Assembly: GCA_025059995.1 (NCBI GenBank)
Contig: JANXCF010000001.1
Coordinates: 372,001 to 436,000 of the forward strand
Origin: Leptospiraceae bacterium
GTDB lineage: Bacteria; Spirochaetota; Leptospiria; Leptospirales; Leptonemataceae
Length of the DNA stretch: 64,000 nucleotides
Direction: 5' to 3'
In this document: positions 1 through 64,000 of the stretch, in pieces
Layout of the letters: each line of letters starts with the position of its first letter
Numbering within the stretch: the first letter of the stretch is position 1
Position numbers and translations under genes: made by a program
The notes under the pieces: model-generated
Told to the model about the DNA's origin: nothing
The model's input: only the letters and a program-made list of their open reading frames with translations
Databases searched by the model: none

Positions 1-153
<153 letters not shown>

Positions 154-469
154 AAAAACGATATGGCTTTGAAAATAATCAAAAACAGAGATTGGGTAGT
201 TTTTCATAATTATAACATCATCATGTAGGTTGTGAAAGATTTTGTTAATAGCTAATCTTGGTTTCGTTGATGATGTTTGAAAGTTGTTTTAGTGTTGGTA
301 ATCATGACGAGTTAATACTGCAATGATGATTTTTCTTCATGTAGGCTGAACACTAATTCAAACCAATGAGTGTATTATCACAATTCGAATTGAATGAAGT
401 TAATGATTTGTAATACAAAACTTGACAAAAAAGAATTGAAAGTTAAGAAAAATCTCTAATTCTGATTAT
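154..469. other. Intergenic region between argF and the aldolase gene
   Basis: This 316-base stretch has no convincing ORF. It contains a perfect 12-base palindrome (381-392), a TTGACA hexamer at 422-427 that could be a -35 element with no good -10 at normal spacing, and two copies of a TCATGTAGGYTG word (221-232 and 337-348). No rho-independent terminator for argF is obvious. The region is long for this compact genome, so an upstream control region or a small RNA is possible but not shown. Confidence 0.5.
381..392. promoter_or_regulatory. Perfect 12-bp palindrome, possible operator of the aldolase gene
   Basis: CAATTCGAATTG reads the same on both strands. It lies 77 bases before the aldolase ATG and about 30 bases before a TTGACA hexamer, a usual place for a regulator site. 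In AT-rich DNA a 12-base palindrome can occur by chance, so this is only a candidate. Confidence 0.25.
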
Positions 470-1513
470 ATGTCACTAGTTCCAATGAGGTTATTGTTAG
501 ATCATGCAGCAGAGCATGATTATGGGATTCCAGCTTTCAATGTCAACAATTTAGAGCAAGTTTTGGCTATCATGGAAGCTGCCTCCGAAACAAATAGCCC
601 TGTGATTTTACAAGTATCACGAGGTGCTCGAAAATATGCAGGAGAAAACTTCATTCGACATCTAATACTCGCAGCTACGGAGACATGGCCTGAGATTCCA
701 GTAGCACTGCATCAAGATCATGGTAATAGTCCTGCTACTTGCTACTCCGCAATTCGGTTGGGCTTCACAAGCGTGATGATGGATGGGTCTTTGTTAGAAG
801 ATGGAAAAACACCGGCAGAGTTCGAATACAACGTTGCAGTAACACGAGAAGTCGTTAATGTTGCTCATAAGTTAGGGGTCAGTGTAGAAGGAGAATTGGG
901 GGTTTTAGGTTCTTTGGAGACGATGAAGGCAGACAAAGAAGATGGTCAAGGAGCTGAGGGAACTCTCACCCGCGAACAACTTTTGACTGATCCCAATGAA
1001 GCAAAAAAATTCGTGGAACTTACAAATGTTGATGCTCTGGCTGTTGCTATAGGAACAAGTCATGGAGCATATAAATTCAAGCAAAAACCAACCGGCGAAG
1101 TTTTAGTTATATCTCGTATCAAAGAAATCCATGAAAAAATCCCCAACACCCATTTGGTAATGCACGGTTCTTCTTCTGTTCCAAAGGAACTAATTGATAA
1201 GATTAATGAGTTTGGAGGTAGCATTCCCGAAACATATGGTGTTCCTGTTGAAGAAATCCAAAAAGCCATTAAGTCAGGAGTCCGAAAAATCAACATCGAT
1301 ACTGACCTGCGATTAGCCTGGACGGCAACGGTAAGAGAAATCATGCATAAAAAACCTTCAGAATTTGACCCAAGAGAATTTCTTAAACCGGCTACGAAGG
1401 CAATGAAAGAAATTTGCAAACAAAAATTTGAAGCTTTTGGAACATCAGGGCATGCTAACAAAATCAAACCTATCCCCGTAGAGAAATTTGCTAGTTACTA
1501 TACGAAATCTTAG
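470..1513 (+). CDS. fba: Class II fructose-1,6-bisphosphate aldolase
   Basis: This 347-residue protein is full length for the longer (CbbA-like) type of class II aldolase. It splits fructose-1,6-bisphosphate into dihydroxyacetone phosphate and glyceraldehyde-3-phosphate, or runs in reverse in gluconeogenesis, using Zn2+. Visible family features are PAFNVNN near the N-terminus, HQDHG (first Zn ligand His, catalytic Asp), SVEGELG, the later Zn-ligand context HGAYKFK, VMHGSSS and [10 protein letters not shown]. The substrate phosphate is bound by the HGSSS and NIDTD segments. There is no Shine-Dalgarno sequence before the ATG. A class II FBPase gene (19948-21159) in the same window fits gluconeogenic use. 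The next gene starts only 17 bases downstream. Confidence 0.95.
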
Positions 1514-1530
1514 TTTTTTTCTCTTCCTTG

Positions 1531-2034
1531 ATGGAAGAAAATTTTTTAAAAGAAATTATAATTGCTCTATCAAGTCAAAAAGTGCGCTATATTATCTTTG
1601 GGGGTGTAGCAGTAGTGCTACATGGTGTGGAAAGAATGACACTTGATCTGGATGTTTCAATCGACATGAGGGAAGAAAACCTAAAAAATTTTCTAAAAGT
1701 TATGAGGGATTTTGATTTAACCCCCAGAGCTCCCATTTCTGATGAAGTTTTGTTGGATCCTGATACAGTAGATTACATTATAAGAGAAAAAAATGCCATT
1801 GCTTTTACTTTTATTGATAAGCAAAAACCCTACAAACAAGTAGATCTTTTGATACACCCAGACCTTTCTTATGATAAATGGTTGCCTTATACCATCAATG
1901 TTGATCTATTTGGGCACAAAGTTTGCATACTAAGTAGAGAGGCAATCATTGAAATGAAAAAGAAATTAGAAAATCCGAGGGATAAGGATCTGATCGATAT
2001 CAAGGAATTAGAAAAAAAGGAGGATAAAAGATGA
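1531..2034 (+). CDS. Nucleotidyltransferase-fold protein (AbiEii/MNT-like)
   Basis: The 167-residue protein begins with a helix and then FGGVAVVLHG and LDLDVSID. These form the GG...DxD signature of the nucleotidyltransferase fold, and a third acidic position is likely in KQVDLLIH. Proteins of this fold transfer NMP groups, and many stand-alone forms belong to toxin-antitoxin or phage-abortive systems. The ATG at 1531 is preferred over the in-frame TTG one codon earlier. The stop overlaps the ATG of the next small gene (ATGA), so the two are probably translationally coupled. The target is unknown. The fold assignment is fairly secure, but a toxin role is inference. Confidence 0.7.
   Translation: MEENFLKEIIIALSSQKVRYIIFGGVAVVLHGVERMTLDLDVSIDMREENLKNFLKVMRDFDLTPRAPISDEVLLDPDTVDYIIREKNAIAFTFIDKQKPYKQVDLLIHPDLSYDKWLPYTINVDLFGHKVCILSREAIIEMKKKLENPRDKDLIDIKELEKKEDKR
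2017..2023 (+). promoter_or_regulatory. Strong Shine-Dalgarno site inside the nucleotidyltransferase gene
   Basis: AAGGAGG lies seven bases before the ATG at 2031, inside the end of the upstream reading frame. Most starts in this window have no such site, so it supports the small 61-residue gene as real and well translated. Confidence 0.7.
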
Positions 2035-2216
2035 AACATCAAAAAGAAAAAAAGCAAGCTTGGCTAAGGGTTATCCAATCTTTAGATCCTTCTTTTTTCG
2101 ATGGGCATACTGAATTTTCTCGTTTGACTTTAGAAGAAAGAATCATGTGGTTAATGCAAATTACTATCTTTCTATTTGAAGTGTCTAATGAGTTGTTGAG
2201 TAAACAAAGTGCTTGA
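2031..2216 (+). CDS. Small partner protein of the nucleotidyltransferase
   Basis: This 61-residue protein starts at the ATGA overlap with the nucleotidyltransferase gene and has a strong ribosome site. It is basic at the start, then carries FSRLTLEERIMWLMQ followed by a helical hydrophobic stretch. A segment of the type LSxEERxxWL is common in small proteins encoded next to stand-alone nucleotidyltransferases (recalled from such neighbourhoods, not searched). It is likely all-helical and cytoplasmic. The position and coupling suggest that it binds or controls its neighbour, perhaps as an antitoxin. This is inference. Confidence 0.6.
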   Translation: MKHQKEKKQAWLRVIQSLDPSFFDGHTEFSRLTLEERIMWLMQITIFLFEVSNELLSKQSA

Positions 2217-2398
2217 TTGTTAAAGTTTTATTTTTGTTTAGAATAAAAAATATTGTCATTTTTAAAAATTAACTTTTTGTTAAGTTATCGTATCGGCTAT
2301 TCAAACTTTCGTTTATTTCCTCATCTAATCTGAAGTCTACGAGGTTTTTTCATTCAATAAAGGGTTGATTATTTGTTCTTGCTGTTTGTTTGATTGTT

Positions 2399-3448
2399 AT
2401 GAAAAATATTCGTTATTTGCAAGTAAAAGCAGGAAATTTGAAAAACTATCTCTTTGTAGAAGAAGAGCTCAGCAGGATACCTCCTGGAAGAGTTCGAATT
2501 CAAGTTAAATCTGTGGGGTTGAATTTTGCTGATGTGTTTGCGTGTTTGGGTTTGTATTCCGCAACACCGAAAGGTTCGTTTTCGCCGGGTTTAGAATTCT
2601 CAGGAATTATTACCGATGTTGGTTCTGACACAAAAACTTCTTTTCAGGTTGGAGATGAAATCATAGGGGTAACGAGATTTGGTGCTTTGTCGAGTTTCGT
2701 GGATGTAGAACCAGCATACCTTTATACCAAGCCCAAAGAATGGAGTTTTGAAGAAGCAGCATCTTTTTTTGTGCAAGCTCTTACTGCTTGGTATGGACTT
2801 GTGGAACTGGGAAGATTAACACAAGAAAAACTTGTTTTGCTGCAATCAGCGGCTGGAGGTGTTGGACTTTATTCTCTTCAAATTTTACATCATTTTGGAG
2901 CTGATTACTGTGCAGTCGTAGGAGACTTAAGCAAAGTTTCTTTTTTGAAGTCATGGGGAGTTTCTGAGGAAAAAATCTTACTTCGACAAAAAGATCCAAA
3001 AAAGTTCTTTCGTGATTTACAAAATTTTTTGAGCAATCATCGAAAAAGTGGTTTTGATATTGTTTTTGATTCTGTTGCAGGAAGATACTTCAAGCCTCAA
3101 TTCGATTCTCTAAATCGGCGAGGGATATACGTCCTTTTTGGTGCAGCAGATTTTATGAAATTTTCTGACAAACCCGACTTTCTTTGGCTTGCTTTTAAGT
3201 ATTTGACTTTCCCAAGGATTTTACCTTTGCGTATGATAGAAAAAAATCAGGGTATTTTTGGTTTTAATTTGATTTGGTTATACGATCAAATTGAGTTGTT
3301 TCAAAAACTGATACAAGATATGCAAAAGGTTTCCTGGAAGAAACCCTTAGTTGGCAAGGTTTTTGAGTTTCCTTACTCGTATGAAGCGTTGAAGTATCTT
3401 CAGTCAGGCAAATCTGTAGGAAAAGTTGTCATCAAAATGGAAATTTAA
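2399..3448 (+). CDS. Zinc-free medium-chain dehydrogenase (quinone oxidoreductase / VAT-1-like)
   Basis: The 349-residue protein has the GroES-like N-domain (VGLNFADVFACLG, PGLEFSGII) and a Rossmann domain with LLQSAAGGVGLYSLQI, the nucleotide-binding AxxGGVG motif of NADPH:quinone reductase-like MDR enzymes. The structural zinc cysteines of alcohol dehydrogenases are absent. Such enzymes reduce quinones or enones with NADPH. The substrate cannot be told from sequence. The start at 2399 is the first ATG, and an in-frame TTG lies three codons earlier; neither has a Shine-Dalgarno site. The MoxR-type gene follows after 42 bases on the same strand, with no obvious functional link. Confidence 0.85.
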   Translation: MKNIRYLQVKAGNLKNYLFVEEELSRIPPGRVRIQVKSVGLNFADVFACLGLYSATPKGSFSPGLEFSGIITDVGSDTKTSFQVGDEIIGVTRFGALSSFVDVEPAYLYTKPKEWSFEEAASFFVQALTAWYGLVELGRLTQEKLVLLQSAAGGVGLYSLQILHHFGADYCAVVGDLSKVSFLKSWGVSEEKILLRQKDPKKFFRDLQNFLSNHRKSGFDIVFDSVAGRYFKPQFDSLNRRGIYVLFGAADFMKFSDKPDFLWLAFKYLTFPRILPLRMIEKNQGIFGFNLIWLYDQIELFQKLIQDMQKVSWKKPLVGKVFEFPYSYEALKYLQSGKSVGKVVIKMEI

Positions 3449-3490
3449 AATTGATTTGATGTTTTCATATTTTTAGTTGGTATCAAAACG

Positions 3491-4282
3491 ATGAAAAGGA
3501 TCTCCTACATCATATCATCAGAACTGCAAGAAGCGATTCGTGTCGCAGAAATCACCGGTCGACCTTTGTTGCTCAGAGGTGAACCGGGAACAGGAAAAAC
3601 TCTTTTAGCCCACGCAATAGCTCAACAAAAGAATATGCCATTGTTCGAGTGGCATGTGAAGTCTTACTCCAAAGCCTTGGATGGATTATACACTTATGAT
3701 GCACTAGCGAGATTAAATGACTCTCGATTTTCGGAAAATCAAGAAAAAGTAAAGAACATTGAGAACTACATTGAATTAGGAGCATTAGGGAAAGCCTTTG
3801 TTTCGGATGTTCCTGCGGTTGTATTGATTGATGAAATTGATAAAGCAGATATCGAATTCCCCAACGATTTACTTTTAGAATTGGATCAGATGGAATTCGT
3901 AATCGTAGAAACGGGAAGAAAGATCAAAGCAAAACATCGTCCCTTTACCATCATCACATCCAATAATGAGAAAGAATTACCCGATGCATTTTTACGTCGA
4001 TGTGTGTTTCATTACATAGCCTTTCCTTCTCCTGAGTTTATGAAAGAAATTGTGTATGCTCACTTTCCTAATATCGATCAGGTTTTATTACAAAAAGCAA
4101 TCGAGATTTTCTATCGGATACGTTCTCAGCCTGATTTGAAAAAGAAACCCAGCACTTCTGAATTTCTAGATTGGCTACAAGTCTTAATGGTGGAAGCCCA
4201 TAGGTTTGATGGAAAAATTCCTTTCATAGGAGCTCTCATAAAAAACGAAGAAGATTTGAAACTCCTATCCTATAAGTTTTAA
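3491..4282 (+). CDS. MoxR-type AAA+ ATPase
   Basis: The 263-residue protein has Walker A GEPGTGKT (about residues 31-38), Walker B VVLIDEIDKAD, a sensor-1 region ITSNNEKELPDAFLRRC with an arginine-finger-like RR, and a short C-terminal lid. This matches MoxR/AAA_5 ATPases, chaperone-like enzymes usually paired with a von Willebrand factor A protein. No VWA gene is adjacent: the next gene, pyrG, is on the other strand with only seven bases between the two stops. The protein is shorter than most MoxR proteins. Its partner must be elsewhere or absent. Confidence 0.85.
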   Translation: MKRISYIISSELQEAIRVAEITGRPLLLRGEPGTGKTLLAHAIAQQKNMPLFEWHVKSYSKALDGLYTYDALARLNDSRFSENQEKVKNIENYIELGALGKAFVSDVPAVVLIDEIDKADIEFPNDLLLELDQMEFVIVETGRKIKAKHRPFTIITSNNEKELPDAFLRRCVFHYIAFPSPEFMKEIVYAHFPNIDQVLLQKAIEIFYRIRSQPDLKKKPSTSEFLDWLQVLMVEAHRFDGKIPFIGALIKNEEDLKLLSYKF

Positions 4283-4289
4283 TTATAGT

Positions 4290-5948
<1,659 letters not shown>

Positions 5949-5956
5949 TTAGAAAT

Positions 5957-7186
5957 TTAACTTAAAGAAAAACGTTGTATTTCCTCTTCTAACTTTTCCT
6001 CTAATGAAAACAAATGCACAATTTTACGAATGACTTTATCAACTAAAGAATCAGGACAACTTGCACCAGCAGAAAGCAAAATAGTAATGGGAGTTTTATC
6101 AGGAAGCCAATTTTCCGTGATCTCAATTTGCTTGGTTTTCAAATTCAAATGGCGTATTTGACTTTTAGATAGAATTTCTTGTTCGTCTTTGATATAGAAA
6201 GTAGGAAGTTTTTCTTCACAAATTTCAACAAGGTGTGATGTGTTTGAGGAATTATATCCTCCCACGATGATGGCTATATCTCCATGTTCTTTCAGCATTT
6301 CTATCAAAGCAGATTGATTCTCCCACGTAGCATAACATAGGGTATCTTTTGTATCAGCGAAATGAACTTCTATGTTTTTGTCTCCGTATTTTTGAATGAT
6401 GGCATTTTTTAGAATTTCGCTGATCTCAAGAGTTTCTGTTGCCAACATGGTGGTCTGATTTACAACCCCAATCCGCTGAAGGTCCTTTTGGGGATTAAAA
6501 CCTTCTGAAGTTCGATTTTGAAAGTAAAAAAAGAATTCTTCCTGTTTCCTTTCGTCTTTGATAAATTCTGCCAGGATTTTAGCTTCTTCTTTATCTTGGA
6601 TGACTATGGCAGGAGCATTTCTTTTGGCATGAGAAAACGTAGCTCTTGTTTCTTCGTGATTAGGTCTTCCGTGAATGACAATTGTGTATTGCTTTTTCCC
6701 TAAGCTCTCAGCTCTATGCCATACTTTTTCAACAAAGGGGCAAGTGGTATTGTAAATTTTAATAGTAGGATTTCTTTCGTAAATTTTTTGTAGAATTTCA
6801 ATCGATACTCCGAAAGCGGGGATTATAACTACATCTTCGGGTTGGATTTGATCAAATGGAATCAATAAAGTTCCATCAGTTTTCATCAAAAATTGAACGC
6901 CTCGTTCTTGGAGATCCTGATTGACATGAGGATTGTGAATCATCTCGCTTATAAGATATATTTTCTTCTGGGGATTTTCCTCAATAGCTCTATACGCAAT
7001 TTCAATCGCATTTTCAACTCCATAGCAAAAACCAAAATGTCTTGCTATCTTTAAGATTATAGTTTCCAAATTAAGAACGGTGGGGGTTAAATCCTTTCGA
7101 AATCGATCAAATTGATTTCGTAATTTTTTTATATTTGTGATGATGGAAGAACGATAAGTAAAAGGGATTTGGAATTGCTTTCTCAT
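5957..7186 (-). CDS. ispH: 4-hydroxy-3-methylbut-2-enyl diphosphate reductase, long type
   Basis: This 409-residue IspH (LytB) catalyses the last step of the MEP isoprenoid pathway with a [4Fe-4S] cluster. The three cluster cysteines are visible in RHFGFCYGVENA, NTTCPFVEKVW and, near the C-terminus, SAGASCPDSLV. The proton-relay Glu region (HEETRATF) and the substrate-binding GGYNSSNTSHL are present. The length, the roughly 45-residue N-terminal extension and segments such as IIHGRPNHEETRA and EGFNPQKDLQRIGVVNQTT resemble the cyanobacterial/plastid type rather than the roughly 310-residue E. coli type. It starts three bases after the PIN/TRAM gene stops, so the two are probably one operon. 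Confidence 0.95.
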   Translation of the reverse strand: MRKQFQIPFTYRSSIITNIKKLRNQFDRFRKDLTPTVLNLETIILKIARHFGFCYGVENAIEIAYRAIEENPQKKIYLISEMIHNPHVNQDLQERGVQFLMKTDGTLLIPFDQIQPEDVVIIPAFGVSIEILQKIYERNPTIKIYNTTCPFVEKVWHRAESLGKKQYTIVIHGRPNHEETRATFSHAKRNAPAIVIQDKEEAKILAEFIKDERKQEEFFFYFQNRTSEGFNPQKDLQRIGVVNQTTMLATETLEISEILKNAIIQKYGDKNIEVHFADTKDTLCYATWENQSALIEMLKEHGDIAIIVGGYNSSNTSHLVEICEEKLPTFYIKDEQEILSKSQIRHLNLKTKQIEITENWLPDKTPITILLSAGASCPDSLVDKVIRKIVHLFSLEEKLEEEIQRFSLS

Positions 7187-7189
7187 TAG

Positions 7190-8278
7190 TTATTTGATTT
7201 TGGGTTTTTTGGTAAAAGCTTCTTTCAATATTTTTCTGTTTTTGGATTCTTTTTCGCTGGTAGCTGCTTCTTCAGCTAATTCTTCTTCTGATACGGGAGC
7301 TATCGCTTTTGTAAAAATCATCTTTCCTGCTGCAGTTTGGATGATGGAGGTTACCATTACTTTTACTAATTTTCCAATCAATTCTCTTCCATCCTCAATT
7401 ACAACCATTGTTCCATCATCAAGGTATCCAACTCCTTGATTTTCATCCTTTCCTTCTTTTATGATTTGGATTTTTAATTCTTCTCCGGGAAGTACAATCG
7501 GACGGAGAGCTTCTGCCAAGGCATTGAGATTCAATACTTGCACACCATGAACTTCTGCTACTTTTTCTAAATTGAAATCATTGGTGATTAGTTTTCCGCC
7601 AGTGTCTCTCACGAGTTGAATGAGCTTAGAGTCCACATCTCGTATTTCTGGATATTCATTATACGTGATTTTGACTTTGATGTTATTAAGTTGCTGAAGT
7701 TCGTTGAGTAAATCCAAGCCTCTACGTCCTCGATTTCTTTTTATGGGATCTGGGGAGTCACTAATCAACTGTATTTCTTTCAAAACAAAATTTGGAATGA
7801 CCAATGTTCCTTCGATGAAGTTGGTTTTAGCAATTTTTAATATTCTTCCATCGATAATGACAGAGGAGTCTAGTATTTTTTCTGACCCCGTAAATTTCTC
7901 TTGTTGTTCTTGAACTTTCACTACATTTGATGGTTGTAGAGTTCCATATAAATAACCAGCAACAGAACTTAAGAATGTTACGACTCCAATTAGATAAAAG
8001 AGTCCTTCTGGAGAAATAGAGAAATTCTCTAAAACACTCTTTAGTAGATTTGATATGATGAGTCCAAAAATCAAACCAATGCCTAATCCAATTCCCGTAA
8101 AAACTATTTTTCTTACGCTAAAGGGGTTTCCTTTTTTCCCCAGCCATTGCGACAATAGTGTAACCAAAAAAGCGAATCCAGCAAAAATACTTGAGCTCAA
8201 AAGATTTCGATTGGCAAAATAAGAGAAAGAAAAAAGCAATAAAGCGATAACAAAAGATATGATAAACATAATCAACAT
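7190..8278 (-). CDS. Membrane-anchored PIN and TRAM domain protein (YacL-like)
   Basis: The 362-residue protein has four predicted membrane segments (about residues 1-21, 26-45, 58-78, 92-112), a PIN nuclease domain (about 135-260) opening with [11 protein letters not shown], whose Asp residues fit the metal site, and a TRAM-like RNA-binding region (about 270-335). This is the architecture of the YacL family. The role is probably RNA or tRNA related, but the substrate is unknown. AGAGGAG lies about eight bases before the ATG. It sits between carD and ispH on one strand; ispH follows after three bases. Confidence 0.88.
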
Positions 8279-8333
8279 TTTCAGCTCCTCTTTTATTGGA
8301 GTGATTTGGAATTATTAAATTCTCAGGCTCAAA

Positions 8334-8972
8334 TTATTTGGAAAGAATATCGGATACTAAATTTTTCGATTCTTCTAAGGAAATCCCTTTGGCAATAGCA
8401 ATTTCCCCAGTAACTAAGGAAAATGCAGTTTCATAAAGCCTTCTTTCCATTAGAGAGAGTTCTTTATCTTTAGCTCGCTTGTATAGATTTCGACAAACTT
8501 TAGCAATTTCGAAAATAGAGCCAGATTTGATTTTTTGCAAATTGTTTTGATAGCGTATTTTCCAATCCTCTTCTGGGATTTCAGCTTCTTGTTCAAGGAT
8601 TTTTAAGACCTTCTTTATTTCGTTCTTATCAATCACGTTCCGAATGCCAGCAGCTTCAACATTCTCTACTGGCAATTTGATGATGAGTTTTTTTTCCATG
8701 ATTTCTATAACGTAATATTGTTTCTTTTGGTTTTTGATTTTGATTTCTTCAATGCCTATAATTTTCCCCACACCTTGTGTAGGATATACAATGTAGTCAT
8801 TCATTTTGAAGGATGTTTTTGGCAAACCTTCGTTGTCTGTTTTTTTGTTATCTTTTGAAATTTCTTCTGTTGGATTCTTTTTCTTTTTGTTTGATTCTTC
8901 TATCTGCTTTTTAGATTCTTTACTTCCTTTTATTTTCAATGATTTTTTTTTCTCTTTTTTTGCCTGAGACAT
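8334..8972 (-). CDS. carD: CarD-family transcription regulator
   Basis: The 212-residue protein starts with about 65 lysine/glutamate-rich, probably disordered residues. It continues with a CarD/CdnL RNA-polymerase-interacting domain (FKMNDYIVYPTQGVGKIIGIE, then KLIIKLPVENVEAAGIRNVI) and a helical C-terminal domain with the SLMERRLYETA type segment. CarD binds the RNA polymerase beta subunit and stabilises the open promoter complex. The charged N-terminal tail is longer than in typical CarD (about 160 residues). The ATG at 8972 is preferred over the GTG at 8987. It is divergent from ybaB, with 142 bases between the starts. Confidence 0.9.
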   Translation of the reverse strand: MSQAKKEKKKSLKIKGSKESKKQIEESNKKKKNPTEEISKDNKKTDNEGLPKTSFKMNDYIVYPTQGVGKIIGIEEIKIKNQKKQYYVIEIMEKKLIIKLPVENVEAAGIRNVIDKNEIKKVLKILEQEAEIPEEDWKIRYQNNLQKIKSGSIFEIAKVCRNLYKRAKDKELSLMERRLYETAFSLVTGEIAIAKGISLEESKNLVSDILSK

Positions 8973-8996
8973 AATAATTCCAATCACTACCTCATG

Positions 8997-9012
8997 TCTA
9001 ATTTGAATTAGA
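8997..9012. promoter_or_regulatory. Inverted repeat between carD and ybaB
   Basis: TCTAATT and AATTAGA form 7-base arms around a 2-base centre, midway in the divergent carD/ybaB promoter region. Its core AATTTGAATT resembles the AATTCGAATT core of the palindrome before the aldolase gene. Chance is likely in such AT-rich DNA. Confidence 0.2.
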
Positions 9013-9114
9013 TAATTTCGTCGACAACTATTTTTTTAAATTGTTTCGTTATGAAAAAGCTGTATTACATTAAAAATGAATTGAATGACATTGAATGCGA
9101 GTTTTCTTGTTTTT

Positions 9115-9435
9115 ATGGGAATATTCGATAAATTAAAAAATCTAAATGAAATCAAAGAACTCAAAGAAGAAGCTGAAAAACTTCAAGAAATCCTTCGAGA
9201 AATTGAAGTAACAGAAGAAGCTGGCAAAGGAGCAGTTCAAGTAACTGTCAACGGTGAAGGAAAGGTAGTCAATGTAATTTTAAACGATAAATTTTTCCAA
9301 GAAACAGATCGAGAGAAGCAACAAAAATGGATTACCATTGCCATTAATGGTGCAATCGAAAAAAGCAAAAGAAGAGTAGAAAAAGAAATGAAAAAAACAG
9401 GGGGATTCGACAAACTTCAACAACTTTTAAAATAA
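9115..9435 (+). CDS. ybaB: YbaB/EbfC nucleoid-associated protein
   Basis: The 106-residue protein from the ATG at 9115 (MGIFDKLKNL) has the family pattern: a helical N-terminus, the strand segment VQVTVNGEGKVVNVILND, and a C-terminal helix with AINGAIEKSKRRVEKEM. YbaB forms dimers that bind DNA and is almost always encoded just before recR, as here. The ORF could extend upstream to 9085 from an alternative codon, but those residues (TLNASFLVF) do not belong to the family. The stop TAA overlaps the recR start (TAATG). Confidence 0.92.
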   Translation: MGIFDKLKNLNEIKELKEEAEKLQEILREIEVTEEAGKGAVQVTVNGEGKVVNVILNDKFFQETDREKQQKWITIAINGAIEKSKRRVEKEMKKTGGFDKLQQLLK

Positions 9436-10037
9436 TGTATTTTAAAGAACTAGACTCTTTCATAAGGTCCTTTACCAAACTTCCTGGGATTGGGGAAAAG
9501 AGTGCGAGGCGGATTGCATTTTTTCTACTGAAATCTGATAAGCAATTAGCCCATGAACTTAGCCAAAACATAAAACAATTAGTTGAAAGGATTCATTTTT
9601 GTAAAACTTGTGGAGGATTTACTACATCTGAGATTTGCGACATTTGTAGTGATCCAACACGAAATGCAGAATTACTTTGTGTTGTAGAGGAACCATCAGA
9701 TATATTTCTGATCGAAAACACTGGTGAATTTCGTGGTTATTATCATGTATTGATGGGGGCGTTATCTCCCATTGATGGAGTTGGTATAGAAGATTTACGT
9801 TTCAAAGAACTGGAAGCTCGCTTGCAATTAGGAGTCATTAAAGAATGTTTTATTGCAACAAACCCTACTCTTGAAGGGGATGCTACAGCCGACTACATTG
9901 TAAGAAGTTTTAAAAAATATCCCGTGAAGTTTACTCGGTTATCGCATGGAGTTCTCACGGGATCCTCTTTAGAGTTTTCTGACAAATACACATTGAGCTT
10001 GAGTATTCGGAACCGCCGCCCTTTAATTGGAGCGTGA
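9435..10037 (+). CDS. recR: Recombination protein RecR
   Basis: The full-length 200-residue RecR has a helix-hairpin-helix region (KLPGIGEKSARRIA), the four-cysteine zinc finger (CKTCGG...CDICSD) and a TOPRIM domain (LCVVEEPSDIFLIE, with GYYHVLMG and PTLEGDATADYI). Its last residues include the SLEFSDKYTLSLSIRNR segment. RecR acts with RecF and RecO to load RecA on gapped DNA. It is translationally coupled to ybaB. The stop codon touches the mgtE stop on the other strand with no bases between. Confidence 0.97.
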   Translation: MYFKELDSFIRSFTKLPGIGEKSARRIAFFLLKSDKQLAHELSQNIKQLVERIHFCKTCGGFTTSEICDICSDPTRNAELLCVVEEPSDIFLIENTGEFRGYYHVLMGALSPIDGVGIEDLRFKELEARLQLGVIKECFIATNPTLEGDATADYIVRSFKKYPVKFTRLSHGVLTGSSLEFSDKYTLSLSIRNRRPLIGA

Positions 10038-11408
10038 TCAAAAATATTCAAAAAAAATCTTCGCTAAAGTAAGAAAGATTGTGATTCCTACAACGTCTTG
10101 GAATGCTGTCTCAAAAGGTCCTGCTGTGATTGCCGGGTCAATACCAAATCTTTTAGAGATCATCGGTGTAACAGTTCCTACAAAACCAGAAAGATTCACT
10201 GCAATAAACATAGAAATTCCCACAACAACACCAAATTTCACCGTTTGATGCCATATCCCTCCAATGAACCCAATTACAATTCCCAGTAAAGAACCTAGGA
10301 TCAAGGTTACCGTTAATTGGCGGATGATGGGTTTCCACCATTCTTCTAATTTGGCATGACCTGTTGCTAAAGCTCGTATGATCACTGCTGCTGATTGTAA
10401 ACCAGTATTTCCCGATATTGCCGATATGATGGGCATAAACGAAGCAAGCAAAATGATTTTTTGCAAAACATCATCATAATGATGGATAACAATTCCTCCA
10501 ATGAACTCTACCGCTAAAGTCATCAGAACCCATGGAGCTCGCATAAGGGCAATTTTCACAGGAGAACGATTATACATTTCTTCTGCATCAGTTCCCACCA
10601 TTTTTGCAATATCTTCATTGTGTTCTTCTTCCATTACTTCGACAATATCATCCACTGTAATTCTACCGATGAGTTTTCCTTGGACATCCACAACAGGCAA
10701 AGAGTAAACATCGTATTTTTTAAAAATTTGAGCTATTTCCTCTTGATCCATATCAGGTGTGATGATAAACTCAGGCTTTCTCATGATCTTTTTGATACGT
10801 TTATTCTCACTATGAACCAAAAGTTCATAAATAGACACAACCCCAATGAGGCGACCTTCATCATCTACGACAAAAGTATTGTGTATATCATAACCTTCTC
10901 GTATCATTTTTTTTAATTTTGAAAGAGCTCTCTTCACGGTATCATTTTCTTTAACTGAAAGAAGATCCGCTGACATAATACCGCCAGCCGTATCTTCTTC
11001 ATAACCCAAGAGTTTTGTCAGGATGTTTCTCCTTTCTTCAGTAATACTCTGGAGTAATACCTTTTGTATATCTTTGGGTAATTCTAACAATAAGTCAACT
11101 GCGTCATCTGTTTCGAGCTCTTCTAAAATGTATATGAGTTCTTCTTGCTTCAAATAAGGTATGAGCTTTTTTTTAACATCAATTGATGTTTTTAAGAATA
11201 CTTCGGGTCTCTTTTGTTCAGGAACTAAACTATATATATAATTTTGCTTATGGACATCTTCGATATAAGTTAAAATCAATGCAATATCTGCTGCTTCTAA
11301 ATCAAAAAGAATGTTTTTTAAGATTTCTTGATTATCGTTTTCAATAAGATAATAAATTTCATCCAAAAGTTCTTGATCAATATTTATATAAACAGTATCT
11401 CTTTCCAT
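10038..11408 (-). CDS. mgtE: Magnesium transporter MgtE
   Basis: The 456-residue protein has the three MgtE parts. The first is a cytosolic N-domain of helical repeats (about 1-135). Next come two CBS domains (about 135-260, with IMSADLLSV, GVVSIYELL and GRITVDDIVEVM). Last is a membrane domain of five helices (about 285-456) containing the LASFMPIISAISGNTGLQS pore segment and the C-terminal DPAITAGPFETAFQDVVGI motif. It conducts Mg2+ and is gated by Mg2+ binding to the cytosolic domains. I saw no M-box riboswitch in the upstream 118 bases. It converges on recR with zero spacing. Confidence 0.95.
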   Translation of the reverse strand: MERDTVYINIDQELLDEIYYLIENDNQEILKNILFDLEAADIALILTYIEDVHKQNYIYSLVPEQKRPEVFLKTSIDVKKKLIPYLKQEELIYILEELETDDAVDLLLELPKDIQKVLLQSITEERRNILTKLLGYEEDTAGGIMSADLLSVKENDTVKRALSKLKKMIREGYDIHNTFVVDDEGRLIGVVSIYELLVHSENKRIKKIMRKPEFIITPDMDQEEIAQIFKKYDVYSLPVVDVQGKLIGRITVDDIVEVMEEEHNEDIAKMVGTDAEEMYNRSPVKIALMRAPWVLMTLAVEFIGGIVIHHYDDVLQKIILLASFMPIISAISGNTGLQSAAVIIRALATGHAKLEEWWKPIIRQLTVTLILGSLLGIVIGFIGGIWHQTVKFGVVVGISMFIAVNLSGFVGTVTPMISKRFGIDPAITAGPFETAFQDVVGITIFLTLAKIFFEYF

Positions 11409-11526
11409 AAAAGCTTCCGTAAAATTTATTTAAAATCATAAAGATTTTGATAAATTTTTATTTAAGTTATTTTAGTCAATACACATAAAAAGATTGTTTT
11501 TTGGTTTTTTAAAAGATAATCAATGC

Positions 11527-12717
11527 CTATTCTTTGTTTCTCAAAATGATTTTTTGTTTTTCTAAATTCGCCATTTTTTCTTTGCTAATGTTGAGTTCTT
11601 TCAAAATTTCTTCTGTATGTTGTCCTAATTTTGGTGGTGGTGAGTGAGTTTTTGTTTCGAGATTCGAAAACCGAAAGGGAATTCTTGGAAGTTTGAGGAT
11701 TCCTATTTCTTTGTCATTAATTTCAACGAACATCTGAGTTTGTATAAAGTGAGGATGTTCCATCACTTCATGAAGTTTTAAAATTGGAAAGACACAACTA
11801 TTCGGATTTTGAAAAAGAAAATCTAAGTCTTTATAGGTTTTGTTGATAAAATATTTTTGTAATTCCCTTTTGACATATTCATAATTACCATTAATCGTTA
11901 ATTCCCATAAATCTTCTCTTTGAATCAGTCTTAAAAAAACTTGAAGGAACATAGGTTCTAAAGCAGCAACGACTATATATCGTTTATCTTTACATTCATA
12001 GACTTGATAATTAGGAAGCAATCCCGCTAAGGGTGTTTTGTTTTTATCATAGGTTTTGCTTCCCAAAAGATCCCCAATAGCAAGCATAGCAACAGGCAAT
12101 GTTGAATTCGTTATACTCACATCGATAAAGCTCCCTTGACCTGTTCGTTCACGATGATACAACGCAAAACCTATCTGAGCCAAAGCGCTATAACTTCCCA
12201 TTACATCAGCAATTTGAACGGCAGGAAGAGTAGGTCTGGTTTCACTAAGCAAATCTAAAACTCCTGATATTGCCAAGTAATTCGCATCATGCCCTGCATA
12301 ATCTTTATAGATGCTTGTAGCTCCAAAACCAGAAATCGAAACGTAGATAATTTTAGGATTGATTTTTGCAGCTTCTTCATACCCAAGACCAATCTTTTCC
12401 ATCATACCAGGACGAAATCCCTCAACAAGAATATCCACCTTGGGAAGAAGTTTTTTTAGGATTTCTACTCCTTCAGCTCGTTTATAATTGATGGCTAAGG
12501 ATTTCTTATTTCGATTCAAAAGATAAAAGTAAGTGTTTTGATTCGAATTAGAAAAAGTAGTTCCCAATTTTCTTGTCCCATCAAAAGCGACAGGATGTTC
12601 CACTTTTATGACTTCAGCCCCAAGTTCTGACAAATACAACGTGCACAAAGGACCAGGAAGCAACGTGCTAAAATCTAAGACTCTTATGCCTTCTAATAAT
12701 AATTTTTTTTCATTCAT
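11527..12717 (-). CDS. Family III CoA-transferase / alpha-methylacyl-CoA racemase-like enzyme
   Basis: This is a 396-residue CaiB/BaiF-family protein. The N-terminus GIRVLDFSTLLPGPLCT and ADVIK-type segment (LGAEVIKVEHP) bind CoA. The segment GHDANYLAISGVLDLL contains the catalytic-region Asp and closely follows the alpha-methylacyl-CoA racemase pattern (GHDINYLALSG). The enzyme may racemise 2-methyl branched acyl-CoAs or move CoA between acids. Racemase is favoured by that motif. It follows the SNF2 gene by 65 bases on the same strand. Confidence 0.85.
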   Translation of the reverse strand: MNEKKLLLEGIRVLDFSTLLPGPLCTLYLSELGAEVIKVEHPVAFDGTRKLGTTFSNSNQNTYFYLLNRNKKSLAINYKRAEGVEILKKLLPKVDILVEGFRPGMMEKIGLGYEEAAKINPKIIYVSISGFGATSIYKDYAGHDANYLAISGVLDLLSETRPTLPAVQIADVMGSYSALAQIGFALYHRERTGQGSFIDVSITNSTLPVAMLAIGDLLGSKTYDKNKTPLAGLLPNYQVYECKDKRYIVVAALEPMFLQVFLRLIQREDLWELTINGNYEYVKRELQKYFINKTYKDLDFLFQNPNSCVFPILKLHEVMEHPHFIQTQMFVEINDKEIGILKLPRIPFRFSNLETKTHSPPPKLGQHTEEILKELNISKEKMANLEKQKIILRNKE

Positions 12718-12782
12718 TTTTTTTATTATCTAAGTATGACAAATTGATTAGTTTTACAAATATTTTTTGTGCTCATCTAATC

Positions 12783-15584
12783 TTAAAGGATCCAATAGAT
12801 TTGGAAGATCTCTACTTGAGTTTGTATATAATTAGATTGGTTAAGTTCATTCAATTTTTGTTGGAGTTCTAGTTTCGTTTGAAGGATAGCGTTTTCAGTT
12901 CTTGTTAATACGGCTTTTCGTTCGGATGTGGGATTGAGTTTATATCTGAGTTTTTCAATGTCCTTTTTTTCTTCTAAACTTCGTATTTTCTTTCCATAAC
13001 TAATTTCTATTTTGTATTGTTCTTTTTTGTACAGGTCTTTGAATTCTTCGATCCAAGTGGGATTTTCTTCTTGTAAGGTTTTTTGTAGCCACTCTTTGGC
13101 TCTTATAGAAATGCCTATCAGCTTTTCCTTTTCGGATTTTGTGATGGGGTGAAAAGAATATGACTTTTTGGCAAAGTCTTTCAAAAATAAATCTTCGAGC
13201 TCCAATTTTTTTTGAAGCGAAAAATGATCTCCTTTTTTTGTTTTTGAAGAACTAACAACCGATAGCAACTCTTTTCTTAGAACAACATCTTTGTTTTTAT
13301 AAGTAATCAAAAAAACAATGAATATCCCTTTTTTTTGTAAGGTTTCTGCTTGAAGTTTGATAATAGCATGTTTGTGAGGGTGATTCAAATAAAAATTTAA
13401 AGCTTCATCCACAAGGGGATGTCCAACCGCCAAAAATTCAAATTGTTCATTCTCCAAAGCAATTTCTGCATCAAAGATAGCCAGTTTTTCTTGACTCGGA
13501 ATCTTATAGATATGAACTTTCTGTTTATTCGGCTTCTTGATTGTTTGGAACTTTTCTAATTTCCATGAGGATGGATTCTCAGATAAATAATGATTTGTTA
13601 GCTTCTCAATGTGAAGGTTATCTACTTCTCTCTCTTGGTTTGTGATTTTATAGTAATCCGCAAAATTAAAATCCATCACTTTGGGGGATATGAGCTCAGA
13701 TAGAAGTTGGTAAGATTTTTTGATGGTTTCGATTTGACTTTCGATTTTTTCCTCAAGTTCCTTTTGATGGATTTTCCCCGAGACAAAATCCATAACTAAT
13801 TGAGGTAAATTGATTTCTTCTTCGATTGTTCCCAGAAGGATATCTGAAGGTCCAATGGATTCTTCAAATATCCGAATTTTATTTTCTAAGATATGTAGCA
13901 CCTTTTCTGCTACCGTATTCCTTGTGGAGAAATTCAAAATCAAAACATCGCTTTTCTGCCCGAAACGATGTATCCTTCCAATCCTTTGTTCCATTTTGAG
14001 GGGTGACCATGGAAGATCATAATTGATCAAAACATTTGCAAACTGAAGATTTCTACCTTCTCCACCTGCTTCGGTAGAAATCAAAATTTCCCCTTTTTCT
14101 TTGAATTCCTGAATTTCTTTTTCTTTTTGTTGTTGATTTAAACTCCCATGAAAAATATTACATCGATAAGAACTTAACATCTCTAACAAATATTCTTGTG
14201 TGGTTCGAAATTGGGTGAAAATTACGAACTTTTTGTAACCATTCTTTTTCAAGAAGTCAATTGTTTCTTTTAGCTTCTGTACTTTTGTATCAAACTTGAT
14301 TTTCTTTCCAATCGAAATCAAGCGTGATAGCGTGAGGATTTCTTTTCTTAGATTTTGGAGGGAATAGGAATTTTGATCAAAATAACTTAGGTTTTCAACT
14401 AGTTCATCTTCGTTTTCGTTGTATTCTATTTGCTCTTCCCAATCCCAATCTTCTTCAATTTGTTTACGATGATTTTGATAGATTCTTGTTTCTAACAAAA
14501 ACCTTCTCTTTTCTAAAGCCTTCACCAGGGCTTTTGTAGAAGAATCTAACAATTTTTGAAAAACAATCATGATAAAGCCAATTGCTCGATTTTGTTGTTC
14601 CTTAGAAAGATTGTATTCTTTTTTTACGTATTCCGTTACTTCGTCATAGAAAAGCCTTTCTTCTTGAGAAAGATCAAGCTTGACGGTTTTTACTATCCTT
14701 TTCGTAAATCCCCCTACTTCGGTTTTTCTCCTTCGAATTAGAATTTTCTCGATCTTAGAACGAAGATGAGAGATATTCTCTCCTTGACGTGATGAGATTA
14801 TATATTCTTGAAAAAAAGAATGTTCCGGACCAAGAAGATGTGGATCAATTAGCTTTATTAGATAATAAAGTTCTTCTAGTTTTCCACGAAAGGGTGTAGC
14901 ACTCAAGAGCAATATACCCTCCGTAGTCTTCGAGATTTTCTCTGCAAAAGAGTATGCTTGAGTGATTTTGTTATAATCCCTTCGGAGTCTATGAGCTTCA
15001 TCGAAAATAATCAAATCCCACTTTATTTTCAATAGAGTTTCATAATACTTTGGATTTTTTATAAAATCTATTGATGTTATGATTTTGTAAATTTTTTTAG
15101 ATAAAATATCTCTAAAGTTTTTACTATTGATAATAACAAAATCTTCATTGAATTTATTTTTGAGTTCTTGTTGCCATTGGATTTGTAGGGGTGCTGGCAC
15201 AACTATTAAAAAATTTTTGTAATTTTTCCTAAATATTAATTCTTTTAAAATCAGACCTGCTTCGATTGTTTTTCCTAATCCTACTTCATCAGCGAGAAGA
15301 AATCTAGGTTTGTATGCGTGTATTACTCGATGAGTAGCTTCGATTTGATGAGGAAGCAATCGAGTCCTCGAATTCGATAAACTCGATAATTTGTGATATA
15401 CGTAATGTAAGCGTATACGATGAGCTATCAGTGAATTCATTGCTTGATGGAGTTCTTTTTTATTTTGGACAATATAAAATTTATCTTCAGAAATCTCATC
15501 GTGTTGATGATCTTGTGGTAAGGAAATCGAAACACTTTCCTTTCGAATAGTTCGATCAAACTCGAAAATGTCAAAAGAATTCAT
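12783..15584 (-). CDS. SNF2-family helicase-like ATPase (RapA-like)
   Basis: The 933-residue protein has the two-lobe SNF2 motor: Q-region LLPHQIEA (about 76-83), Walker [13 protein letters not shown] (99-110), DEAH at about 195-198, SATPF motif III, and [11 protein letters not shown] motif VI. The [12 protein letters not shown] form and overall length fit the RapA branch, which recycles RNA polymerase or remodels nucleic-acid complexes. The roughly 350-residue C-terminal part is charged and helical, with no domain I recognise. It overlaps the NUDIX gene by four bases (ATGA). No methylase or other defence genes are nearby. Confidence 0.88.
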
Positions 15585-16120
15585 GAATGATTGGGGTAAA
15601 TTCCCAAGTGGGTATAATCAAGTCGACTCTTTTTTTTATCCTCGATGTAGGTTTTTAAAGCATACTTAACTGATGTAAATGCGATTTCATCCCACGGGAT
15701 CTCATCAATAGAAAAAAGTTGTGTAATTAAAGTCTCAGGTCCGGGATGAAAATCCAAATCTAGTAGTCTTGCCAAAAAAAGTAAATAAACTTGGCTAATT
15801 TTAGGAATACTATAAACTGCTTGGAGTTTTATGATCTCAACTCGGGCATTTGCTTCTTCAAGGGTCTCTCGAAGAGCTCCTTCTTCGACGGTTTCTCCAA
15901 GTTCTAAGAATCCTGCTGGTATGGTCCATTTGCCAAATTGAGGATCAATTGCTCTTTTACAAAGCAAAATTTTCTCTTCATAAATGGGAATGGTTCCAAC
16001 GATAATCTTGGGATTTTCGTAATGTATGGTATTACAGTTCAAACAAACGTATCTTTCAACGTGATCACCGGGGGGAGTCATTCGAATAACAGGATGTCCA
16101 CAATTGCTACAATACTTCAT
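15581..16120 (-). CDS. NUDIX hydrolase with N-terminal zinc ribbon
   Basis: The 179-residue protein opens with a four-cysteine zinc ribbon (CSNCGHPV...[12 protein letters not shown]). It then has a NUDIX fold with the box [25 protein letters not shown], where the G-x5-E-x7-RE-x2-EE pattern is intact and supplies the Mg2+ ligands. NUDIX enzymes cleave nucleoside diphosphates linked to another group. The ribbon plus NUDIX layout recalls NudC NADH pyrophosphatase, but the protein is shorter and the NudC SQPWPFPxS motif is missing, so the substrate is open. It lies one base after the PBP stop and overlaps the SNF2 start. Confidence 0.9.
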
Positions 16121-16121
16121 A

Positions 16122-18599
16122 TCATTCTAACTCAATTTTCAAATCCAATTTGGGGATTTCTGTAATGGGATTTTTCATTTCTTTTAAGTTAGATGAATGA
16201 ACCTCACAGATTTCTTTTGGTTCAGTTCCAATGATGAAGTATTCTTCAATGGTATCACAATGTTTTGTCGGATTTTTTCCTGTTAACGAGCAAACAGATT
16301 TTTTAATCACGTTATTGGGAATAGGTTCGTTTTCGTACTTCGGGAACTTCGTTTGATTGATATAATTAACGAAAAAGTTCCTCCAAACAGGTGCTGCTAA
16401 GCTTCCTCCAGTAGAACCCTGACCCAAAGATTTGTTATTATCATATCCAATATAAATCACCGTGACGCTATCAGGCGTCATACCTACAAACCAAGCATTC
16501 GTAAATCGATTTGATGTTCCAGTTTTACCATAAACAGGAACATTAGGGATATATGCAGCTCTTCCTGTTCCTTTTTGAACGGCTTCTTTCAAAATATCTT
16601 TCAAAATAAACATAGTTTCTGGAGAAAAAATGTTTATCACCTCAGGGGGTGGAGCTTGGTAAACTAACTTTACTTCTTTGTTTTTTTCCACTGTGATCTT
16701 TTCGATAAAGAAGGGGGTGATCATGCTTCCATTTCGTGGAAAAACAGTGTAAGCAGTAGCAAGTTGCAAGGGTGATACATCATAGGAGCCCAGAGCAATC
16801 GCTGCTTCTCGTGGTAGTTTTCCTTTCGGGAGTTGTAGGAGTTTTTCTAAATACCCATTGATGACGTCTGGTCCCATTTTGATGTAGCTCTGCACAGCAA
16901 TCGTGTTTTTGGATTGAACCAGTGCTTCTCGAATACGCATAGGACCTTGAAACGTTCCACCAAAATTATCAGGTTCGTATTCCGACAGATCCGAATCGAT
17001 GAAAGTGATGGGACTATCATCTAAAACTGTAGCAGCCGTGAAGTTTCTTTCTTTGTCCTCAGGATTTCGATAAGAATATTCCATGGCTGATGCGTAAATT
17101 AAAGGCTTTAACGCACTGCCGGGCTGTCGTTTTGACAAAAAACGTAAGAGCTGGTTTGCGGGTATAAATTTTGAACCCCCTACGACTGCTTCTATCTTTC
17201 CATTGTTGGGATTGATGGAAATCAAAGCACCTTCGATGATTTCTGGTTTGAGGGTTTGAGTATCAATGCTTTCTTTTAATTTGTTTTCTAATGCATTCAC
17301 GATATTTCGTTCTCCAAATAGATAATTCAGTAAAATCAAGTCTTCTTTGTTTTCTTTTAGATATTTTTGTTCAAAATCCCTTTGTTTTTTGCTAATACGA
17401 AATTTAAAATCTGCAATGCCAAAGAGTTGCTTTAAGAGAGGATAGATTTCTTGATAACGTTCATCGAAAATTTCGTATTGAGTGAAAGGTTTTCGATGGG
17501 GATTTCGGATTTCGTTGAGTTGTTTGAGCCAACCCTGTAATGCCTTTTCTGCTGCGATTTGCTTTTCTACGTTTAATGTTGTGTAGATGCGATATCCTCC
17601 CGTATTGAGGTTATTTTTGATTTCACTTGGTAGTAAAGTAAGCACATAGTTTGAGGCGTAAGGAAACAAATCCAATCGCTTCGTAAAAGAGCTCTCATCA
17701 GGATAACGATTCAACGTCAGGATGTAATTTTGAACAATGTTTTTGTATTCTCTTTCAGCATCTCTGATAGAAATTTCGCCATTTTCTACAAGTCGCTTAA
17801 AAGTGACCTGCATTTTCGAAATGGACTTCATCGGGTTCTTCAATGGGCTGTAGTTATTAGGACTGGTGGTCAACGAAGATAACACCGATGCCTCACCAAT
17901 GGTGAGCTCCCGAAAATTTTTGTTAAAGTAAAACTGAGAGGCTGACTCAATACCTAAAGTTCCGTGACCCAGAGGAACTTCGTTAAAGTAGATTTCTAAG
18001 ATTTTGTATTTTGGGTATTTGAGTTCTAAAAAAAACGAAAGACTTACTTCTCGTAGTTTGCGAATGATGGTTCGTTCTCGGCTCAAAAAACGTAACCTAG
18101 CTGTTTGTTGAGTCAGAGTAGAAGCTCCCTCTTTGATTTCTCCAGCTATGAGGTTGATGATCAGAGCTCGTATGATACCGGGTATGTCGATTCCGAAGTG
18201 CTCACGAAATCGGATGTCTTCCGCGGCTATGAAGGTTTTTACTACATTGAGATTTTCAAAATCATCTTCTGTGAGTTCGATGATCTTTCGATTTTGGGAA
18301 TAAAACTCAGCTATGGGAACAACTTCTCCTTTACTATTGTAGCCATAAATGATGGAAGGTTTTTCGTAGTCTTCTACAAACCAAACGAGAAATGGATCGG
18401 CAAACGAAAATGCCACCAAAAGCGGAATAAGAAACACTAAAACAACAATCAAAAGGATTGAGTTTCTAAGATAAGCTTCTTTTTGAAGAAATCTGCGAAA
18501 GTACGTAGCCAAAAAAGCGAAAAACACCCTTTCTAAAAAATTCTTGTTTTGAAATTTGTTATACAACGGATCAACTTGGGATGGACGAGAGTCAATCAT
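16122..18599 (-). CDS. Class A penicillin-binding protein (PBP1A type)
   Basis: This 825-residue bifunctional peptidoglycan synthase has a cytosolic N-terminus and one membrane helix (about 42-66). Its glycosyltransferase domain shows [14 protein letters not shown] (catalytic Glu), [13 protein letters not shown] and [11 protein letters not shown]. The transpeptidase domain shows SxxK in [10 protein letters not shown], SxN in VQSKNTIAV and KTG in [10 protein letters not shown]. It polymerises lipid II and cross-links peptides in the periplasm. A second class A PBP is at 47289-49769. Its start overlaps the flippase stop by four bases, which fits a shared cell-wall role. Confidence 0.95.
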
Positions 18600-19951
18600 A
18601 TGGTTTTTATCTTTTCCATGAACTCAGGAAATTTTCCTTTTTTGAAATAGTGAGTAAATAAAAAAATCAAAAAAAACCACCCAAAGAATTGGGAAAACAA
18701 TGTAGAATAAGCAGCACCCATGATTCCAAATTGAGGTATGAGTATCCAATTGAACAAAAAACTTCCAAGCATCCTCAAAAATGCTTCGATGGCAATCAAA
18801 ACAGTTTGATCCAAAGAAAATAAAGCTGTTCCTAAAGGAGCAAAAAACAAGCGAAGAAGAAAAGAAGGATAGATCACCCAAAAAACATTTACAGCTTGGT
18901 AGTATTCATCTCCATACCAAAGAGTAATAAACCACTCGCCAACATATACAAGAGGAAGCAAGAGAAAAAATAATAGTAATACATATTTATAAATTTTTTT
19001 AAAATATTGCTTATATTCATCAGGATTTTGAAATCGACTCATAGTGGGAAGCATTATCGATTGCATGGTTGAAAGCAAAATCACAATTCCTTGTGTGGGG
19101 GTTCTTGCAGCATTAAACAATCCTGCATCTCGAACTTGAGTCAGCATCAAAATTTCCATCCAATCAGAGAGCATTGCAAAAAACGAAGCAAACAAAATCC
19201 AAAGATTGTATCTAATTAGTTTTCTGGTCCAGAATTGGATTTTGATCTTTTGAACTGGAAAAAAGAATTTTTTTGCATCAAAGAAAAGAAAATAGAATAA
19301 CCACGGGAAAAACGTCCCAGCCATGAAGCTAAAAAGCACATGCTTGATCTCCAAATACCCTTGATTCCAAAAGAAAAACAAAAAAAGTAAAAGTATTCTT
19401 GATAGACCCGTCAAAGGTATCCAAAAAGAAAGGGTTCTGTAGTTTTTGTGGGAGACTAACAACGCATCAAAATACGAAAAAAACGACATTCCCAGTGCTG
19501 ACAAAAACACTAACCAAGCATTCGTGATCTGATACGGTGTCGAAGTCAAAGGGAAAAATCCTGATGAAACGTGAAAGAAGTTATAAAGAAAATTCTCAAG
19601 GGTCCAATAAACCACAAGAACAAAAACCACTATGAAGGAATAAATTTTGATTTTAATTGAGGCTGCTAAGAGTTGATGGATTTGGCTTTCTTTTTGCTCA
19701 GATATGGCTGGAGATAAGTATCGTATGAGGGAATATTGTAAACCCGTCTCCAGTATTGCTTGGAAAATCACCATCCTTGCTAAATACTGGCTATAAAGTC
19801 CATGTTCTTCAATGGTGAGAAGCCTTCCTACTATAAAAGAAAATATCAATGACGAAAGTGAATGAAAAGAACGGGAAAAAAATAAGACAAGGGCTTGAAA
19901 CATCGAAGAAGAAGCAAAATCCAAAAGTTTTTTCAAAAGTGATTGTATCAT
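18596..19951 (-). CDS. Polysaccharide/lipid flippase (MOP superfamily)
   Basis: The 451-residue protein is almost entirely membrane helices (about 12-14) separated by short basic loops. The N-terminal pattern RSFHSLSSLIFSFIVGRLLTIEEHGLYS is typical of Wzx/MurJ-like oligosaccharide flippases, as is the C-terminal LIPQFGIMGAAYSTLFSQ. Such proteins move lipid-linked sugars across the inner membrane. Lying directly upstream of a PBP, lipid II or an O-antigen-type unit are both possible. The family is secure but the substrate is not. It overlaps glpX by four bases and the PBP gene by four. Confidence 0.85.
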   Translation of the reverse strand: MIQSLLKKLLDFASSSMFQALVLFFSRSFHSLSSLIFSFIVGRLLTIEEHGLYSQYLARMVIFQAILETGLQYSLIRYLSPAISEQKESQIHQLLAASIKIKIYSFIVVFVLVVYWTLENFLYNFFHVSSGFFPLTSTPYQITNAWLVFLSALGMSFFSYFDALLVSHKNYRTLSFWIPLTGLSRILLLFLFFFWNQGYLEIKHVLFSFMAGTFFPWLFYFLFFDAKKFFFPVQKIKIQFWTRKLIRYNLWILFASFFAMLSDWMEILMLTQVRDAGLFNAARTPTQGIVILLSTMQSIMLPTMSRFQNPDEYKQYFKKIYKYVLLLFFLLLPLVYVGEWFITLWYGDEYYQAVNVFWVIYPSFLLRLFFAPLGTALFSLDQTVLIAIEAFLRMLGSFLFNWILIPQFGIMGAAYSTLFSQFFGWFFLIFLFTHYFKKGKFPEFMEKIKTI

Positions 19952-21159
19952 TGAAAAATGATTTCTTTTCTTCGAAAATCGCCGTCTTCTAATTCCACGA
20001 GCATGACGTTATTGATGGTCCATATAACCGTTGAAACCATAAGCCGATGATTTTTCCCTTTGGGAGCTTCCGGAAGACCAGAAGATCTATTGGATACTTG
20101 TTTTTGATTGACTTTCTTTTTTGGGACCTTTCTTATGCCAGGCAACCAAATCGAAGAATGTATCCCCGTCATAATGAGGATGGCTTCTCCTTTTATCCAC
20201 TCATCTTCGTTTAAGGTTTGATTTAAAATTCCTAACTCTTCGGCTTCTATTTCTGTTTTTTCATTATGGGGTTGGATTCTTCCCAAAAAAATGGAGTGAG
20301 TGGATTTTGCCATAAAGGCTTGAATTAATCCTTCTGGAGCTCCATAAATTCCTATCAGTAAATTCATCCTTCCTTCTTTTCGGACTATGATTTCTGCTGA
20401 TGCTGATATACTCCCTGAGTCAATCAAGGCAACCCCAGCTCCGAGCTCACGAATCCTATCAATCAATTCGCTGTGTCGAGGACGATCCTGCACAACCACA
20501 GTAAGATCAGAAATGTCTCGATGTAACGCCAACGCAGTTAACATGAGTATCTCTTTTGGATCAGCATCTAAAAGTTCTTTTTTGATGTGAATTTTAGAAG
20601 TTCCCTCTTTATCGATATCGATATAGAAATATTTTTTTATCAGTTCTTGGTGTTCTGTATCTAATTCTTGGAATTTATCCTCCATGAATAAAAGTTTCCC
20701 CAAATCCCTTACTTCTTTAGGTAAAAGTAGTTGCTTCATGTATGTTTTTGGGACAGCTTGTATGGTATCTTTCTCGGCGATAAGTAGAACCGACATGGAA
20801 TCAGGCAAACCCTTTGCAAAATTTGAGGTGCATTCTAAAGGATCAATCACGGCTTCTAAATCCAACATTTCTTTGTAGGGAATTCCTAGTATTTTCCTAT
20901 GTCCACCGTAGCCTGAGTGATCTTTTTCTCCTTCCCCTATCAAAACTTGTATTTTGTAGGGAAGGGAATTTAAGGTTTCTTCCATGATTTGAGCTGCGAT
21001 TTGGTCTGCCTTCTCTTTTTGTCCTTTCCCGGAGAGCTCGTATATACCCCTTGCAACCGTGTCTGTGACTTTGATGAAGTCTTGAGCAATTTCATGCAGG
21101 TGTATGATGTCGCTTTTACGTTCTTTCCTAGATTCTTGTTTGGTTTCTAAGGTTTCCAT
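19948..21159 (-). CDS. glpX: Divergent GlpX-family fructose-1,6-bisphosphatase
   Basis: The 403-residue protein aligns by eye with class II FBPase: IGEGEKDHSG, IDPLECT (usual DPIEGT), DRPRHSELIDRIRELGAG and GIYGAPEGLIQA. The metal-ligand acids of the GEGE and DPxE motifs and the Glu of GAPEG are present. The usual DGDV segment reads DSGSIS, and DPIEGT has Cys for Gly. It is longer than the usual ~330 residues because of an insert around residues 120-190 and a basic C-terminal tail. Fructose bisphosphatase is the best guess, but inositol- or another sugar-phosphatase activity is possible. It is the first gene of the run ending in the SNF2 gene. Confidence 0.8.
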   Translation of the reverse strand: METLETKQESRKERKSDIIHLHEIAQDFIKVTDTVARGIYELSGKGQKEKADQIAAQIMEETLNSLPYKIQVLIGEGEKDHSGYGGHRKILGIPYKEMLDLEAVIDPLECTSNFAKGLPDSMSVLLIAEKDTIQAVPKTYMKQLLLPKEVRDLGKLLFMEDKFQELDTEHQELIKKYFYIDIDKEGTSKIHIKKELLDADPKEILMLTALALHRDISDLTVVVQDRPRHSELIDRIRELGAGVALIDSGSISASAEIIVRKEGRMNLLIGIYGAPEGLIQAFMAKSTHSIFLGRIQPHNEKTEIEAEELGILNQTLNEDEWIKGEAILIMTGIHSSIWLPGIRKVPKKKVNQKQVSNRSSGLPEAPKGKNHRLMVSTVIWTINNVMLVELEDGDFRRKEIIFQ

Positions 21160-21360
21160 AGATTTTGCCTTGGCTTGTTCTATGATTTTTTGACAAAAGA
21201 AATTTTAGAGTCAATAACGTTGTTGAATTTTTCTTTGAAGTTAGATTTCATTTTTTTAACTTAAAAAAAGAAAAATCTCTCATGTCAAATCAATAAGTTT
21301 CTACAATACACACTTGTAGGTTTCATTCTGATGGGTTGAAGGAGTCGGGTTTTCGAAGCA
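21160..21360. other. Non-coding stretch upstream of glpX
   Basis: There is no ORF worth reporting here. On the minus strand a TTGACA hexamer (bases 21283-21288) is followed after 17 bases by TTTAAG, a weak promoter candidate for the glpX-flippase-PBP-NUDIX-SNF2 run. The run of A and T around 21251-21275 is otherwise unremarkable. Confidence 0.3.
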
Positions 21361-21405
21361 AAAAAAAAGTTTGAGTTAATGTAAAATCATTTTACTCAAA
21401 CTTTT
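21361..21405 (-). terminator. Rho-independent terminator of thiC
   Basis: On the minus strand, 34 bases after the thiC stop, a 12-base-pair stem (AAAAGTTTGAGT, 21394-21405, pairing with 21365-21376) encloses a 17-base loop and is followed by eight T. This is the clearest intrinsic terminator in the window. It separates thiC from the downstream glpX promoter. Confidence 0.8.
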
Positions 21406-21438
21406 GTTTTGTTGAGAAAAAACTTTATTCGAATGTGT

Positions 21439-23358
<1,920 letters not shown>

Positions 23359-23399
23359 TTAAATTATAAATATGTCAATTATAAAGAAGCATTTTTTGG

Positions 23400-23681
23400 C
23401 TATTCGTAAGGTTTTTCGTAGATTTTGCCACAAATCAATGGATAATCAACAAAAGGACATTCCGAACGAATGATGGTAAATAAACAGGATTCAAACCATC
23501 TTCGAGGAACTTTTTCTGGTAAGATCAAAAAATAACCCGGTTCAGTTTGGCAAATACTCGCTTTGTAAAGGTATGCAATCAAAAACTCTTCGTAAGCTTT
23601 CTTTTGTGAAATAACATTTGTATCAACATCAAGACAAAAACTAAAACCAAAAGAAAAGAACAAAATCATGAATTTTTTCAT
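23400..23681 (-). CDS. Small exported protein of unknown function with four cysteines
   Basis: The 93-residue protein begins MKKFMILFFSFGFSFC, a short signal peptide. The Cys at about residue 16 after FSF could be a spirochaete-type lipobox cysteine or simply lie at the signal peptide end. The remaining part has aromatic and Cys residues (C16, plus three more at about 38, 66, 75) that could form a disulphide. I recognise no family. It is the last gene of the run that begins with gspL, four bases after the CPBP protease stop. Confidence 0.6.
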   Translation of the reverse strand: MKKFMILFFSFGFSFCLDVDTNVISQKKAYEEFLIAYLYKASICQTEPGYFLILPEKVPRRWFESCLFTIIRSECPFVDYPLICGKIYEKPYE

Positions 23682-23685
23682 GAGC

Positions 23686-24747
23686 TCAAAATTTCACTTG
23701 ATAATAAACAGGCATAAAGTAAACATCCCTTTCTTCTCGCAAAACGTTTCTATCTTCTTTCATATAACGAATTTGATTAAGGAGTATGAGCATGTTCCAC
23801 CAAAAATGAATTGCTATAGATTGACGAAAATCCCAGTTATTCTTGTAATGAAGGTATCCTAAATAAACCCCCATAATCGTGGCAACAAATACATTTCCAA
23901 TACCGTTGTAATAATGAGCTAAACCAAAAATAAGGGAAGAACTTACTAAGCCGACTTCAAAATTCGTTTCTTGGATAATGTAGTGATTGAGAAACCCACG
24001 AAAAAAAGCTTCTTCACTTACGGCAGCATTAAAACTCAAAACCGTAGAATAAAAATTCATGTATCCGTTTTTCTTCATCCCGGGGTATAGAAGTGTGTAT
24101 GTTGGATTTTTCGGGGGATTTGTGGTATTATAGGCAATGATTGAACCCAATACTCCAATAGGAATCCAAAAATAAAAATTATTCAAGTATCGCCATTGGA
24201 AAGGTGCGACCACCAAATCCAAATAGTTTTCTTTATGATAACTTCCTATTCCTCCAGCGTCACGATATGAGGAATATATAGAATAGAACCAAACATGCTG
24301 AGCCGACTGAAATAACAATTCACTGCCTGTGCTTGCATAGGTTTTCCTCTCATAATTACCATATTCAATTAAAGGATTGATTTCGAACCATTTTCCATCC
24401 TTGAGCAATTGAAGATTTTTTCGTAAAATGGCTATTCTTGGATTTGTGGGTGGATAAATATTAGGAAGTATATATCTTCGATAGTAATCAGAATAAATTG
24501 CTTCTTTTAAATCAAAATCAATATAACTATCAACAACATAGTCTTTTCGTTTTGCCATTTCCCTTGCACCGTAAAGAAATCCTCCAAATAAAGTAAATTG
24601 AATTGCAGCATCAAGATAATTCCCCAATAAAGCCTGTCCTAACCCTGGAATGATTCCGTAAATAGCATATCTTATCGGTGATTGCGAATCCAAAGAAAAG
24701 CTTAAGGATAAATAAATTACTATAAAAAATTTATAAAATATTTTCAT
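23686..24747 (-). CDS. CPBP-family intramembrane metalloprotease
   Basis: The 353-residue protein has a signal-like N-terminus and several membrane segments. It carries the CPBP (Abi/CAAX protease) motifs EEAFFRG (about residue 244), FGLAHYYNG and HFWWN, which supply the Glu/His metal ligands. These membrane proteases are related to eukaryotic Rce1. The first part (about 30-190) has an unusual long soluble insert with many Tyr. The gene follows gspN by three bases, so a link with type II secretion or pseudopilin handling is possible but unproven. Confidence 0.85.
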   Translation of the reverse strand: MKIFYKFFIVIYLSLSFSLDSQSPIRYAIYGIIPGLGQALLGNYLDAAIQFTLFGGFLYGAREMAKRKDYVVDSYIDFDLKEAIYSDYYRRYILPNIYPPTNPRIAILRKNLQLLKDGKWFEINPLIEYGNYERKTYASTGSELLFQSAQHVWFYSIYSSYRDAGGIGSYHKENYLDLVVAPFQWRYLNNFYFWIPIGVLGSIIAYNTTNPPKNPTYTLLYPGMKKNGYMNFYSTVLSFNAAVSEEAFFRGFLNHYIIQETNFEVGLVSSSLIFGLAHYYNGIGNVFVATIMGVYLGYLHYKNNWDFRQSIAIHFWWNMLILLNQIRYMKEDRNVLREERDVYFMPVYYQVKF

Positions 24748-24750
24748 AAA

Positions 24751-25599
24751 TCAATTTTGTAATTTTGGATTGGAAATAGTTCCTTGAATTTTAGCACACC
24801 ACTCACCCCCCATACTTCCCCCCAAAGTAAGATAAAAACCATAAATAGAGGGATTAATTTCTTCTAAGTTAGGGTTTGGATTTAAACAAATTCTTGCATC
24901 TATTATACTATTTGCCAAGTCATTCGCAAGATTGCCACTTCCTTGGAGGCTAATTTTGAATAAAGGATTATCGATATTCGATTTCGGGATAGAAAAACTT
25001 CCTTTGTCCATTTTGATTTGAAGGTTAACATTTCTGAATACTTTTTGTTCATCAGGAATGGGTAGATTTTTGAATTGCCCCATGAGTTCTTTGAATTGGA
25101 TTTCCCTTGTTTTGGCTTCTATACTTCCTTTCCACTGGTTGAGGGGTTCATCAAAGGAGTTTTCGAAAAGTGCTTGAATCCTTGCGTTTTTTAAGTTGAG
25201 TTCTATATTTTCTATCTTGATTTGACCATTTTGAACTAAAAGATTGCCTTGGATTTTTTTACCAAGAAGTTTCCAAATATTTAACTTGAGTTGTGCTTCA
25301 TCTCCAGTTAAAGTAAAGTTTTTTTCATTAGTAATATAAAAGTCCTTCAATACAATAGGAGAAAAAATCCCCAGCTTTAATTCTACGTAATCAATTTTTA
25401 TTTCCTTGATAAATGTTAATAAAGCATATCGAATCAAAGCAGAATAAGGAAGAAGCAACAACGTAAAAACCAAAAAAGAAAAAACACCTACAAAAATCAA
25501 AATGAACTTCTGAGTAGTGGTGATACGAACTTCTTTTAGTTCTTCTTCGGGGGGAGTTTCTTCTTCTTTTTGTTCTATTTGTTCAGTTTGTTCCATCAA
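24751..25599 (-). CDS. gspN: Type II secretion system protein GspN
   Basis: The 282-residue protein has an acidic cytosolic start, one membrane helix (about 32-55) and a periplasmic beta-rich domain with the VELKLGIFSPIVLKDFYI and LLVQNGQIKIENIELNLKN patterns of the GspN/AsmA-like family. A late Cys pair (CLNP, EWCAKI) may form a disulphide. It sits directly after gspM and gspL, which supports the call. GspN is thought to assist the inner-membrane platform of the type II secretion system. The ATPase, secretin and pseudopilins are not in this window. Confidence 0.75.
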   Translation of the reverse strand: MMEQTEQIEQKEEETPPEEELKEVRITTTQKFILIFVGVFSFLVFTLLLLPYSALIRYALLTFIKEIKIDYVELKLGIFSPIVLKDFYITNEKNFTLTGDEAQLKLNIWKLLGKKIQGNLLVQNGQIKIENIELNLKNARIQALFENSFDEPLNQWKGSIEAKTREIQFKELMGQFKNLPIPDEQKVFRNVNLQIKMDKGSFSIPKSNIDNPLFKISLQGSGNLANDLANSIIDARICLNPNPNLEEINPSIYGFYLTLGGSMGGEWCAKIQGTISNPKLQN

Positions 25600-25600
25600 T

Positions 25601-26098
25601 TCACTCCATTTTTTCTACATATAGGGTGAGGCGAACATCAAAGATATCTCTTCCCGGTAAAGGTTTTCTTATCACTAATTCCTTGATTTTGACTCCTCTT
25701 TGTTGGTATTCTATTTCATAAAGAAACTCCCAGAAAGGCGGAAGGGCAATACCATTGAAACTCATATCAACAAAAATGGTTTTGGTTTTTGTTTTTCCTG
25801 TTTTTTCTTCTCGGTCCCGAATGCTATTGGGAGTGATTTGTTTTTCTTGAAGCTTTTGAGTAATGATAGTTAAAAGTTCATTTTTATCGGGAATATCAGG
25901 AATTTTGGGAATAGCTGAGATTTGGTTTTTTAGCCTTACTAAAGTTTGTAAATCCTTTCTTTTTTTTTCAATGCTGCTTTCAATTTCTTGTTGTTTTTTG
26001 ATTATGATTTGAAAAACAAATGCCAGTCCCAGAATGAAAAGAATAATTACAACGATAACAAGTAATAACTTTTCTCGCGGACTGAGTCTATTCCACAT
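25601..26098 (-). CDS. gspM: Type II secretion system protein GspM
   Basis: The 165-residue protein has the GspM pattern: the cytosolic MWNRLSPREKLLL, one membrane helix (about 11-31), a charged coiled stretch (IIKKQQEIESSIEKKRKDL) and a ferredoxin-like periplasmic domain ending in VDMSFNGIALPPFWEFLYEIE. It pairs with GspL in the inner-membrane platform. It lies two bases after gspL and one base before gspN. Sequence conservation of this family is low, so the neighbours carry much of the weight. Confidence 0.8.
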   Translation of the reverse strand: MWNRLSPREKLLLVIVVIILFILGLAFVFQIIIKKQQEIESSIEKKRKDLQTLVRLKNQISAIPKIPDIPDKNELLTIITQKLQEKQITPNSIRDREEKTGKTKTKTIFVDMSFNGIALPPFWEFLYEIEYQQRGVKIKELVIRKPLPGRDIFDVRLTLYVEKME

Positions 26099-26100
26099 TT

Positions 26101-27720
26101 TTATTTACAGTCTATTTCTAATTTCGTGTCTTGTTGTTTGATTTTAAGACTCAATTCTAATCGAACCTTCTGTCCAGCGATCAAATCTCTTCTTACTACC
26201 TCTACCATGGAAAACATCCTACTTTTCTGAAGTTCTTCTTGAACTTTTACTACATTTGCTATGTTGTCAACTATAAGTTCTAAGTTAATTTGATCTTCAG
26301 TGTAACGAAGACTTTTGAATTCCAATCGAGCTATCTCAGGAGAAAGCATATGATTCTCGATTTCTTTTATTATTTCTAAAAATTTGATACCAATCGTTAT
26401 ATTTTTCCAGTAATTTAGTTTTTCTTCGCAGACCTTTTTTGCCCGCTGAACGGGATTGGGAACATTTCCCACATCAGGGATAGTCTGAGCTACTTCTCGA
26501 ATCTGACTCTCATAGAACCTCGATTGACGTTGATCCAAAAGTATCTTCAAAATAAACGAAATCAAAAAAATAATAATTGCTATTCCAAAAAATGATATGG
26601 GAAGGTAAAACACCTCTATGCGTATTTCCCCTTTTTTAAGACTTTTTCCTAAGGGTGTGTTTAAAAAATCAATTTTTTCCTTTTGGCTTTGGCTCTTTCG
26701 AAAGTGAAGAAATCCCCCGATGGCAATTATCCAAGTTTCAATGGGATCATCACCTAAGGTGATTTGGTATCTACGCATTTGGATGTTCAAATCCCGTTCT
26801 AAGATTTCTTGAATACCTTGAATAAGAGAACCACCTCCCGAAAGATAAGAATATGAAATCAATTCTACTTCAGCTGCATAGAGAGTTCTTTTGACTTCTT
26901 GAATAAAAAAATCCCATTCTTCGTAGAGATTTTTTTGAATTTCTTCGATATCTTTTTGGCTCTTTATTTCTTCAATAGATTCTTTATTGATAAGTTTATC
27001 GAAATTTTCAAAAAGGAATTTTTCTACTTCATTTGGTTGTTTTTCAAAATGGGGTTCAAGCACATTCAACAGACTTCTCACACCAAAAGGAATTTGCCTT
27101 GTATATGAAAGTTTACCATTATCGAGAATATTTATAATTGTTTTCGAATAACCAATATCTAATTGTAAAATCGTTTTTCTTGTGTAATCTTTATCGATTA
27201 GGAGTTCCAAAGCACTTGATAAGGCTAAGCTTTCCAAACCCAGCATCTTGGGATTTATACCAATAGAATGCATTGAGTTTATGTATGACTCAATGATTTC
27301 GTTTTTTACAGCGAAACCTAAAACCTTTGCTTCGTCTTTTTCTATTTTTGTAGTGATACCTAAAACTTGAACCTCTTCCAAAGCTACTGGAATATAAGCC
27401 TCGATTTCATTTTCTAAAACTTGAAGTACTACTTCTTCTTTCTCTGCGGGAATTGTAAGTTTTCGAACGAAAACTTCTTCCTCATTGAGTAACAGAATTA
27501 GCTCTTTCTCTTGAGGAAACAAAGTTTCCAGATAGCGAATGAGGTTGTATTCCCAAATAGGTTTTTGGTGTTCTTCGTTAATTGATGCAATCTCATTTTG
27601 AAAGGGCAAGATTTCTTTCTGAAGAATTTTAAAATTTCCCCAGCTAAACTCAATCAAAATTCCTTTATAATTTTTACTACCTCGATCTACAACTAAAACC
27701 TTCTGTTGTAGTAAACTCAT
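26101..27720 (-). CDS. gspL: Type II secretion system protein GspL (PilM-like)
   Basis: The 539-residue protein has an actin-like cytosolic domain (about 1-340, starting VLVVDRGSKNYKGILIEF and containing LQLDIGYSKTIINI and YSYLSGGGSLIQGI). One membrane helix follows at about 370-392, then a periplasmic domain. This is GspL, which links the secretion ATPase GspE to the inner membrane. Unlike short proteobacterial GspL (~400), the cytosolic part keeps PilM/FtsA-like phosphate-binding segments (DIGYSKT, SGGGS). gspM and gspN follow without gaps. Confidence 0.82.
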   Translation of the reverse strand: MSLLQQKVLVVDRGSKNYKGILIEFSWGNFKILQKEILPFQNEIASINEEHQKPIWEYNLIRYLETLFPQEKELILLLNEEEVFVRKLTIPAEKEEVVLQVLENEIEAYIPVALEEVQVLGITTKIEKDEAKVLGFAVKNEIIESYINSMHSIGINPKMLGLESLALSSALELLIDKDYTRKTILQLDIGYSKTIINILDNGKLSYTRQIPFGVRSLLNVLEPHFEKQPNEVEKFLFENFDKLINKESIEEIKSQKDIEEIQKNLYEEWDFFIQEVKRTLYAAEVELISYSYLSGGGSLIQGIQEILERDLNIQMRRYQITLGDDPIETWIIAIGGFLHFRKSQSQKEKIDFLNTPLGKSLKKGEIRIEVFYLPISFFGIAIIIFLISFILKILLDQRQSRFYESQIREVAQTIPDVGNVPNPVQRAKKVCEEKLNYWKNITIGIKFLEIIKEIENHMLSPEIARLEFKSLRYTEDQINLELIVDNIANVVKVQEELQKSRMFSMVEVVRRDLIAGQKVRLELSLKIKQQDTKLEIDCK

Positions 27721-27789
27721 TATTTATGTTTTTCGGTTTTTTAAAAAGAGGTTTGAATTTAAAGCAAATTTTAAATCTTTAATCAGAAA

Positions 27790-29577
27790 TTAATAGACTT
27801 TATAGAAAATACTTCTTTGTGTTTGATCTTTGGATTGGTATTTTAAATCATTAATCATTAGAAAAAGTTCATCAACAGGTAGTTCTTTTTGGTTTTGAAA
27901 ATACAAAACACCCACTGATAATTTTGGAAGTTCTGATTTTTGTAAAAATCCGAAACGATTTGTATAAGTGAAGAAACCATTGTGTATGATTTCTTTTGGT
28001 AATGAATTTTTTATATGCTTATCAAACTCTTTTTGAATTTTTCTTAGAGATTTCAAAATGTGGAAAAAGGATTTGTATTTAGTAAATACGATAAAATCAT
28101 CACTTTCAATGTGTCCAAGAAAGTAGACATGTTTATCTCTAAAGGTGTTTTTTAGAAGAGTGCCCAAATAAGAAATGAGTTTATCGCTTTCATCGAAACC
28201 AAAAGCTTCATTGAAATTTTTGAAATTTTGAATATCTATATAAGCAATACTCATGACATCTATAAAATTTTTGTGAGTGTTAATAAATCTTTTAATTGCA
28301 CTACTTCCTGGGAGCTGAGTCAATGGATTGGTTTCTTTAGCAACAAGGAGTTGTTTTCGAAATACGTACTTCAGAAGATTTTCTGCAGTGATGACCCCTT
28401 TGTAGACTCCATTTTCTGTTATGATGATTTCAAAAAAGTTTTGATCTTGTAGGTCTTCATCTAGACTTAGCGTTTCTAAAAATTGAAATAAATCAATTTT
28501 AGAATCTAATACATACGTCTTTTTCATTAGTTCTTTTAGAGTATGATGAGAAAAGTTATCTGTAGATAAAAAGTGTCTTTTCAATTCTTTTTCGTAAAGT
28601 ATACCTTCTGGTTCATCATGCTCATTTACAACAGGAAAGAGGGAGTATTTCGAATAATTTTGTAAATGTTCTAGAACTTCATCTTTTCTTGATGTGTTTT
28701 TGATGGGAGGTATTGCTTCTATATGGATTTCCTTTATGAGGAATTCATTATCAGTAATAAAAGGATCATAAAGAACATTGATTTCGTGAAAAAGAGCTTC
28801 TATTGTTGGCAAAATTTCATTATATTCTTCAATAAAAAAAGGAGGTGCAATATAATGTCCTTGTGCTAGATCGATTCCAATTTTCATACAAGTAATTAGT
28901 TCTTCTTTGGTTTCAACTCCTTCTGCTATTACACGTCCACCTATGAGGTGAGCTAAATGAACGATTTGTTCTACAAATAGTTTTTTTCTAAGATCCTTAT
29001 GGATATTTGAAACAAAGAAACGATCCAACTTTAGGATCTCTGGTTCAGCTGAGTAAATTAACTTCAGACTTGAATAACCAATCCCAAAATCATCAATCGC
29101 AATCTTAAACTCCTGGTTTTTATAGTTATAAATAATTTTAGACAAGTTTTCGTAGGAATGAAAAGGAAACCTTTCTGAAATTTCAAAAATAAGAGTCGAG
29201 TTAGGTAGATTATATTTTTTCAAAAGTTTTACTGTGTTTCCAGACTCAAAGTTAGGCATTTCCAAAATTCGGTTATCTATATTGTAAAAAAGTCTGCGCT
29301 TTCGGTAATCAGGAAACTGAACGAACAAAGAGAGTAATTTTTCCCTCAAAAGGAGATCAATACCATAAAGAACTTTTTCTTGGAAGGCTACATCAAAAAA
29401 TTGAAAAATGCTCTGAAATCCAGCTTCTTGGTAGTTTCTCAATAAAGCCTCAAAACCAAAAATTCTTTTCGCTCTCAAATCCACAATTGGTTGAAAAGCG
29501 AAATTGATTTTTTCAACAGCCTTATTCCAATCGTAATCTACTGCATAATCACTAGTTTTTTCCTCGAATTTGGACAT
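27790..29577 (-). CDS. c-di-GMP phosphodiesterase: EAL, CBS pair and degenerate GGDEF
   Basis: The 595-residue soluble protein has an EAL domain (about 20-265), a CBS pair (about 285-415) and a GGDEF domain (about 425-590). The EAL domain keeps the catalytic set: E-A-L at 43-45, N at about 99, E132 in FEISE, DDFG at 162-165, K183 and AEGVET at about 218. It should therefore cleave c-di-GMP. The GGDEF signature reads ESDDF, so cyclase activity is unlikely and this domain may sense GTP. CBS domains often bind adenine nucleotides, which would tie the activity to energy state or cAMP. It precedes the gsp run by 69 bases. Confidence 0.9.
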   Translation of the reverse strand: MSKFEEKTSDYAVDYDWNKAVEKINFAFQPIVDLRAKRIFGFEALLRNYQEAGFQSIFQFFDVAFQEKVLYGIDLLLREKLLSLFVQFPDYRKRRLFYNIDNRILEMPNFESGNTVKLLKKYNLPNSTLIFEISERFPFHSYENLSKIIYNYKNQEFKIAIDDFGIGYSSLKLIYSAEPEILKLDRFFVSNIHKDLRKKLFVEQIVHLAHLIGGRVIAEGVETKEELITCMKIGIDLAQGHYIAPPFFIEEYNEILPTIEALFHEINVLYDPFITDNEFLIKEIHIEAIPPIKNTSRKDEVLEHLQNYSKYSLFPVVNEHDEPEGILYEKELKRHFLSTDNFSHHTLKELMKKTYVLDSKIDLFQFLETLSLDEDLQDQNFFEIIITENGVYKGVITAENLLKYVFRKQLLVAKETNPLTQLPGSSAIKRFINTHKNFIDVMSIAYIDIQNFKNFNEAFGFDESDKLISYLGTLLKNTFRDKHVYFLGHIESDDFIVFTKYKSFFHILKSLRKIQKEFDKHIKNSLPKEIIHNGFFTYTNRFGFLQKSELPKLSVGVLYFQNQKELPVDELFLMINDLKYQSKDQTQRSIFYKVY

Positions 29578-29675
29578 ATTAATTTGCTTTTATATCTGTT
29601 TCATCAATACAAAAATACAAAAAATTTTAAACCTTCTTTACAGAGAAGTAAATTTTGGAATTTTTTTTAATTCTT

Positions 29676-30698
29676 TTATGAAATGTAATCAAAATGATAA
29701 ATGATTCTTCCTTCAAACATTTGACTTTCTTTGAAGAAGTATTGTTTTGCTCTTTGATTTAGTCCATCATAGATGGTTTGGGTTATGTATAATTTATAAG
29801 TGCTTTCGAATTTCTCGACGATATGATAAGTAAGATTGATGGCTTCGCAATAGATGTTTTCTTTTTTTTCTGTATAAGTAACACTTCCCTGCTCGATGGC
29901 ACATATGAGACGTAATTTTTCAATTTCATTTTTGCTCAAAATATCAATAAATTTGGCATAGATGTGAAGAAACGTAAGGATAGGTTCTAAATAATTATCT
30001 TTGTGATAGACGGATGTAAATGAGTCGTTTTTTTTAATCCAAACCTCGGAGTTGAAGTTTTTACAGATTTCTGCAAATTCAAATAAAAAATTTTGATGAA
30101 GCTTTTGAAATTCCTCTTCTGTGGTTAGGAATAAACTTGCATTGTAAGAGAAAGGAAGGCGAACTGTTAAAAAATTAAGAACATAAGAATTGCCTTCGTA
30201 AAATTTTGGTAAAGGTAGACTCCATTTTTCGTAAAAACGGGAATCGAATGTTATTTGTTTTAGCTTCGAGTTGTAGTTATTGAATTCGGGTAAATATTCT
30301 GTGTTTTCGGCAAAATTGAGTATTTTCTTCCAACGTGGAAGATCTAAAAATGCCCTTGCTAATACAAATTTAAGATAGTCATATTTAAGATTGGATTTGT
30401 ATATATAATCGTAAGCACCACTTTTCAGGGATTCAACTATGATCCTTTCTGAGAAGAGCCTTGAGACAACAATAAACAGCAAGTTTTTTTTTCGAAGATT
30501 TTCAAAAAGATCAAAAGGATTTTCTATGTCGCATTCTAAAATAATCAAGTCAGGAGGATTTACATTGATTTCATTCAAAAGTGTTTCTTTATTGAAAAAA
30601 AATTTTAGCAAAACATTGCGAAATTCATTTTTAAAAAAGTTTCGATAAAAGTCATGAATTGCTAAATCGTAATCAAAAATATAGACATTCATATTCAT
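29676..30698 (-). CDS. Receiver-like protein with a degenerate cyclase-homology domain
   Basis: The N-terminal ~125 of 340 residues look like a response-regulator receiver fold: VYIFDYD, DLIILECDIENPFDLFENLR in the phospho-acceptor region, VVSRLF and SGAYDYIYK. The putative phospho-acceptor is the ECD region. The rest (about 165-335) follows the class III cyclase fold by eye (LTVRLPFS, LICAIEQGSVTY, YKLYITQTIYDGL) but lacks the two metal aspartates and the transition-state Asn/Arg. It should not make cyclic nucleotides. It starts three bases after the next cyclase-homology gene ends, so the two are co-expressed and could pair. Confidence 0.6.
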   Translation of the reverse strand: MNMNVYIFDYDLAIHDFYRNFFKNEFRNVLLKFFFNKETLLNEINVNPPDLIILECDIENPFDLFENLRKKNLLFIVVSRLFSERIIVESLKSGAYDYIYKSNLKYDYLKFVLARAFLDLPRWKKILNFAENTEYLPEFNNYNSKLKQITFDSRFYEKWSLPLPKFYEGNSYVLNFLTVRLPFSYNASLFLTTEEEFQKLHQNFLFEFAEICKNFNSEVWIKKNDSFTSVYHKDNYLEPILTFLHIYAKFIDILSKNEIEKLRLICAIEQGSVTYTEKKENIYCEAINLTYHIVEKFESTYKLYITQTIYDGLNQRAKQYFFKESQMFEGRIIYHFDYIS

Positions 30699-30701
30699 CT
30701 C

Positions 30702-31616
30702 TCAAATTAATTTTGTAATCCATAAAGCTTGATTTTTATAACTTAAATCTGTAAGTTTGAAAAATTTTTTTAATTCATTCTCAGCTAAGTTGAACGCACT
30801 CTCAGTTATTATGATAGCATTCAATGAACCATAATAATGCTCTAAGTATTTTGTCAGTTCTATATCTTCGCTTGTTGTTAGTTCTAAGTTTTTTCGATAA
30901 ATAGCAGAGCCAAAATGGATTGCAATACGAACAGAAATTTGGTTTTCCCATCGAAGTTGGTTTTTAGTCAGATTAAAAATAGGCAATTGATAAATGATTT
31001 GTAGCCCAGCTCGTATGGCTTTTGATATCCCGCTTTCATGTAAGAAAGCAATCAATCCACCATCACCATGCCACTGCCAAATCCTTCCATCATAAAGTTC
31101 TATGATATTTTGAACAAAATTATGAAACTGGATCAACGTATTTTCTATGTCAATTTTGACGTTAGTTTTGATTAGTTCTGAACTCGATACAACATCGATC
31201 ACAAATAATGACAAACGATATTCTGTGCCATCTTCTAAAACTCCCCAGTCTTCTTTTTTGCGATCTTTGATGGAAATGAATTTTCTTAGATTTTCATCAT
31301 AGTATAAACCTTCTTCTTCTAAAAATTTATGGATTTTGTGTTTTTCCCTTAAAGAATAAGCTCCACCGCTGATCCCTTTCCCTTCATATTGAAGTAAGGT
31401 AGAAACAAAGTTGAGGATTTCATATTCACTATCAAAATATTCTAAAACAATGTCTGCTGCTACTTGTTTTGGGATTACTACATGAGGACCATATCCAGAT
31501 TGTTCTCGTAAATTGAAATTTGGATCGGCTTCTCTTCCTATATACGTTAATTGCTCTGTTGTGCAGGATCTTATTAGAACTTCTTTTAGAATCTTCTTAA
31601 ATCTGTGAATATTCAT
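30702..31616 (-). CDS. Class III cyclase-homology protein, probably not a classical adenylate cyclase
   Basis: The 304-residue protein has a ~125-residue N-terminal domain of unknown type and a cyclase-homology domain (about 130-300). The two metal-site aspartates are kept (FVIDVVSSSEL and WHGDGG). The substrate Lys is replaced (WQWHGD for KTIGD), and the segment matching VNxxxR reads IELTKYL, so the catalytic Asn and Arg are missing. It may be a pseudoenzyme or bind nucleotide as a sensor. It is transcribed into the receiver/pseudo-cyclase gene; tRNA-Ala lies just upstream. Confidence 0.65.
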   Translation of the reverse strand: MNIHRFKKILKEVLIRSCTTEQLTYIGREADPNFNLREQSGYGPHVVIPKQVAADIVLEYFDSEYEILNFVSTLLQYEGKGISGGAYSLREKHKIHKFLEEEGLYYDENLRKFISIKDRKKEDWGVLEDGTEYRLSLFVIDVVSSSELIKTNVKIDIENTLIQFHNFVQNIIELYDGRIWQWHGDGGLIAFLHESGISKAIRAGLQIIYQLPIFNLTKNQLRWENQISVRIAIHFGSAIYRKNLELTTSEDIELTKYLEHYYGSLNAIIITESAFNLAENELKKFFKLTDLSYKNQALWITKLI

Positions 31617-31664
31617 CTAATTTGAAACGAAACTTGATTTTTTTTATATGTCAATTAAAAAAAA

Positions 31665-31737
31665 TGGAGGCTATCGGATTCGAACCGATGACCTTCTGCG
31701 TGCAAGGCAGATGCTCTCCCAGCTGAGCTAAGCCCCC
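31665..31737 (-). tRNA. tRNA-Ala (anticodon UGC)
   Basis: The minus strand folds into a full 73-base cloverleaf. The acceptor GGGGGCU pairs with AGCCUCC and contains the G3-U70 pair that identifies alanine tRNAs. The D arm is GCUC/GAGC, the anticodon arm UCUGC-CUUGCAC-GCAGA with UGC at 31702-31704, and the T arm AUCGG-UUCGAAU-CCGAU. CCA is not encoded, and eight T follow the discriminator A directly. I see no integrase or attachment repeat beside it. Confidence 0.98.
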
Positions 31738-31850
31738 ATCATTGATGAATAGGGTGTTTTTCTCGATTCCAAACTAAATTTAATACTTGTAAAGTAAAGT
31801 TAAAAATGATTTTGATTTACTGGGTTTCTAAGAATTTTTTTTTAGGCAGT

Positions 31851-32702
31851 ATGAACTCACCTCAGATTGCTATAGTTACGGGCGTTTCTTCGGGAATTGG
31901 CTTTTTTTTGGCAAATTATTTGGCTAATCATGATTTTATCGTTTATGGTATTTTGCGGAATGAGGTGAAGTTTCAAAAGAACATGGAGCAATATCAGTTT
32001 TCGAGAAAAGAAAATTTGCATATCGTTCCAATGGATGTGAGAAACTTCACCAAAACAAAAGAACTTATAAATCAAATCTATTTTAAACACAATCGCATAG
32101 ATGTTTTGGTGAACAATGCTGGATATGGTTTGTATGGTCCTTTAGAAGAACTTGATGAAAAAGAGATCCGGGATCAATTTGAAACGAACTTTTTTGCTCC
32201 AATGGTGTGGATTAAGCTTGTTTTACCAATTATGAGGAATCAACAATCAGGAAAAATTATCAACATTGCTTCAATACTGGGAAGAGTCACAATACCAACT
32301 GGGTCAGCCTATTGTTCAGCAAAACATGCATTAGTGGCTTTGTCTGAAGCTTTACGATATGAAGTATCGCCTTTCGGAATCCAAGTTTGTTCGGTAGAAC
32401 CTGGATTGGTTAGGACAGATTTCAAAGATAACATGAAATTGAGTGCTGAAATAGATCACAAAACATCACCATACTACAAACTAAATCAAAAAATTAAGCA
32501 ACAATTAGGAAGGTATCCTAACTATGCAACAAGTGCAGAAACTGCTGCAAAAAAAATTATGAATTTAATCCAAAGAGAGAATTTGCCACCACACTACTTA
32601 ATTGGTGTTGACGCAGGATTTTACTTAAATTTAAAAAATCTACTGCCAGAAGGAGTTTGGGATTTCGTTTTGAAAACCTTTACTAAAAGTGTGATGAAGT
32701 AA
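31851..32702 (+). CDS. Short-chain dehydrogenase/reductase
   Basis: This 283-residue classical SDR has the cofactor motif TGVSSGIG, NNAGYG, a catalytic Ser in the NIASILGRV region and YCSAKHA (Tyr-x3-Lys), with VEPGLVRTDF after it. It oxidises or reduces an alcohol/ketone with NAD(P); the substrate is unknown. The ATG at 31851 is chosen because SDRs start a few residues before the TGxxxGIG motif. An upstream in-frame ATG at 31806 would add 15 hydrophobic residues. The next gene begins one base after the stop. Confidence 0.9.
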   Translation: MNSPQIAIVTGVSSGIGFFLANYLANHDFIVYGILRNEVKFQKNMEQYQFSRKENLHIVPMDVRNFTKTKELINQIYFKHNRIDVLVNNAGYGLYGPLEELDEKEIRDQFETNFFAPMVWIKLVLPIMRNQQSGKIINIASILGRVTIPTGSAYCSAKHALVALSEALRYEVSPFGIQVCSVEPGLVRTDFKDNMKLSAEIDHKTSPYYKLNQKIKQQLGRYPNYATSAETAAKKIMNLIQRENLPPHYLIGVDAGFYLNLKNLLPEGVWDFVLKTFTKSVMK

Positions 32703-32703
32703 A

Positions 32704-35700
32704 ATGCCAACAAAGAAAACGAAAGAGAAAAAAGAACCAAAAAAAAACATTAAAACCCTAACTAAAAAAGAACCCAATTCTATACAAATTTTTGAAAAAC
32801 TTTTAAAAAAAGACTTTGTAAGACTTGATGATTTAATAACAGAATTACAACAAACATTCAAAGAAATTTATTTATTCTATGCGAATACTAATTATGAGTT
32901 CATCAAAATCTATCAGTGGAAAAATCGTTTTGAAGCTCAAAATTTGTCTGATGGATTTGAATCTAGTCAAGTCAAATCTTTAAAAACAAAAACACAGACT
33001 GGACCCCTTGTTTTGCTTTCAAATGAAGAAATTCAAAACATTTTAAGTTCGGAGTTGTCTGAGTCATCTTTTAGAATTTTGATTGATGTTTCTTTTTTTT
33101 CTGAAGATGAAGCAATCTATTTGATACTTTCGACAGAGAAAAAACCAAAAATTACCAAAAAAGATCAGCAAGTGATAAAACAATGGACAATCAAATATTC
33201 TACTTTGTTTTTGAAAGATTATTTCCAAAATTTTGTTTTGGAGCTCCGAAGCCACTTTGAAAAAGAAAAAGAAGAAATCGAAAGTAAACACAAAAGAACC
33301 TATGAAAACCTAAAAAGAGCTCAGAAAGAACAAGAAGAGAAATTCCAAAGTCAAATCGAAAAACAAAATCAAGAGTGGGAAGATCAAAGAAAAAAATTCC
33401 AGTCGGAGATTCAAAATCTACGAGATATCGTAAAAAACAAAGAAAACGAAATCCAAACCCTGCAAAAGAACTTGGACCAAGAGCAAAAAGAAAAAGCAGA
33501 GCTAAAAGACAAGGTTTTATCGTTAGAAAATGAATTAGAACTACTTCGAAAAGAATTTGAAGAATCAAGACAAACATTCCAAGTAGAAGAGACAAGATTA
33601 AAGCAAGAAATCAAAGAAAAAGAAGATACTATAAAAGAACTTGAGGAGACTCAGAAGACACAAACAAATTTAATTCAAAAATTAGAAAAAGAAGTTCAAG
33701 ATTTGCAAACACAACTGCAATCCAAAACTCTTGAATTTAATGAACAAAGTAAAAGACTTTTAGAAACAATACAATACAAAGAAGAGACAATAAAAAACTT
33801 AGAGCTGACTATAGAAGAAAAAAAAGAAATCATACAGTATAAACAGCAAACCATTGAAAAAATAGAAAAAGAACTTCAAAATACAAAAGAATATCTTCAA
33901 GAAACCATTACAAACTACGAAGGAAAGATCAAAGAAATAGTAAATACTTATCAAAAAAATTTAGAAGAAAAAGAACAAGAAAAGAGGTATTTAAACGAAA
34001 AATATCAAAACCAAATCCAAGAACTCAACGAGCAAATACAAAATCTCATTCAGGATTTTCAACAAAAAGAAAAGGAGTTCCTCCAAAAACAGAAGGACTT
34101 AGAAAACCAACTACAAGAACAGAAAACCGAAAATCAACAATTAAACGATCAAGTTAGTCAATTGAAAAACGAAATTTCTGAAAAAAACCAGAAGATAGAA
34201 GAGTTTGACTTACTTCTTAAATCCAAAGAAAAAGAAATACAAGATAAAAATACCATCATTACCAACAATCAAGAAAAGATACAAAAATTAGAAGAAACTT
34301 TGCTGGAAAAGATAGCACGAATAGAAGAATTAGAGAAAAATATAAAAGGAAAAGAAGATCAGATCCTCAAACTCCTTCAAGAGCATCAAAGTGAAGTTCA
34401 AAAGCTTCATCAACAAATAAGTCAATTCAAAGAAGAAATTGCTTTGCTAAAAACAGCCATTCAAGAAAAAGAAAACGTTCTCCAAGAAAAAACAAAAGAA
34501 ATCGAAGATTTAGAAAAACAAAATCAAAGTTTAAAAGATAAAATAGAAGAAAAAGTATCGGAATATCAAAAACTTCAAAAAGAATTACAAGAAGCGCAGT
34601 TTCAATATGAGCAATTAGAAAAAACGCTACAAAAAACAAAAGAAGATTATGAGGCTATACTTCAAGAAAAACAAAATGTGATTAATCTTTTGGAAAAAGA
34701 AAAAGATGAGCTTTTGCAAAAAGTTGGTGAACTCAGGCAGAATATTGATGGTTTACACGAAAGTTTATCCAAAAAAGAAAAAGAAATCAACAATCTTCAA
34801 GAGGCATATCAAAAGGAACTTCAAGAATGGACTCAAAAAGTAGATAGTTTGAATTTCGAAATTCAGAATTTACATCATGAAATTCAAAAACGTGAGGAAG
34901 AAATAAAAGAAAAACAAAGACAAATACAAAATTTAGAAAAAATCTTAGATGCCAATCATCAAGAAAAACAAGAACTTTTAATAGAAATCCAAAATCAAAA
35001 AGAACAGTTCCAACAAAAACAAGAGGAAATCATCAAAAAATCAGAAAAAATAGAAAGTTTAGAAAGGGAAATCCAAGACAAGTCTCAGCAGATCCAGACT
35101 TTACAAAATCAATATAAAACACTCGATGAGCAAAAAAGAGAATTAGAAAATGAATACGATCATTTAAAACAAATTCTGAAGGAAAAAGAAGATGTCATAT
35201 TAGCTTTGCAGAAGGAATTATCAAATCATCAGGATTTGTTAAAGGAAAGTCGTGAAGTATACAAGGAGCTCCAAGAAAGTTATGAACAATTAAAAAACAC
35301 TTATGAAGAAAAAGAAAGGTTGTGGTTAGAAGAGAAAGAAGAAAAAGAAGCGACCATAAGGGATTTAACGGAGGAGTTGAAAGTTCTTCGAGGTGAGGTT
35401 GAAAGACACTTAATCACGATTGAAGGAAAGCAGAAGGAGATCAACGAGTTAACTCAAAGTTATGATTTATTAAGTAATCAGTTTGAGAGGGAAAAGACAA
35501 CATGGTTAGAAGAAAAAGCTGCATTGGAAGATAAAGTCAGCCAACTACAACACGAAATAGAAAATCTGCAAAGAGAGATAGATGAAAAGAAACAACAATT
35601 AGAGGAAAAACAAAAAGAAATAGAAGATCTTATTCAAAATTATGATTCATTAAATGCTTTGTTTGAAAAAGAAAAGAGCGAATGGAATTTAGAAAAAGAA

Positions 35701-38085
35701 CAATTAAATCAAACGATAAATCAGCTTCAAAACGAAAAAAGTCATCTTGAGCAAACCTTATCAGAAAAAAACCAAAAGATAGAGGAATTGCTCCAAACCA
35801 TAGAGCTTCGAATAAAAGAAATACAAGAATTGAAAGAGTTTTATCAAAAAGAGATAGAAAAGATCAATCAAAAGTATCAAAATGAAATCAAAGAGAAAGA
35901 AGAGTTTATTGAAACTCAGATTCAATATTTTGAAGGAATCATTTCCGAAAAACAAAGTCAGATTGATAACTTAGAAGAAGAAAGAAATAAGCTACAAAAT
36001 GAGATTTATCAGCAAAAGGATACGATAAAAGCATTGGAAGATCATCTTCAGCAAAAAAGGAAAGAACTGGAAGAAACAAAAAGAGAGTATGAAAATAAAA
36101 TCATCAAGATTGAACAAGATAATCTGAAAATTGTAGAGGAATTAAATCAAAATATCAAAGAGATACAAAAAATCAATTTCGAACTAAAAGAAGAATTGGA
36201 AAGAAAGCAAACCATCATCACAAGTCATGAGCAAACAATCAAGAATTATCAACAGACGGTAGAAGATTTGAAAAAAAACATACATGATTTAGAAGAAAAG
36301 ATTTACAATCTACAAATGGAAATTCAACTAAAAGAAAGAGAAAAACAGGATCTATTGGCAGAATACAAAAATCACATTTCTTTTCTGCAAGAAAATCATC
36401 AAAAAGAAATCAAAAGATTACAAGTAGAACTTAGCGAATTATCCCAAAAAAAAGATGAATTCGAAAAGCTAACGGAACAACTCAAAAATACATTAAACAA
36501 AAAAGAAAATACTATTCAAACCTTAGAAAAAGAAATCAAAAGTGAAATCCAGAAATATCAATCACTACAAAAATCCTATGAGTTACTCGAGATCGAACTG
36601 AAAGAAGAAAAAGAACTGATAAAAGAAAAGAATGAACAAATTCGTAAGTATCATTCTCAAATCCAACATTTGGAACGAGAAATTCAACAAAAACAAAATA
36701 TGATAGTCAACTTTGACAATGAAATCTATGTTTTAAAAACTTCATTAACAGAAAAAGAAAAAGAAATTGAAAAACAAAAAGAAAACATAAACAAACTTCT
36801 TTCTGAAAAAGAAAATTATATCCATCAAATTCAAGGGCTAATTTCAGAGTTGAGTCATAGTCAAGAGAGAGTTCAACAACTTACCATTGAGTTAGAAAAG
36901 AGTTTAAGCAGAGAAAAATATTCAAAAGAACTGGGGAAAGTAATCATCAATTCCATTCAATCCCTTTCTGAAATATCTGGTTTTTATGAACGATTGGAAT
37001 ATGTTAAGAATTCTATTTTCCAGAGTTCATATAAACGATACACAATTTTTCAGCTCGTTGAGGATAAGCTTTTATATTATTCTTCGAGTGAAAAGCTACC
37101 GAAATTTTATTTAAATATCAGTGATACGATTTTTGGTGAAGTCATCACAGAAAGAGAAATCAAGGTCTTCGAGAAAGAAAAAGGAATAGAGCCATTTGAA
37201 TTTACACAAGTACCCAATCATATATTTTTTTACGAAGAAAAAGAATATCAAGCCATAGAAAAGATAATATCTTCTTCTAAAGAAAGTTGGGAATTTTATG
37301 TAGTGGTTCCTTTTGTTGTAAATAATACTACCACAGCTGTCGATGTTTTTGTTTTTGATCAAGATGTTTTGAACGAAGAAAAACTTTACATCCTGAAAAA
37401 TTTGATTCCTATTTTATCTATTACATTTGAATACGAAAAGATTTCTCAACAAAAGAAATTTTTTGAAGATTTAGTCGAAGAATACTACACAATCAATCAA
37501 ATATTCGGGAAAAAATTCAAAAAAGCAAAAGAGTTTTTAGAACGAAAAAGTAGCACAAAAGAAAAATCTAAAATTTTATCAAAAGAGGATTTGGTGGCTT
37601 TCCTCTATGAGGAACTTTTAAGAATCTATCATTTTCAAAGTGATGATTGGAGCAAAGAGCACTATTTAGAAGAAATAAAGAAAATTCAAAAGATCATATC
37701 GTATTCTGAGTTCATTTTGAAGTTCCCAACAGAAGAAGAGATTTTAAAAGCTTTAGATATCATAGAACAAAAATTCAAGAATCATGAACAATATATATTC
37801 TGGATTTTCCTTGAGTTTTTGTTGAATTCTATCTTACACAGTGATGGGAAGATTTTTGGGATGGAATTTTATGATAATGATAAATGGTTTCGTTGGTCAT
37901 TATATGATGACGGTGAAGGTATTTTGAGAAAAGCTGGGGAATACTATCCAAAGAATGGAGATGGCATTCCTATGTTAATTTCCATGTCCAAGATTTTAGG
38001 TTCGTATTTTTACATCACGAAAGGTCCCGAAGGATTTGGAACAAAACTAAACTTCCAATGGGTGAAAAACCCAATAGAGCCCTAA
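32704..38085 (+). CDS. Giant coiled-coil protein with GAF-like and GHKL-ATPase-like ends
   Basis: The 1793-residue protein has a basic tail and a ~150-residue globular N-domain (about 30-178, GAF-like by eye). It continues with a Lys/Glu/Gln-rich coiled coil of ~1230 residues (178-1405), a second GAF-like domain (about 1410-1585) and a C-terminal GHKL-like region (about 1640-1793). The last has an N-box LEFLLNSILHSDG (Asn 1708), DDGEGI (1735-1740) and NGDGIPML. No histidine-kinase phospho-acceptor segment, transmembrane helix or signal peptide is seen, so it should be cytoplasmic. It might be a scaffold whose ATPase end acts like an anti-sigma or histidine kinase. The family is not one I know. 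Confidence 0.75.
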   Translation: MPTKKTKEKKEPKKNIKTLTKKEPNSIQIFEKLLKKDFVRLDDLITELQQTFKEIYLFYANTNYEFIKIYQWKNRFEAQNLSDGFESSQVKSLKTKTQTGPLVLLSNEEIQNILSSELSESSFRILIDVSFFSEDEAIYLILSTEKKPKITKKDQQVIKQWTIKYSTLFLKDYFQNFVLELRSHFEKEKEEIESKHKRTYENLKRAQKEQEEKFQSQIEKQNQEWEDQRKKFQSEIQNLRDIVKNKENEIQTLQKNLDQEQKEKAELKDKVLSLENELELLRKEFEESRQTFQVEETRLKQEIKEKEDTIKELEETQKTQTNLIQKLEKEVQDLQTQLQSKTLEFNEQSKRLLETIQYKEETIKNLELTIEEKKEIIQYKQQTIEKIEKELQNTKEYLQETITNYEGKIKEIVNTYQKNLEEKEQEKRYLNEKYQNQIQELNEQIQNLIQDFQQKEKEFLQKQKDLENQLQEQKTENQQLNDQVSQLKNEISEKNQKIEEFDLLLKSKEKEIQDKNTIITNNQEKIQKLEETLLEKIARIEELEKNIKGKEDQILKLLQEHQSEVQKLHQQISQFKEEIALLKTAIQEKENVLQEKTKEIEDLEKQNQSLKDKIEEKVSEYQKLQKELQEAQFQYEQLEKTLQKTKEDYEAILQEKQNVINLLEKEKDELLQKVGELRQNIDGLHESLSKKEKEINNLQEAYQKELQEWTQKVDSLNFEIQNLHHEIQKREEEIKEKQRQIQNLEKILDANHQEKQELLIEIQNQKEQFQQKQEEIIKKSEKIESLEREIQDKSQQIQTLQNQYKTLDEQKRELENEYDHLKQILKEKEDVILALQKELSNHQDLLKESREVYKELQESYEQLKNTYEEKERLWLEEKEEKEATIRDLTEELKVLRGEVERHLITIEGKQKEINELTQSYDLLSNQFEREKTTWLEEKAALEDKVSQLQHEIENLQREIDEKKQQLEEKQKEIEDLIQNYDSLNALFEKEKSEWNLEKEQLNQTINQLQNEKSHLEQTLSEKNQKIEELLQTIELRIKEIQELKEFYQKEIEKINQKYQNEIKEKEEFIETQIQYFEGIISEKQSQIDNLEEERNKLQNEIYQQKDTIKALEDHLQQKRKELEETKREYENKIIKIEQDNLKIVEELNQNIKEIQKINFELKEELERKQTIITSHEQTIKNYQQTVEDLKKNIHDLEEKIYNLQMEIQLKEREKQDLLAEYKNHISFLQENHQKEIKRLQVELSELSQKKDEFEKLTEQLKNTLNKKENTIQTLEKEIKSEIQKYQSLQKSYELLEIELKEEKELIKEKNEQIRKYHSQIQHLEREIQQKQNMIVNFDNEIYVLKTSLTEKEKEIEKQKENINKLLSEKENYIHQIQGLISELSHSQERVQQLTIELEKSLSREKYSKELGKVIINSIQSLSEISGFYERLEYVKNSIFQSSYKRYTIFQLVEDKLLYYSSSEKLPKFYLNISDTIFGEVITEREIKVFEKEKGIEPFEFTQVPNHIFFYEEKEYQAIEKIISSSKESWEFYVVVPFVVNNTTTAVDVFVFDQDVLNEEKLYILKNLIPILSITFEYEKISQQKKFFEDLVEEYYTINQIFGKKFKKAKEFLERKSSTKEKSKILSKEDLVAFLYEELLRIYHFQSDDWSKEHYLEEIKKIQKIISYSEFILKFPTEEEILKALDIIEQKFKNHEQYIFWIFLEFLLNSILHSDGKIFGMEFYDNDKWFRWSLYDDGEGILRKAGEYYPKNGDGIPMLISMSKILGSYFYITKGPEGFGTKLNFQWVKNPIEP

Positions 38086-38129
38086 CTAAAATTGTTTGAT
38101 AATCTTTTTTTTGATTAAGTTTTGGTTCT

Positions 38130-40745
38130 ATGACTTATCCGTTCAAGACCATAGAAAAAAAATGGCAGGAATATTGGGAAACCAAAAAAACCTTCAAAAC
38201 CACTGAAGATCCAACCAAACCCAAGTTTTATGTATTGGATATGTTTCCTTATCCGTCGGCTCAGGGATTACATGTGGGACACCCTGAAGGATACACGGCT
38301 ACGGACATCATCGCAAGATACAAAAGACACAGGGGATATAATGTGCTTCATCCCATGGGTTGGGATGCCTTTGGTTTACCTGCAGAGCGTTATGCCATGC
38401 AAACGGGGATTCATCCTGCCATTACTACGAAAAAAAACATAGAGAACTTCAAACGGCAATTAAAGTCTCTTGGATTTTCTTATGACTGGGATCGAGAGAT
38501 AGACACAACAGATCCGAAGTACTATAAATGGACCCAGTGGATTTTTTTGAAAATCTTTAATTCATATTACGATCCCATTCTAAAAAAAGCAAGACCGATT
38601 GAGGAATTACCTATACCTGAGGAACTCAATCAGCCCGGAAAAGAAAAAGAACGAGAAGACTATATCAATCGCCATCGATTAGCCTATATCCAAGAAGCTC
38701 CTGTAAACTATTCACCAGAACTGGGGACAGTGTTAGCAAACGAAGAAGTGGAAGAATGGACCTCAAAAGGTTATACCGTAGTTCGGAAGTCCATGAAGCA
38801 ATGGATGCTTCGAATTACTGCTTATGCTGAACGGTTATTAGAAGATTTGAAACTTGTTGATTGGCCTGAAAGCACCGTAGAGCTGCAAAAAAACTGGATT
38901 GGTCGATCCGAAGGAGCCATTATCTATTTTGATTTTGATAGAACTTCAAAAAAAGCTTTAAAAGAAAAAGGCTTACCAACTTACTTAGAAGTATTTACTA
39001 CAAGACCGGATACCTTGTTTGGTGTGACATACATGGTCGTTGCCCCCGAACATCCTGTTGTTCCCGTCATCACACGAAAAAAATATAAAAAACAAGTTGA
39101 AGCATATATCGAAAACACTCTCAGAAAAACAGATTTGGAAAGAACCTCAAAAGGAATAGAGGCAGAAAAGACTGGGGTATTTACGGGAGCTTATGTTCAT
39201 CATCCTTTCACGAATGAGAAGATTCCTATCTGGATTTCAGATTACGTTTTGATGTCGTATGGAACTGGAGCTATTATGGCGGTTCCTGCTCACGATCAGA
39301 GGGATTTTCTTTTTGCTAAAACTTTTGGTCTTCCTATAAAGACTGTGGTTTCACCTGATGGGAATCCCGATTTCGAAGTTCAAGACGAAGCCTTCGTGGA
39401 GGAAGGTATAAACATCAATTCTGATTTTCTTAATGGATTACCTACAAAAGAAGCCAAAAAAGTGATGATTCAAGAACTCGAGAAGCCTAAAAAAAATAAA
39501 CAAATAAAAGGAAAATTTCATGTTTCCTACAAACTAAGAGATTGGCTTTTCTCTCGACAAAGATATTGGGGAGAACCCATCCCCATTAGTTTTGATGAAA
39601 ATGGGTTTTATGTTCCTGAGGATGAAAAAAATCTTCCTTTGGAGTTGCCACCATCTGAGGATTTTAAACCCGTTGAGACAGGAGAATCCCCCTTGGCGAA
39701 AATCAAGGATTGGGTGGAATATGAACACCCAGTCTTAAAAAAGAAACTACGACGTGAAACTAATACCATGCCACAATGGGCTGGAAGTTGTTGGTATTAC
39801 TTGCGTTATATTGATCCTCACAATGACAAAGAGATGGTAAATCCAGAAAAAGAAAAATACTGGATGCAACCTAATGGTGTGGATCTCTACATTGGTGGTG
39901 CTGAACATGCAGTTTTACACTTGCTATATGCGCGATTTTGGCACAAGGTTCTATACGATTTAGGATATGTTTCTACTCCTGAGCCTTTTTATAAATTGGT
40001 TCATCAAGGAATCATTCTTGGCGAGGATGGACAGAAGATGTCGAAATCTAGAGGAAACGTGATTAACCCTGATGACGTGATTGATGCATATGGAGCTGAT
40101 ACCTTTCGTATGTATGAGATGTTCATGGGTCCTCTTGAGGTGGTCAAGCCATGGTCATCAAAAGCAATTGAAGGAGTATTTCGGTTTTTATCGAGGGTTT
40201 TTCGTTTTTATACCCTTGAGGAGAGCGGAAACTATCGCATCAATCCTGAAATTTTAGAAGAACCTGACAAAGCTTACGTTTCCGAACGAGATTATTGGAT
40301 AAATCTTACGATAAAAAATGTAACCGAAAACATAGAAAAAATTCGATTTAACAAAGCAATTAGTGACATGATGATTTTTATGAACGAGGCATACAAGATC
40401 AAAAAAATAGGGAGAAAAGCCGCCGAAGATTTCGTGATTCTTTTATCTCCGTTTGCCCCTCATTTGGCGGAAGAATTATGGGAGCTCTTGGGACATAAAG
40501 AAACGATTGCTTACGTTCCTTGGCCAAATTACGATGAAGAAAAAATCAAACGACAAGAAGTAGAAATTGTATTTCAAGTCAATGGTAAAATCAGAGCCAA
40601 AAAGATGCTTCCTTTAGATTTAGAAGAAAATGAACTTGAAAAAGAAGCTCTAAGCGAACAAAATGTGCAAAAACACATATCAGGAAAATCTATCATCAAA
40701 ATCATCACCGTAAAAAACAAATTAGTAAACATTGTCGTAAAATGA
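38130..40745 (+). CDS. leuS: Leucyl-tRNA synthetase
   Basis: This 871-residue class I synthetase has the HIGH motif in [18 protein letters not shown] in [17 protein letters not shown], and the CP1 editing domain with [21 protein letters not shown] and [16 protein letters not shown] (Asp that checks mischarged tRNA). It also has the [14 protein letters not shown] segment and the C-terminal VQVNGK domain. It attaches leucine to tRNA-Leu. No Shine-Dalgarno site or T-box leader precedes it. The following lipoprotein gene overlaps the stop by four bases, so the two are translated together. Confidence 0.98.
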
Positions 40746-41860
40746 AGAGGTTTTTCTGGATTTTTGTGATTTTATTCTCTTGTTCAACAGATTTAAACGA
40801 ACAATACTTGAATTTAGAAGAAAAAGCTAAAAATGCCATTTTACAACAAGATCAAAAGAAAATAGCTAAGATTTTAGAAAAATTAAAAGAACTACAAAAA
40901 AAGGAATTGGAAGGGAAAATTCAGGAAATCGAAAAATTTTCAGAAAGTCAAAGTTTGTTTACGTTTCTATCTCCATCAAGAAGGGTTTTTTTATTTGGAA
41001 AAGAAGATCAAATTCAGATTTTCTTTTATGGTAAAATTTTTCCTACTGACGTTAAAGTTCCTGATGAGGTTTTTTCTTCTTTTAGCGGTGAGTTTTGGAT
41101 ATTTCGTTATAAGCAAAATCATATTTGTCAAGATGTCTTTTATTCCCTAAAAATATCAAAAGAACGAAGTGAATTCCAGCAAATCAAAGAGTTTGCGGGT
41201 GTGTGTAATCCTATCGTAATCACTGATACAGGGAATATATATGAATTAAAAGATCAAAAAGAGGTTTGGAATAAAATTACTTCTACTGTTGCCTTAAGAT
41301 CGAATCAGTTTCCTAAGCTTTTCAAAAAAAACTCGAGTTATATGTATTTTTTCCCTGTTCCTGAAAAAGGATTTTGGATTTTCTATGGAAATATTGGTTA
41401 TTATGAGCTCTTTTATTTTAACGAGAAATCCTTAAGGTTGGTTTATAAAGGGATTGCTTTACCAAAGGTTTATTATGCTATTTACGAACTTTTTCAGGAG
41501 CATACTTCGTCAGAGAATTATTATTTCGTTTTTACCGGTGGGGCTGGTCAGTATTCTTTGACGGGATTTCGACTTCCCGATGAATTATGGAAAAGCTTTA
41601 ATGTAGAATACAAAGAAAACTATGTGTATATCACCAATCAAGATTATTTTCTTTACTCCGATGAAGATAGTTTATATCTTTTGAATCCTAAGACATCCAA
41701 AGAAATTCAGCTACCCATCTACTTGAACGACTACTTTGTTTATGATAACTATCTGATTTTTCTCACTCATCAGGGACTTTACCTGCGGAAGGAACCTTTT
41801 AGTAATTTAGAAAGAAAGATTTTTCTACTGAAAGAAGAATTGTTATATTCAATACGATAA
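40742..41860 (+). CDS. Predicted lipoprotein of unknown function
   Basis: The 372-residue protein begins [15 protein letters not shown], a signal peptide with a spirochaete-type lipobox (LFSC, Cys about residue 14). A helical, Lys/Gln-rich stretch (about 20-75) follows. The remainder is a beta-rich region with repeated FxxG/YxxF-like blocks and many aromatic residues, possibly a propeller-like fold. I recognise no family. It would be lipid-anchored outside the inner membrane. It overlaps leuS by ATGA. Confidence 0.7.
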
Positions 41861-41870
41861 TCAATCAAGG

Positions 41871-42485
41871 ATGAGGTTTATTTTATTTTGGTTGTTGATT
41901 TTGTTTGTCCTTACTTGTAAAAAACCAGAAGACAAAGCAAAGTTAAGTATTTTTGGTTTGAATTTGGTTGGCAATTTTGGGAATTACTATTATTTCGAAG
42001 GAGAGATAGATAAGGAAATTTCTCCTTATTGTGGTGAGGTGAAGAAAAAACCAACCTCTGAGTCATCAAAAAAAGAAACCTCTCCGACCCAGTATGATAT
42101 TGACTCTTTTCTTCAGTTTAAGTGGGGGGATTATGTTCAATTGCGATTTACTTATGACCCTCAAAGAAAGAAGTTTTCTTTGACCCCAACAACTACAGCC
42201 GTATCAATTTGTAAAACCTCAGACTTTATCAATTGTAATCCGAATGGAACAGCTCAGTGCGAAACAGCGGATGGGATAAAGTGTGGTGGAACAAAAACTT
42301 TTATTTTTGTGGGAGTTTTGAATCCTTTCGTATTTCAAGCTGTTTCTGGCACTATTGATTGGAGCAAAGGATTCATTTTGAGTAGTGATGATAGATATGT
42401 TCAAAGAGCAAACCTGGAGTTCTTTATGGTAGACAAGGACAGAAATGTCTTAGAGGGAAGAATCACATGTAATTCAAAGTTTTGA
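41871..42485 (+). CDS. Predicted lipoprotein of unknown function
   Basis: The 204-residue protein starts with a short signal peptide ending in FVLTC, with Cys at about residue 16 as the lipidated residue. A Lys/Ser-rich linker lies at about 60-75. Five further cysteines (one at about 39, four at about 108-137 in CKTSDFINC, CETADGIKC) suggest disulphides in an exported beta domain. No family is recognised. It follows the previous lipoprotein by ten bases. Its last 12 bases overlap the 3' end of the hydrolase gene on the other strand. Confidence 0.7.
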   Translation: MRFILFWLLILFVLTCKKPEDKAKLSIFGLNLVGNFGNYYYFEGEIDKEISPYCGEVKKKPTSESSKKETSPTQYDIDSFLQFKWGDYVQLRFTYDPQRKKFSLTPTTTAVSICKTSDFINCNPNGTAQCETADGIKCGGTKTFIFVGVLNPFVFQAVSGTIDWSKGFILSSDDRYVQRANLEFFMVDKDRNVLEGRITCNSKF

Positions 42486-43385
42486 GTTTTCGATCTGCTT
42501 CAAAAATCTAAGGGTGATCTCTGCTGTCTGTATTGGCTGAATCATAGGAAAAAAGTGGGAGTCGATGGGATGGATTTCGCTTTTCGAAATAGGATGATTT
42601 CGGGTTAAAAGTCTTCGAGCTCTTGGAGGACAGACAAAAGAAGTTTTTGGTGTCAGAACGAAAACAGGTTGTGTAATTTTCTTGTAGAACTTCCAGTGAC
42701 CAAATTTCAAAGAACGAAAAATTTTAGCTTCTATGTCTTTAGGTAGACTGAGTTTGTATTTTTTTGAGAACTCATCGAAATAAAAACAAGAATCAACATA
42801 GTCCTGGAGGACTTCTTTATCCCAATTTTTAAAAAGAGGTAGAAGCTTCAAACTTCGTTTTAAAACCTCAACATTTGGAAATTCGTCTCTGCGTTTTTCT
42901 GTGGTCTTAGCTATTGGTGGCTCAATGAATAATGTGAGAAAACTAAAGAAAGGGGTAAAAACTACGGGATCCCAACAAACCACAGAAATGATGTGTTCTT
43001 TATCAAGAGAAGCTGCTAAAAGTGAAGATGCACCACCAAGAGAATGACCAATCAAGTGAAATTTAGAAATCCCCGTTTTTGATCTCAAAAAATTAGCAAA
43101 CGACAAAACCTGATCTCGAAAGAAAAACCAGTTCCGAAAATTCGAGTAATTTTCAGAACCATCATGTCCAGCGAAATTCAAACCAAATATATTATAAGAT
43201 TGCTCATAAAAGAATTTTAAGATTTTATTATAAGTTTGAGATGAAAAACCATTTGCATGAAAAAACAAAATAGTTGAGTGATTTGAATCATACCAGTAAT
43301 AAATGTATTTTAGTTTTATCGTTTTGTTTGCAAAATCAAACTCAAATTCATCAGACGCAAAATTGCTTTTTTGGTCAAAATACAT
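42474..43385 (-). CDS. Alpha/beta hydrolase
   Basis: The 303-residue protein has the alpha/beta-hydrolase pattern: an oxyanion-side FHANGFSSQTY, GLNFAGHDGS, the nucleophile elbow GHSLGGASS, and a late His in DSHFFPM with an acid in the preceding strand region. It probably cleaves an ester or lipid; the substrate cannot be told. No signal peptide is seen. It overlaps the lipoprotein gene tail to tail by 12 bases, and the cyclase gene ends seven bases upstream of its start on the same strand. Confidence 0.88.
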   Translation of the reverse strand: MYFDQKSNFASDEFEFDFANKTIKLKYIYYWYDSNHSTILFFHANGFSSQTYNKILKFFYEQSYNIFGLNFAGHDGSENYSNFRNWFFFRDQVLSFANFLRSKTGISKFHLIGHSLGGASSLLAASLDKEHIISVVCWDPVVFTPFFSFLTLFIEPPIAKTTEKRRDEFPNVEVLKRSLKLLPLFKNWDKEVLQDYVDSCFYFDEFSKKYKLSLPKDIEAKIFRSLKFGHWKFYKKITQPVFVLTPKTSFVCPPRARRLLTRNHPISKSEIHPIDSHFFPMIQPIQTAEITLRFLKQIENSKL

Positions 43386-43392
43386 GAATTTT

Positions 43393-46300
43393 CTACTTTA
43401 AGATATGATTTACTTCATGTTTGTAAACAAATTTAGCACCCCGTTTTAGCTTTTCGTAAAGTTCTAAGAATCGTTCGTTGGGAATTTTACCTTCGTTGTT
43501 AACAGAAAGTTTAGGATGTATTCCCTTTAGGAAATACATATCAATTTTTCCGACATTCTTTGTGGCTTTCTTCCCTCTATACTCACAACGAAAGAAAAAT
43601 CTTACAATATTATATGTAGAAAAGGAAATATTGATTTCAAATGGTAAAGAACTTGCCTCTAGCCTTTGAGCAAGGTTTACAGTGTCTCCCCATACATCGA
43701 AAGCAAATCGGTCTTTCCCGACAATTCCAGCAATAACTTCTCCTGTATTAATGCCAATCCGAATCCCTAAGGATGGTGTATTGAGTTGCTTTCGAATTTC
43801 GTTCACTTGTAGGATTAGATTTTTGATTTCTAATGCCGCTAAGCAAGCATCAACTGCATGAGTATAATTTTCTTCTGGAATACCACCTACAAACATGTAG
43901 GCATCGCCAATTGTTTTTAATTTTGTGAGGTTATGTCTTGAAATGATTTCATCAAACTGATGAAAGTGAAGATCTAATTCTTTGATAAGCTCATCTGGAG
44001 TTATGTTTTTAGCATACTTTGTAAAGTTGATAAAATCTGTAAAAACAATCGTAGCATTTTTGAAGAGCTTGGGTTTTACAAAGCCGTTTTCTTTTAGTTC
44101 TTGAGCTACTTTTGGAGGTAAAATATTGAGTAATAGTTTTTCGGTTTTTTCTTTCTCTTTTGCAAGATTTTCCCTCAAATATGAATTATAGATAGCACCG
44201 ACTATCTGAGAGCAAAACGCCTCAATTGATTTAATATCTCTCATGCTAAGAGAAACAACTTTTTCGTAGTTTGTAAAAGCTAAAAGTCCAATAGTTTCGT
44301 TCTTCAAGATCAAGGGGATATACAGAACCCATTTGATTTTGGCTATTTTGATTAATTCTTCATCAATAGGGTTTCCTTTGAAATTTTCACCTATTCGTCT
44401 CAAATACAAATGTTTTTTTCGTTCACAACTACGATAAATGGTGCCAATTTCCGGTGTATAAGGATAATCAAAGTTATCAAGGAAATTATATAATCCTTCG
44501 AAAGGAACATCAACATTCTTCGTGTATGATAATGTTCGGATTCTATTCTTTTCTTTATCGATGATTAATAACCAACCAAATTGGAGTTCAAATCTTTTCC
44601 TCAAATAATCAAATAAGTTTTGGATTAGCTCTTCGAAGTTTTCTTTTTCGATGATTTGTTTAGTGAACTCATTCAGTTGTTGGAGCTCTTGTTGAGATAA
44701 CTCTGCATTTCTTTTTTCTATTTGGATTTGTTCCATTAAGTAAGTATTATAAAGAGCACCGGCAATTTGATCGCAAAAATATTGAATGGTTTTTAGGGTT
44801 TCTTGCGTTAAGCTGACTTTTTCTTCATAATTTGTGAAAGCCAAGATGCCCACAACTTTGTTTTGAACAATTAGTGGAACATGAAGAAACCAACTTAGAT
44901 TAAGTTTTTCTAAAATTTGATGATCTATATAAGAACCTTGAAAATTTTTAAGAATCTTGGGAATATAGAAATATTTTTTCTTTTTGTAGGTTCTGTATAG
45001 GGTTCCAGTTTCTTCACTAATAGGTGCTTGAAATTTCAATAAAAATTCTTTGATTGAGTCATCAAAATCATCAAAAGTTTTCGAAAAGGCAGAACTTTTG
45101 AATACCTTATTTTTTTCATCAACGACAATATACCAACTAAAGTCTAAATTGTATTTTTCTTGGAAGAAGTTGAAAACATCATTAATGATTAAATTAAAAT
45201 CTTGGGCTGCATTGATTCTTTTTGTAAACTCATTTAATTTCTCTAATTCTCGCTTTTTGTCCTCTAATTCGAGTAGAGATTTTTCTAATAAAAGTTGTTT
45301 TTTTTCTAGTTCATCGATTAAAAATTTATTTTTCAAAATCGAGGCAAAATGCTCTATGAAGATTTTAATCAAAGAAATTTGAACTCTATTGAGTTTTACT
45401 TCATTTCTAAAAGAAAAGTCAAGTGTTCCAAGTAATTCATGCCTAAAATATAAAGGAAATATCAAGACAGATTTTAAATTTAATAACTTTTGATTTTGAA
45501 ATTCGATGAAATCTTCTGCTTCTCTTAGGTTCGGAAGATAAACGAATCTCTTTTTTTTACAGACCACAGAATGGATACTATTTCCATCTAACGAAATCTT
45601 GTTTGATTTTAGTATCTCAATAGTTTGTTCATCATAAAGGGTTTCCAAATTCGAATATGCATATTCTAAAACATTTTTGTTCAATCTATATAATAGAAAA
45701 TTTTCGATTCCGAAGTTTTTATTCAAAAAATCGAACATGATATCTATGATTTCGTTGATTTCATAAGAATTATACATTTTTGATAATTTATCATTCATTT
45801 CTAAGATAATTTTATTTTTCTTAGAAATTTCTTTATTGTAATTTTCTAATAACTCTCGTTGTTTTTGGATTTCTTGCACAGAGAGATAGTTTTTGAATAA
45901 TTGAGAAAAGTATTGGATAAATATGTTCAAATTTAAATATTCTTCTTTAGTTAGGTTTAATGGTTCATTTACATGGGTGATGTCAAAAAATCCAAAAACT
46001 TCGTTATTGTAAATTAAAGGGAAGATGATAAGGGATTTTAGGTTGAGTTTTTCCAATAAAAAGTTTTCGATATCGTAAGTGGATTTTTTCGATTTTTCCA
46101 TGAAGTGTTTTAAATACAGAGGCTTTTTGTGTTTATAAACTCCATGATGCACTCCAACAACCTTTAGATCTAAGTTCATTTGTCCTTCGCCCATCTTCAT
46201 GGTTTCGAATTGTTCTGGAGTGAGCTTTTTATATAAGTTGCTATTGAAATAACGGGCTTCTTGTTTTTCTGGATCAATGGTCATGATCACAAAATATTTG

Positions 46301-47130
46301 ATGCCAAAGTTGATTTCTAAGTGAAGTGAGATTTCTTCGAGTATTACGTCAAAATTCGAAGTAGTTGATAATTTCCTAGATAAATCCAAAAGAGATTCAT
46401 AGATCATGTTCATTTTTTTTAATTTCTTTTCTTTTTCATTTGCTATCTCGAATTGCTTTTGAAGGTTCTCTTTTGCATTCTGGATTTCTTCTTGATAGAG
46501 TAATAGTTGTTTCTTTTGTTTTTCTAACTGATAGTTTAAAAAAATGCTATATGAAATCGAATAGATGATCATAGCTAAAGGTGTAATAAAGGGGTCCCAT
46601 GAAAGGATTTCGACAACAAAAATATCACTACCAAAGCCCAAAAGGAGTAAAAGAAGGGAAAAGAATCGAAGCTTAGCATGAGGATCTTTCGAAAAGATAC
46701 GAAGGAAGTAAAAACCCACCAAAAGGAAAGCAACCGACAATCCAAAAATATGAAAGAAAATTCTAAAATCCAAAAAGAAATAACCAGGAACGAACAACAA
46801 ACCAACAAATATCAAAGAATAAAAAAACGTAATATTTCTTATGATTACGGGGAACTTATCTTTGAATAATTCGTAAAAGAAAGCAACGAAAAGAAAAAAC
46901 CCAAAGAAGTAAGTAAAATGATCAAGCTTTTCAATAATAATTGGATCGCTGACTACTTGTTTAAGCCATGAAATTCTCAAAAAACTCCGTATGGACATGA
47001 ATAAGTTTAAAGTTGCAAATAAAAGGATTGGTTTCTTTTCTTCATAAATTAAAGATAAAACGAAGTAATAAATTGAAAGAATAAAAAGAAATAAACCAGA
47101 ACCAATAGATATAATTTCAATATAATTCAT
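43393..47130 (-). CDS. Membrane adenylate cyclase with multiple GAF-like domains
   Basis: The 1245-residue protein has seven N-terminal membrane helices (about 5-205) and a coiled linker. Three to four GAF-like repeats follow (about 250-1000), of which the two similar blocks with PEIGTIYRSCERKK and SEETGTLYRTYKKKK are clear. A class III cyclase domain lies at about 1022-1200. Catalytic residues are complete: metal Asp in VFTDF (~1032) and IGDAYM (~1076), adenine-selecting Lys in LKTIGD (~1072) and Asp in FDVWGD (~1145), then Asn and Arg in VNLAQR. It should make cAMP from ATP. GAF domains may bind cyclic nucleotides or other ligands. Confidence 0.92.
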   Translation of the reverse strand: MNYIEIISIGSGLFLFILSIYYFVLSLIYEEKKPILLFATLNLFMSIRSFLRISWLKQVVSDPIIIEKLDHFTYFFGFFLFVAFFYELFKDKFPVIIRNITFFYSLIFVGLLFVPGYFFLDFRIFFHIFGLSVAFLLVGFYFLRIFSKDPHAKLRFFSLLLLLLGFGSDIFVVEILSWDPFITPLAMIIYSISYSIFLNYQLEKQKKQLLLYQEEIQNAKENLQKQFEIANEKEKKLKKMNMIYESLLDLSRKLSTTSNFDVILEEISLHLEINFGIKYFVIMTIDPEKQEARYFNSNLYKKLTPEQFETMKMGEGQMNLDLKVVGVHHGVYKHKKPLYLKHFMEKSKKSTYDIENFLLEKLNLKSLIIFPLIYNNEVFGFFDITHVNEPLNLTKEEYLNLNIFIQYFSQLFKNYLSVQEIQKQRELLENYNKEISKKNKIILEMNDKLSKMYNSYEINEIIDIMFDFLNKNFGIENFLLYRLNKNVLEYAYSNLETLYDEQTIEILKSNKISLDGNSIHSVVCKKKRFVYLPNLREAEDFIEFQNQKLLNLKSVLIFPLYFRHELLGTLDFSFRNEVKLNRVQISLIKIFIEHFASILKNKFLIDELEKKQLLLEKSLLELEDKKRELEKLNEFTKRINAAQDFNLIINDVFNFFQEKYNLDFSWYIVVDEKNKVFKSSAFSKTFDDFDDSIKEFLLKFQAPISEETGTLYRTYKKKKYFYIPKILKNFQGSYIDHQILEKLNLSWFLHVPLIVQNKVVGILAFTNYEEKVSLTQETLKTIQYFCDQIAGALYNTYLMEQIQIEKRNAELSQQELQQLNEFTKQIIEKENFEELIQNLFDYLRKRFELQFGWLLIIDKEKNRIRTLSYTKNVDVPFEGLYNFLDNFDYPYTPEIGTIYRSCERKKHLYLRRIGENFKGNPIDEELIKIAKIKWVLYIPLILKNETIGLLAFTNYEKVVSLSMRDIKSIEAFCSQIVGAIYNSYLRENLAKEKEKTEKLLLNILPPKVAQELKENGFVKPKLFKNATIVFTDFINFTKYAKNITPDELIKELDLHFHQFDEIISRHNLTKLKTIGDAYMFVGGIPEENYTHAVDACLAALEIKNLILQVNEIRKQLNTPSLGIRIGINTGEVIAGIVGKDRFAFDVWGDTVNLAQRLEASSLPFEINISFSTYNIVRFFFRCEYRGKKATKNVGKIDMYFLKGIHPKLSVNNEGKIPNERFLELYEKLKRGAKFVYKHEVNHILK

Positions 47131-47288
47131 ATTAGGATTTACTTTTAAAGTGAAGAATCGTTTTTCAAGAAATTTCTAATTAGAAAAATAGTAAAATGAT
47201 TTTTTTGTGGAATCAAGATTTCGTAAATCTCAAGGTAATTATATTTTTTTCTTGATTTCAAATCATTTTCTTCTAAGACTTTTCAGGG

Positions 47289-49769
47289 ATGAAAAAAAAG
47301 TATCTATATACTTGCAGGAGTTGTAATCATAAACAAGTTATTGAGGTAGATCTTCAAGAAATAAGGTTTTTAAGAATAGTATGCGGAAATTGTGGGAACG
47401 TTCGTATTTTGCATAACCATCAGTTCAAAGATAATCCAAATGTGGCAACAAAAATAGAAAAAGTTTCTTCGAATAATTCCCAATCTTATGGAACAAGTAA
47501 TAAAAATTTGATTGTAAGTAAGATCAAAAGTCCAAAGAAAAGGTATCATTTCTTTGAAAACTTAATCAATATTTTACATTTTGTTTTAGATATTGTTTGG
47601 AGTAAAAAGACATTGGTTTTGTTTTTCTTAGGGATTTTTTTTGTTTCGATAGGGATTGTTTTTATTAGTGGATCAATGCTCTTTTTCTCCGTAGATGATT
47701 ATTTACTCCAAATTCACGAGAGTCAATCCAATGTGATATATGATCGAAATGGGAAAGTATTATCAGAACTTTTTACGATAAAAACAAGTACTCTAAAATG
47801 GCACGAGGTTCCCAAAGATTTTATCGAGATTTTACTTTTTGTGGAGGATGAAGACTTTTTTTACCACGTTGGGATTGATTTTTCTGCCTTATTTCGAGCG
47901 ATGTATCACAATCTTATTTCTATGAGGTTTGTTCAAGGTGGATCAACAATCACTCAACAATTAGCAAGGATTTTATTAGGTGAGCGAGAAAAAACCGTCA
48001 CAAGAAAACTCAAAGAAGCTTTTTTTGCTTTGGAGTTGGAACGGAGATTTACGAAAGAAGAAATACTTTTGTTATACATCAATCAAGTTTATCTTGGGCA
48101 TGGAGCTTATGGTTTTCAAAATGCATCAAGATTTTATTTCCAAAAGGATTTGGAGAATTTGAACTTTACGGAAAAACTCGCATTGGCGAGCTTGCCTTCT
48201 CGTCCTGAGTTTTATTCTCCTTTGAGGAACTTCCAGCAATTAGAAGAAAAGATGGATACGATATTTCAGCGAATGAGAAAAGAAAAATTCCCCTATGCAA
48301 TCTCAGAAGAACAGTACAGAGCTCAAAAGCTAACTCTAAGAAAAATTTTAAATCGCAGTCCGATGGAAACCGTCTTTGGAACAAGGGATGATCATGCTCC
48401 TTACGTGAGTGAGTGGGTTCGAACTAAAATCAAATCTCTTTTGGGTGAAAAATATGAGTTCTCAGGGGGCTTGAAGGTTTATACAACTATTGATGGTAAT
48501 CTGCAAATCATAGTATCAAGAGAAACCAAATCCCACATCGAAGAATTGCGAAAATATCATCCTTACAAAGTGAGCGAAGACGATGTGAATACATATTTAT
48601 TGAAATATTATCTTCAATCAGCTCTGGGGGGTATGTTTTTGGGTTTACCCATTCCTACTATCCCACAGAAAGAGCTCCAAGCTGCTTTGATTGGCATGAA
48701 TCCTCGCACTGGTGAAATTCTATTTATGCAAGGTGGGGCTGAATTTTCGGCAAGCAACCAGTTCAACCGTGCTATCTTCATGAAACGACAAACTGGTTCT
48801 GCCATCAAACCCATTGTTTATTCTGCTGGTATAGAAGATGGGATTTTTCATCCGGGAACCGTTTTTGAAGACTCACCTCTTTATTTTTCCTTGAATCAAA
48901 TCCAAAATGAATATTGGCTGCCAGAAAATATCGATGAATCCTACGAAGGAAAAATCACTCTAAGGGAAGCTTTGGAGCGTTCACGAAATATACCAGCTTT
49001 GATCGCAGGGCAGAGGATTGGTATTGAAAGGTTAGGAGTTCAGTTTGAAAAATTCTTTTTCCATACAGAATCTGAGTTTCAAAAACGTTTTCGTAGAGAG
49101 TTGGCAATTTCCATTGGGATTATTGAAATGAGTCCTTTGGAGATGATGTTGGCATATTCGGCTTTTGCGAATAATGGCGTTATTCCTCGTCCGTATTTAA
49201 TCACACGGATTGAGGATAAAAATGGCAATGTGATTTATCAAGGCAAAGAGAAAGATGAATTTAATACAAACATGCCAGCAGAAAAAAAAGTTCTTTCGGG
49301 GGATGTGGCAGAAGTCATGATAAGTTTATTAAAGACTTCAGCGAAAAAAAGTGGAGTCAATCGAGGAGGTTTTACATCACGACGATTGGCAGGGAAAACA
49401 GGAACCACAAATCAATATCGAGATGCGTGGTTTATTGGTGTTCTTCCAGATTTGGTATCAGCGATTTGGGTAGGATTCGATGAACCTAAGGTGAGTATGA
49501 ACAAAGGAACAGGAGCAACAATGGCAGGACCTCTTTTCGGGAAAATTATAAAGAATGTTAAGGACCGGTATGATCAAGGTGATTATTTTTTCGATCCAAG
49601 AGCGGTTGAAGTTTCTATTTGTTCTAATTCTGGGAAACTTCCTAATCCTTATTGCCAGAGGGTGCTAAAAGAAATTTTTCCTATAAATGGCGTTCCAGCA
49701 GAATCATGTGATATGCATAAACCAGAAGAAGAACTCAAAATGCCAACGAGATTAAGGGATTTTGATTAA
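47289..49769 (+). CDS. Class A penicillin-binding protein with N-terminal zinc ribbon
   Basis: The 826-residue protein starts with a four-cysteine ribbon (C9, C12, C32, C35) and a basic linker, followed by a membrane helix (about 107-133). The glycosyltransferase domain has VEDEDFFYHVGID and GGSTITQQLAR. The transpeptidase domain has SxxK in RQTGSAIKP, a SRN motif in LERSRNIPALIA and KTG in AGKTGTTNQY. It synthesises and cross-links peptidoglycan. The cytosolic zinc ribbon is unusual for a PBP. Late Cys residues (CSNSGKLPNPYC, ESCDMH) resemble the tail of the other PBP. It is divergent from the cyclase gene, with 158 bases between the starts. Confidence 0.92.
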   Translation: MKKKYLYTCRSCNHKQVIEVDLQEIRFLRIVCGNCGNVRILHNHQFKDNPNVATKIEKVSSNNSQSYGTSNKNLIVSKIKSPKKRYHFFENLINILHFVLDIVWSKKTLVLFFLGIFFVSIGIVFISGSMLFFSVDDYLLQIHESQSNVIYDRNGKVLSELFTIKTSTLKWHEVPKDFIEILLFVEDEDFFYHVGIDFSALFRAMYHNLISMRFVQGGSTITQQLARILLGEREKTVTRKLKEAFFALELERRFTKEEILLLYINQVYLGHGAYGFQNASRFYFQKDLENLNFTEKLALASLPSRPEFYSPLRNFQQLEEKMDTIFQRMRKEKFPYAISEEQYRAQKLTLRKILNRSPMETVFGTRDDHAPYVSEWVRTKIKSLLGEKYEFSGGLKVYTTIDGNLQIIVSRETKSHIEELRKYHPYKVSEDDVNTYLLKYYLQSALGGMFLGLPIPTIPQKELQAALIGMNPRTGEILFMQGGAEFSASNQFNRAIFMKRQTGSAIKPIVYSAGIEDGIFHPGTVFEDSPLYFSLNQIQNEYWLPENIDESYEGKITLREALERSRNIPALIAGQRIGIERLGVQFEKFFFHTESEFQKRFRRELAISIGIIEMSPLEMMLAYSAFANNGVIPRPYLITRIEDKNGNVIYQGKEKDEFNTNMPAEKKVLSGDVAEVMISLLKTSAKKSGVNRGGFTSRRLAGKTGTTNQYRDAWFIGVLPDLVSAIWVGFDEPKVSMNKGTGATMAGPLFGKIIKNVKDRYDQGDYFFDPRAVEVSICSNSGKLPNPYCQRVLKEIFPINGVPAESCDMHKPEEELKMPTRLRDFD

Positions 49770-49883
49770 AAATATTCTGTGCTTAGTAGTGCTCTTGATA
49801 TTTTCCAAAGTTTATATAGTACAAAAGCCATTTATACAATGAAGTTGACATCTTTAAGAAGAATCATGAATATTTAATTCTGT

Positions 49884-52349
49884 ATGACAACAGAAAAAGA
49901 TATCCCGTTTAGTGAAGATACTGCGACGATAATTATCGGAGGCGGTCCTATGGGGTTTGGACTTGCGGAAGTTCTTCAGAAGAATTTATCTCATTTTTAT
50001 TTGTGGGTGTCTGACGGTTTTTTGTATAGAAAATGGAAGGATCATTACTCGATAGAAATTGAAGGTTTGATATTTACAAAACCACGAAATTTAACTTTAG
50101 TAAATGGTTATGATTTCTTTCATAAACATTCATTGCTAATTATATTTGCTTTGCCATCTCGTCAGTTTGAAGAAACTTGCGAAAATATTTTTTTAAATTT
50201 GAATCCGAAGTTTCATTATAATTTTGTGTTAGTAACCAAAGGTTTTTTGAACAATGCGAATCGAAGAAAATATGGGGTTTATACTTTCCATCAGTTGATT
50301 CAGGAACTTCAAAAAAAACATCAGATTGATGGGAATTTAGCTATCTTGAGTGGTCCTTCTTTGTTGTATGATATAATTCACAAAAACCATATTTTTCTTG
50401 ATGTGGCTACCCATAGTAAGGAACTATATGAAATTCTTAAACAAATCTTTCATCAACCTTTCATCCATTTCTCTTCTCATACTGATTTACTTACTGCTGA
50501 ATTGGGTGCTATTTTGAAAAATCCCATTTCGATTTTAGTAGGGATGATTTCGGTTTTACCCAATTGTGGAAGTAGTATGATGGGAGAGATAGCATCGAGG
50601 GGTTTTTTGGAGATGATGGAATTAGCAAAATCTCTGGGAGCAAATTCAGAATTACTTCTAAAACGTTCTGGGCTTTCGGATTTTATGTCAGCTGTGTTTA
50701 GCCCTCATAGCAGAAACAGAGAATACGGAAGACAGTTTACGGAAAAACTCCTCAAAGGTCAAAGCAAGCTGAATTTATTAGAGCAAATACAAATGTTTCT
50801 TATGCCATCTTATTTTATTGAGAAAGAAATCATGATGAGTCAAAATTTAGCAGAGGGTGGGTTAATGATAACACCAATTCTTGAGATAGCAAAAGAGAAA
50901 AATATAGAACTGCCATTATACAAAATGCTTTATCATATCCTTTTGAGGAAAAATGCTCCTCAAGATGTATTGATGCTGCTATCAGAAAAAGAGATCAAAT
51001 TTTCTCAATTACCTGTTTTACGAAAAAAGAAGCGAATCGAGTTAGTAGCATCAGGTAGGATGATTTCAAATGTTCTAAAAGAAAGGATTCTAAAAAAAAT
51101 CATGTATACTCCTAATATGCATGCGCGTATCAAAAGACAATCCTCCCATATTATAAGTTCATTGGAGAGACGAAAAGAAAAAGCACTCAAACAAAATCTC
51201 ATGAAAGATGTAAAAAATTTCGAACAAGAAATTCTTTTATGGAAGGAATTAGAACAATCTAAACCAGAAGAAGAGATCCTAAAAATCGAAGCGATTGTTG
51301 AATTCTACATTTCCAACATTGTGGATTATTTCATAGCTCCTATTCGAACTTTTTTGATTTATTTTGTTATGCCATTTCGACTTTTGATTGGAAAATTTCG
51401 ACGAGGATCAATCGGTCCTTTTGTGGGTGGACATGTTAAAGAAGCAAAAGAAGTAGTTGATAAATACCCGGTTTTCTATGCGCCTACACATAAAAGTCAC
51501 TTGGATTCTGTTGAACTGGCATATGGTTTGTTTTTTCAAGGATTACCCATACCCAGAGTGGCAGCAGCAAGTGTTTTGATGTCAAATCCAATTTGGGGAG
51601 CATTTTTGCGATCGTTGGGAGCTTATGTGGTAGATCGAGAGAATACAAAAAATATTTTATATTTAGAAGTTCTGTCTCAATACAACGTGATGATGTTGGA
51701 GTCAGGTATTCCAGCTTTAGCCTACCCCGAAGGAACGAGAAGCCGGAATGGAATGTTTCAATCTATAAAGACGGGATTGCTTTCAACAGCTATTGATGCG
51801 TATCGTGAGTCAGGAAAAGAAGTCGCTGTGATTCCATTGGCAATCTCTCATCAATGGGTACCAGAAGATTTATTATTTACAAATCAAACAAAAAAGGTGA
51901 GCTTTTTTACTTATGCCACAAGAAGAGGAAAAGTATATTTTGATTTTGGAAAACCCATTTTGGTTTCTCGCTTTGCAAAGTATGATAATCCTACTGAAGA
52001 AATAGCAAAAATCATACTCAAAGAGTGGAAATATCATTTTCGTGTTCAAGAGCATTTTGTCATAAGTAAACTTTTATATGAACATCCGGGGAAAGACACA
52101 GAAGAAGAACTAAAAAAAGAAATTGAGAAGTTCGTAAAAACCTATCCTGGCACGATAACTACAAAGAATGTAGAAGTTCTATTCAAAAACGGAATCAAAA
52201 TTCTCAAGAAAAGAAGTATCATAAAAGAAACTTCTAAAGGTTTTGAAATACTGAATCCCTATCTTTTGGAATACTATGGAAACATGATACCTGAATTTAC
52301 AGAAGAAGATATTGCTTATATTAAAGAAAATGAAAACAATGAAAACTAA
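49884..52349 (+). CDS. Fusion of glycerol-3-phosphate dehydrogenase and acyltransferase (GpsA-PlsB type)
   Basis: The 821-residue protein joins two enzymes. Residues ~8-330 are GpsA-like: IIIGGGPMGFG for NAD(P), the catalytic-type Lys in GAILKNP (K212), and GLSDFMS with SPHSRNREYG. Residues ~450-740 are a glycerolipid acyltransferase with H536-x4-D541 in THKSHLDS, GLPIPRVAAASVL, LGAYVVDREN and YPEGTRSR (E616-R619). It resembles PlsB more than PlsC. One polypeptide would make glycerol-3-phosphate and acylate its first position. A membrane-associated hydrophobic stretch is near 475-495. No Shine-Dalgarno site precedes the ATG. Confidence 0.88.
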   Translation: MTTEKDIPFSEDTATIIIGGGPMGFGLAEVLQKNLSHFYLWVSDGFLYRKWKDHYSIEIEGLIFTKPRNLTLVNGYDFFHKHSLLIIFALPSRQFEETCENIFLNLNPKFHYNFVLVTKGFLNNANRRKYGVYTFHQLIQELQKKHQIDGNLAILSGPSLLYDIIHKNHIFLDVATHSKELYEILKQIFHQPFIHFSSHTDLLTAELGAILKNPISILVGMISVLPNCGSSMMGEIASRGFLEMMELAKSLGANSELLLKRSGLSDFMSAVFSPHSRNREYGRQFTEKLLKGQSKLNLLEQIQMFLMPSYFIEKEIMMSQNLAEGGLMITPILEIAKEKNIELPLYKMLYHILLRKNAPQDVLMLLSEKEIKFSQLPVLRKKKRIELVASGRMISNVLKERILKKIMYTPNMHARIKRQSSHIISSLERRKEKALKQNLMKDVKNFEQEILLWKELEQSKPEEEILKIEAIVEFYISNIVDYFIAPIRTFLIYFVMPFRLLIGKFRRGSIGPFVGGHVKEAKEVVDKYPVFYAPTHKSHLDSVELAYGLFFQGLPIPRVAAASVLMSNPIWGAFLRSLGAYVVDRENTKNILYLEVLSQYNVMMLESGIPALAYPEGTRSRNGMFQSIKTGLLSTAIDAYRESGKEVAVIPLAISHQWVPEDLLFTNQTKKVSFFTYATRRGKVYFDFGKPILVSRFAKYDNPTEEIAKIILKEWKYHFRVQEHFVISKLLYEHPGKDTEEELKKEIEKFVKTYPGTITTKNVEVLFKNGIKILKKRSIIKETSKGFEILNPYLLEYYGNMIPEFTEEDIAYIKENENNEN

Positions 52350-53151
52350 TACCGATTGGGATGCTCAAGCCAAATGGTATGATGGGATTGTAGGAGAAAA
52401 GGGTTCTTATTATCATCATGAGGTGATCATTCCAACACTTCTAAAAGAAATGGGAAATCTCGAGAACCAATCAGTTTTAGATTTGGGATGTGGACAAGGT
52501 TTTTTTTGTAGAATCCTCAGTGAGAAAAAAGCGAAAGTGGTGGGCATTGATTTATCCCAAGAGTTGATTCGACTTGCCAAAAAGTATCCAAACGATAGGA
52601 TTCAGTACTATGTTGCTAATGCTGAGGAACTTTCTTTTCTACATGATGAGATGTTTGATTTTATCGTAAGTATTCTGTCTTTGGGGAATATGCGTGATTT
52701 GGACAAAGTATTTCGTGAAGTTGCAAGGCTTCTAAAAACAACAGGAAAGTTTTATTTTGTAATCATTCATCCCTGTTTTCGTATCCCTCGACAAAGCCAA
52801 TGGGAATACGATGATAACCAAAAGCTTCAATATCGAAGGATACAGCGATACTTATCGGAATTGGAAATTCCCATCATCACTCATCCAGGGAAAGTCTCAA
52901 GACAAAAAGAACTTCAAGATCAAGATTATACCATTATGTTTCATCGACCACTGTCTGTTATCATGAAGCACTTAAAAAATCATAATCTCTTGATAAGCAA
53001 TCTAATAGAACTGACATCAAATAAAGTCAGTGTAGGAAAAAGAGCCAAAGCAGAAAATCAAGCCCGAAAAGAAATTCCCTTGTTTCTTCTAGCAGAAGTA
53101 GTAAAAAAAGAAGTATCAAGAAATTCGAATTTGGTTAATCATAAATTATGA
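52330..53151 (+). CDS. SAM-dependent methyltransferase (class I, type 11)
   Basis: The ~273-residue protein has WDAQAKWYDGI at the start and SAM-binding motif I VLDLGCGQGFFC, GIDLS for the ribose acid, and FDFIVSILSLGNM. The C-terminal part is IHPCFRIPRQSQW then IEL-rich. The methyl acceptor is unknown; small molecules are common for this branch. The frame is open back to 52312; the ATG at 52330 or 52339 overlaps the end of the fusion gene by 11-20 bases and fits the family start. Confidence 0.85.
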   Translation: MKTMKTNTDWDAQAKWYDGIVGEKGSYYHHEVIIPTLLKEMGNLENQSVLDLGCGQGFFCRILSEKKAKVVGIDLSQELIRLAKKYPNDRIQYYVANAEELSFLHDEMFDFIVSILSLGNMRDLDKVFREVARLLKTTGKFYFVIIHPCFRIPRQSQWEYDDNQKLQYRRIQRYLSELEIPIITHPGKVSRQKELQDQDYTIMFHRPLSVIMKHLKNHNLLISNLIELTSNKVSVGKRAKAENQARKEIPLFLLAEVVKKEVSRNSNLVNHKL

Positions 53152-53166
53152 GTTTGGGTTTCTTTT

Positions 53167-54201
53167 ATGCAATATAAGAAATACGAGGATTTAATCAGGT
53201 CTATAAACAAATATTCGATTGATGAACCCTTAGTTGTTGTTGTTTATGGAAAAGACATTCAGGTTTTTAATTTTATTTCTGAATATGTAGAAAAAGAAAA
53301 ATACAAACACGTTCCTGTTGAGGTTTCGGTTTTAACTGGTGAGCAGGAGGATGCCGGTATTTTCATTAATGATTTGTATAACTTTACTTTGTTTATTCCG
53401 CATCGATTGTACGTGATCAAGCAAGCACAAGTTGTTTTTAAAAATTTAAAAAACACCGCCATAAAAGAAATTCCTCCAAAAACTTGGGTTCTTGTGGAAT
53501 ACGAAGGAGATTTTCCAAAAAAGCTATTTTCTATTCCTGAGAATCAGCTATTTCTATACGAAACACGAATTTTATATGATAACCAAATTGATGAATTCAT
53601 TCGTTCCTTAGCAAAAGAATTGAATCTGGTTCTTTCAGAAGAAGCTATAAATGAAATGAAATTACTCTTTCCTCCAAAAGAATCCATTTTGAGAACAGCA
53701 ATCTTGAACATAGAAAAAATCGTAAAAACCACAAAAGAACAACAAGAACCTTACTATATCACCTACGAGGACATTCGAACAATTTTTTATCCTTCAGGAG
53801 GTTGGGATGTTTTCAAAATCATCGAAGCATGTTTTGATAGGGATCTGATTACATTTTTAGTAGAAATCGAAAAATACAATCCCCCAGAAGATAACTATTA
53901 TAACTTACTAAAGAACTTATTAAACAAAACGGATGAAATACGAAAATATCTCATTGGAAAAAGATTAAATTTTGATCACAAAGAAATGATAAAAATTCTG
54001 AAGGCAGAAAAAAAGCATCCCTTCATCCAAAAAAAACTCCTCGCACAATTAGAAGAATATAGTAAGTTCTACACCATAGAAAAATTAGAAAAAATTTATC
54101 ATTTTTTGGTCGATATTGCCTTTAGCTTTCGGCAAAACATAGATGATCATCAAAAAAAAGTTCTTTTCGTAAAAAGGTCAATCGAGGTATTTTTCAGCTG
54201 A
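53167..54201 (+). CDS. holA: Probable DNA polymerase III subunit delta
   Basis: The 344-residue protein has the HolA layout: a RecA-like N-domain beginning with LVVVVYGKDIQVF (no Walker A, as in many delta subunits), FNFTLFIPHRLYVIKQA, and LFETR-like LFLYETRILY. The helical C-domain contains GGWDVFKIIEACFDRDL, LNKTDEIRKYL and a terminal helix bundle FRQNIDDH. Delta opens the sliding clamp in the clamp loader. The family is poorly conserved, so this is a pattern-based call. It lies 16 bases before cinA. Confidence 0.65.
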   Translation: MQYKKYEDLIRSINKYSIDEPLVVVVYGKDIQVFNFISEYVEKEKYKHVPVEVSVLTGEQEDAGIFINDLYNFTLFIPHRLYVIKQAQVVFKNLKNTAIKEIPPKTWVLVEYEGDFPKKLFSIPENQLFLYETRILYDNQIDEFIRSLAKELNLVLSEEAINEMKLLFPPKESILRTAILNIEKIVKTTKEQQEPYYITYEDIRTIFYPSGGWDVFKIIEACFDRDLITFLVEIEKYNPPEDNYYNLLKNLLNKTDEIRKYLIGKRLNFDHKEMIKILKAEKKHPFIQKKLLAQLEEYSKFYTIEKLEKIYHFLVDIAFSFRQNIDDHQKKVLFVKRSIEVFFS

Positions 54202-54217
54202 ATCAATAAAAAACCAT

Positions 54218-55495
54218 ATGAATAATTTTTGGATTTTTTCTACAGGAACCGAATTAGCGAGAGGTTATTCAAAAGATACTAATAGCTCAGAGATTGCTCA
54301 AACCCTATTAGAGAATGGCTTTAATGTTTTGGGAATCTCCATATTGCCAGATGATAAAAAAATTTTAAAGTCAAATTTTGTTGAAAAACTTTTAGAGGAG
54401 AATATTGATGGTATTATCATCACAGGAGGGTTAGGACCTACAGATGATGATCATACAGTCGATGTCTTGAGGGAAATCACGCAGAAAGAAATCATAATGC
54501 ATCCGGAAACAACAAAAAAAATAGAAGAAATTGCTAAAATCCGAAACATTGATTTTGATATAGCAAAAAAACAAGCAAGGATTTTAAAAGAGTCAATTCC
54601 AATTTTGAATCCTGTAGGATTAGCTCCAGGAATGATAATAAACTATCAAAATAAGGTAATCATTGCTTTACCTGGAGTTCCATTAGAGATGAAATCCATG
54701 CTTTCTTATGTGATAGAATATCTTGATAAGTTAAGAAAAAAAGAATTCTATGAGAAAAAGAGATTTTATCTATACAACGAGCCTGAGTCAGAATTTCAAA
54801 AGAATTTTCATCATTTACAAAGAGAAGTGATGGGTTCTTTTAGTTTTATTAGTTTTACATGGGGAGTATCTGCAAATCCTGGATACCTGAAAGTGTTTGT
54901 CGAAAACAAAGAACCAAGGCTTTCAAAAAAATTTGCTCTGCTCATAGAAAAAATTGAAGAATTCTACCGAGAAAAATTTCTCAATCAGCCCATTGAATGG
55001 GAACTCCAAAGTATTTTTGTGCAAAATCAAAAAACATTGAGTATTGCAGAGTCTTGCACCGGAGGATTGTTAGGAAAAATCTTGACAGACATTCCGGGTT
55101 CATCCAAGTATTTTTTGGGTACGATTGTATCATATTCAAATGAACTAAAAATCAATATCTTAAAAGTTCCGAAAGAAATTATTCAAACCTATGGAGCTGT
55201 AAGTAAAGAGTGTGCAGAAGCAATGGTAGAGGGGGTGGTGAATCTAACAAAGTCTGACTATGGAATTTCTATCACAGGCATTGCAGGACCTGACGGGGGA
55301 ACGAAAGAAAAACCTGTGGGCACCGTATTTATTGGCATAAAAACACCCGAGAAAACTGAAGTTCATAAAATTTATTATCCTTCTCAAAGTCGTGAAAGGA
55401 TACGAGAATACTCAGCTTACACGGCAATTTTTCTTCTATACAAAGAATTCTATAAAAATATTAAAAAAGATTTACAAAAAAAACATAATAACTAA
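54218..55495 (+). CDS. cinA: CinA-family protein (competence/damage-inducible, NMN deamidase type)
   Basis: The 425-residue full-length CinA has an N-terminal molybdopterin-binding-like domain (GTELARGYSKDTNSSEIA, GIIITGGLGPTDDD). Its C-terminal NMN amidohydrolase domain (PncC) has SIAESCTGGLLGKILTDIPGSSKYF, GAVSKECAEAMV and GIAGPDGGTKEKPVGTV. The C-terminal domain deamidates NMN to NaMN in pyridine-nucleotide salvage. The N-terminal domain acts on ADP-ribose in homologues. Sequence features of both parts look intact. Confidence 0.95.
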   Translation: MNNFWIFSTGTELARGYSKDTNSSEIAQTLLENGFNVLGISILPDDKKILKSNFVEKLLEENIDGIIITGGLGPTDDDHTVDVLREITQKEIIMHPETTKKIEEIAKIRNIDFDIAKKQARILKESIPILNPVGLAPGMIINYQNKVIIALPGVPLEMKSMLSYVIEYLDKLRKKEFYEKKRFYLYNEPESEFQKNFHHLQREVMGSFSFISFTWGVSANPGYLKVFVENKEPRLSKKFALLIEKIEEFYREKFLNQPIEWELQSIFVQNQKTLSIAESCTGGLLGKILTDIPGSSKYFLGTIVSYSNELKINILKVPKEIIQTYGAVSKECAEAMVEGVVNLTKSDYGISITGIAGPDGGTKEKPVGTVFIGIKTPEKTEVHKIYYPSQSRERIREYSAYTAIFLLYKEFYKNIKKDLQKKHNN

Positions 55496-55509
55496 ATTAA
55501 AATTTCATT

Positions 55510-56076
55510 ATGGAAAAACAAAAATATGTTGAACTTTTCAAAGGTTTAACGGAGGGTTTAATACCTTTTGAAGAAGAAGGTTTTATTATAGTTGTGAAGT
55601 TTGATAAAAAATCCATGTATACTTTGATGGAATTGATTTCTTTCAAGAATGTGAAGAATATAACTCCTACAACAACGGGTGTTACCTTTCATTCTGATGG
55701 ATTTAAAACATACATCATTTACGAGCCTAATAACTATCAGTATCGGTTTCAAGAACCCTATCTAAGGGAGAAGGAAGCACAAGCTCCCTTACGATTTAGT
55801 GAAACGGTAATCATTGACTTACCAAAACGAGATCGGATTTTGATCTCAAAGGAACCCTATACAAGTTATGGGAATTTTACCATAGAACATCCTGAGCAGG
55901 GGAACTTTGTTTATTACATATACGGACAAGATCCAAAAGAAGGAGAAAAAAATATAAACAACTTTGTTGGACAAATTTTGAATAAAGATTTAGGGGTTCC
56001 AAGAAGTATTTTACCAAAAGTGTTTGAAATTTTAAAATCCAACATCTCTAAATTCAGACATTTTACTTCTGATTGA
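55510..56076 (+). CDS. Unknown protein, 188 residues
   Basis: This is a soluble, mixed alpha/beta protein with no signal peptide or membrane segment. It contains TTTGVTFHSDGFKTYIIY and a mid-section APLRFSETVIIDLPKRD that looks like beta strands, and it ends with a charged helix. I recognise no motif. It lies 14 bases after cinA and 21 bases before the carbonic anhydrase, on the same strand, probably in one transcript. Confidence 0.65.
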   Translation: MEKQKYVELFKGLTEGLIPFEEEGFIIVVKFDKKSMYTLMELISFKNVKNITPTTTGVTFHSDGFKTYIIYEPNNYQYRFQEPYLREKEAQAPLRFSETVIIDLPKRDRILISKEPYTSYGNFTIEHPEQGNFVYYIYGQDPKEGEKNINNFVGQILNKDLGVPRSILPKVFEILKSNISKFRHFTSD

Positions 56077-56097
56077 TTATAAAAAGAGGAGTTTGAT

Positions 56098-56736
56098 ATG
56101 AGTTCACTACAAAAACTGTTAGAAGGAAACAAAAAGTTTTTGCAGCAAATTCAAAAGGATCACCCTGAGATTTTTCATCAATTAGCCGAAAGTCAGAAAC
56201 CTGAGTTTCTGTGGATTGGTTGTTCTGATTCACGAGTTCCTCCAGAGGTGATTACGAATCAACCACCTGGAACTATTTTTGTTCATAGAAACATCGCGAA
56301 TCAAATTTCACCTAATGATATGAGTGTGCTAAGTATTATTTATTTTTCTTTGAACTATTTAAAAATTAAGAACATCATTGTTTGTGGGCATACAAACTGC
56401 GGAGGAGTTTTTGCATCCCTCAGTTTAGCAGAAAATAAGGGTTCTTATGGGTTTCTCGAAAACTGGCTACATCCCATCAAAGAATACTACAATAGCATCA
56501 AGAAAGAATTATTGCAGGAAGAAAATGTGCATGAAGTGAATGAGCAAAACCAAAAACACGTGGCAGATAAATTATCAGAGAAAAATGTCCTCAAACAGAT
56601 GGAAGTTTTTAAAAAGTTGAGTATCGTTCAAGAATATTTGCAGAAAGAAAACACAACATTGAATGTATATGGCATGATTTATGACGTAAGAAATGGAGAA
56701 TTACGATTATTAAAAGAAGAACAAATAAAATCTTAA
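56098..56736 (+). CDS. Beta-carbonic anhydrase
   Basis: The 212-residue enzyme interconverts CO2 and bicarbonate. Zinc ligands are C42, H98 and C101 (IGCSDSRVP and CGHTNCGG), with the D44/R46 dyad present and the PGTIFVHRNIANQI strand typical of beta class. Length matches the family. A Shine-Dalgarno sequence (AGAGGAG) precedes the ATG, unlike most neighbours. It likely feeds bicarbonate to carboxylases or helps pH balance. Confidence 0.95.
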   Translation: MSSLQKLLEGNKKFLQQIQKDHPEIFHQLAESQKPEFLWIGCSDSRVPPEVITNQPPGTIFVHRNIANQISPNDMSVLSIIYFSLNYLKIKNIIVCGHTNCGGVFASLSLAENKGSYGFLENWLHPIKEYYNSIKKELLQEENVHEVNEQNQKHVADKLSEKNVLKQMEVFKKLSIVQEYLQKENTTLNVYGMIYDVRNGELRLLKEEQIKS

Positions 56737-56790
56737 TTATTTTACTGATTTAAGAAAAATACATTGTTTTGAGAGAAATTTCCAAGTTTT

Positions 56791-57177
56791 ATGCAGTTAG
56801 AAGATTTAAAGCAAGATGGGAAAATTCTAAAATTTTCCAAAGGGGAAAAAATCTATGATCAGAAGAGTTATTTGTCAGATATAAAAGTATTCTATATCCT
56901 TAAAGGTCAAGTATTGTTAAGAAAGAAATATACATCTCTTGTAAAAGATGAGTTTCTCTTGCAAGAGGGGGAGTTATTTGGGTTTCTGGAAATATATCAT
57001 AGCAAAATTCGTTTGATGGAAGCCGAAGCAAAAACAGATGTGGAGGTTATTGGAATGGATCGAATTACGTTTGAAAGATTGATTATCTCAAATATGGAAC
57101 TATCTCTCAAAGTCATAAGAAATCTTAGTAAAATTCTAAGAACGGCGAATCAACGAATCAAACACTTACCCAAATAG
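56791..57177 (+). CDS. Degenerate cyclic-nucleotide-binding domain protein
   Basis: The 128-residue protein aligns with the neighbouring cNMP-binding protein: VFYILKGQVLLRKK, then LQEGELFGFLEIYHSKIRLMEAEA. The usual FGE reads FGF, so the ribose-binding Glu is missing, although an Arg is at the phosphate position. It may bind weakly or not at all and pair with its neighbour. It has no DNA-binding helix-turn-helix. The next gene starts four bases downstream. Confidence 0.75.
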   Translation: MQLEDLKQDGKILKFSKGEKIYDQKSYLSDIKVFYILKGQVLLRKKYTSLVKDEFLLQEGELFGFLEIYHSKIRLMEAEAKTDVEVIGMDRITFERLIISNMELSLKVIRNLSKILRTANQRIKHLPK

Positions 57178-57181
57178 AAGC

Positions 57182-57637
57182 ATGGAAAAGGAAAAGCAAG
57201 AATGGGATTTGCTCAAGTTGGGGCTAGAAGGTGAGCAAGCCATAACTAATGAACTGTTCTTTAAGTTTGGGAGGACTTACGAACCTAAGCAAGTTATCCT
57301 AAAAGAAGGAGATAAAGGAAAAGATGTTTATTTGATTTTGTCTGGAAGAGTAGTTGTTGCAGAGAAATTGGCATCCTCTAATCAATACAAGGTTCTTACT
57401 ACTCTCGGTCCTGGTGAGATTTTTGGGGAAATGGCAATGTTTGATGATCAGCCCAGATCTGCGACCTTAGTAGCAATTGAGCATTGTAAAATTTTAGTTT
57501 TGAGTCCTGAGAACTTCGAAAGAATTTTCAGAACCCATCCAAGATGGGCGCTAAAAATTGTAGCAGCTCTTTGTAAAAGAATTCAGAATGCGTTTGAACA
57601 GATCGATTCTTATTACAGAGGTAGTAATAAAACATGA
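57182..57637 (+). CDS. Cyclic-nucleotide-binding domain protein
   Basis: The 151-residue protein is a single cNMP-binding domain: DVYLILSGRVVVAEKL, then GPGEIFGEMAMFDDQPRSATLVA, with E83 for the ribose hydroxyl and R92 for the cyclic phosphate. It lacks an obvious helix-turn-helix, so it should act through protein contact. The unknown gene downstream overlaps by four bases (ATGA) and is the likely partner. With the adenylate cyclase at 43.4-47.1 kb it supports cAMP signalling. Confidence 0.9.
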   Translation: MEKEKQEWDLLKLGLEGEQAITNELFFKFGRTYEPKQVILKEGDKGKDVYLILSGRVVVAEKLASSNQYKVLTTLGPGEIFGEMAMFDDQPRSATLVAIEHCKILVLSPENFERIFRTHPRWALKIVAALCKRIQNAFEQIDSYYRGSNKT

Positions 57638-58650
57638 TAAAGAACTGGATACAAAAACAAGTTCCGTTATCAGTGGTCATTCAAGATTGGGCAAGACCAA
57701 GAGATTTGATTTTTATTCATAAAAATGAAATTCCTAAAAAAATATTAAATTTTTTTTATCAATATGAAATTAATCAATTACCAGGAGGACTCTTCTTAGG
57801 GGATTATCGAAATTACCACCTTGCTATAATTTGCAGTAAATACAATATAGTAAAAGCTCAAATCATGCAGCTTATTCAAGAACTGGAAGAAGAAGTTCAA
57901 AATAACTATAAAAATCATGAAGATGTTTTTTTCGTTCAATTAGAGAAGGAATTTTCTAATGAGTTATTATTAGAAAGAAATCTATTTCCGTTGTTCATAG
58001 TTCTTTGGAAGCCAGAACGACCTCTATTTGAGTCGCTCCTCTCAGGAGGAGAAAAAGAAAGCAATGTTTACATTAATGAGTTAAACAATATAAAATTTAT
58101 TCAAACAAGACAGAATATAAAGAATGAAGCAGAAAAGCTCAAGTATCGATTTAAAAAAATTGTTTTTTCTGAAAGCAAATACATATACAAGGGTTATGTG
58201 AGAGAAACCAATCACGAAGTAGTAGGAATGTTTTCATCGTGGGAAAGAGAAAATTATTCAAGTGAATATTGGATGGGACTTGTTGATCAATTAATTTATT
58301 CTGATTATCGAATTTTAAAAGTCGAAGAACTAATTCAACAGAATTACCTTCAAAACCAACGTCTTGGTTTAATTGAGCTCTACAAAACAGGATACATGAA
58401 TGGGATTTTTTATAACTTCTCAGCTTTTTTTAAAAGAGCTTCAAAAAGACGTGTGTATATTCTTCCTGATTACAAACGTAAAAAAAAGTTAATTACTTCA
58501 TTGAATATTAAAAAAAATGATGAGGTTCTTTTCTTCCCAACAATGGAGCTTGATGCTCTAAAGAATTTTTTGTTTTTGAACAATGAAGCATTTTTCCAAA
58601 AAATCAACAAAAACAAAATAGGGACAGCCTATAAGCTCGTTGCTGAGTGA
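57634..58650 (+). CDS. Unknown protein coupled to the cNMP-binding gene
   Basis: This 338-residue protein has no signal peptide or membrane segment. Its ATG overlaps the cNMP-binding protein stop. It has a long charged helix around 80-105 (VKAQIMQLIQELEEEV), aromatic blocks and a C-terminal VLFFPTMELDALKNFLF. I see no catalytic motif. The overlap argues for a complex with, or control by, the cNMP-binding proteins, but this is inference. Confidence 0.6.
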   Translation: MIKNWIQKQVPLSVVIQDWARPRDLIFIHKNEIPKKILNFFYQYEINQLPGGLFLGDYRNYHLAIICSKYNIVKAQIMQLIQELEEEVQNNYKNHEDVFFVQLEKEFSNELLLERNLFPLFIVLWKPERPLFESLLSGGEKESNVYINELNNIKFIQTRQNIKNEAEKLKYRFKKIVFSESKYIYKGYVRETNHEVVGMFSSWERENYSSEYWMGLVDQLIYSDYRILKVEELIQQNYLQNQRLGLIELYKTGYMNGIFYNFSAFFKRASKRRVYILPDYKRKKKLITSLNIKKNDEVLFFPTMELDALKNFLFLNNEAFFQKINKNKIGTAYKLVAE

Positions 58651-58852
58651 AATGATGTTGAAGCTGTATTTATTTATAGATTTCAAGAGAAATTATTTTA
58701 AGAAAATTTTATGATAAAAAAAGAATTTATTTCATCAAGATAATTAATTTTTCTCTTTTTTCTTCGCTTCCGATAAAAAATAGTTGATTTTTGAAAAAAA
58801 TATCAAAAATTTTGCATACTTAACATTTATTTTACATTTTTGAGGAATAGCG
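58651..58852. other. Non-coding stretch before the small acidic gene
   Basis: This stretch is AT-rich and holds no ORF beyond short ones. Its only notable item is the possible -35/-10 pair TTGAAA-N18-CATACT (58791-58820) in front of the small gene. I see no terminator for the upstream gene. Confidence 0.4.
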
Positions 58853-59032
58853 ATGGAAAGCGCAAATGAAAATTTTTCAAACATAGATCGCAAGTATCAC
58901 ATTTCAATTTTTGATCCAACTTCTGGGAAAAAAAAAGAATTTTTTATTTCCTATCACCATGAAGATGAGAGCTTTGAAGATTTAATTAATCAGATTGAAA
59001 ACTTCTTTGAAGATGACGAAAGTAATGTTTAA
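58853..59032 (+). CDS. Small acidic protein, 59 residues
   Basis: The open frame starts with ATG at 58853, preceded by GAGGAA, and ends at TAA 59030-59032. The protein begins MESANENFSNIDRKYHISIF and has a Lys-rich turn (SGKKKEFF). It ends in a very acidic tail (EDESFEDLINQIENFFEDDESN), about a third Asp/Glu. There is no signal peptide. The start has a ribosome site and the flanks are non-coding, so it is likely real. A possible promoter upstream is TTGAAA (58791-58796) with CATACT (58815-58820), 18 apart. Function is unknown. Confidence 0.6.
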   Translation: MESANENFSNIDRKYHISIFDPTSGKKKEFFISYHHEDESFEDLINQIENFFEDDESNV

Positions 59033-59135
59033 GTTTGACTTTGTATAAATAGATTCTAAAAAGATTTGGAGATAAAAACGTGATTTAATCAAAGTATTTA
59101 TTTCTTTAGATAAAGATAAGTTATACTTTAGCATT

Positions 59136-59154
59136 ATGAAAATTTAATTTTCAT
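59136..59154. promoter_or_regulatory. Perfect 9-1-9 inverted repeat, candidate operator
   Basis: ATGAAAATTTAATTTTCAT has two exact 9-base arms around one central base, the same geometry as Fur-family boxes. Its right arm AATTTTCAT is repeated exactly at 59212-59220, next to the putative promoter of the DsrE-like gene. A metal-sensing repressor in front of the nickel/cobalt locus would make sense. The sequence is AT-rich, so chance cannot be excluded. Confidence 0.4.
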
Positions 59155-59211
59155 TTAAAACTACTTTAAAAACTACTTTCTAATGATGCATAAATTTTAT
59201 CAACGCTTAAA

Positions 59212-59246
59212 ATTTTCATTTTTTATATACCCCCACTTAGTATATT
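59212..59246 (+). promoter_or_regulatory. Putative promoter of the DsrE-like gene with operator half-site
   Basis: TATATT at 59241-59246 is a fair -10 box, putting a start about 25 bases before the GTG codon. The matching -35 position (59218-59223, CATTTT) is weak and overlaps the AATTTTCAT half-site (59212-59220), so regulator binding there would block polymerase. Confidence 0.3.
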
Positions 59247-59263
59247 GGTCTTAATTAAACATC

Positions 59264-59274
59264 AAAGGAGGTGA
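59264..59274 (+). promoter_or_regulatory. Very strong Shine-Dalgarno site of the DsrE-like gene
   Basis: AAAGGAGGTGA matches the anti-Shine-Dalgarno almost completely, six bases from AGGAGG to the GTG start. It fixes this start and suggests high expression, in contrast with the many sites lacking a ribosome signal. Confidence 0.8.
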
Positions 59275-59277
59275 AAA

Positions 59278-59715
59278 GTGAAAGTTCAATTCCTTAAATC
59301 CATAATGGTATTGACGTTGGTTCTGGCTTTGCCTTTTGGTCTGGCTGCTCAAGAAAAAACCAAGACAGATGCTAAAAAAGCAGAAATGAAAAAAGTATTT
59401 GTTAGTTTGGGCACAGATCAAGGACTAAGAACCGGCATGGCATTGAATTTTTCAAGGATGTCCCTCAAAAATGGGAGCCCTACGACTCTATGGTTAAATG
59501 CTGAAGGAGTCAAGCTTGCTGATGCAAACGCAGCTGATAGTGAACAAAGAATGATGCTAAAAGAATTTATCTCTAAAGGCGGGAAAGTATATGTATGCCC
59601 CGTGTCATCTGCTAAGTTAGGAGTGACAAAACTGATCGATGGGGCTGAATTTTCTAAGTTCGAGATCGTATATGAACAAATCAAAGATCCAAACGTTATA
59701 TATTTAAGCTGGTAA
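59278..59715 (+). CDS. Exported DsrE-family protein
   Basis: The 145-residue protein has a signal peptide (MKVQFLKSIMVLTLVLALPFGLAAQ, likely cut after GLAA) and a DsrE/peroxiredoxin-like fold. VFVSLGTDQGLRTGMALNFS and PTTLWLNAEGVKLAD fit, as does a conserved-type Cys in GGKVYVCPVSSAKLG. DsrE relatives carry or sense sulphur through such cysteines. Most are cytoplasmic, and this one is exported. It starts with GTG. Its codon and residue usage (Ala, Gly rich) differ from the neighbours, fitting high expression. It lies about 150 bases before the NikK-like gene. Confidence 0.85.
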   Translation: MKVQFLKSIMVLTLVLALPFGLAAQEKTKTDAKKAEMKKVFVSLGTDQGLRTGMALNFSRMSLKNGSPTTLWLNAEGVKLADANAADSEQRMMLKEFISKGGKVYVCPVSSAKLGVTKLIDGAEFSKFEIVYEQIKDPNVIYLSW

Positions 59716-59866
59716 TGAAAACAAAACAGCCAAATGGTCCTGCCTCTGGTTCTTTTATCATTCTACAAAATTCCTTCACTAACTAAGTAATTTCTAAACA
59801 ATTCACAACTAATAAAAGCTTTTTTTGATTGACTTCAATAGTTTCAAGATTTTAGTAATATTTTAA

Positions 59867-60580
59867 ATGAAAAAGTATTACTTTATATTCTACTTAACGT
59901 CAATATTTCTCGATAGTGATTTATTGTTATCTCATGACCTTTGGTTTGAGTCCGTATCTCAATACTGGATACTCAAATATGGACATATAGAAAATCATAA
60001 AAACCAGGAACATCAAGAAAGTTTAAAAGAAATACCCTATAAGAAAGAACAAATACTAAGATTATCTTGTGTTCACAAATCCCAAAAATCCATAGAAGAG
60101 ATAAACAATTTTTCTGCTCCTGTGAAGTTATCTTACTGTCCTGTATTTTGGGTAGAGTTTACTTCTTTTTATTGGCATCAAACCGTAGAGGGACTAAAAC
60201 AATCTGAACGCATTTCGATTCAAAAACAAGATGTGCTCGATAGCTGGGAATCGATTGAAACTCTCAAGCAAATTCAAGAGTGGAATGATCACTTATCAAA
60301 TCCTCTCTCTGAAAGCTTAGAGATCATACCTCTGGAAAATCCTTTTCGAAAAAAATTAGGAGAAAAAATACAAATCAAAATTGTTTATAAAAAAAATCCA
60401 GCAAAAAATATCCCTGTATCTTATTACGACGATGTTCGGGGAAATACGGATGAAGAAGGAATAATTCGTGTTCGGCTAAGGAAAGCAGGGCTACAAGTCA
60501 TCAAAGCTACTTTGACAGATTTTGGCTATAACCCAAAAAGAATTATCACAGCCAGCTTAGTTTTTCAACTTCACAATTAA
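59867..60580 (+). CDS. NikK-like periplasmic component (DUF4198 type)
   Basis: The 237-residue protein has a signal peptide ending LLLS, so the mature chain would start His23 (HDLWFES). A DUF4198-like protein with a carboxypeptidase-regulatory-like C-terminal fold (NIPVSYYDDVRGNTDEEGIIRVRLRKAG) follows. Proteins beginning HDFW/HEFWLE are found with ECF nickel/cobalt transporters, where they are called NikK. An N-terminal His can bind Ni(II) with its own amine. It starts the operon with the NikL-barrel fusion 18 bases downstream. Confidence 0.75.
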   Translation: MKKYYFIFYLTSIFLDSDLLLSHDLWFESVSQYWILKYGHIENHKNQEHQESLKEIPYKKEQILRLSCVHKSQKSIEEINNFSAPVKLSYCPVFWVEFTSFYWHQTVEGLKQSERISIQKQDVLDSWESIETLKQIQEWNDHLSNPLSESLEIIPLENPFRKKLGEKIQIKIVYKKNPAKNIPVSYYDDVRGNTDEEGIIRVRLRKAGLQVIKATLTDFGYNPKRIITASLVFQLHN

Positions 60581-60598
60581 AGAAAGAAGGAGGAGAAA

Positions 60599-62293
60599 AT
60601 GAAAAAAATTTTACTATTTTTATTTACATTACTTTTCCATCAAACTTTAATATTTTCCCATAGTGTTTCCGTTAAAATGTTCGATGCACCTTCAAAGGTT
60701 TTTCAAATTCAGTTTTCTGATGGAACTTATTATGCTTTTGAAAAATGTGAAATGAAGTTTTTAGTCAACAATGAGTATAGAACCATTCAAGTTATTTATA
60801 CAAATGAGTCTGGGAAATTAGCATTTTATCCCGAAAAAACAGGCAAACATCGATTGCAGTGTTTTAGAGAAGATGGACATGGGGTTTTTTATGAATTTGA
60901 CGTAAAAGAAATCACAGCAACAAAAATTGAAACTTCTACTCATAACTATTCAGAATACTATGGTGTTATAGCGATTCTGGTTTTACTGGGGATTGGTGTG
61001 TTTTATTTTCTGAAAAAGAGAACTTCGTCATCTTTGACAATCTTAATGCTGTTTTTTACTTATAATTCTCTTTTGGCACATCATGGTATAGCATCTCTGG
61101 GTAGTGTGGGAATTCGTGGACCTGGTGCTGCAGTGGAAACTTCTGCACAAGGGGTCCTTCCTCAAAATACCTCTATTTTCTTGCTTAAGTATGATGAACC
61201 AGTGTTCAAAACCTATACTCCCGAAAGAGACGAAGAAATACCTTATAATCGATTTTTACTTTATGGTTTAGGTTATGGTTTTACTTCTTATTTTAGTGTA
61301 TATGCTTTTATTCCTTATAACGAAAAGGTTATTGAAAATAATCAATTCAATACTTCTGGTTTTGCGGATTTAAGTATTTATGCTGTGTTAGGTTTTAAGT
61401 ATGACGAAACATTTTATTGGAATCCTTCTCAAGAGAGTTTAGATGATTTGCAGGATTATCATTTCTCAGTGTATGCAGGAACAAGTTTACCCACGGGAAA
61501 TCCAAACGTAAAAAATGTGGATAACGAGATTGACCCGGGATTTTCGTTAGGTTTTGGAAAACCCTATTACATCTTAGGAGGAACGATTTCAAAGTTTTAT
61601 GATGCCTTAACGTGGAATTTTGAGGTTTCTTACTTAATGTTTCAATCTTATCGTTATGCGAATAACATAGAAGCAAAGTTTGGTGATGAATTCCGAGGCA
61701 ACTTAGCATTGATTTATAGATTTTATTTCAATGAAAAACAAAGTTGGAGGTTTGATGGGTTTTTAGAATTCAACTATCTAAAGATTTTACCGGATGAAGA
61801 AAAAGGAGTATCTCAAAATACTCTTCTACAATTTATAGCAAATCAAACTTCAACACCCATCAATCAAGAATTAATCCTTCAACAAATAACTTTCAGTAAA
61901 ATCCCTCCATGGAAACTCGAAGAAACCTTAGTAGGAATTGAACAAACAAGTTTTATTCCGCCTTCGAATATAGGCGATGTCGTTTTATCTACATTAGGGC
62001 TTGGTGAAGAACCTAGTGGAACAGAGGTTTTGTATCTAACCCCTGGTTTTAGGGTTTATTTTAGAAAAATGAGTTTGGGATTAGGAGTGAAATTTCCAGT
62101 TTATTCAAATCCTAATCAACCAAACTTAACTGAAATTTACATAATTCGAACCTTGCGGGAAGTCATCGATGGAACTCCCCTTGATGTAAGAGATATTCTC
62201 TGGGAATACAAGATTTTAGAAAAACATTTATATCAAGGTGCGGAAGGAACTGAGAAATACCGATTGATTTTATCGTTGTCGTTTATCATATAA
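60599..62293 (+). CDS. NikL-like domain fused to an outer-membrane barrel
   Basis: The 564-residue protein has signal peptide 1-20 (mature His21), a small beta domain (21-118), a membrane helix (about 121-138), KKR, a second signal-like hydrophobic stretch (about 143-160, ending LLA) and HHG at 161-163. The remaining ~400 residues have alternating aromatic beta strands and a terminal Phe/Ile strand (LILSLSFII) like an outer-membrane barrel. The barrel part resembles transporter-type OMPs seen beside heavy-metal systems (HHG, GPGA, LP motifs). The first half matches NikL, a TM-anchored helper of nickel ECF systems. A strong AGGAGGAGAAA ribosome site precedes the ATG. Confidence 0.75.
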   Translation: MKKILLFLFTLLFHQTLIFSHSVSVKMFDAPSKVFQIQFSDGTYYAFEKCEMKFLVNNEYRTIQVIYTNESGKLAFYPEKTGKHRLQCFREDGHGVFYEFDVKEITATKIETSTHNYSEYYGVIAILVLLGIGVFYFLKKRTSSSLTILMLFFTYNSLLAHHGIASLGSVGIRGPGAAVETSAQGVLPQNTSIFLLKYDEPVFKTYTPERDEEIPYNRFLLYGLGYGFTSYFSVYAFIPYNEKVIENNQFNTSGFADLSIYAVLGFKYDETFYWNPSQESLDDLQDYHFSVYAGTSLPTGNPNVKNVDNEIDPGFSLGFGKPYYILGGTISKFYDALTWNFEVSYLMFQSYRYANNIEAKFGDEFRGNLALIYRFYFNEKQSWRFDGFLEFNYLKILPDEEKGVSQNTLLQFIANQTSTPINQELILQQITFSKIPPWKLEETLVGIEQTSFIPPSNIGDVVLSTLGLGEEPSGTEVLYLTPGFRVYFRKMSLGLGVKFPVYSNPNQPNLTEIYIIRTLREVIDGTPLDVRDILWEYKILEKHLYQGAEGTEKYRLILSLSFII

Positions 62294-62297
62294 AGAT

Positions 62298-62945
62298 ATG
62301 CATGTTCCGGACGGATTTTTATCGCCTCAAACTTATTTAAGTCTATATGCAATCAATCTTCCAATATGGATTTACTCAATAAAGAGATTTTCGAAAAGTG
62401 TCCGTCCGGATGAGCTTCCTCGTTTAGCCCTCAGTTCAGGTTTTGTTTTTATTTTGACCTCAATTCAGTTTCCCATTATTGGAGGAACCACAGTTCATCT
62501 TTTAGGAATAGTCATAACGACTTTACTTTTTGGTGTGATCAAAACATATTTGATTTACACAGTAGTTTTTCTTTTGCAGGCGACTCTTTTGGGTATGGGT
62601 GGGGTTACGTCATTGCCATTAAATACCTTTGCGATGGGATTTTTGGGTCCTCTTTCAGTTTATTTTCTTGATAAGACGTTGAAAAATATTCTTCCTCAGA
62701 CTTTTTTAATCATTCTTTTAAATTTTGTTTCGATTTTTTTGGTGGTTTTATTTACCAGTTTTGTTTTAGGAATACAGCCAGATATCGCAAAAGGAAAAGA
62801 TGGAAATCCATTGTATTTTCCTTTTCGTTTCCCTGTTGTTTTTTCGGCAATGTTGATTTCTCATTTACCAATTATGGTTTTGGAATCAGTAGTTTCGAAT
62901 TTATTTATGAAGTTTGCAAAAAAATTAGAATTCTATCAGAAATGA
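62298..62945 (+). CDS. cbiM: Nickel/cobalt ECF transporter substrate-binding membrane protein NikM/CbiM
   Basis: The 215-residue protein has about seven membrane helices and the signature MHVPDGFL, GGTTVHLLG and NTFAMGFLGP. His2 and His67 match the nickel/cobalt site known in NikM/CbiM, where the amino terminus and His2 also bind metal. The start is certain because MHxPDGF must be at the N-terminus. It follows the fusion gene by four bases and overlaps cbiQ. The lack of a cbiN gene and the presence of NikK/NikL-like genes favour nickel. Confidence 0.93.
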   Translation: MHVPDGFLSPQTYLSLYAINLPIWIYSIKRFSKSVRPDELPRLALSSGFVFILTSIQFPIIGGTTVHLLGIVITTLLFGVIKTYLIYTVVFLLQATLLGMGGVTSLPLNTFAMGFLGPLSVYFLDKTLKNILPQTFLIILLNFVSIFLVVLFTSFVLGIQPDIAKGKDGNPLYFPFRFPVVFSAMLISHLPIMVLESVVSNLFMKFAKKLEFYQK

Positions 62946-63532
62946 TTCTTTTAGTTTTTCTTGTGGGAGTTGTTTTATTGTCGTTGATACAGGATTGGCA
63001 GATTGCTTTTCTATTGTTTTTGATTTTGATTTTTTTGAATAAAAAAAAGTTAAATCAAAAGAATTTCTGGATGAAATGGATATTCATTTTGATCATAACC
63101 CAAATTACGGTTTTTTCGTATGTTGTTGTGAAATACCTTTATGAAAGAATTTTTTTGTGGGAGTTTTATCTCCTTTTTCAATTGAGAGTGATGAATATTT
63201 ATTTGTTTTCTTTTTGGTTTTTTGAGCGTTTTTCTTTTTTTGATGTGTTGAGTTTTTCAAAAGATTTGATTATTTTTTTTAGTATTGCTATAAGCGTAAT
63301 TTTTCATTATTCAAGAGTTATTAAGGAATATCCTGAAATTTTAAAAAGTAGAGGTTATAAACTTTCAGGAATCAAAGAAAATCTTTTATTTTATAGCAAT
63401 TTTTTAATAAATTTATTTATAAAATTTTCTAAAGAAATAGAAGAAATTTCGCAAATATTAGAATCTCGAGGAGTTTTTTATTCTTATGACTCAACCTATA
63501 GTTCAAGTTCAAAAGATAAAGTTTTTTTATAA
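62942..63532 (+). CDS. cbiQ: ECF transporter T component CbiQ/NikQ
   Basis: The 196-residue protein has four or five membrane helices and two Ser-Arg-Gly motifs (EILKSRGYKLSG and QILESRGVFYSY) of the type that couple T components to the ATPase. It links NikM to CbiO. It overlaps the upstream gene by ATGA and the ATPase gene by 47 bases. Confidence 0.88.
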   Translation: MILLVFLVGVVLLSLIQDWQIAFLLFLILIFLNKKKLNQKNFWMKWIFILIITQITVFSYVVVKYLYERIFLWEFYLLFQLRVMNIYLFSFWFFERFSFFDVLSFSKDLIIFFSIAISVIFHYSRVIKEYPEILKSRGYKLSGIKENLLFYSNFLINLFIKFSKEIEEISQILESRGVFYSYDSTYSSSSKDKVFL

Positions 63533-64000
63533 AAATTCACAAAATCCCATTTTTCATCATTTAGAATTTTCTATACAACCTGGTCAAAAGATTGCTTTGA
63601 TGGGAGTCAATGGTTCAGGAAAATCAACATTATTAAAGATTTTGAATGGAATCTTATTTCCTCAAGAAGGAGAATATTTTTTTGATCAACAAAAAATTAC
63701 AAAGCAAAGACTAAAAAACAAAGAGTTTCATCTTGAATTCCGAAAGCGTTGTGCACTTTTGTTCCAAAATTTCGAATTTATGCTGTTCCATTTTAAAGTG
63801 ATTGATGATTTGATATTCACTTTGAAAATCTTGGATTATTCCAAAGTTGAAATTCAAAGAAGATTAGAAATTTGGAGTGAGCGTTTTCAAGTTCAAGAAC
63901 TTCTGAATGAAAATCCTCTTTTTTTGAGTAGTGGGCAAAAAAAAAGAGTGGTATTAACTTCTTTGTTTATGTTGGAGGCTGATTTGTTGTTATTGGATGA
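63486..64000 (+). CDS. cbiO: ECF transporter ATP-binding protein CbiO/NikO (5' part)
   Basis: The first 171 codons show an ABC ATPase: Walker A GVNGSGKSTLLK, a Q-loop LLFQNFEFMLF, signature LSSGQKKR and Walker B LLLLDE at the window end. It powers uptake with CbiM and CbiQ. The start at 63486 lies within cbiQ, and the 3' end, including the D- and H-loops, is outside the window. Confidence 0.95.
   Translation, partial: MTQPIVQVQKIKFFYKNSQNPIFHHLEFSIQPGQKIALMGVNGSGKSTLLKILNGILFPQEGEYFFDQQKITKQRLKNKEFHLEFRKRCALLFQNFEFMLFHFKVIDDLIFTLKILDYSKVEIQRRLEIWSERFQVQELLNENPLFLSSGQKKRVVLTSLFMLEADLLLLD

Follow-up and report, generated by a model that had tools for sequence, protein, structure and literature searches.

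NikL fused to a predicted outer-membrane barrel in a nickel-type operon of Leptospiraceae: a probable polyprotein with an internal signal peptide

Main finding

A Leptospiraceae bacterium possesses an ECF-type transporter operon in which the NikL gene continues in frame into a barrel predicted to reside in the outer membrane. The locus lies at the end of the window, the 64,000-nucleotide stretch of contig JANXCF010000001.1 that was analysed. The best explanation is probably that the product is a polyprotein which signal peptidase cleaves at an internal signal peptide and which serves to import nickel for hydrogenase. The operon type is already known; its barrel is apparently undescribed, and the fusion is a new, lineage-restricted variant.

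Organization of the locus and of the fused reading frame

The locus encodes a NikK-like protein, the NikL-barrel fusion, NikM, a NikQ-like protein and NikO, in this order and on one strand (Table 1). This gene order, like the coordinates, was given in the initial annotation and holds in the ORF listing and family matches; the NikQ-like ORF yielded zero matches above cut-off in Pfam and the profile libraries and was assigned by position, size and hydrophobicity. The NikK-like protein has a predicted mature start at HDLW. NikM begins with MHVPDGF, thus containing the N-terminal MH motif of the NikM/CbiM type, and is the sole copy found in a genome search for CbiM/NikM. NikO runs past the window end (full length 260 aa; whole gene at L007 9486-10268), and the part of the gene inside the window matches ECF_ATPase models with an E-value of 6e-32.

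The fusion ORF starts behind a strong ribosome-binding site (−12.2 kcal/mol). That NikL and barrel share one ORF, as first proposed, is borne out by the single open frame and by the same fusion in a congener (G001), the one protein found when homologues with this domain order were sought; it also has 564 aa, is 52% identical and occupies the same operon. The NikL part of the window copy matches model NF058648 weakly (E = 0.005, under the model's cut-off). It is assigned to NikL because it aligns with the NikL proteins of split relatives, which score better against this model (1e-16, 1.5e-12, 1.4e-14 and 1.8e-9), also under the curated cut-off. Hydropathy of the fused ORF peaks at the anchor helix (residues 117-141), followed at about 143-155 by another, shorter hydrophobic segment. 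The loop KKRTSSS between the two segments is placed in the cytoplasm by the positive-inside rule and is predicted from sequence to be a fused remnant of the NikL tail and the n-region of a signal peptide.

Table 1. Features of the operon and of the fused protein (window coordinates)
Feature	Position	Strand	Basis
NikK-like periplasmic protein (DUF4198), 237 aa	59867..60580	+	PF10670 4.9e-11; same slot in relatives' operons
NikL-barrel fusion ORF, 564 aa	60599..62293	+	single open frame; full-length 52%-identical fusion in G001
NikL N-terminal signal segment (residues 1-20)	60599..60658	+	hydropathy; alignment with NikL signal peptides
NikL periplasmic domain (residues 21-118), start HSVSV	60659..60952	+	alignment to 9 separate NikL proteins
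Inner-membrane anchor helix (residues 119-138)	60953..61012	+	19-residue hydropathy 2.29; G001 2.19
Positive loop KKRTSSS (residues 139-145), predicted cytoplasmic	61013..61033	+	sequence; G001 equivalent KFKKKES
Predicted internal signal peptide (residues 146-160), cut expected at LLA|HHG	61034..61078	+	aligns with signal peptides of separate barrel genes
Predicted 12-strand barrel of the outer membrane, 404 aa, N-terminus HHG invariant	61079..62293	+	AlphaFold2 model; structural homologues
Enlarged loop, strands 9-10 (barrel residues 241-312), predicted extracellular	61799..62014	+	alignment; low-confidence helices in model
Enlarged last loop (barrel residues ~347-380), predicted extracellular	62117..62218	+	alignment; model
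NikM substrate-binding component	62298..62945	+	PF01891 8e-48
NikQ-like T component, 196 aa	62942..63532	+	position, hydrophobicity, SRG motif common to relatives' NikQ
NikO ATPase, gene start	63486..64000 (window end)	+	PF00005 (ABC_tran) 2.9e-24

Fold and family of the barrel

A barrel after residue 160 had been anticipated, and the AlphaFold2 model indeed contains 12 strands (pLDDT 71.5, pTM 0.70). From model residue 7 onwards it superimposes on the COG4313 channel Pput2725 (4rl8; Z 21.4, 248 aligned residues, rmsd 3.0) and it also resembles FapF (5o65; Z 19.9), marking the modelled protein as a 12-strand barrel of the COG4313/FapF type. As in COG4313 channels, an N-terminal segment precedes strand 1. 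Identity to Pput2725 and FapF is at most 13%, and the window barrel differs from them in its two enlarged loops, both found only in the two fused proteins; for Pput2725, PF13557 and FapF a link to metals is undescribed. The window barrel itself has no match to PF13557 (Phenol_MetA_deg) above the gathering score, whereas the relatives L022, L024 and L021 match with 28.5, 33.7 and 30.2 bits (cut-off 22), and 8 of 11 barrel members match at 0.01. The fold gives no indication of TonB dependence, which the initial annotation noted as frequent in known systems: with 12 strands, 404 aa and no plug match, the protein shows none of the traits sought (a 22-strand barrel, a plug domain). The COG4313 channels investigated to date are believed to transport hydrophobic or amphipathic compounds and to be poor ion conductors (PMC4493636), and passage of nickel is therefore not given by the fold.

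Fused and split forms

A protein-level contig scan with the whole fusion gave no matches, and the barrel alignment as query did find relatives. Among 42 resolved loci the fused state was seen in two congeners only, the window genome and G001; in the other 40 (from Aquificota and Campylobacterota, from other MAGs and from the third congener, G003) a gene of its own encodes the barrel, complete with signal peptide and ribosome-binding site. Split and fused forms share the operon, the barrel, its HHG start and the position of the signal peptide; they differ in that the split operons of Aquificota, Campylobacterota and G003 have two genes with their own starts and usually a few-base overlap, whereas the fused locus has one gene. 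The NikL stop lies just upstream of the barrel gene in 38 of the 40 split loci, mostly with an overlap, commonly of 4 nt (ATGA in G003). In L024 the barrel gene precedes NikL, and the barrel and NikL can therefore work as separate proteins. The barrel is not peculiar to this locus, a point absent from the initial annotation: it regularly accompanies NikKLMQO operons in Aquificota and others, and only the fusion is special. Candidate further fusions in G599-G602 (open frames of 563 and 491 aa) were rejected as high-GC read-through, NikL and barrel overlapping there by GTGA or ATGA. Searches of plasmids, viral contigs and PDB sequences for relatives found none.

In the barrel tree G003 falls inside an Aquificota clade, and a grouping of the window genome, G001 and G003 is rejected (p-AU 0.0016); in the NikM tree the same grouping is not rejected (p 0.296), and branches are long. 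Judging by these sequences, the fused and split forms within the genus likely reflect separate acquisition rather than vertical descent from one operon.

The predicted cut site

The internal signal peptide and its expected cut, LLA|HHG (after VYG at the equivalent site in G001), gain support from three features of the sequence. The segment, recognised by homology and hydropathy, aligns with the signal peptides of separate barrels. Residue −1 to HHG is Ala or Gly in 42/42 loci, fused ones included; the HHG tally was motif-based, and loci found by profile, when re-read at the profile's first position, were all HHG. Between the two fused proteins, identity is 33% in the internal signal and 81% in the next 31 residues, the step coinciding with the predicted cut. 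Genes for signal peptidase I and Omp85 are present. We infer from these sequences that the chain is cleaved, with the topology outlined below and the barrel in the outer membrane. The internal signal sits after a full protein, unlike a signal at the start of a chain, which counts against this model.

FbcH of Bradyrhizobium japonicum is a polyprotein that is cleaved at an internal signal sequence into cytochromes b and c1. Like this bacterial polyprotein, the fused ORF encodes one chain in which a membrane anchor is followed by an internal signal peptide; it differs in that neither FbcH product leaves the inner membrane, whereas the second product here is a predicted outer-membrane barrel.

Alternative explanations

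Both fused genomes are draft assemblies, but an assembly or sequencing error that joined two genes has a negligible probability: the two assemblies are separate, their proteins are 52% identical, they share the junction, and the signal-peptide-like stretch is kept in frame. Of the combination foreseen in the initial annotation, separate genes in homologues with an error here, only the separate genes were found; G001 carries the same fusion, and that of the window is therefore not a sequencing error. It is also improbable, though less so, that the fusion exists on paper only, the barrel being translated alone from an internal start as in relatives. Candidate starts occur before HHG in the window (GTG at 27 codons, TTG at 15) and in G001 (TTG at 29, ATG at 38), and the window GTG would yield a plausible signal peptide (MFYFLKKR...). 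Their positions, however, differ between the two species, and their ribosome-binding sites (window GTG −5.5 and TTG −2.9, G001 TTG 1.5 and ATG −3.3 kcal/mol) fall in the range of random in-frame codons and are weaker than any of those in front of the 40 barrel genes that stand alone (median −10.3, weakest −5.8 kcal/mol). The best internal sites of the two fused genes are the only ones outside the barrel range, and judged from sequence the internal ribosome-binding site is lost in these genes. G000 retains an internal GTG whose ribosome-binding site is mediocre, which counts against the polyprotein explanation. A chain left uncut, tying NikL in the inner membrane covalently to the barrel as a fixed bridge across the periplasm, would suit one continuous chain with two membrane segments, and is nevertheless highly improbable. 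As initially argued, such a chain is hard to anchor in the inner membrane while folded in the outer one: about 31 residues, at most ~11 nm when extended, separate the cut site at the end of the second segment from strand 1, and usual periplasm widths exceed this. Moreover, neither the cut motif nor the HHG start has been lost, and the family fold puts the N-terminus inside the lumen (PMC4493636).

Concerning the cargo, nickel is favoured over cobalt within the nickel/cobalt uptake first proposed. Hydrogenase (PF00374) occurs in 3/3 congeners with the operon and was not found in one congener without it, a co-occurrence based on these four congeners. The window genome has a [NiFe] hydrogenase and a hyp locus, the relatives' operons are located near hypA/hypF/hypD and nikR, and a search for urease in operon-bearing genomes found none. 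From this gene content the operon would import nickel for [NiFe] hydrogenase, with nickel or a nickel complex presumably passing through the barrel. A different barrel cargo (a hydrophobic compound, a metallophore or another metal), with the operon shared for regulation only and the chain cut or uncut, appears unlikely but deserves some weight: COG4313 relatives are believed to transport hydrophobic compounds (PMC4493636), and CbiM-type components serve cobalt too. Yet the barrel is kept beside NikL in Aquificota, Campylobacterota and other lineages, and the operon is of the nickel type, near nikR and hyp genes.

Proposed mechanism

In the preferred polyprotein explanation, the ancestor would be a six-gene nickel operon, nikK-nikL-barrel-nikM-nikQ-nikO, in which loss of the nikL stop, the barrel start and the barrel ribosome-binding site created one polyprotein. 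The N-terminal domain of NikL would be exported, its C-terminal helix would end in the cytoplasm, and what was once the signal peptide of the barrel would re-enter the translocon as an internal signal. After cleavage by signal peptidase I, NikL would remain in the inner membrane next to NikM and end in a hairpin tail, while the freed HHG barrel would pass via the Bam machinery to the outer membrane. Barrel, NikK, NikL and NikM-Q-O could then carry nickel from outside to the [NiFe] hydrogenase.

We further speculate, tentatively and with the odds rather against it, that the HHG barrel serves specifically as a gate for nickel in the outer membrane, within a relay of N-terminal histidines, from the His-His of the barrel through NikK/NikL to the Met-His of NikM. 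Cleavage alone would expose the barrel His-His, in the lumen as in COG4313 channels; NikK and NikL also begin with His at their predicted cuts, a list gathered with His-requiring patterns in which the NikL case rests on alignment. Part of the relay would thus be made from one polyprotein in the fused genomes. Some −1 residues in G003 and G001 (Pro, Asn) make poor cut sites for the His starts of NikK/NikL.

Significance

The NikKLMQO/NikKMLQO transporters of Synechocystis (sll0381-0385, PMC5904137) and Brucella (ure2, PMC2868824) share with the present operon NikK, NikM, NikO, the NikL- and NikQ-like components and the link to nickel enzymes; the passages searched list five components with no outer-membrane barrel, whereas here a barrel stands in the operon, fused to NikL. 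For the largely uncharted passage of nickel across the outer membrane in ECF-type systems, a barrel that regularly accompanies NikL in operons of several phyla offers a concrete candidate. Their fusion in nature is evidence that NikL and the barrel belong together. It would also represent a rare case in which a bacterial outer-membrane protein is synthesized as the end of an inner-membrane protein, from which signal peptidase has to release it, and it allows processing at an internal signal peptide to be tested directly on a barrel.

Gene Organization of the Nickel Operon

The fused gene is single-copy in its genome (G000; 2.38 Mb, 17 contigs). The N-terminal part of its product comprises a signal segment, a NikL-type periplasmic domain, an anchor helix (about 119–138) and KKRTSSS, followed by a shorter hydrophobic stretch ending in LLA and by HHGIASLG with the barrel. 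A gene immediately 5′ of the operon, with a GTG start, encodes a secreted DsrE-like protein (PF02635, 5.4e-6); it is absent from the equivalent place in congener G001. Beyond the window, on stretch L007 of the same genome, lies a gene for a TonB-dependent receptor with a CPNRMDPPS motif, reminiscent of OprC/NosA-type copper receptors. Together with the adjoining ExbB-, ExbD- and TonB-like genes, it probably forms a separate metal system close to the nickel operon.

Features of the operon and its surroundings (window positions unless stated otherwise)
Feature	Position	Strand	Remark
Putative carbonic-anhydrase-like protein, then two tandem putative cyclic-nucleotide-binding-domain-like proteins	56098-56736 and 56791-57637
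DsrE-like protein	59278-59715
NikK-like gene	59867-60580	+	first gene of operon; operon closes the window
Fused ORF	60599-62293	+	564 aa; after NikK-like gene
Extra loop, barrel 241-312	61799-62014
Extra loop, barrel about 347-380	62117-62218
NikM	62298-62945	+	after fused ORF
NikQ-like	62942-63532	+	after NikM
NikO	from 63486	+	whole gene 260 aa in own genome
ExbB-, ExbD-, TonB-like genes	L007 12554-14130
TonB-dependent receptor	L007 14255-16942 (G000:C1 about 440255-442942)	-	895 aa; outside window

Fused and Separate Forms among Relatives

The domain order that the initial annotation proposed to seek in homologues recurs in G001, whose 564-aa fusion shares 52% identity with that of the window and has the same operon genes on both sides. 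In congener G003, NikL (140 aa) and the barrel are two genes, with ATGA shared by the NikL end and the barrel start; this barrel, whose gene spans two contigs overlapping by exactly 141 bases, has an ordinary signal peptide (MNQHFLIMILIFFLGNSLFG, directly before HHG). Neither the fusion nor its separate parts were found in the fourth congener. Across 393 genomes of the phylum, the barrel was detected only in G000, G001 and G003, plus one very weak match.

Queried with the barrel alignment, named genomes yielded relatives in Hydrogenothermaceae, Aquificaceae, Sulfurihydrogenibium, a Sulfurimonas MAG and an unplaced MAG. Most of their operons follow the order NikK-NikL-barrel-NikM-NikQ-NikO, often with hypA, hypD, hypE, hypF or nikR nearby. 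Wider scans, whose matches include some fragments, placed the barrel in 30 of 136 Aquificota-set genomes, 10 of 80 from the class of genome G394 and 12 of 298 Campylobacterota-set genomes; no fusion occurred among these matches. In L024, from Sulfurihydrogenibium, NikL is preceded by the barrel gene rather than followed by it, so the pair work as separate proteins.

The fused barrels of G000 and G001 group as one clade (100/100), for which a single fusion event suffices. The G003 barrel is placed among Aquificota (100/98). A topology uniting the three congeners is rejected for the barrel (p 0.0016); for NikM it is not (p 0.296). Two independent acquisitions within one genus are likely, on trees with long branches.

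Junction and Translation Start

The barrel gene is separate in 40 of the 42 resolved loci and fused in two. In 38 of the 40 separate loci, the NikL stop falls just before or inside the barrel-gene start region; overlap is usual and, with the longest start assumed, most commonly spans 4 nt. HHG is preceded by Ala in 40 resolved loci and by Gly in two, and it occupied the first profile position in every profile-found locus re-read without the motif. The ribosome-binding sites of separate barrel genes are strong (median -10.3 kcal/mol, weakest -5.8), whereas the best internal candidates of the fused genes reach -5.5 and -3.3 kcal/mol; start-like codons sampled along the window ORF give values down to -6.3. 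We conclude that the fused barrel most likely no longer has a translation start of its own but retains its signal peptide. Identity between the two fusions is 25% in the anchor helix, 33% in the internal signal and 81% in the next 31 residues, and the latter step fits that expected at a signal-peptide cut.

Probable Nickel Function and N-Terminal Histidines

A [NiFe] hydrogenase large subunit is encoded in G000, G001 and G003, and was not found in G002, the congener without the operon; no urease was found in any of these genomes. A region at about 59–69 kb of G000:C1 holds hydrogenase genes together with hypA, hypB, hypD, hypE and hypF, identified by reading sequences. Nickel import by NikKLMQO is demonstrated: the hydrogenase of Synechocystis depends on it (PMC5904137), as does the urease of Brucella (PMC2868824). 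Given these roles and the hydrogenase co-occurrence, nickel import by the operon is well supported by context. For the outer-membrane step of such systems, one passage names TonB-dependent receptors (PMC11247825); the literature passages searched make no mention of an outer-membrane barrel in NikKLMQO-type operons. We infer that nickel passes through the barrel.

All 11 aligned NikL proteins have His directly behind the predicted signal peptide, and NikK proteins start with HDLW or HELW at that point, as the pattern used requires. In the window and L016–L064, His comes first after the predicted signal peptide in all three exported proteins (NikK, NikL, barrel); in G001 and G003, some residues preceding the NikK or NikL His make poor signal peptidase sites. 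Together with the MH start of NikM, this would put His at or beside the N-terminus of each of the four metal-handling parts, possibly a nickel relay or a metal site common to the whole import route.

Barrel Fold and Proposed Processing

The barrel suspected initially was reproduced by AlphaFold2 (35 sequences) as a 12-strand model (pLDDT 71.5, strands mostly 80–93; pTM 0.70). Among known structures it came closest to the COG4313 channel 4rl8, with which it aligns over 248 residues from model residue 7 onward (Z 21.4, rmsd 3.0), and to FapF (Z 19.9); neighbours were also searched with Foldseek. Barrels of relatives exceed the PF13557 gathering score. In the COG4313 structure, about 14 N-terminal residues are tucked into the lumen (PMC4493636). 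A corresponding arrangement here would place the invariant HHG terminus within the pore, most easily if the N-terminus is free. With the N-terminus on the periplasmic side and loops alternating between the two sides, the two large extra loops, which occur only in the fused proteins, would face outside.

Judged from sequence, the product is one chain with a most likely lost internal start, a retained signal peptide and a predicted barrel fold. In the topology we infer, the NikL domain would lie outside and the anchor helix run inward; the KKR loop would be inside, and the second hydrophobic segment would run outward. Cleavage would follow LLA, and the barrel would then assemble in the outer membrane. 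Genes for signal peptidase I and Omp85 are present. An uncut chain is unlikely, as its link across the periplasm would be about 31 residues long. As a consequence of the fusion, production of NikL and the barrel would be fixed at 1:1.
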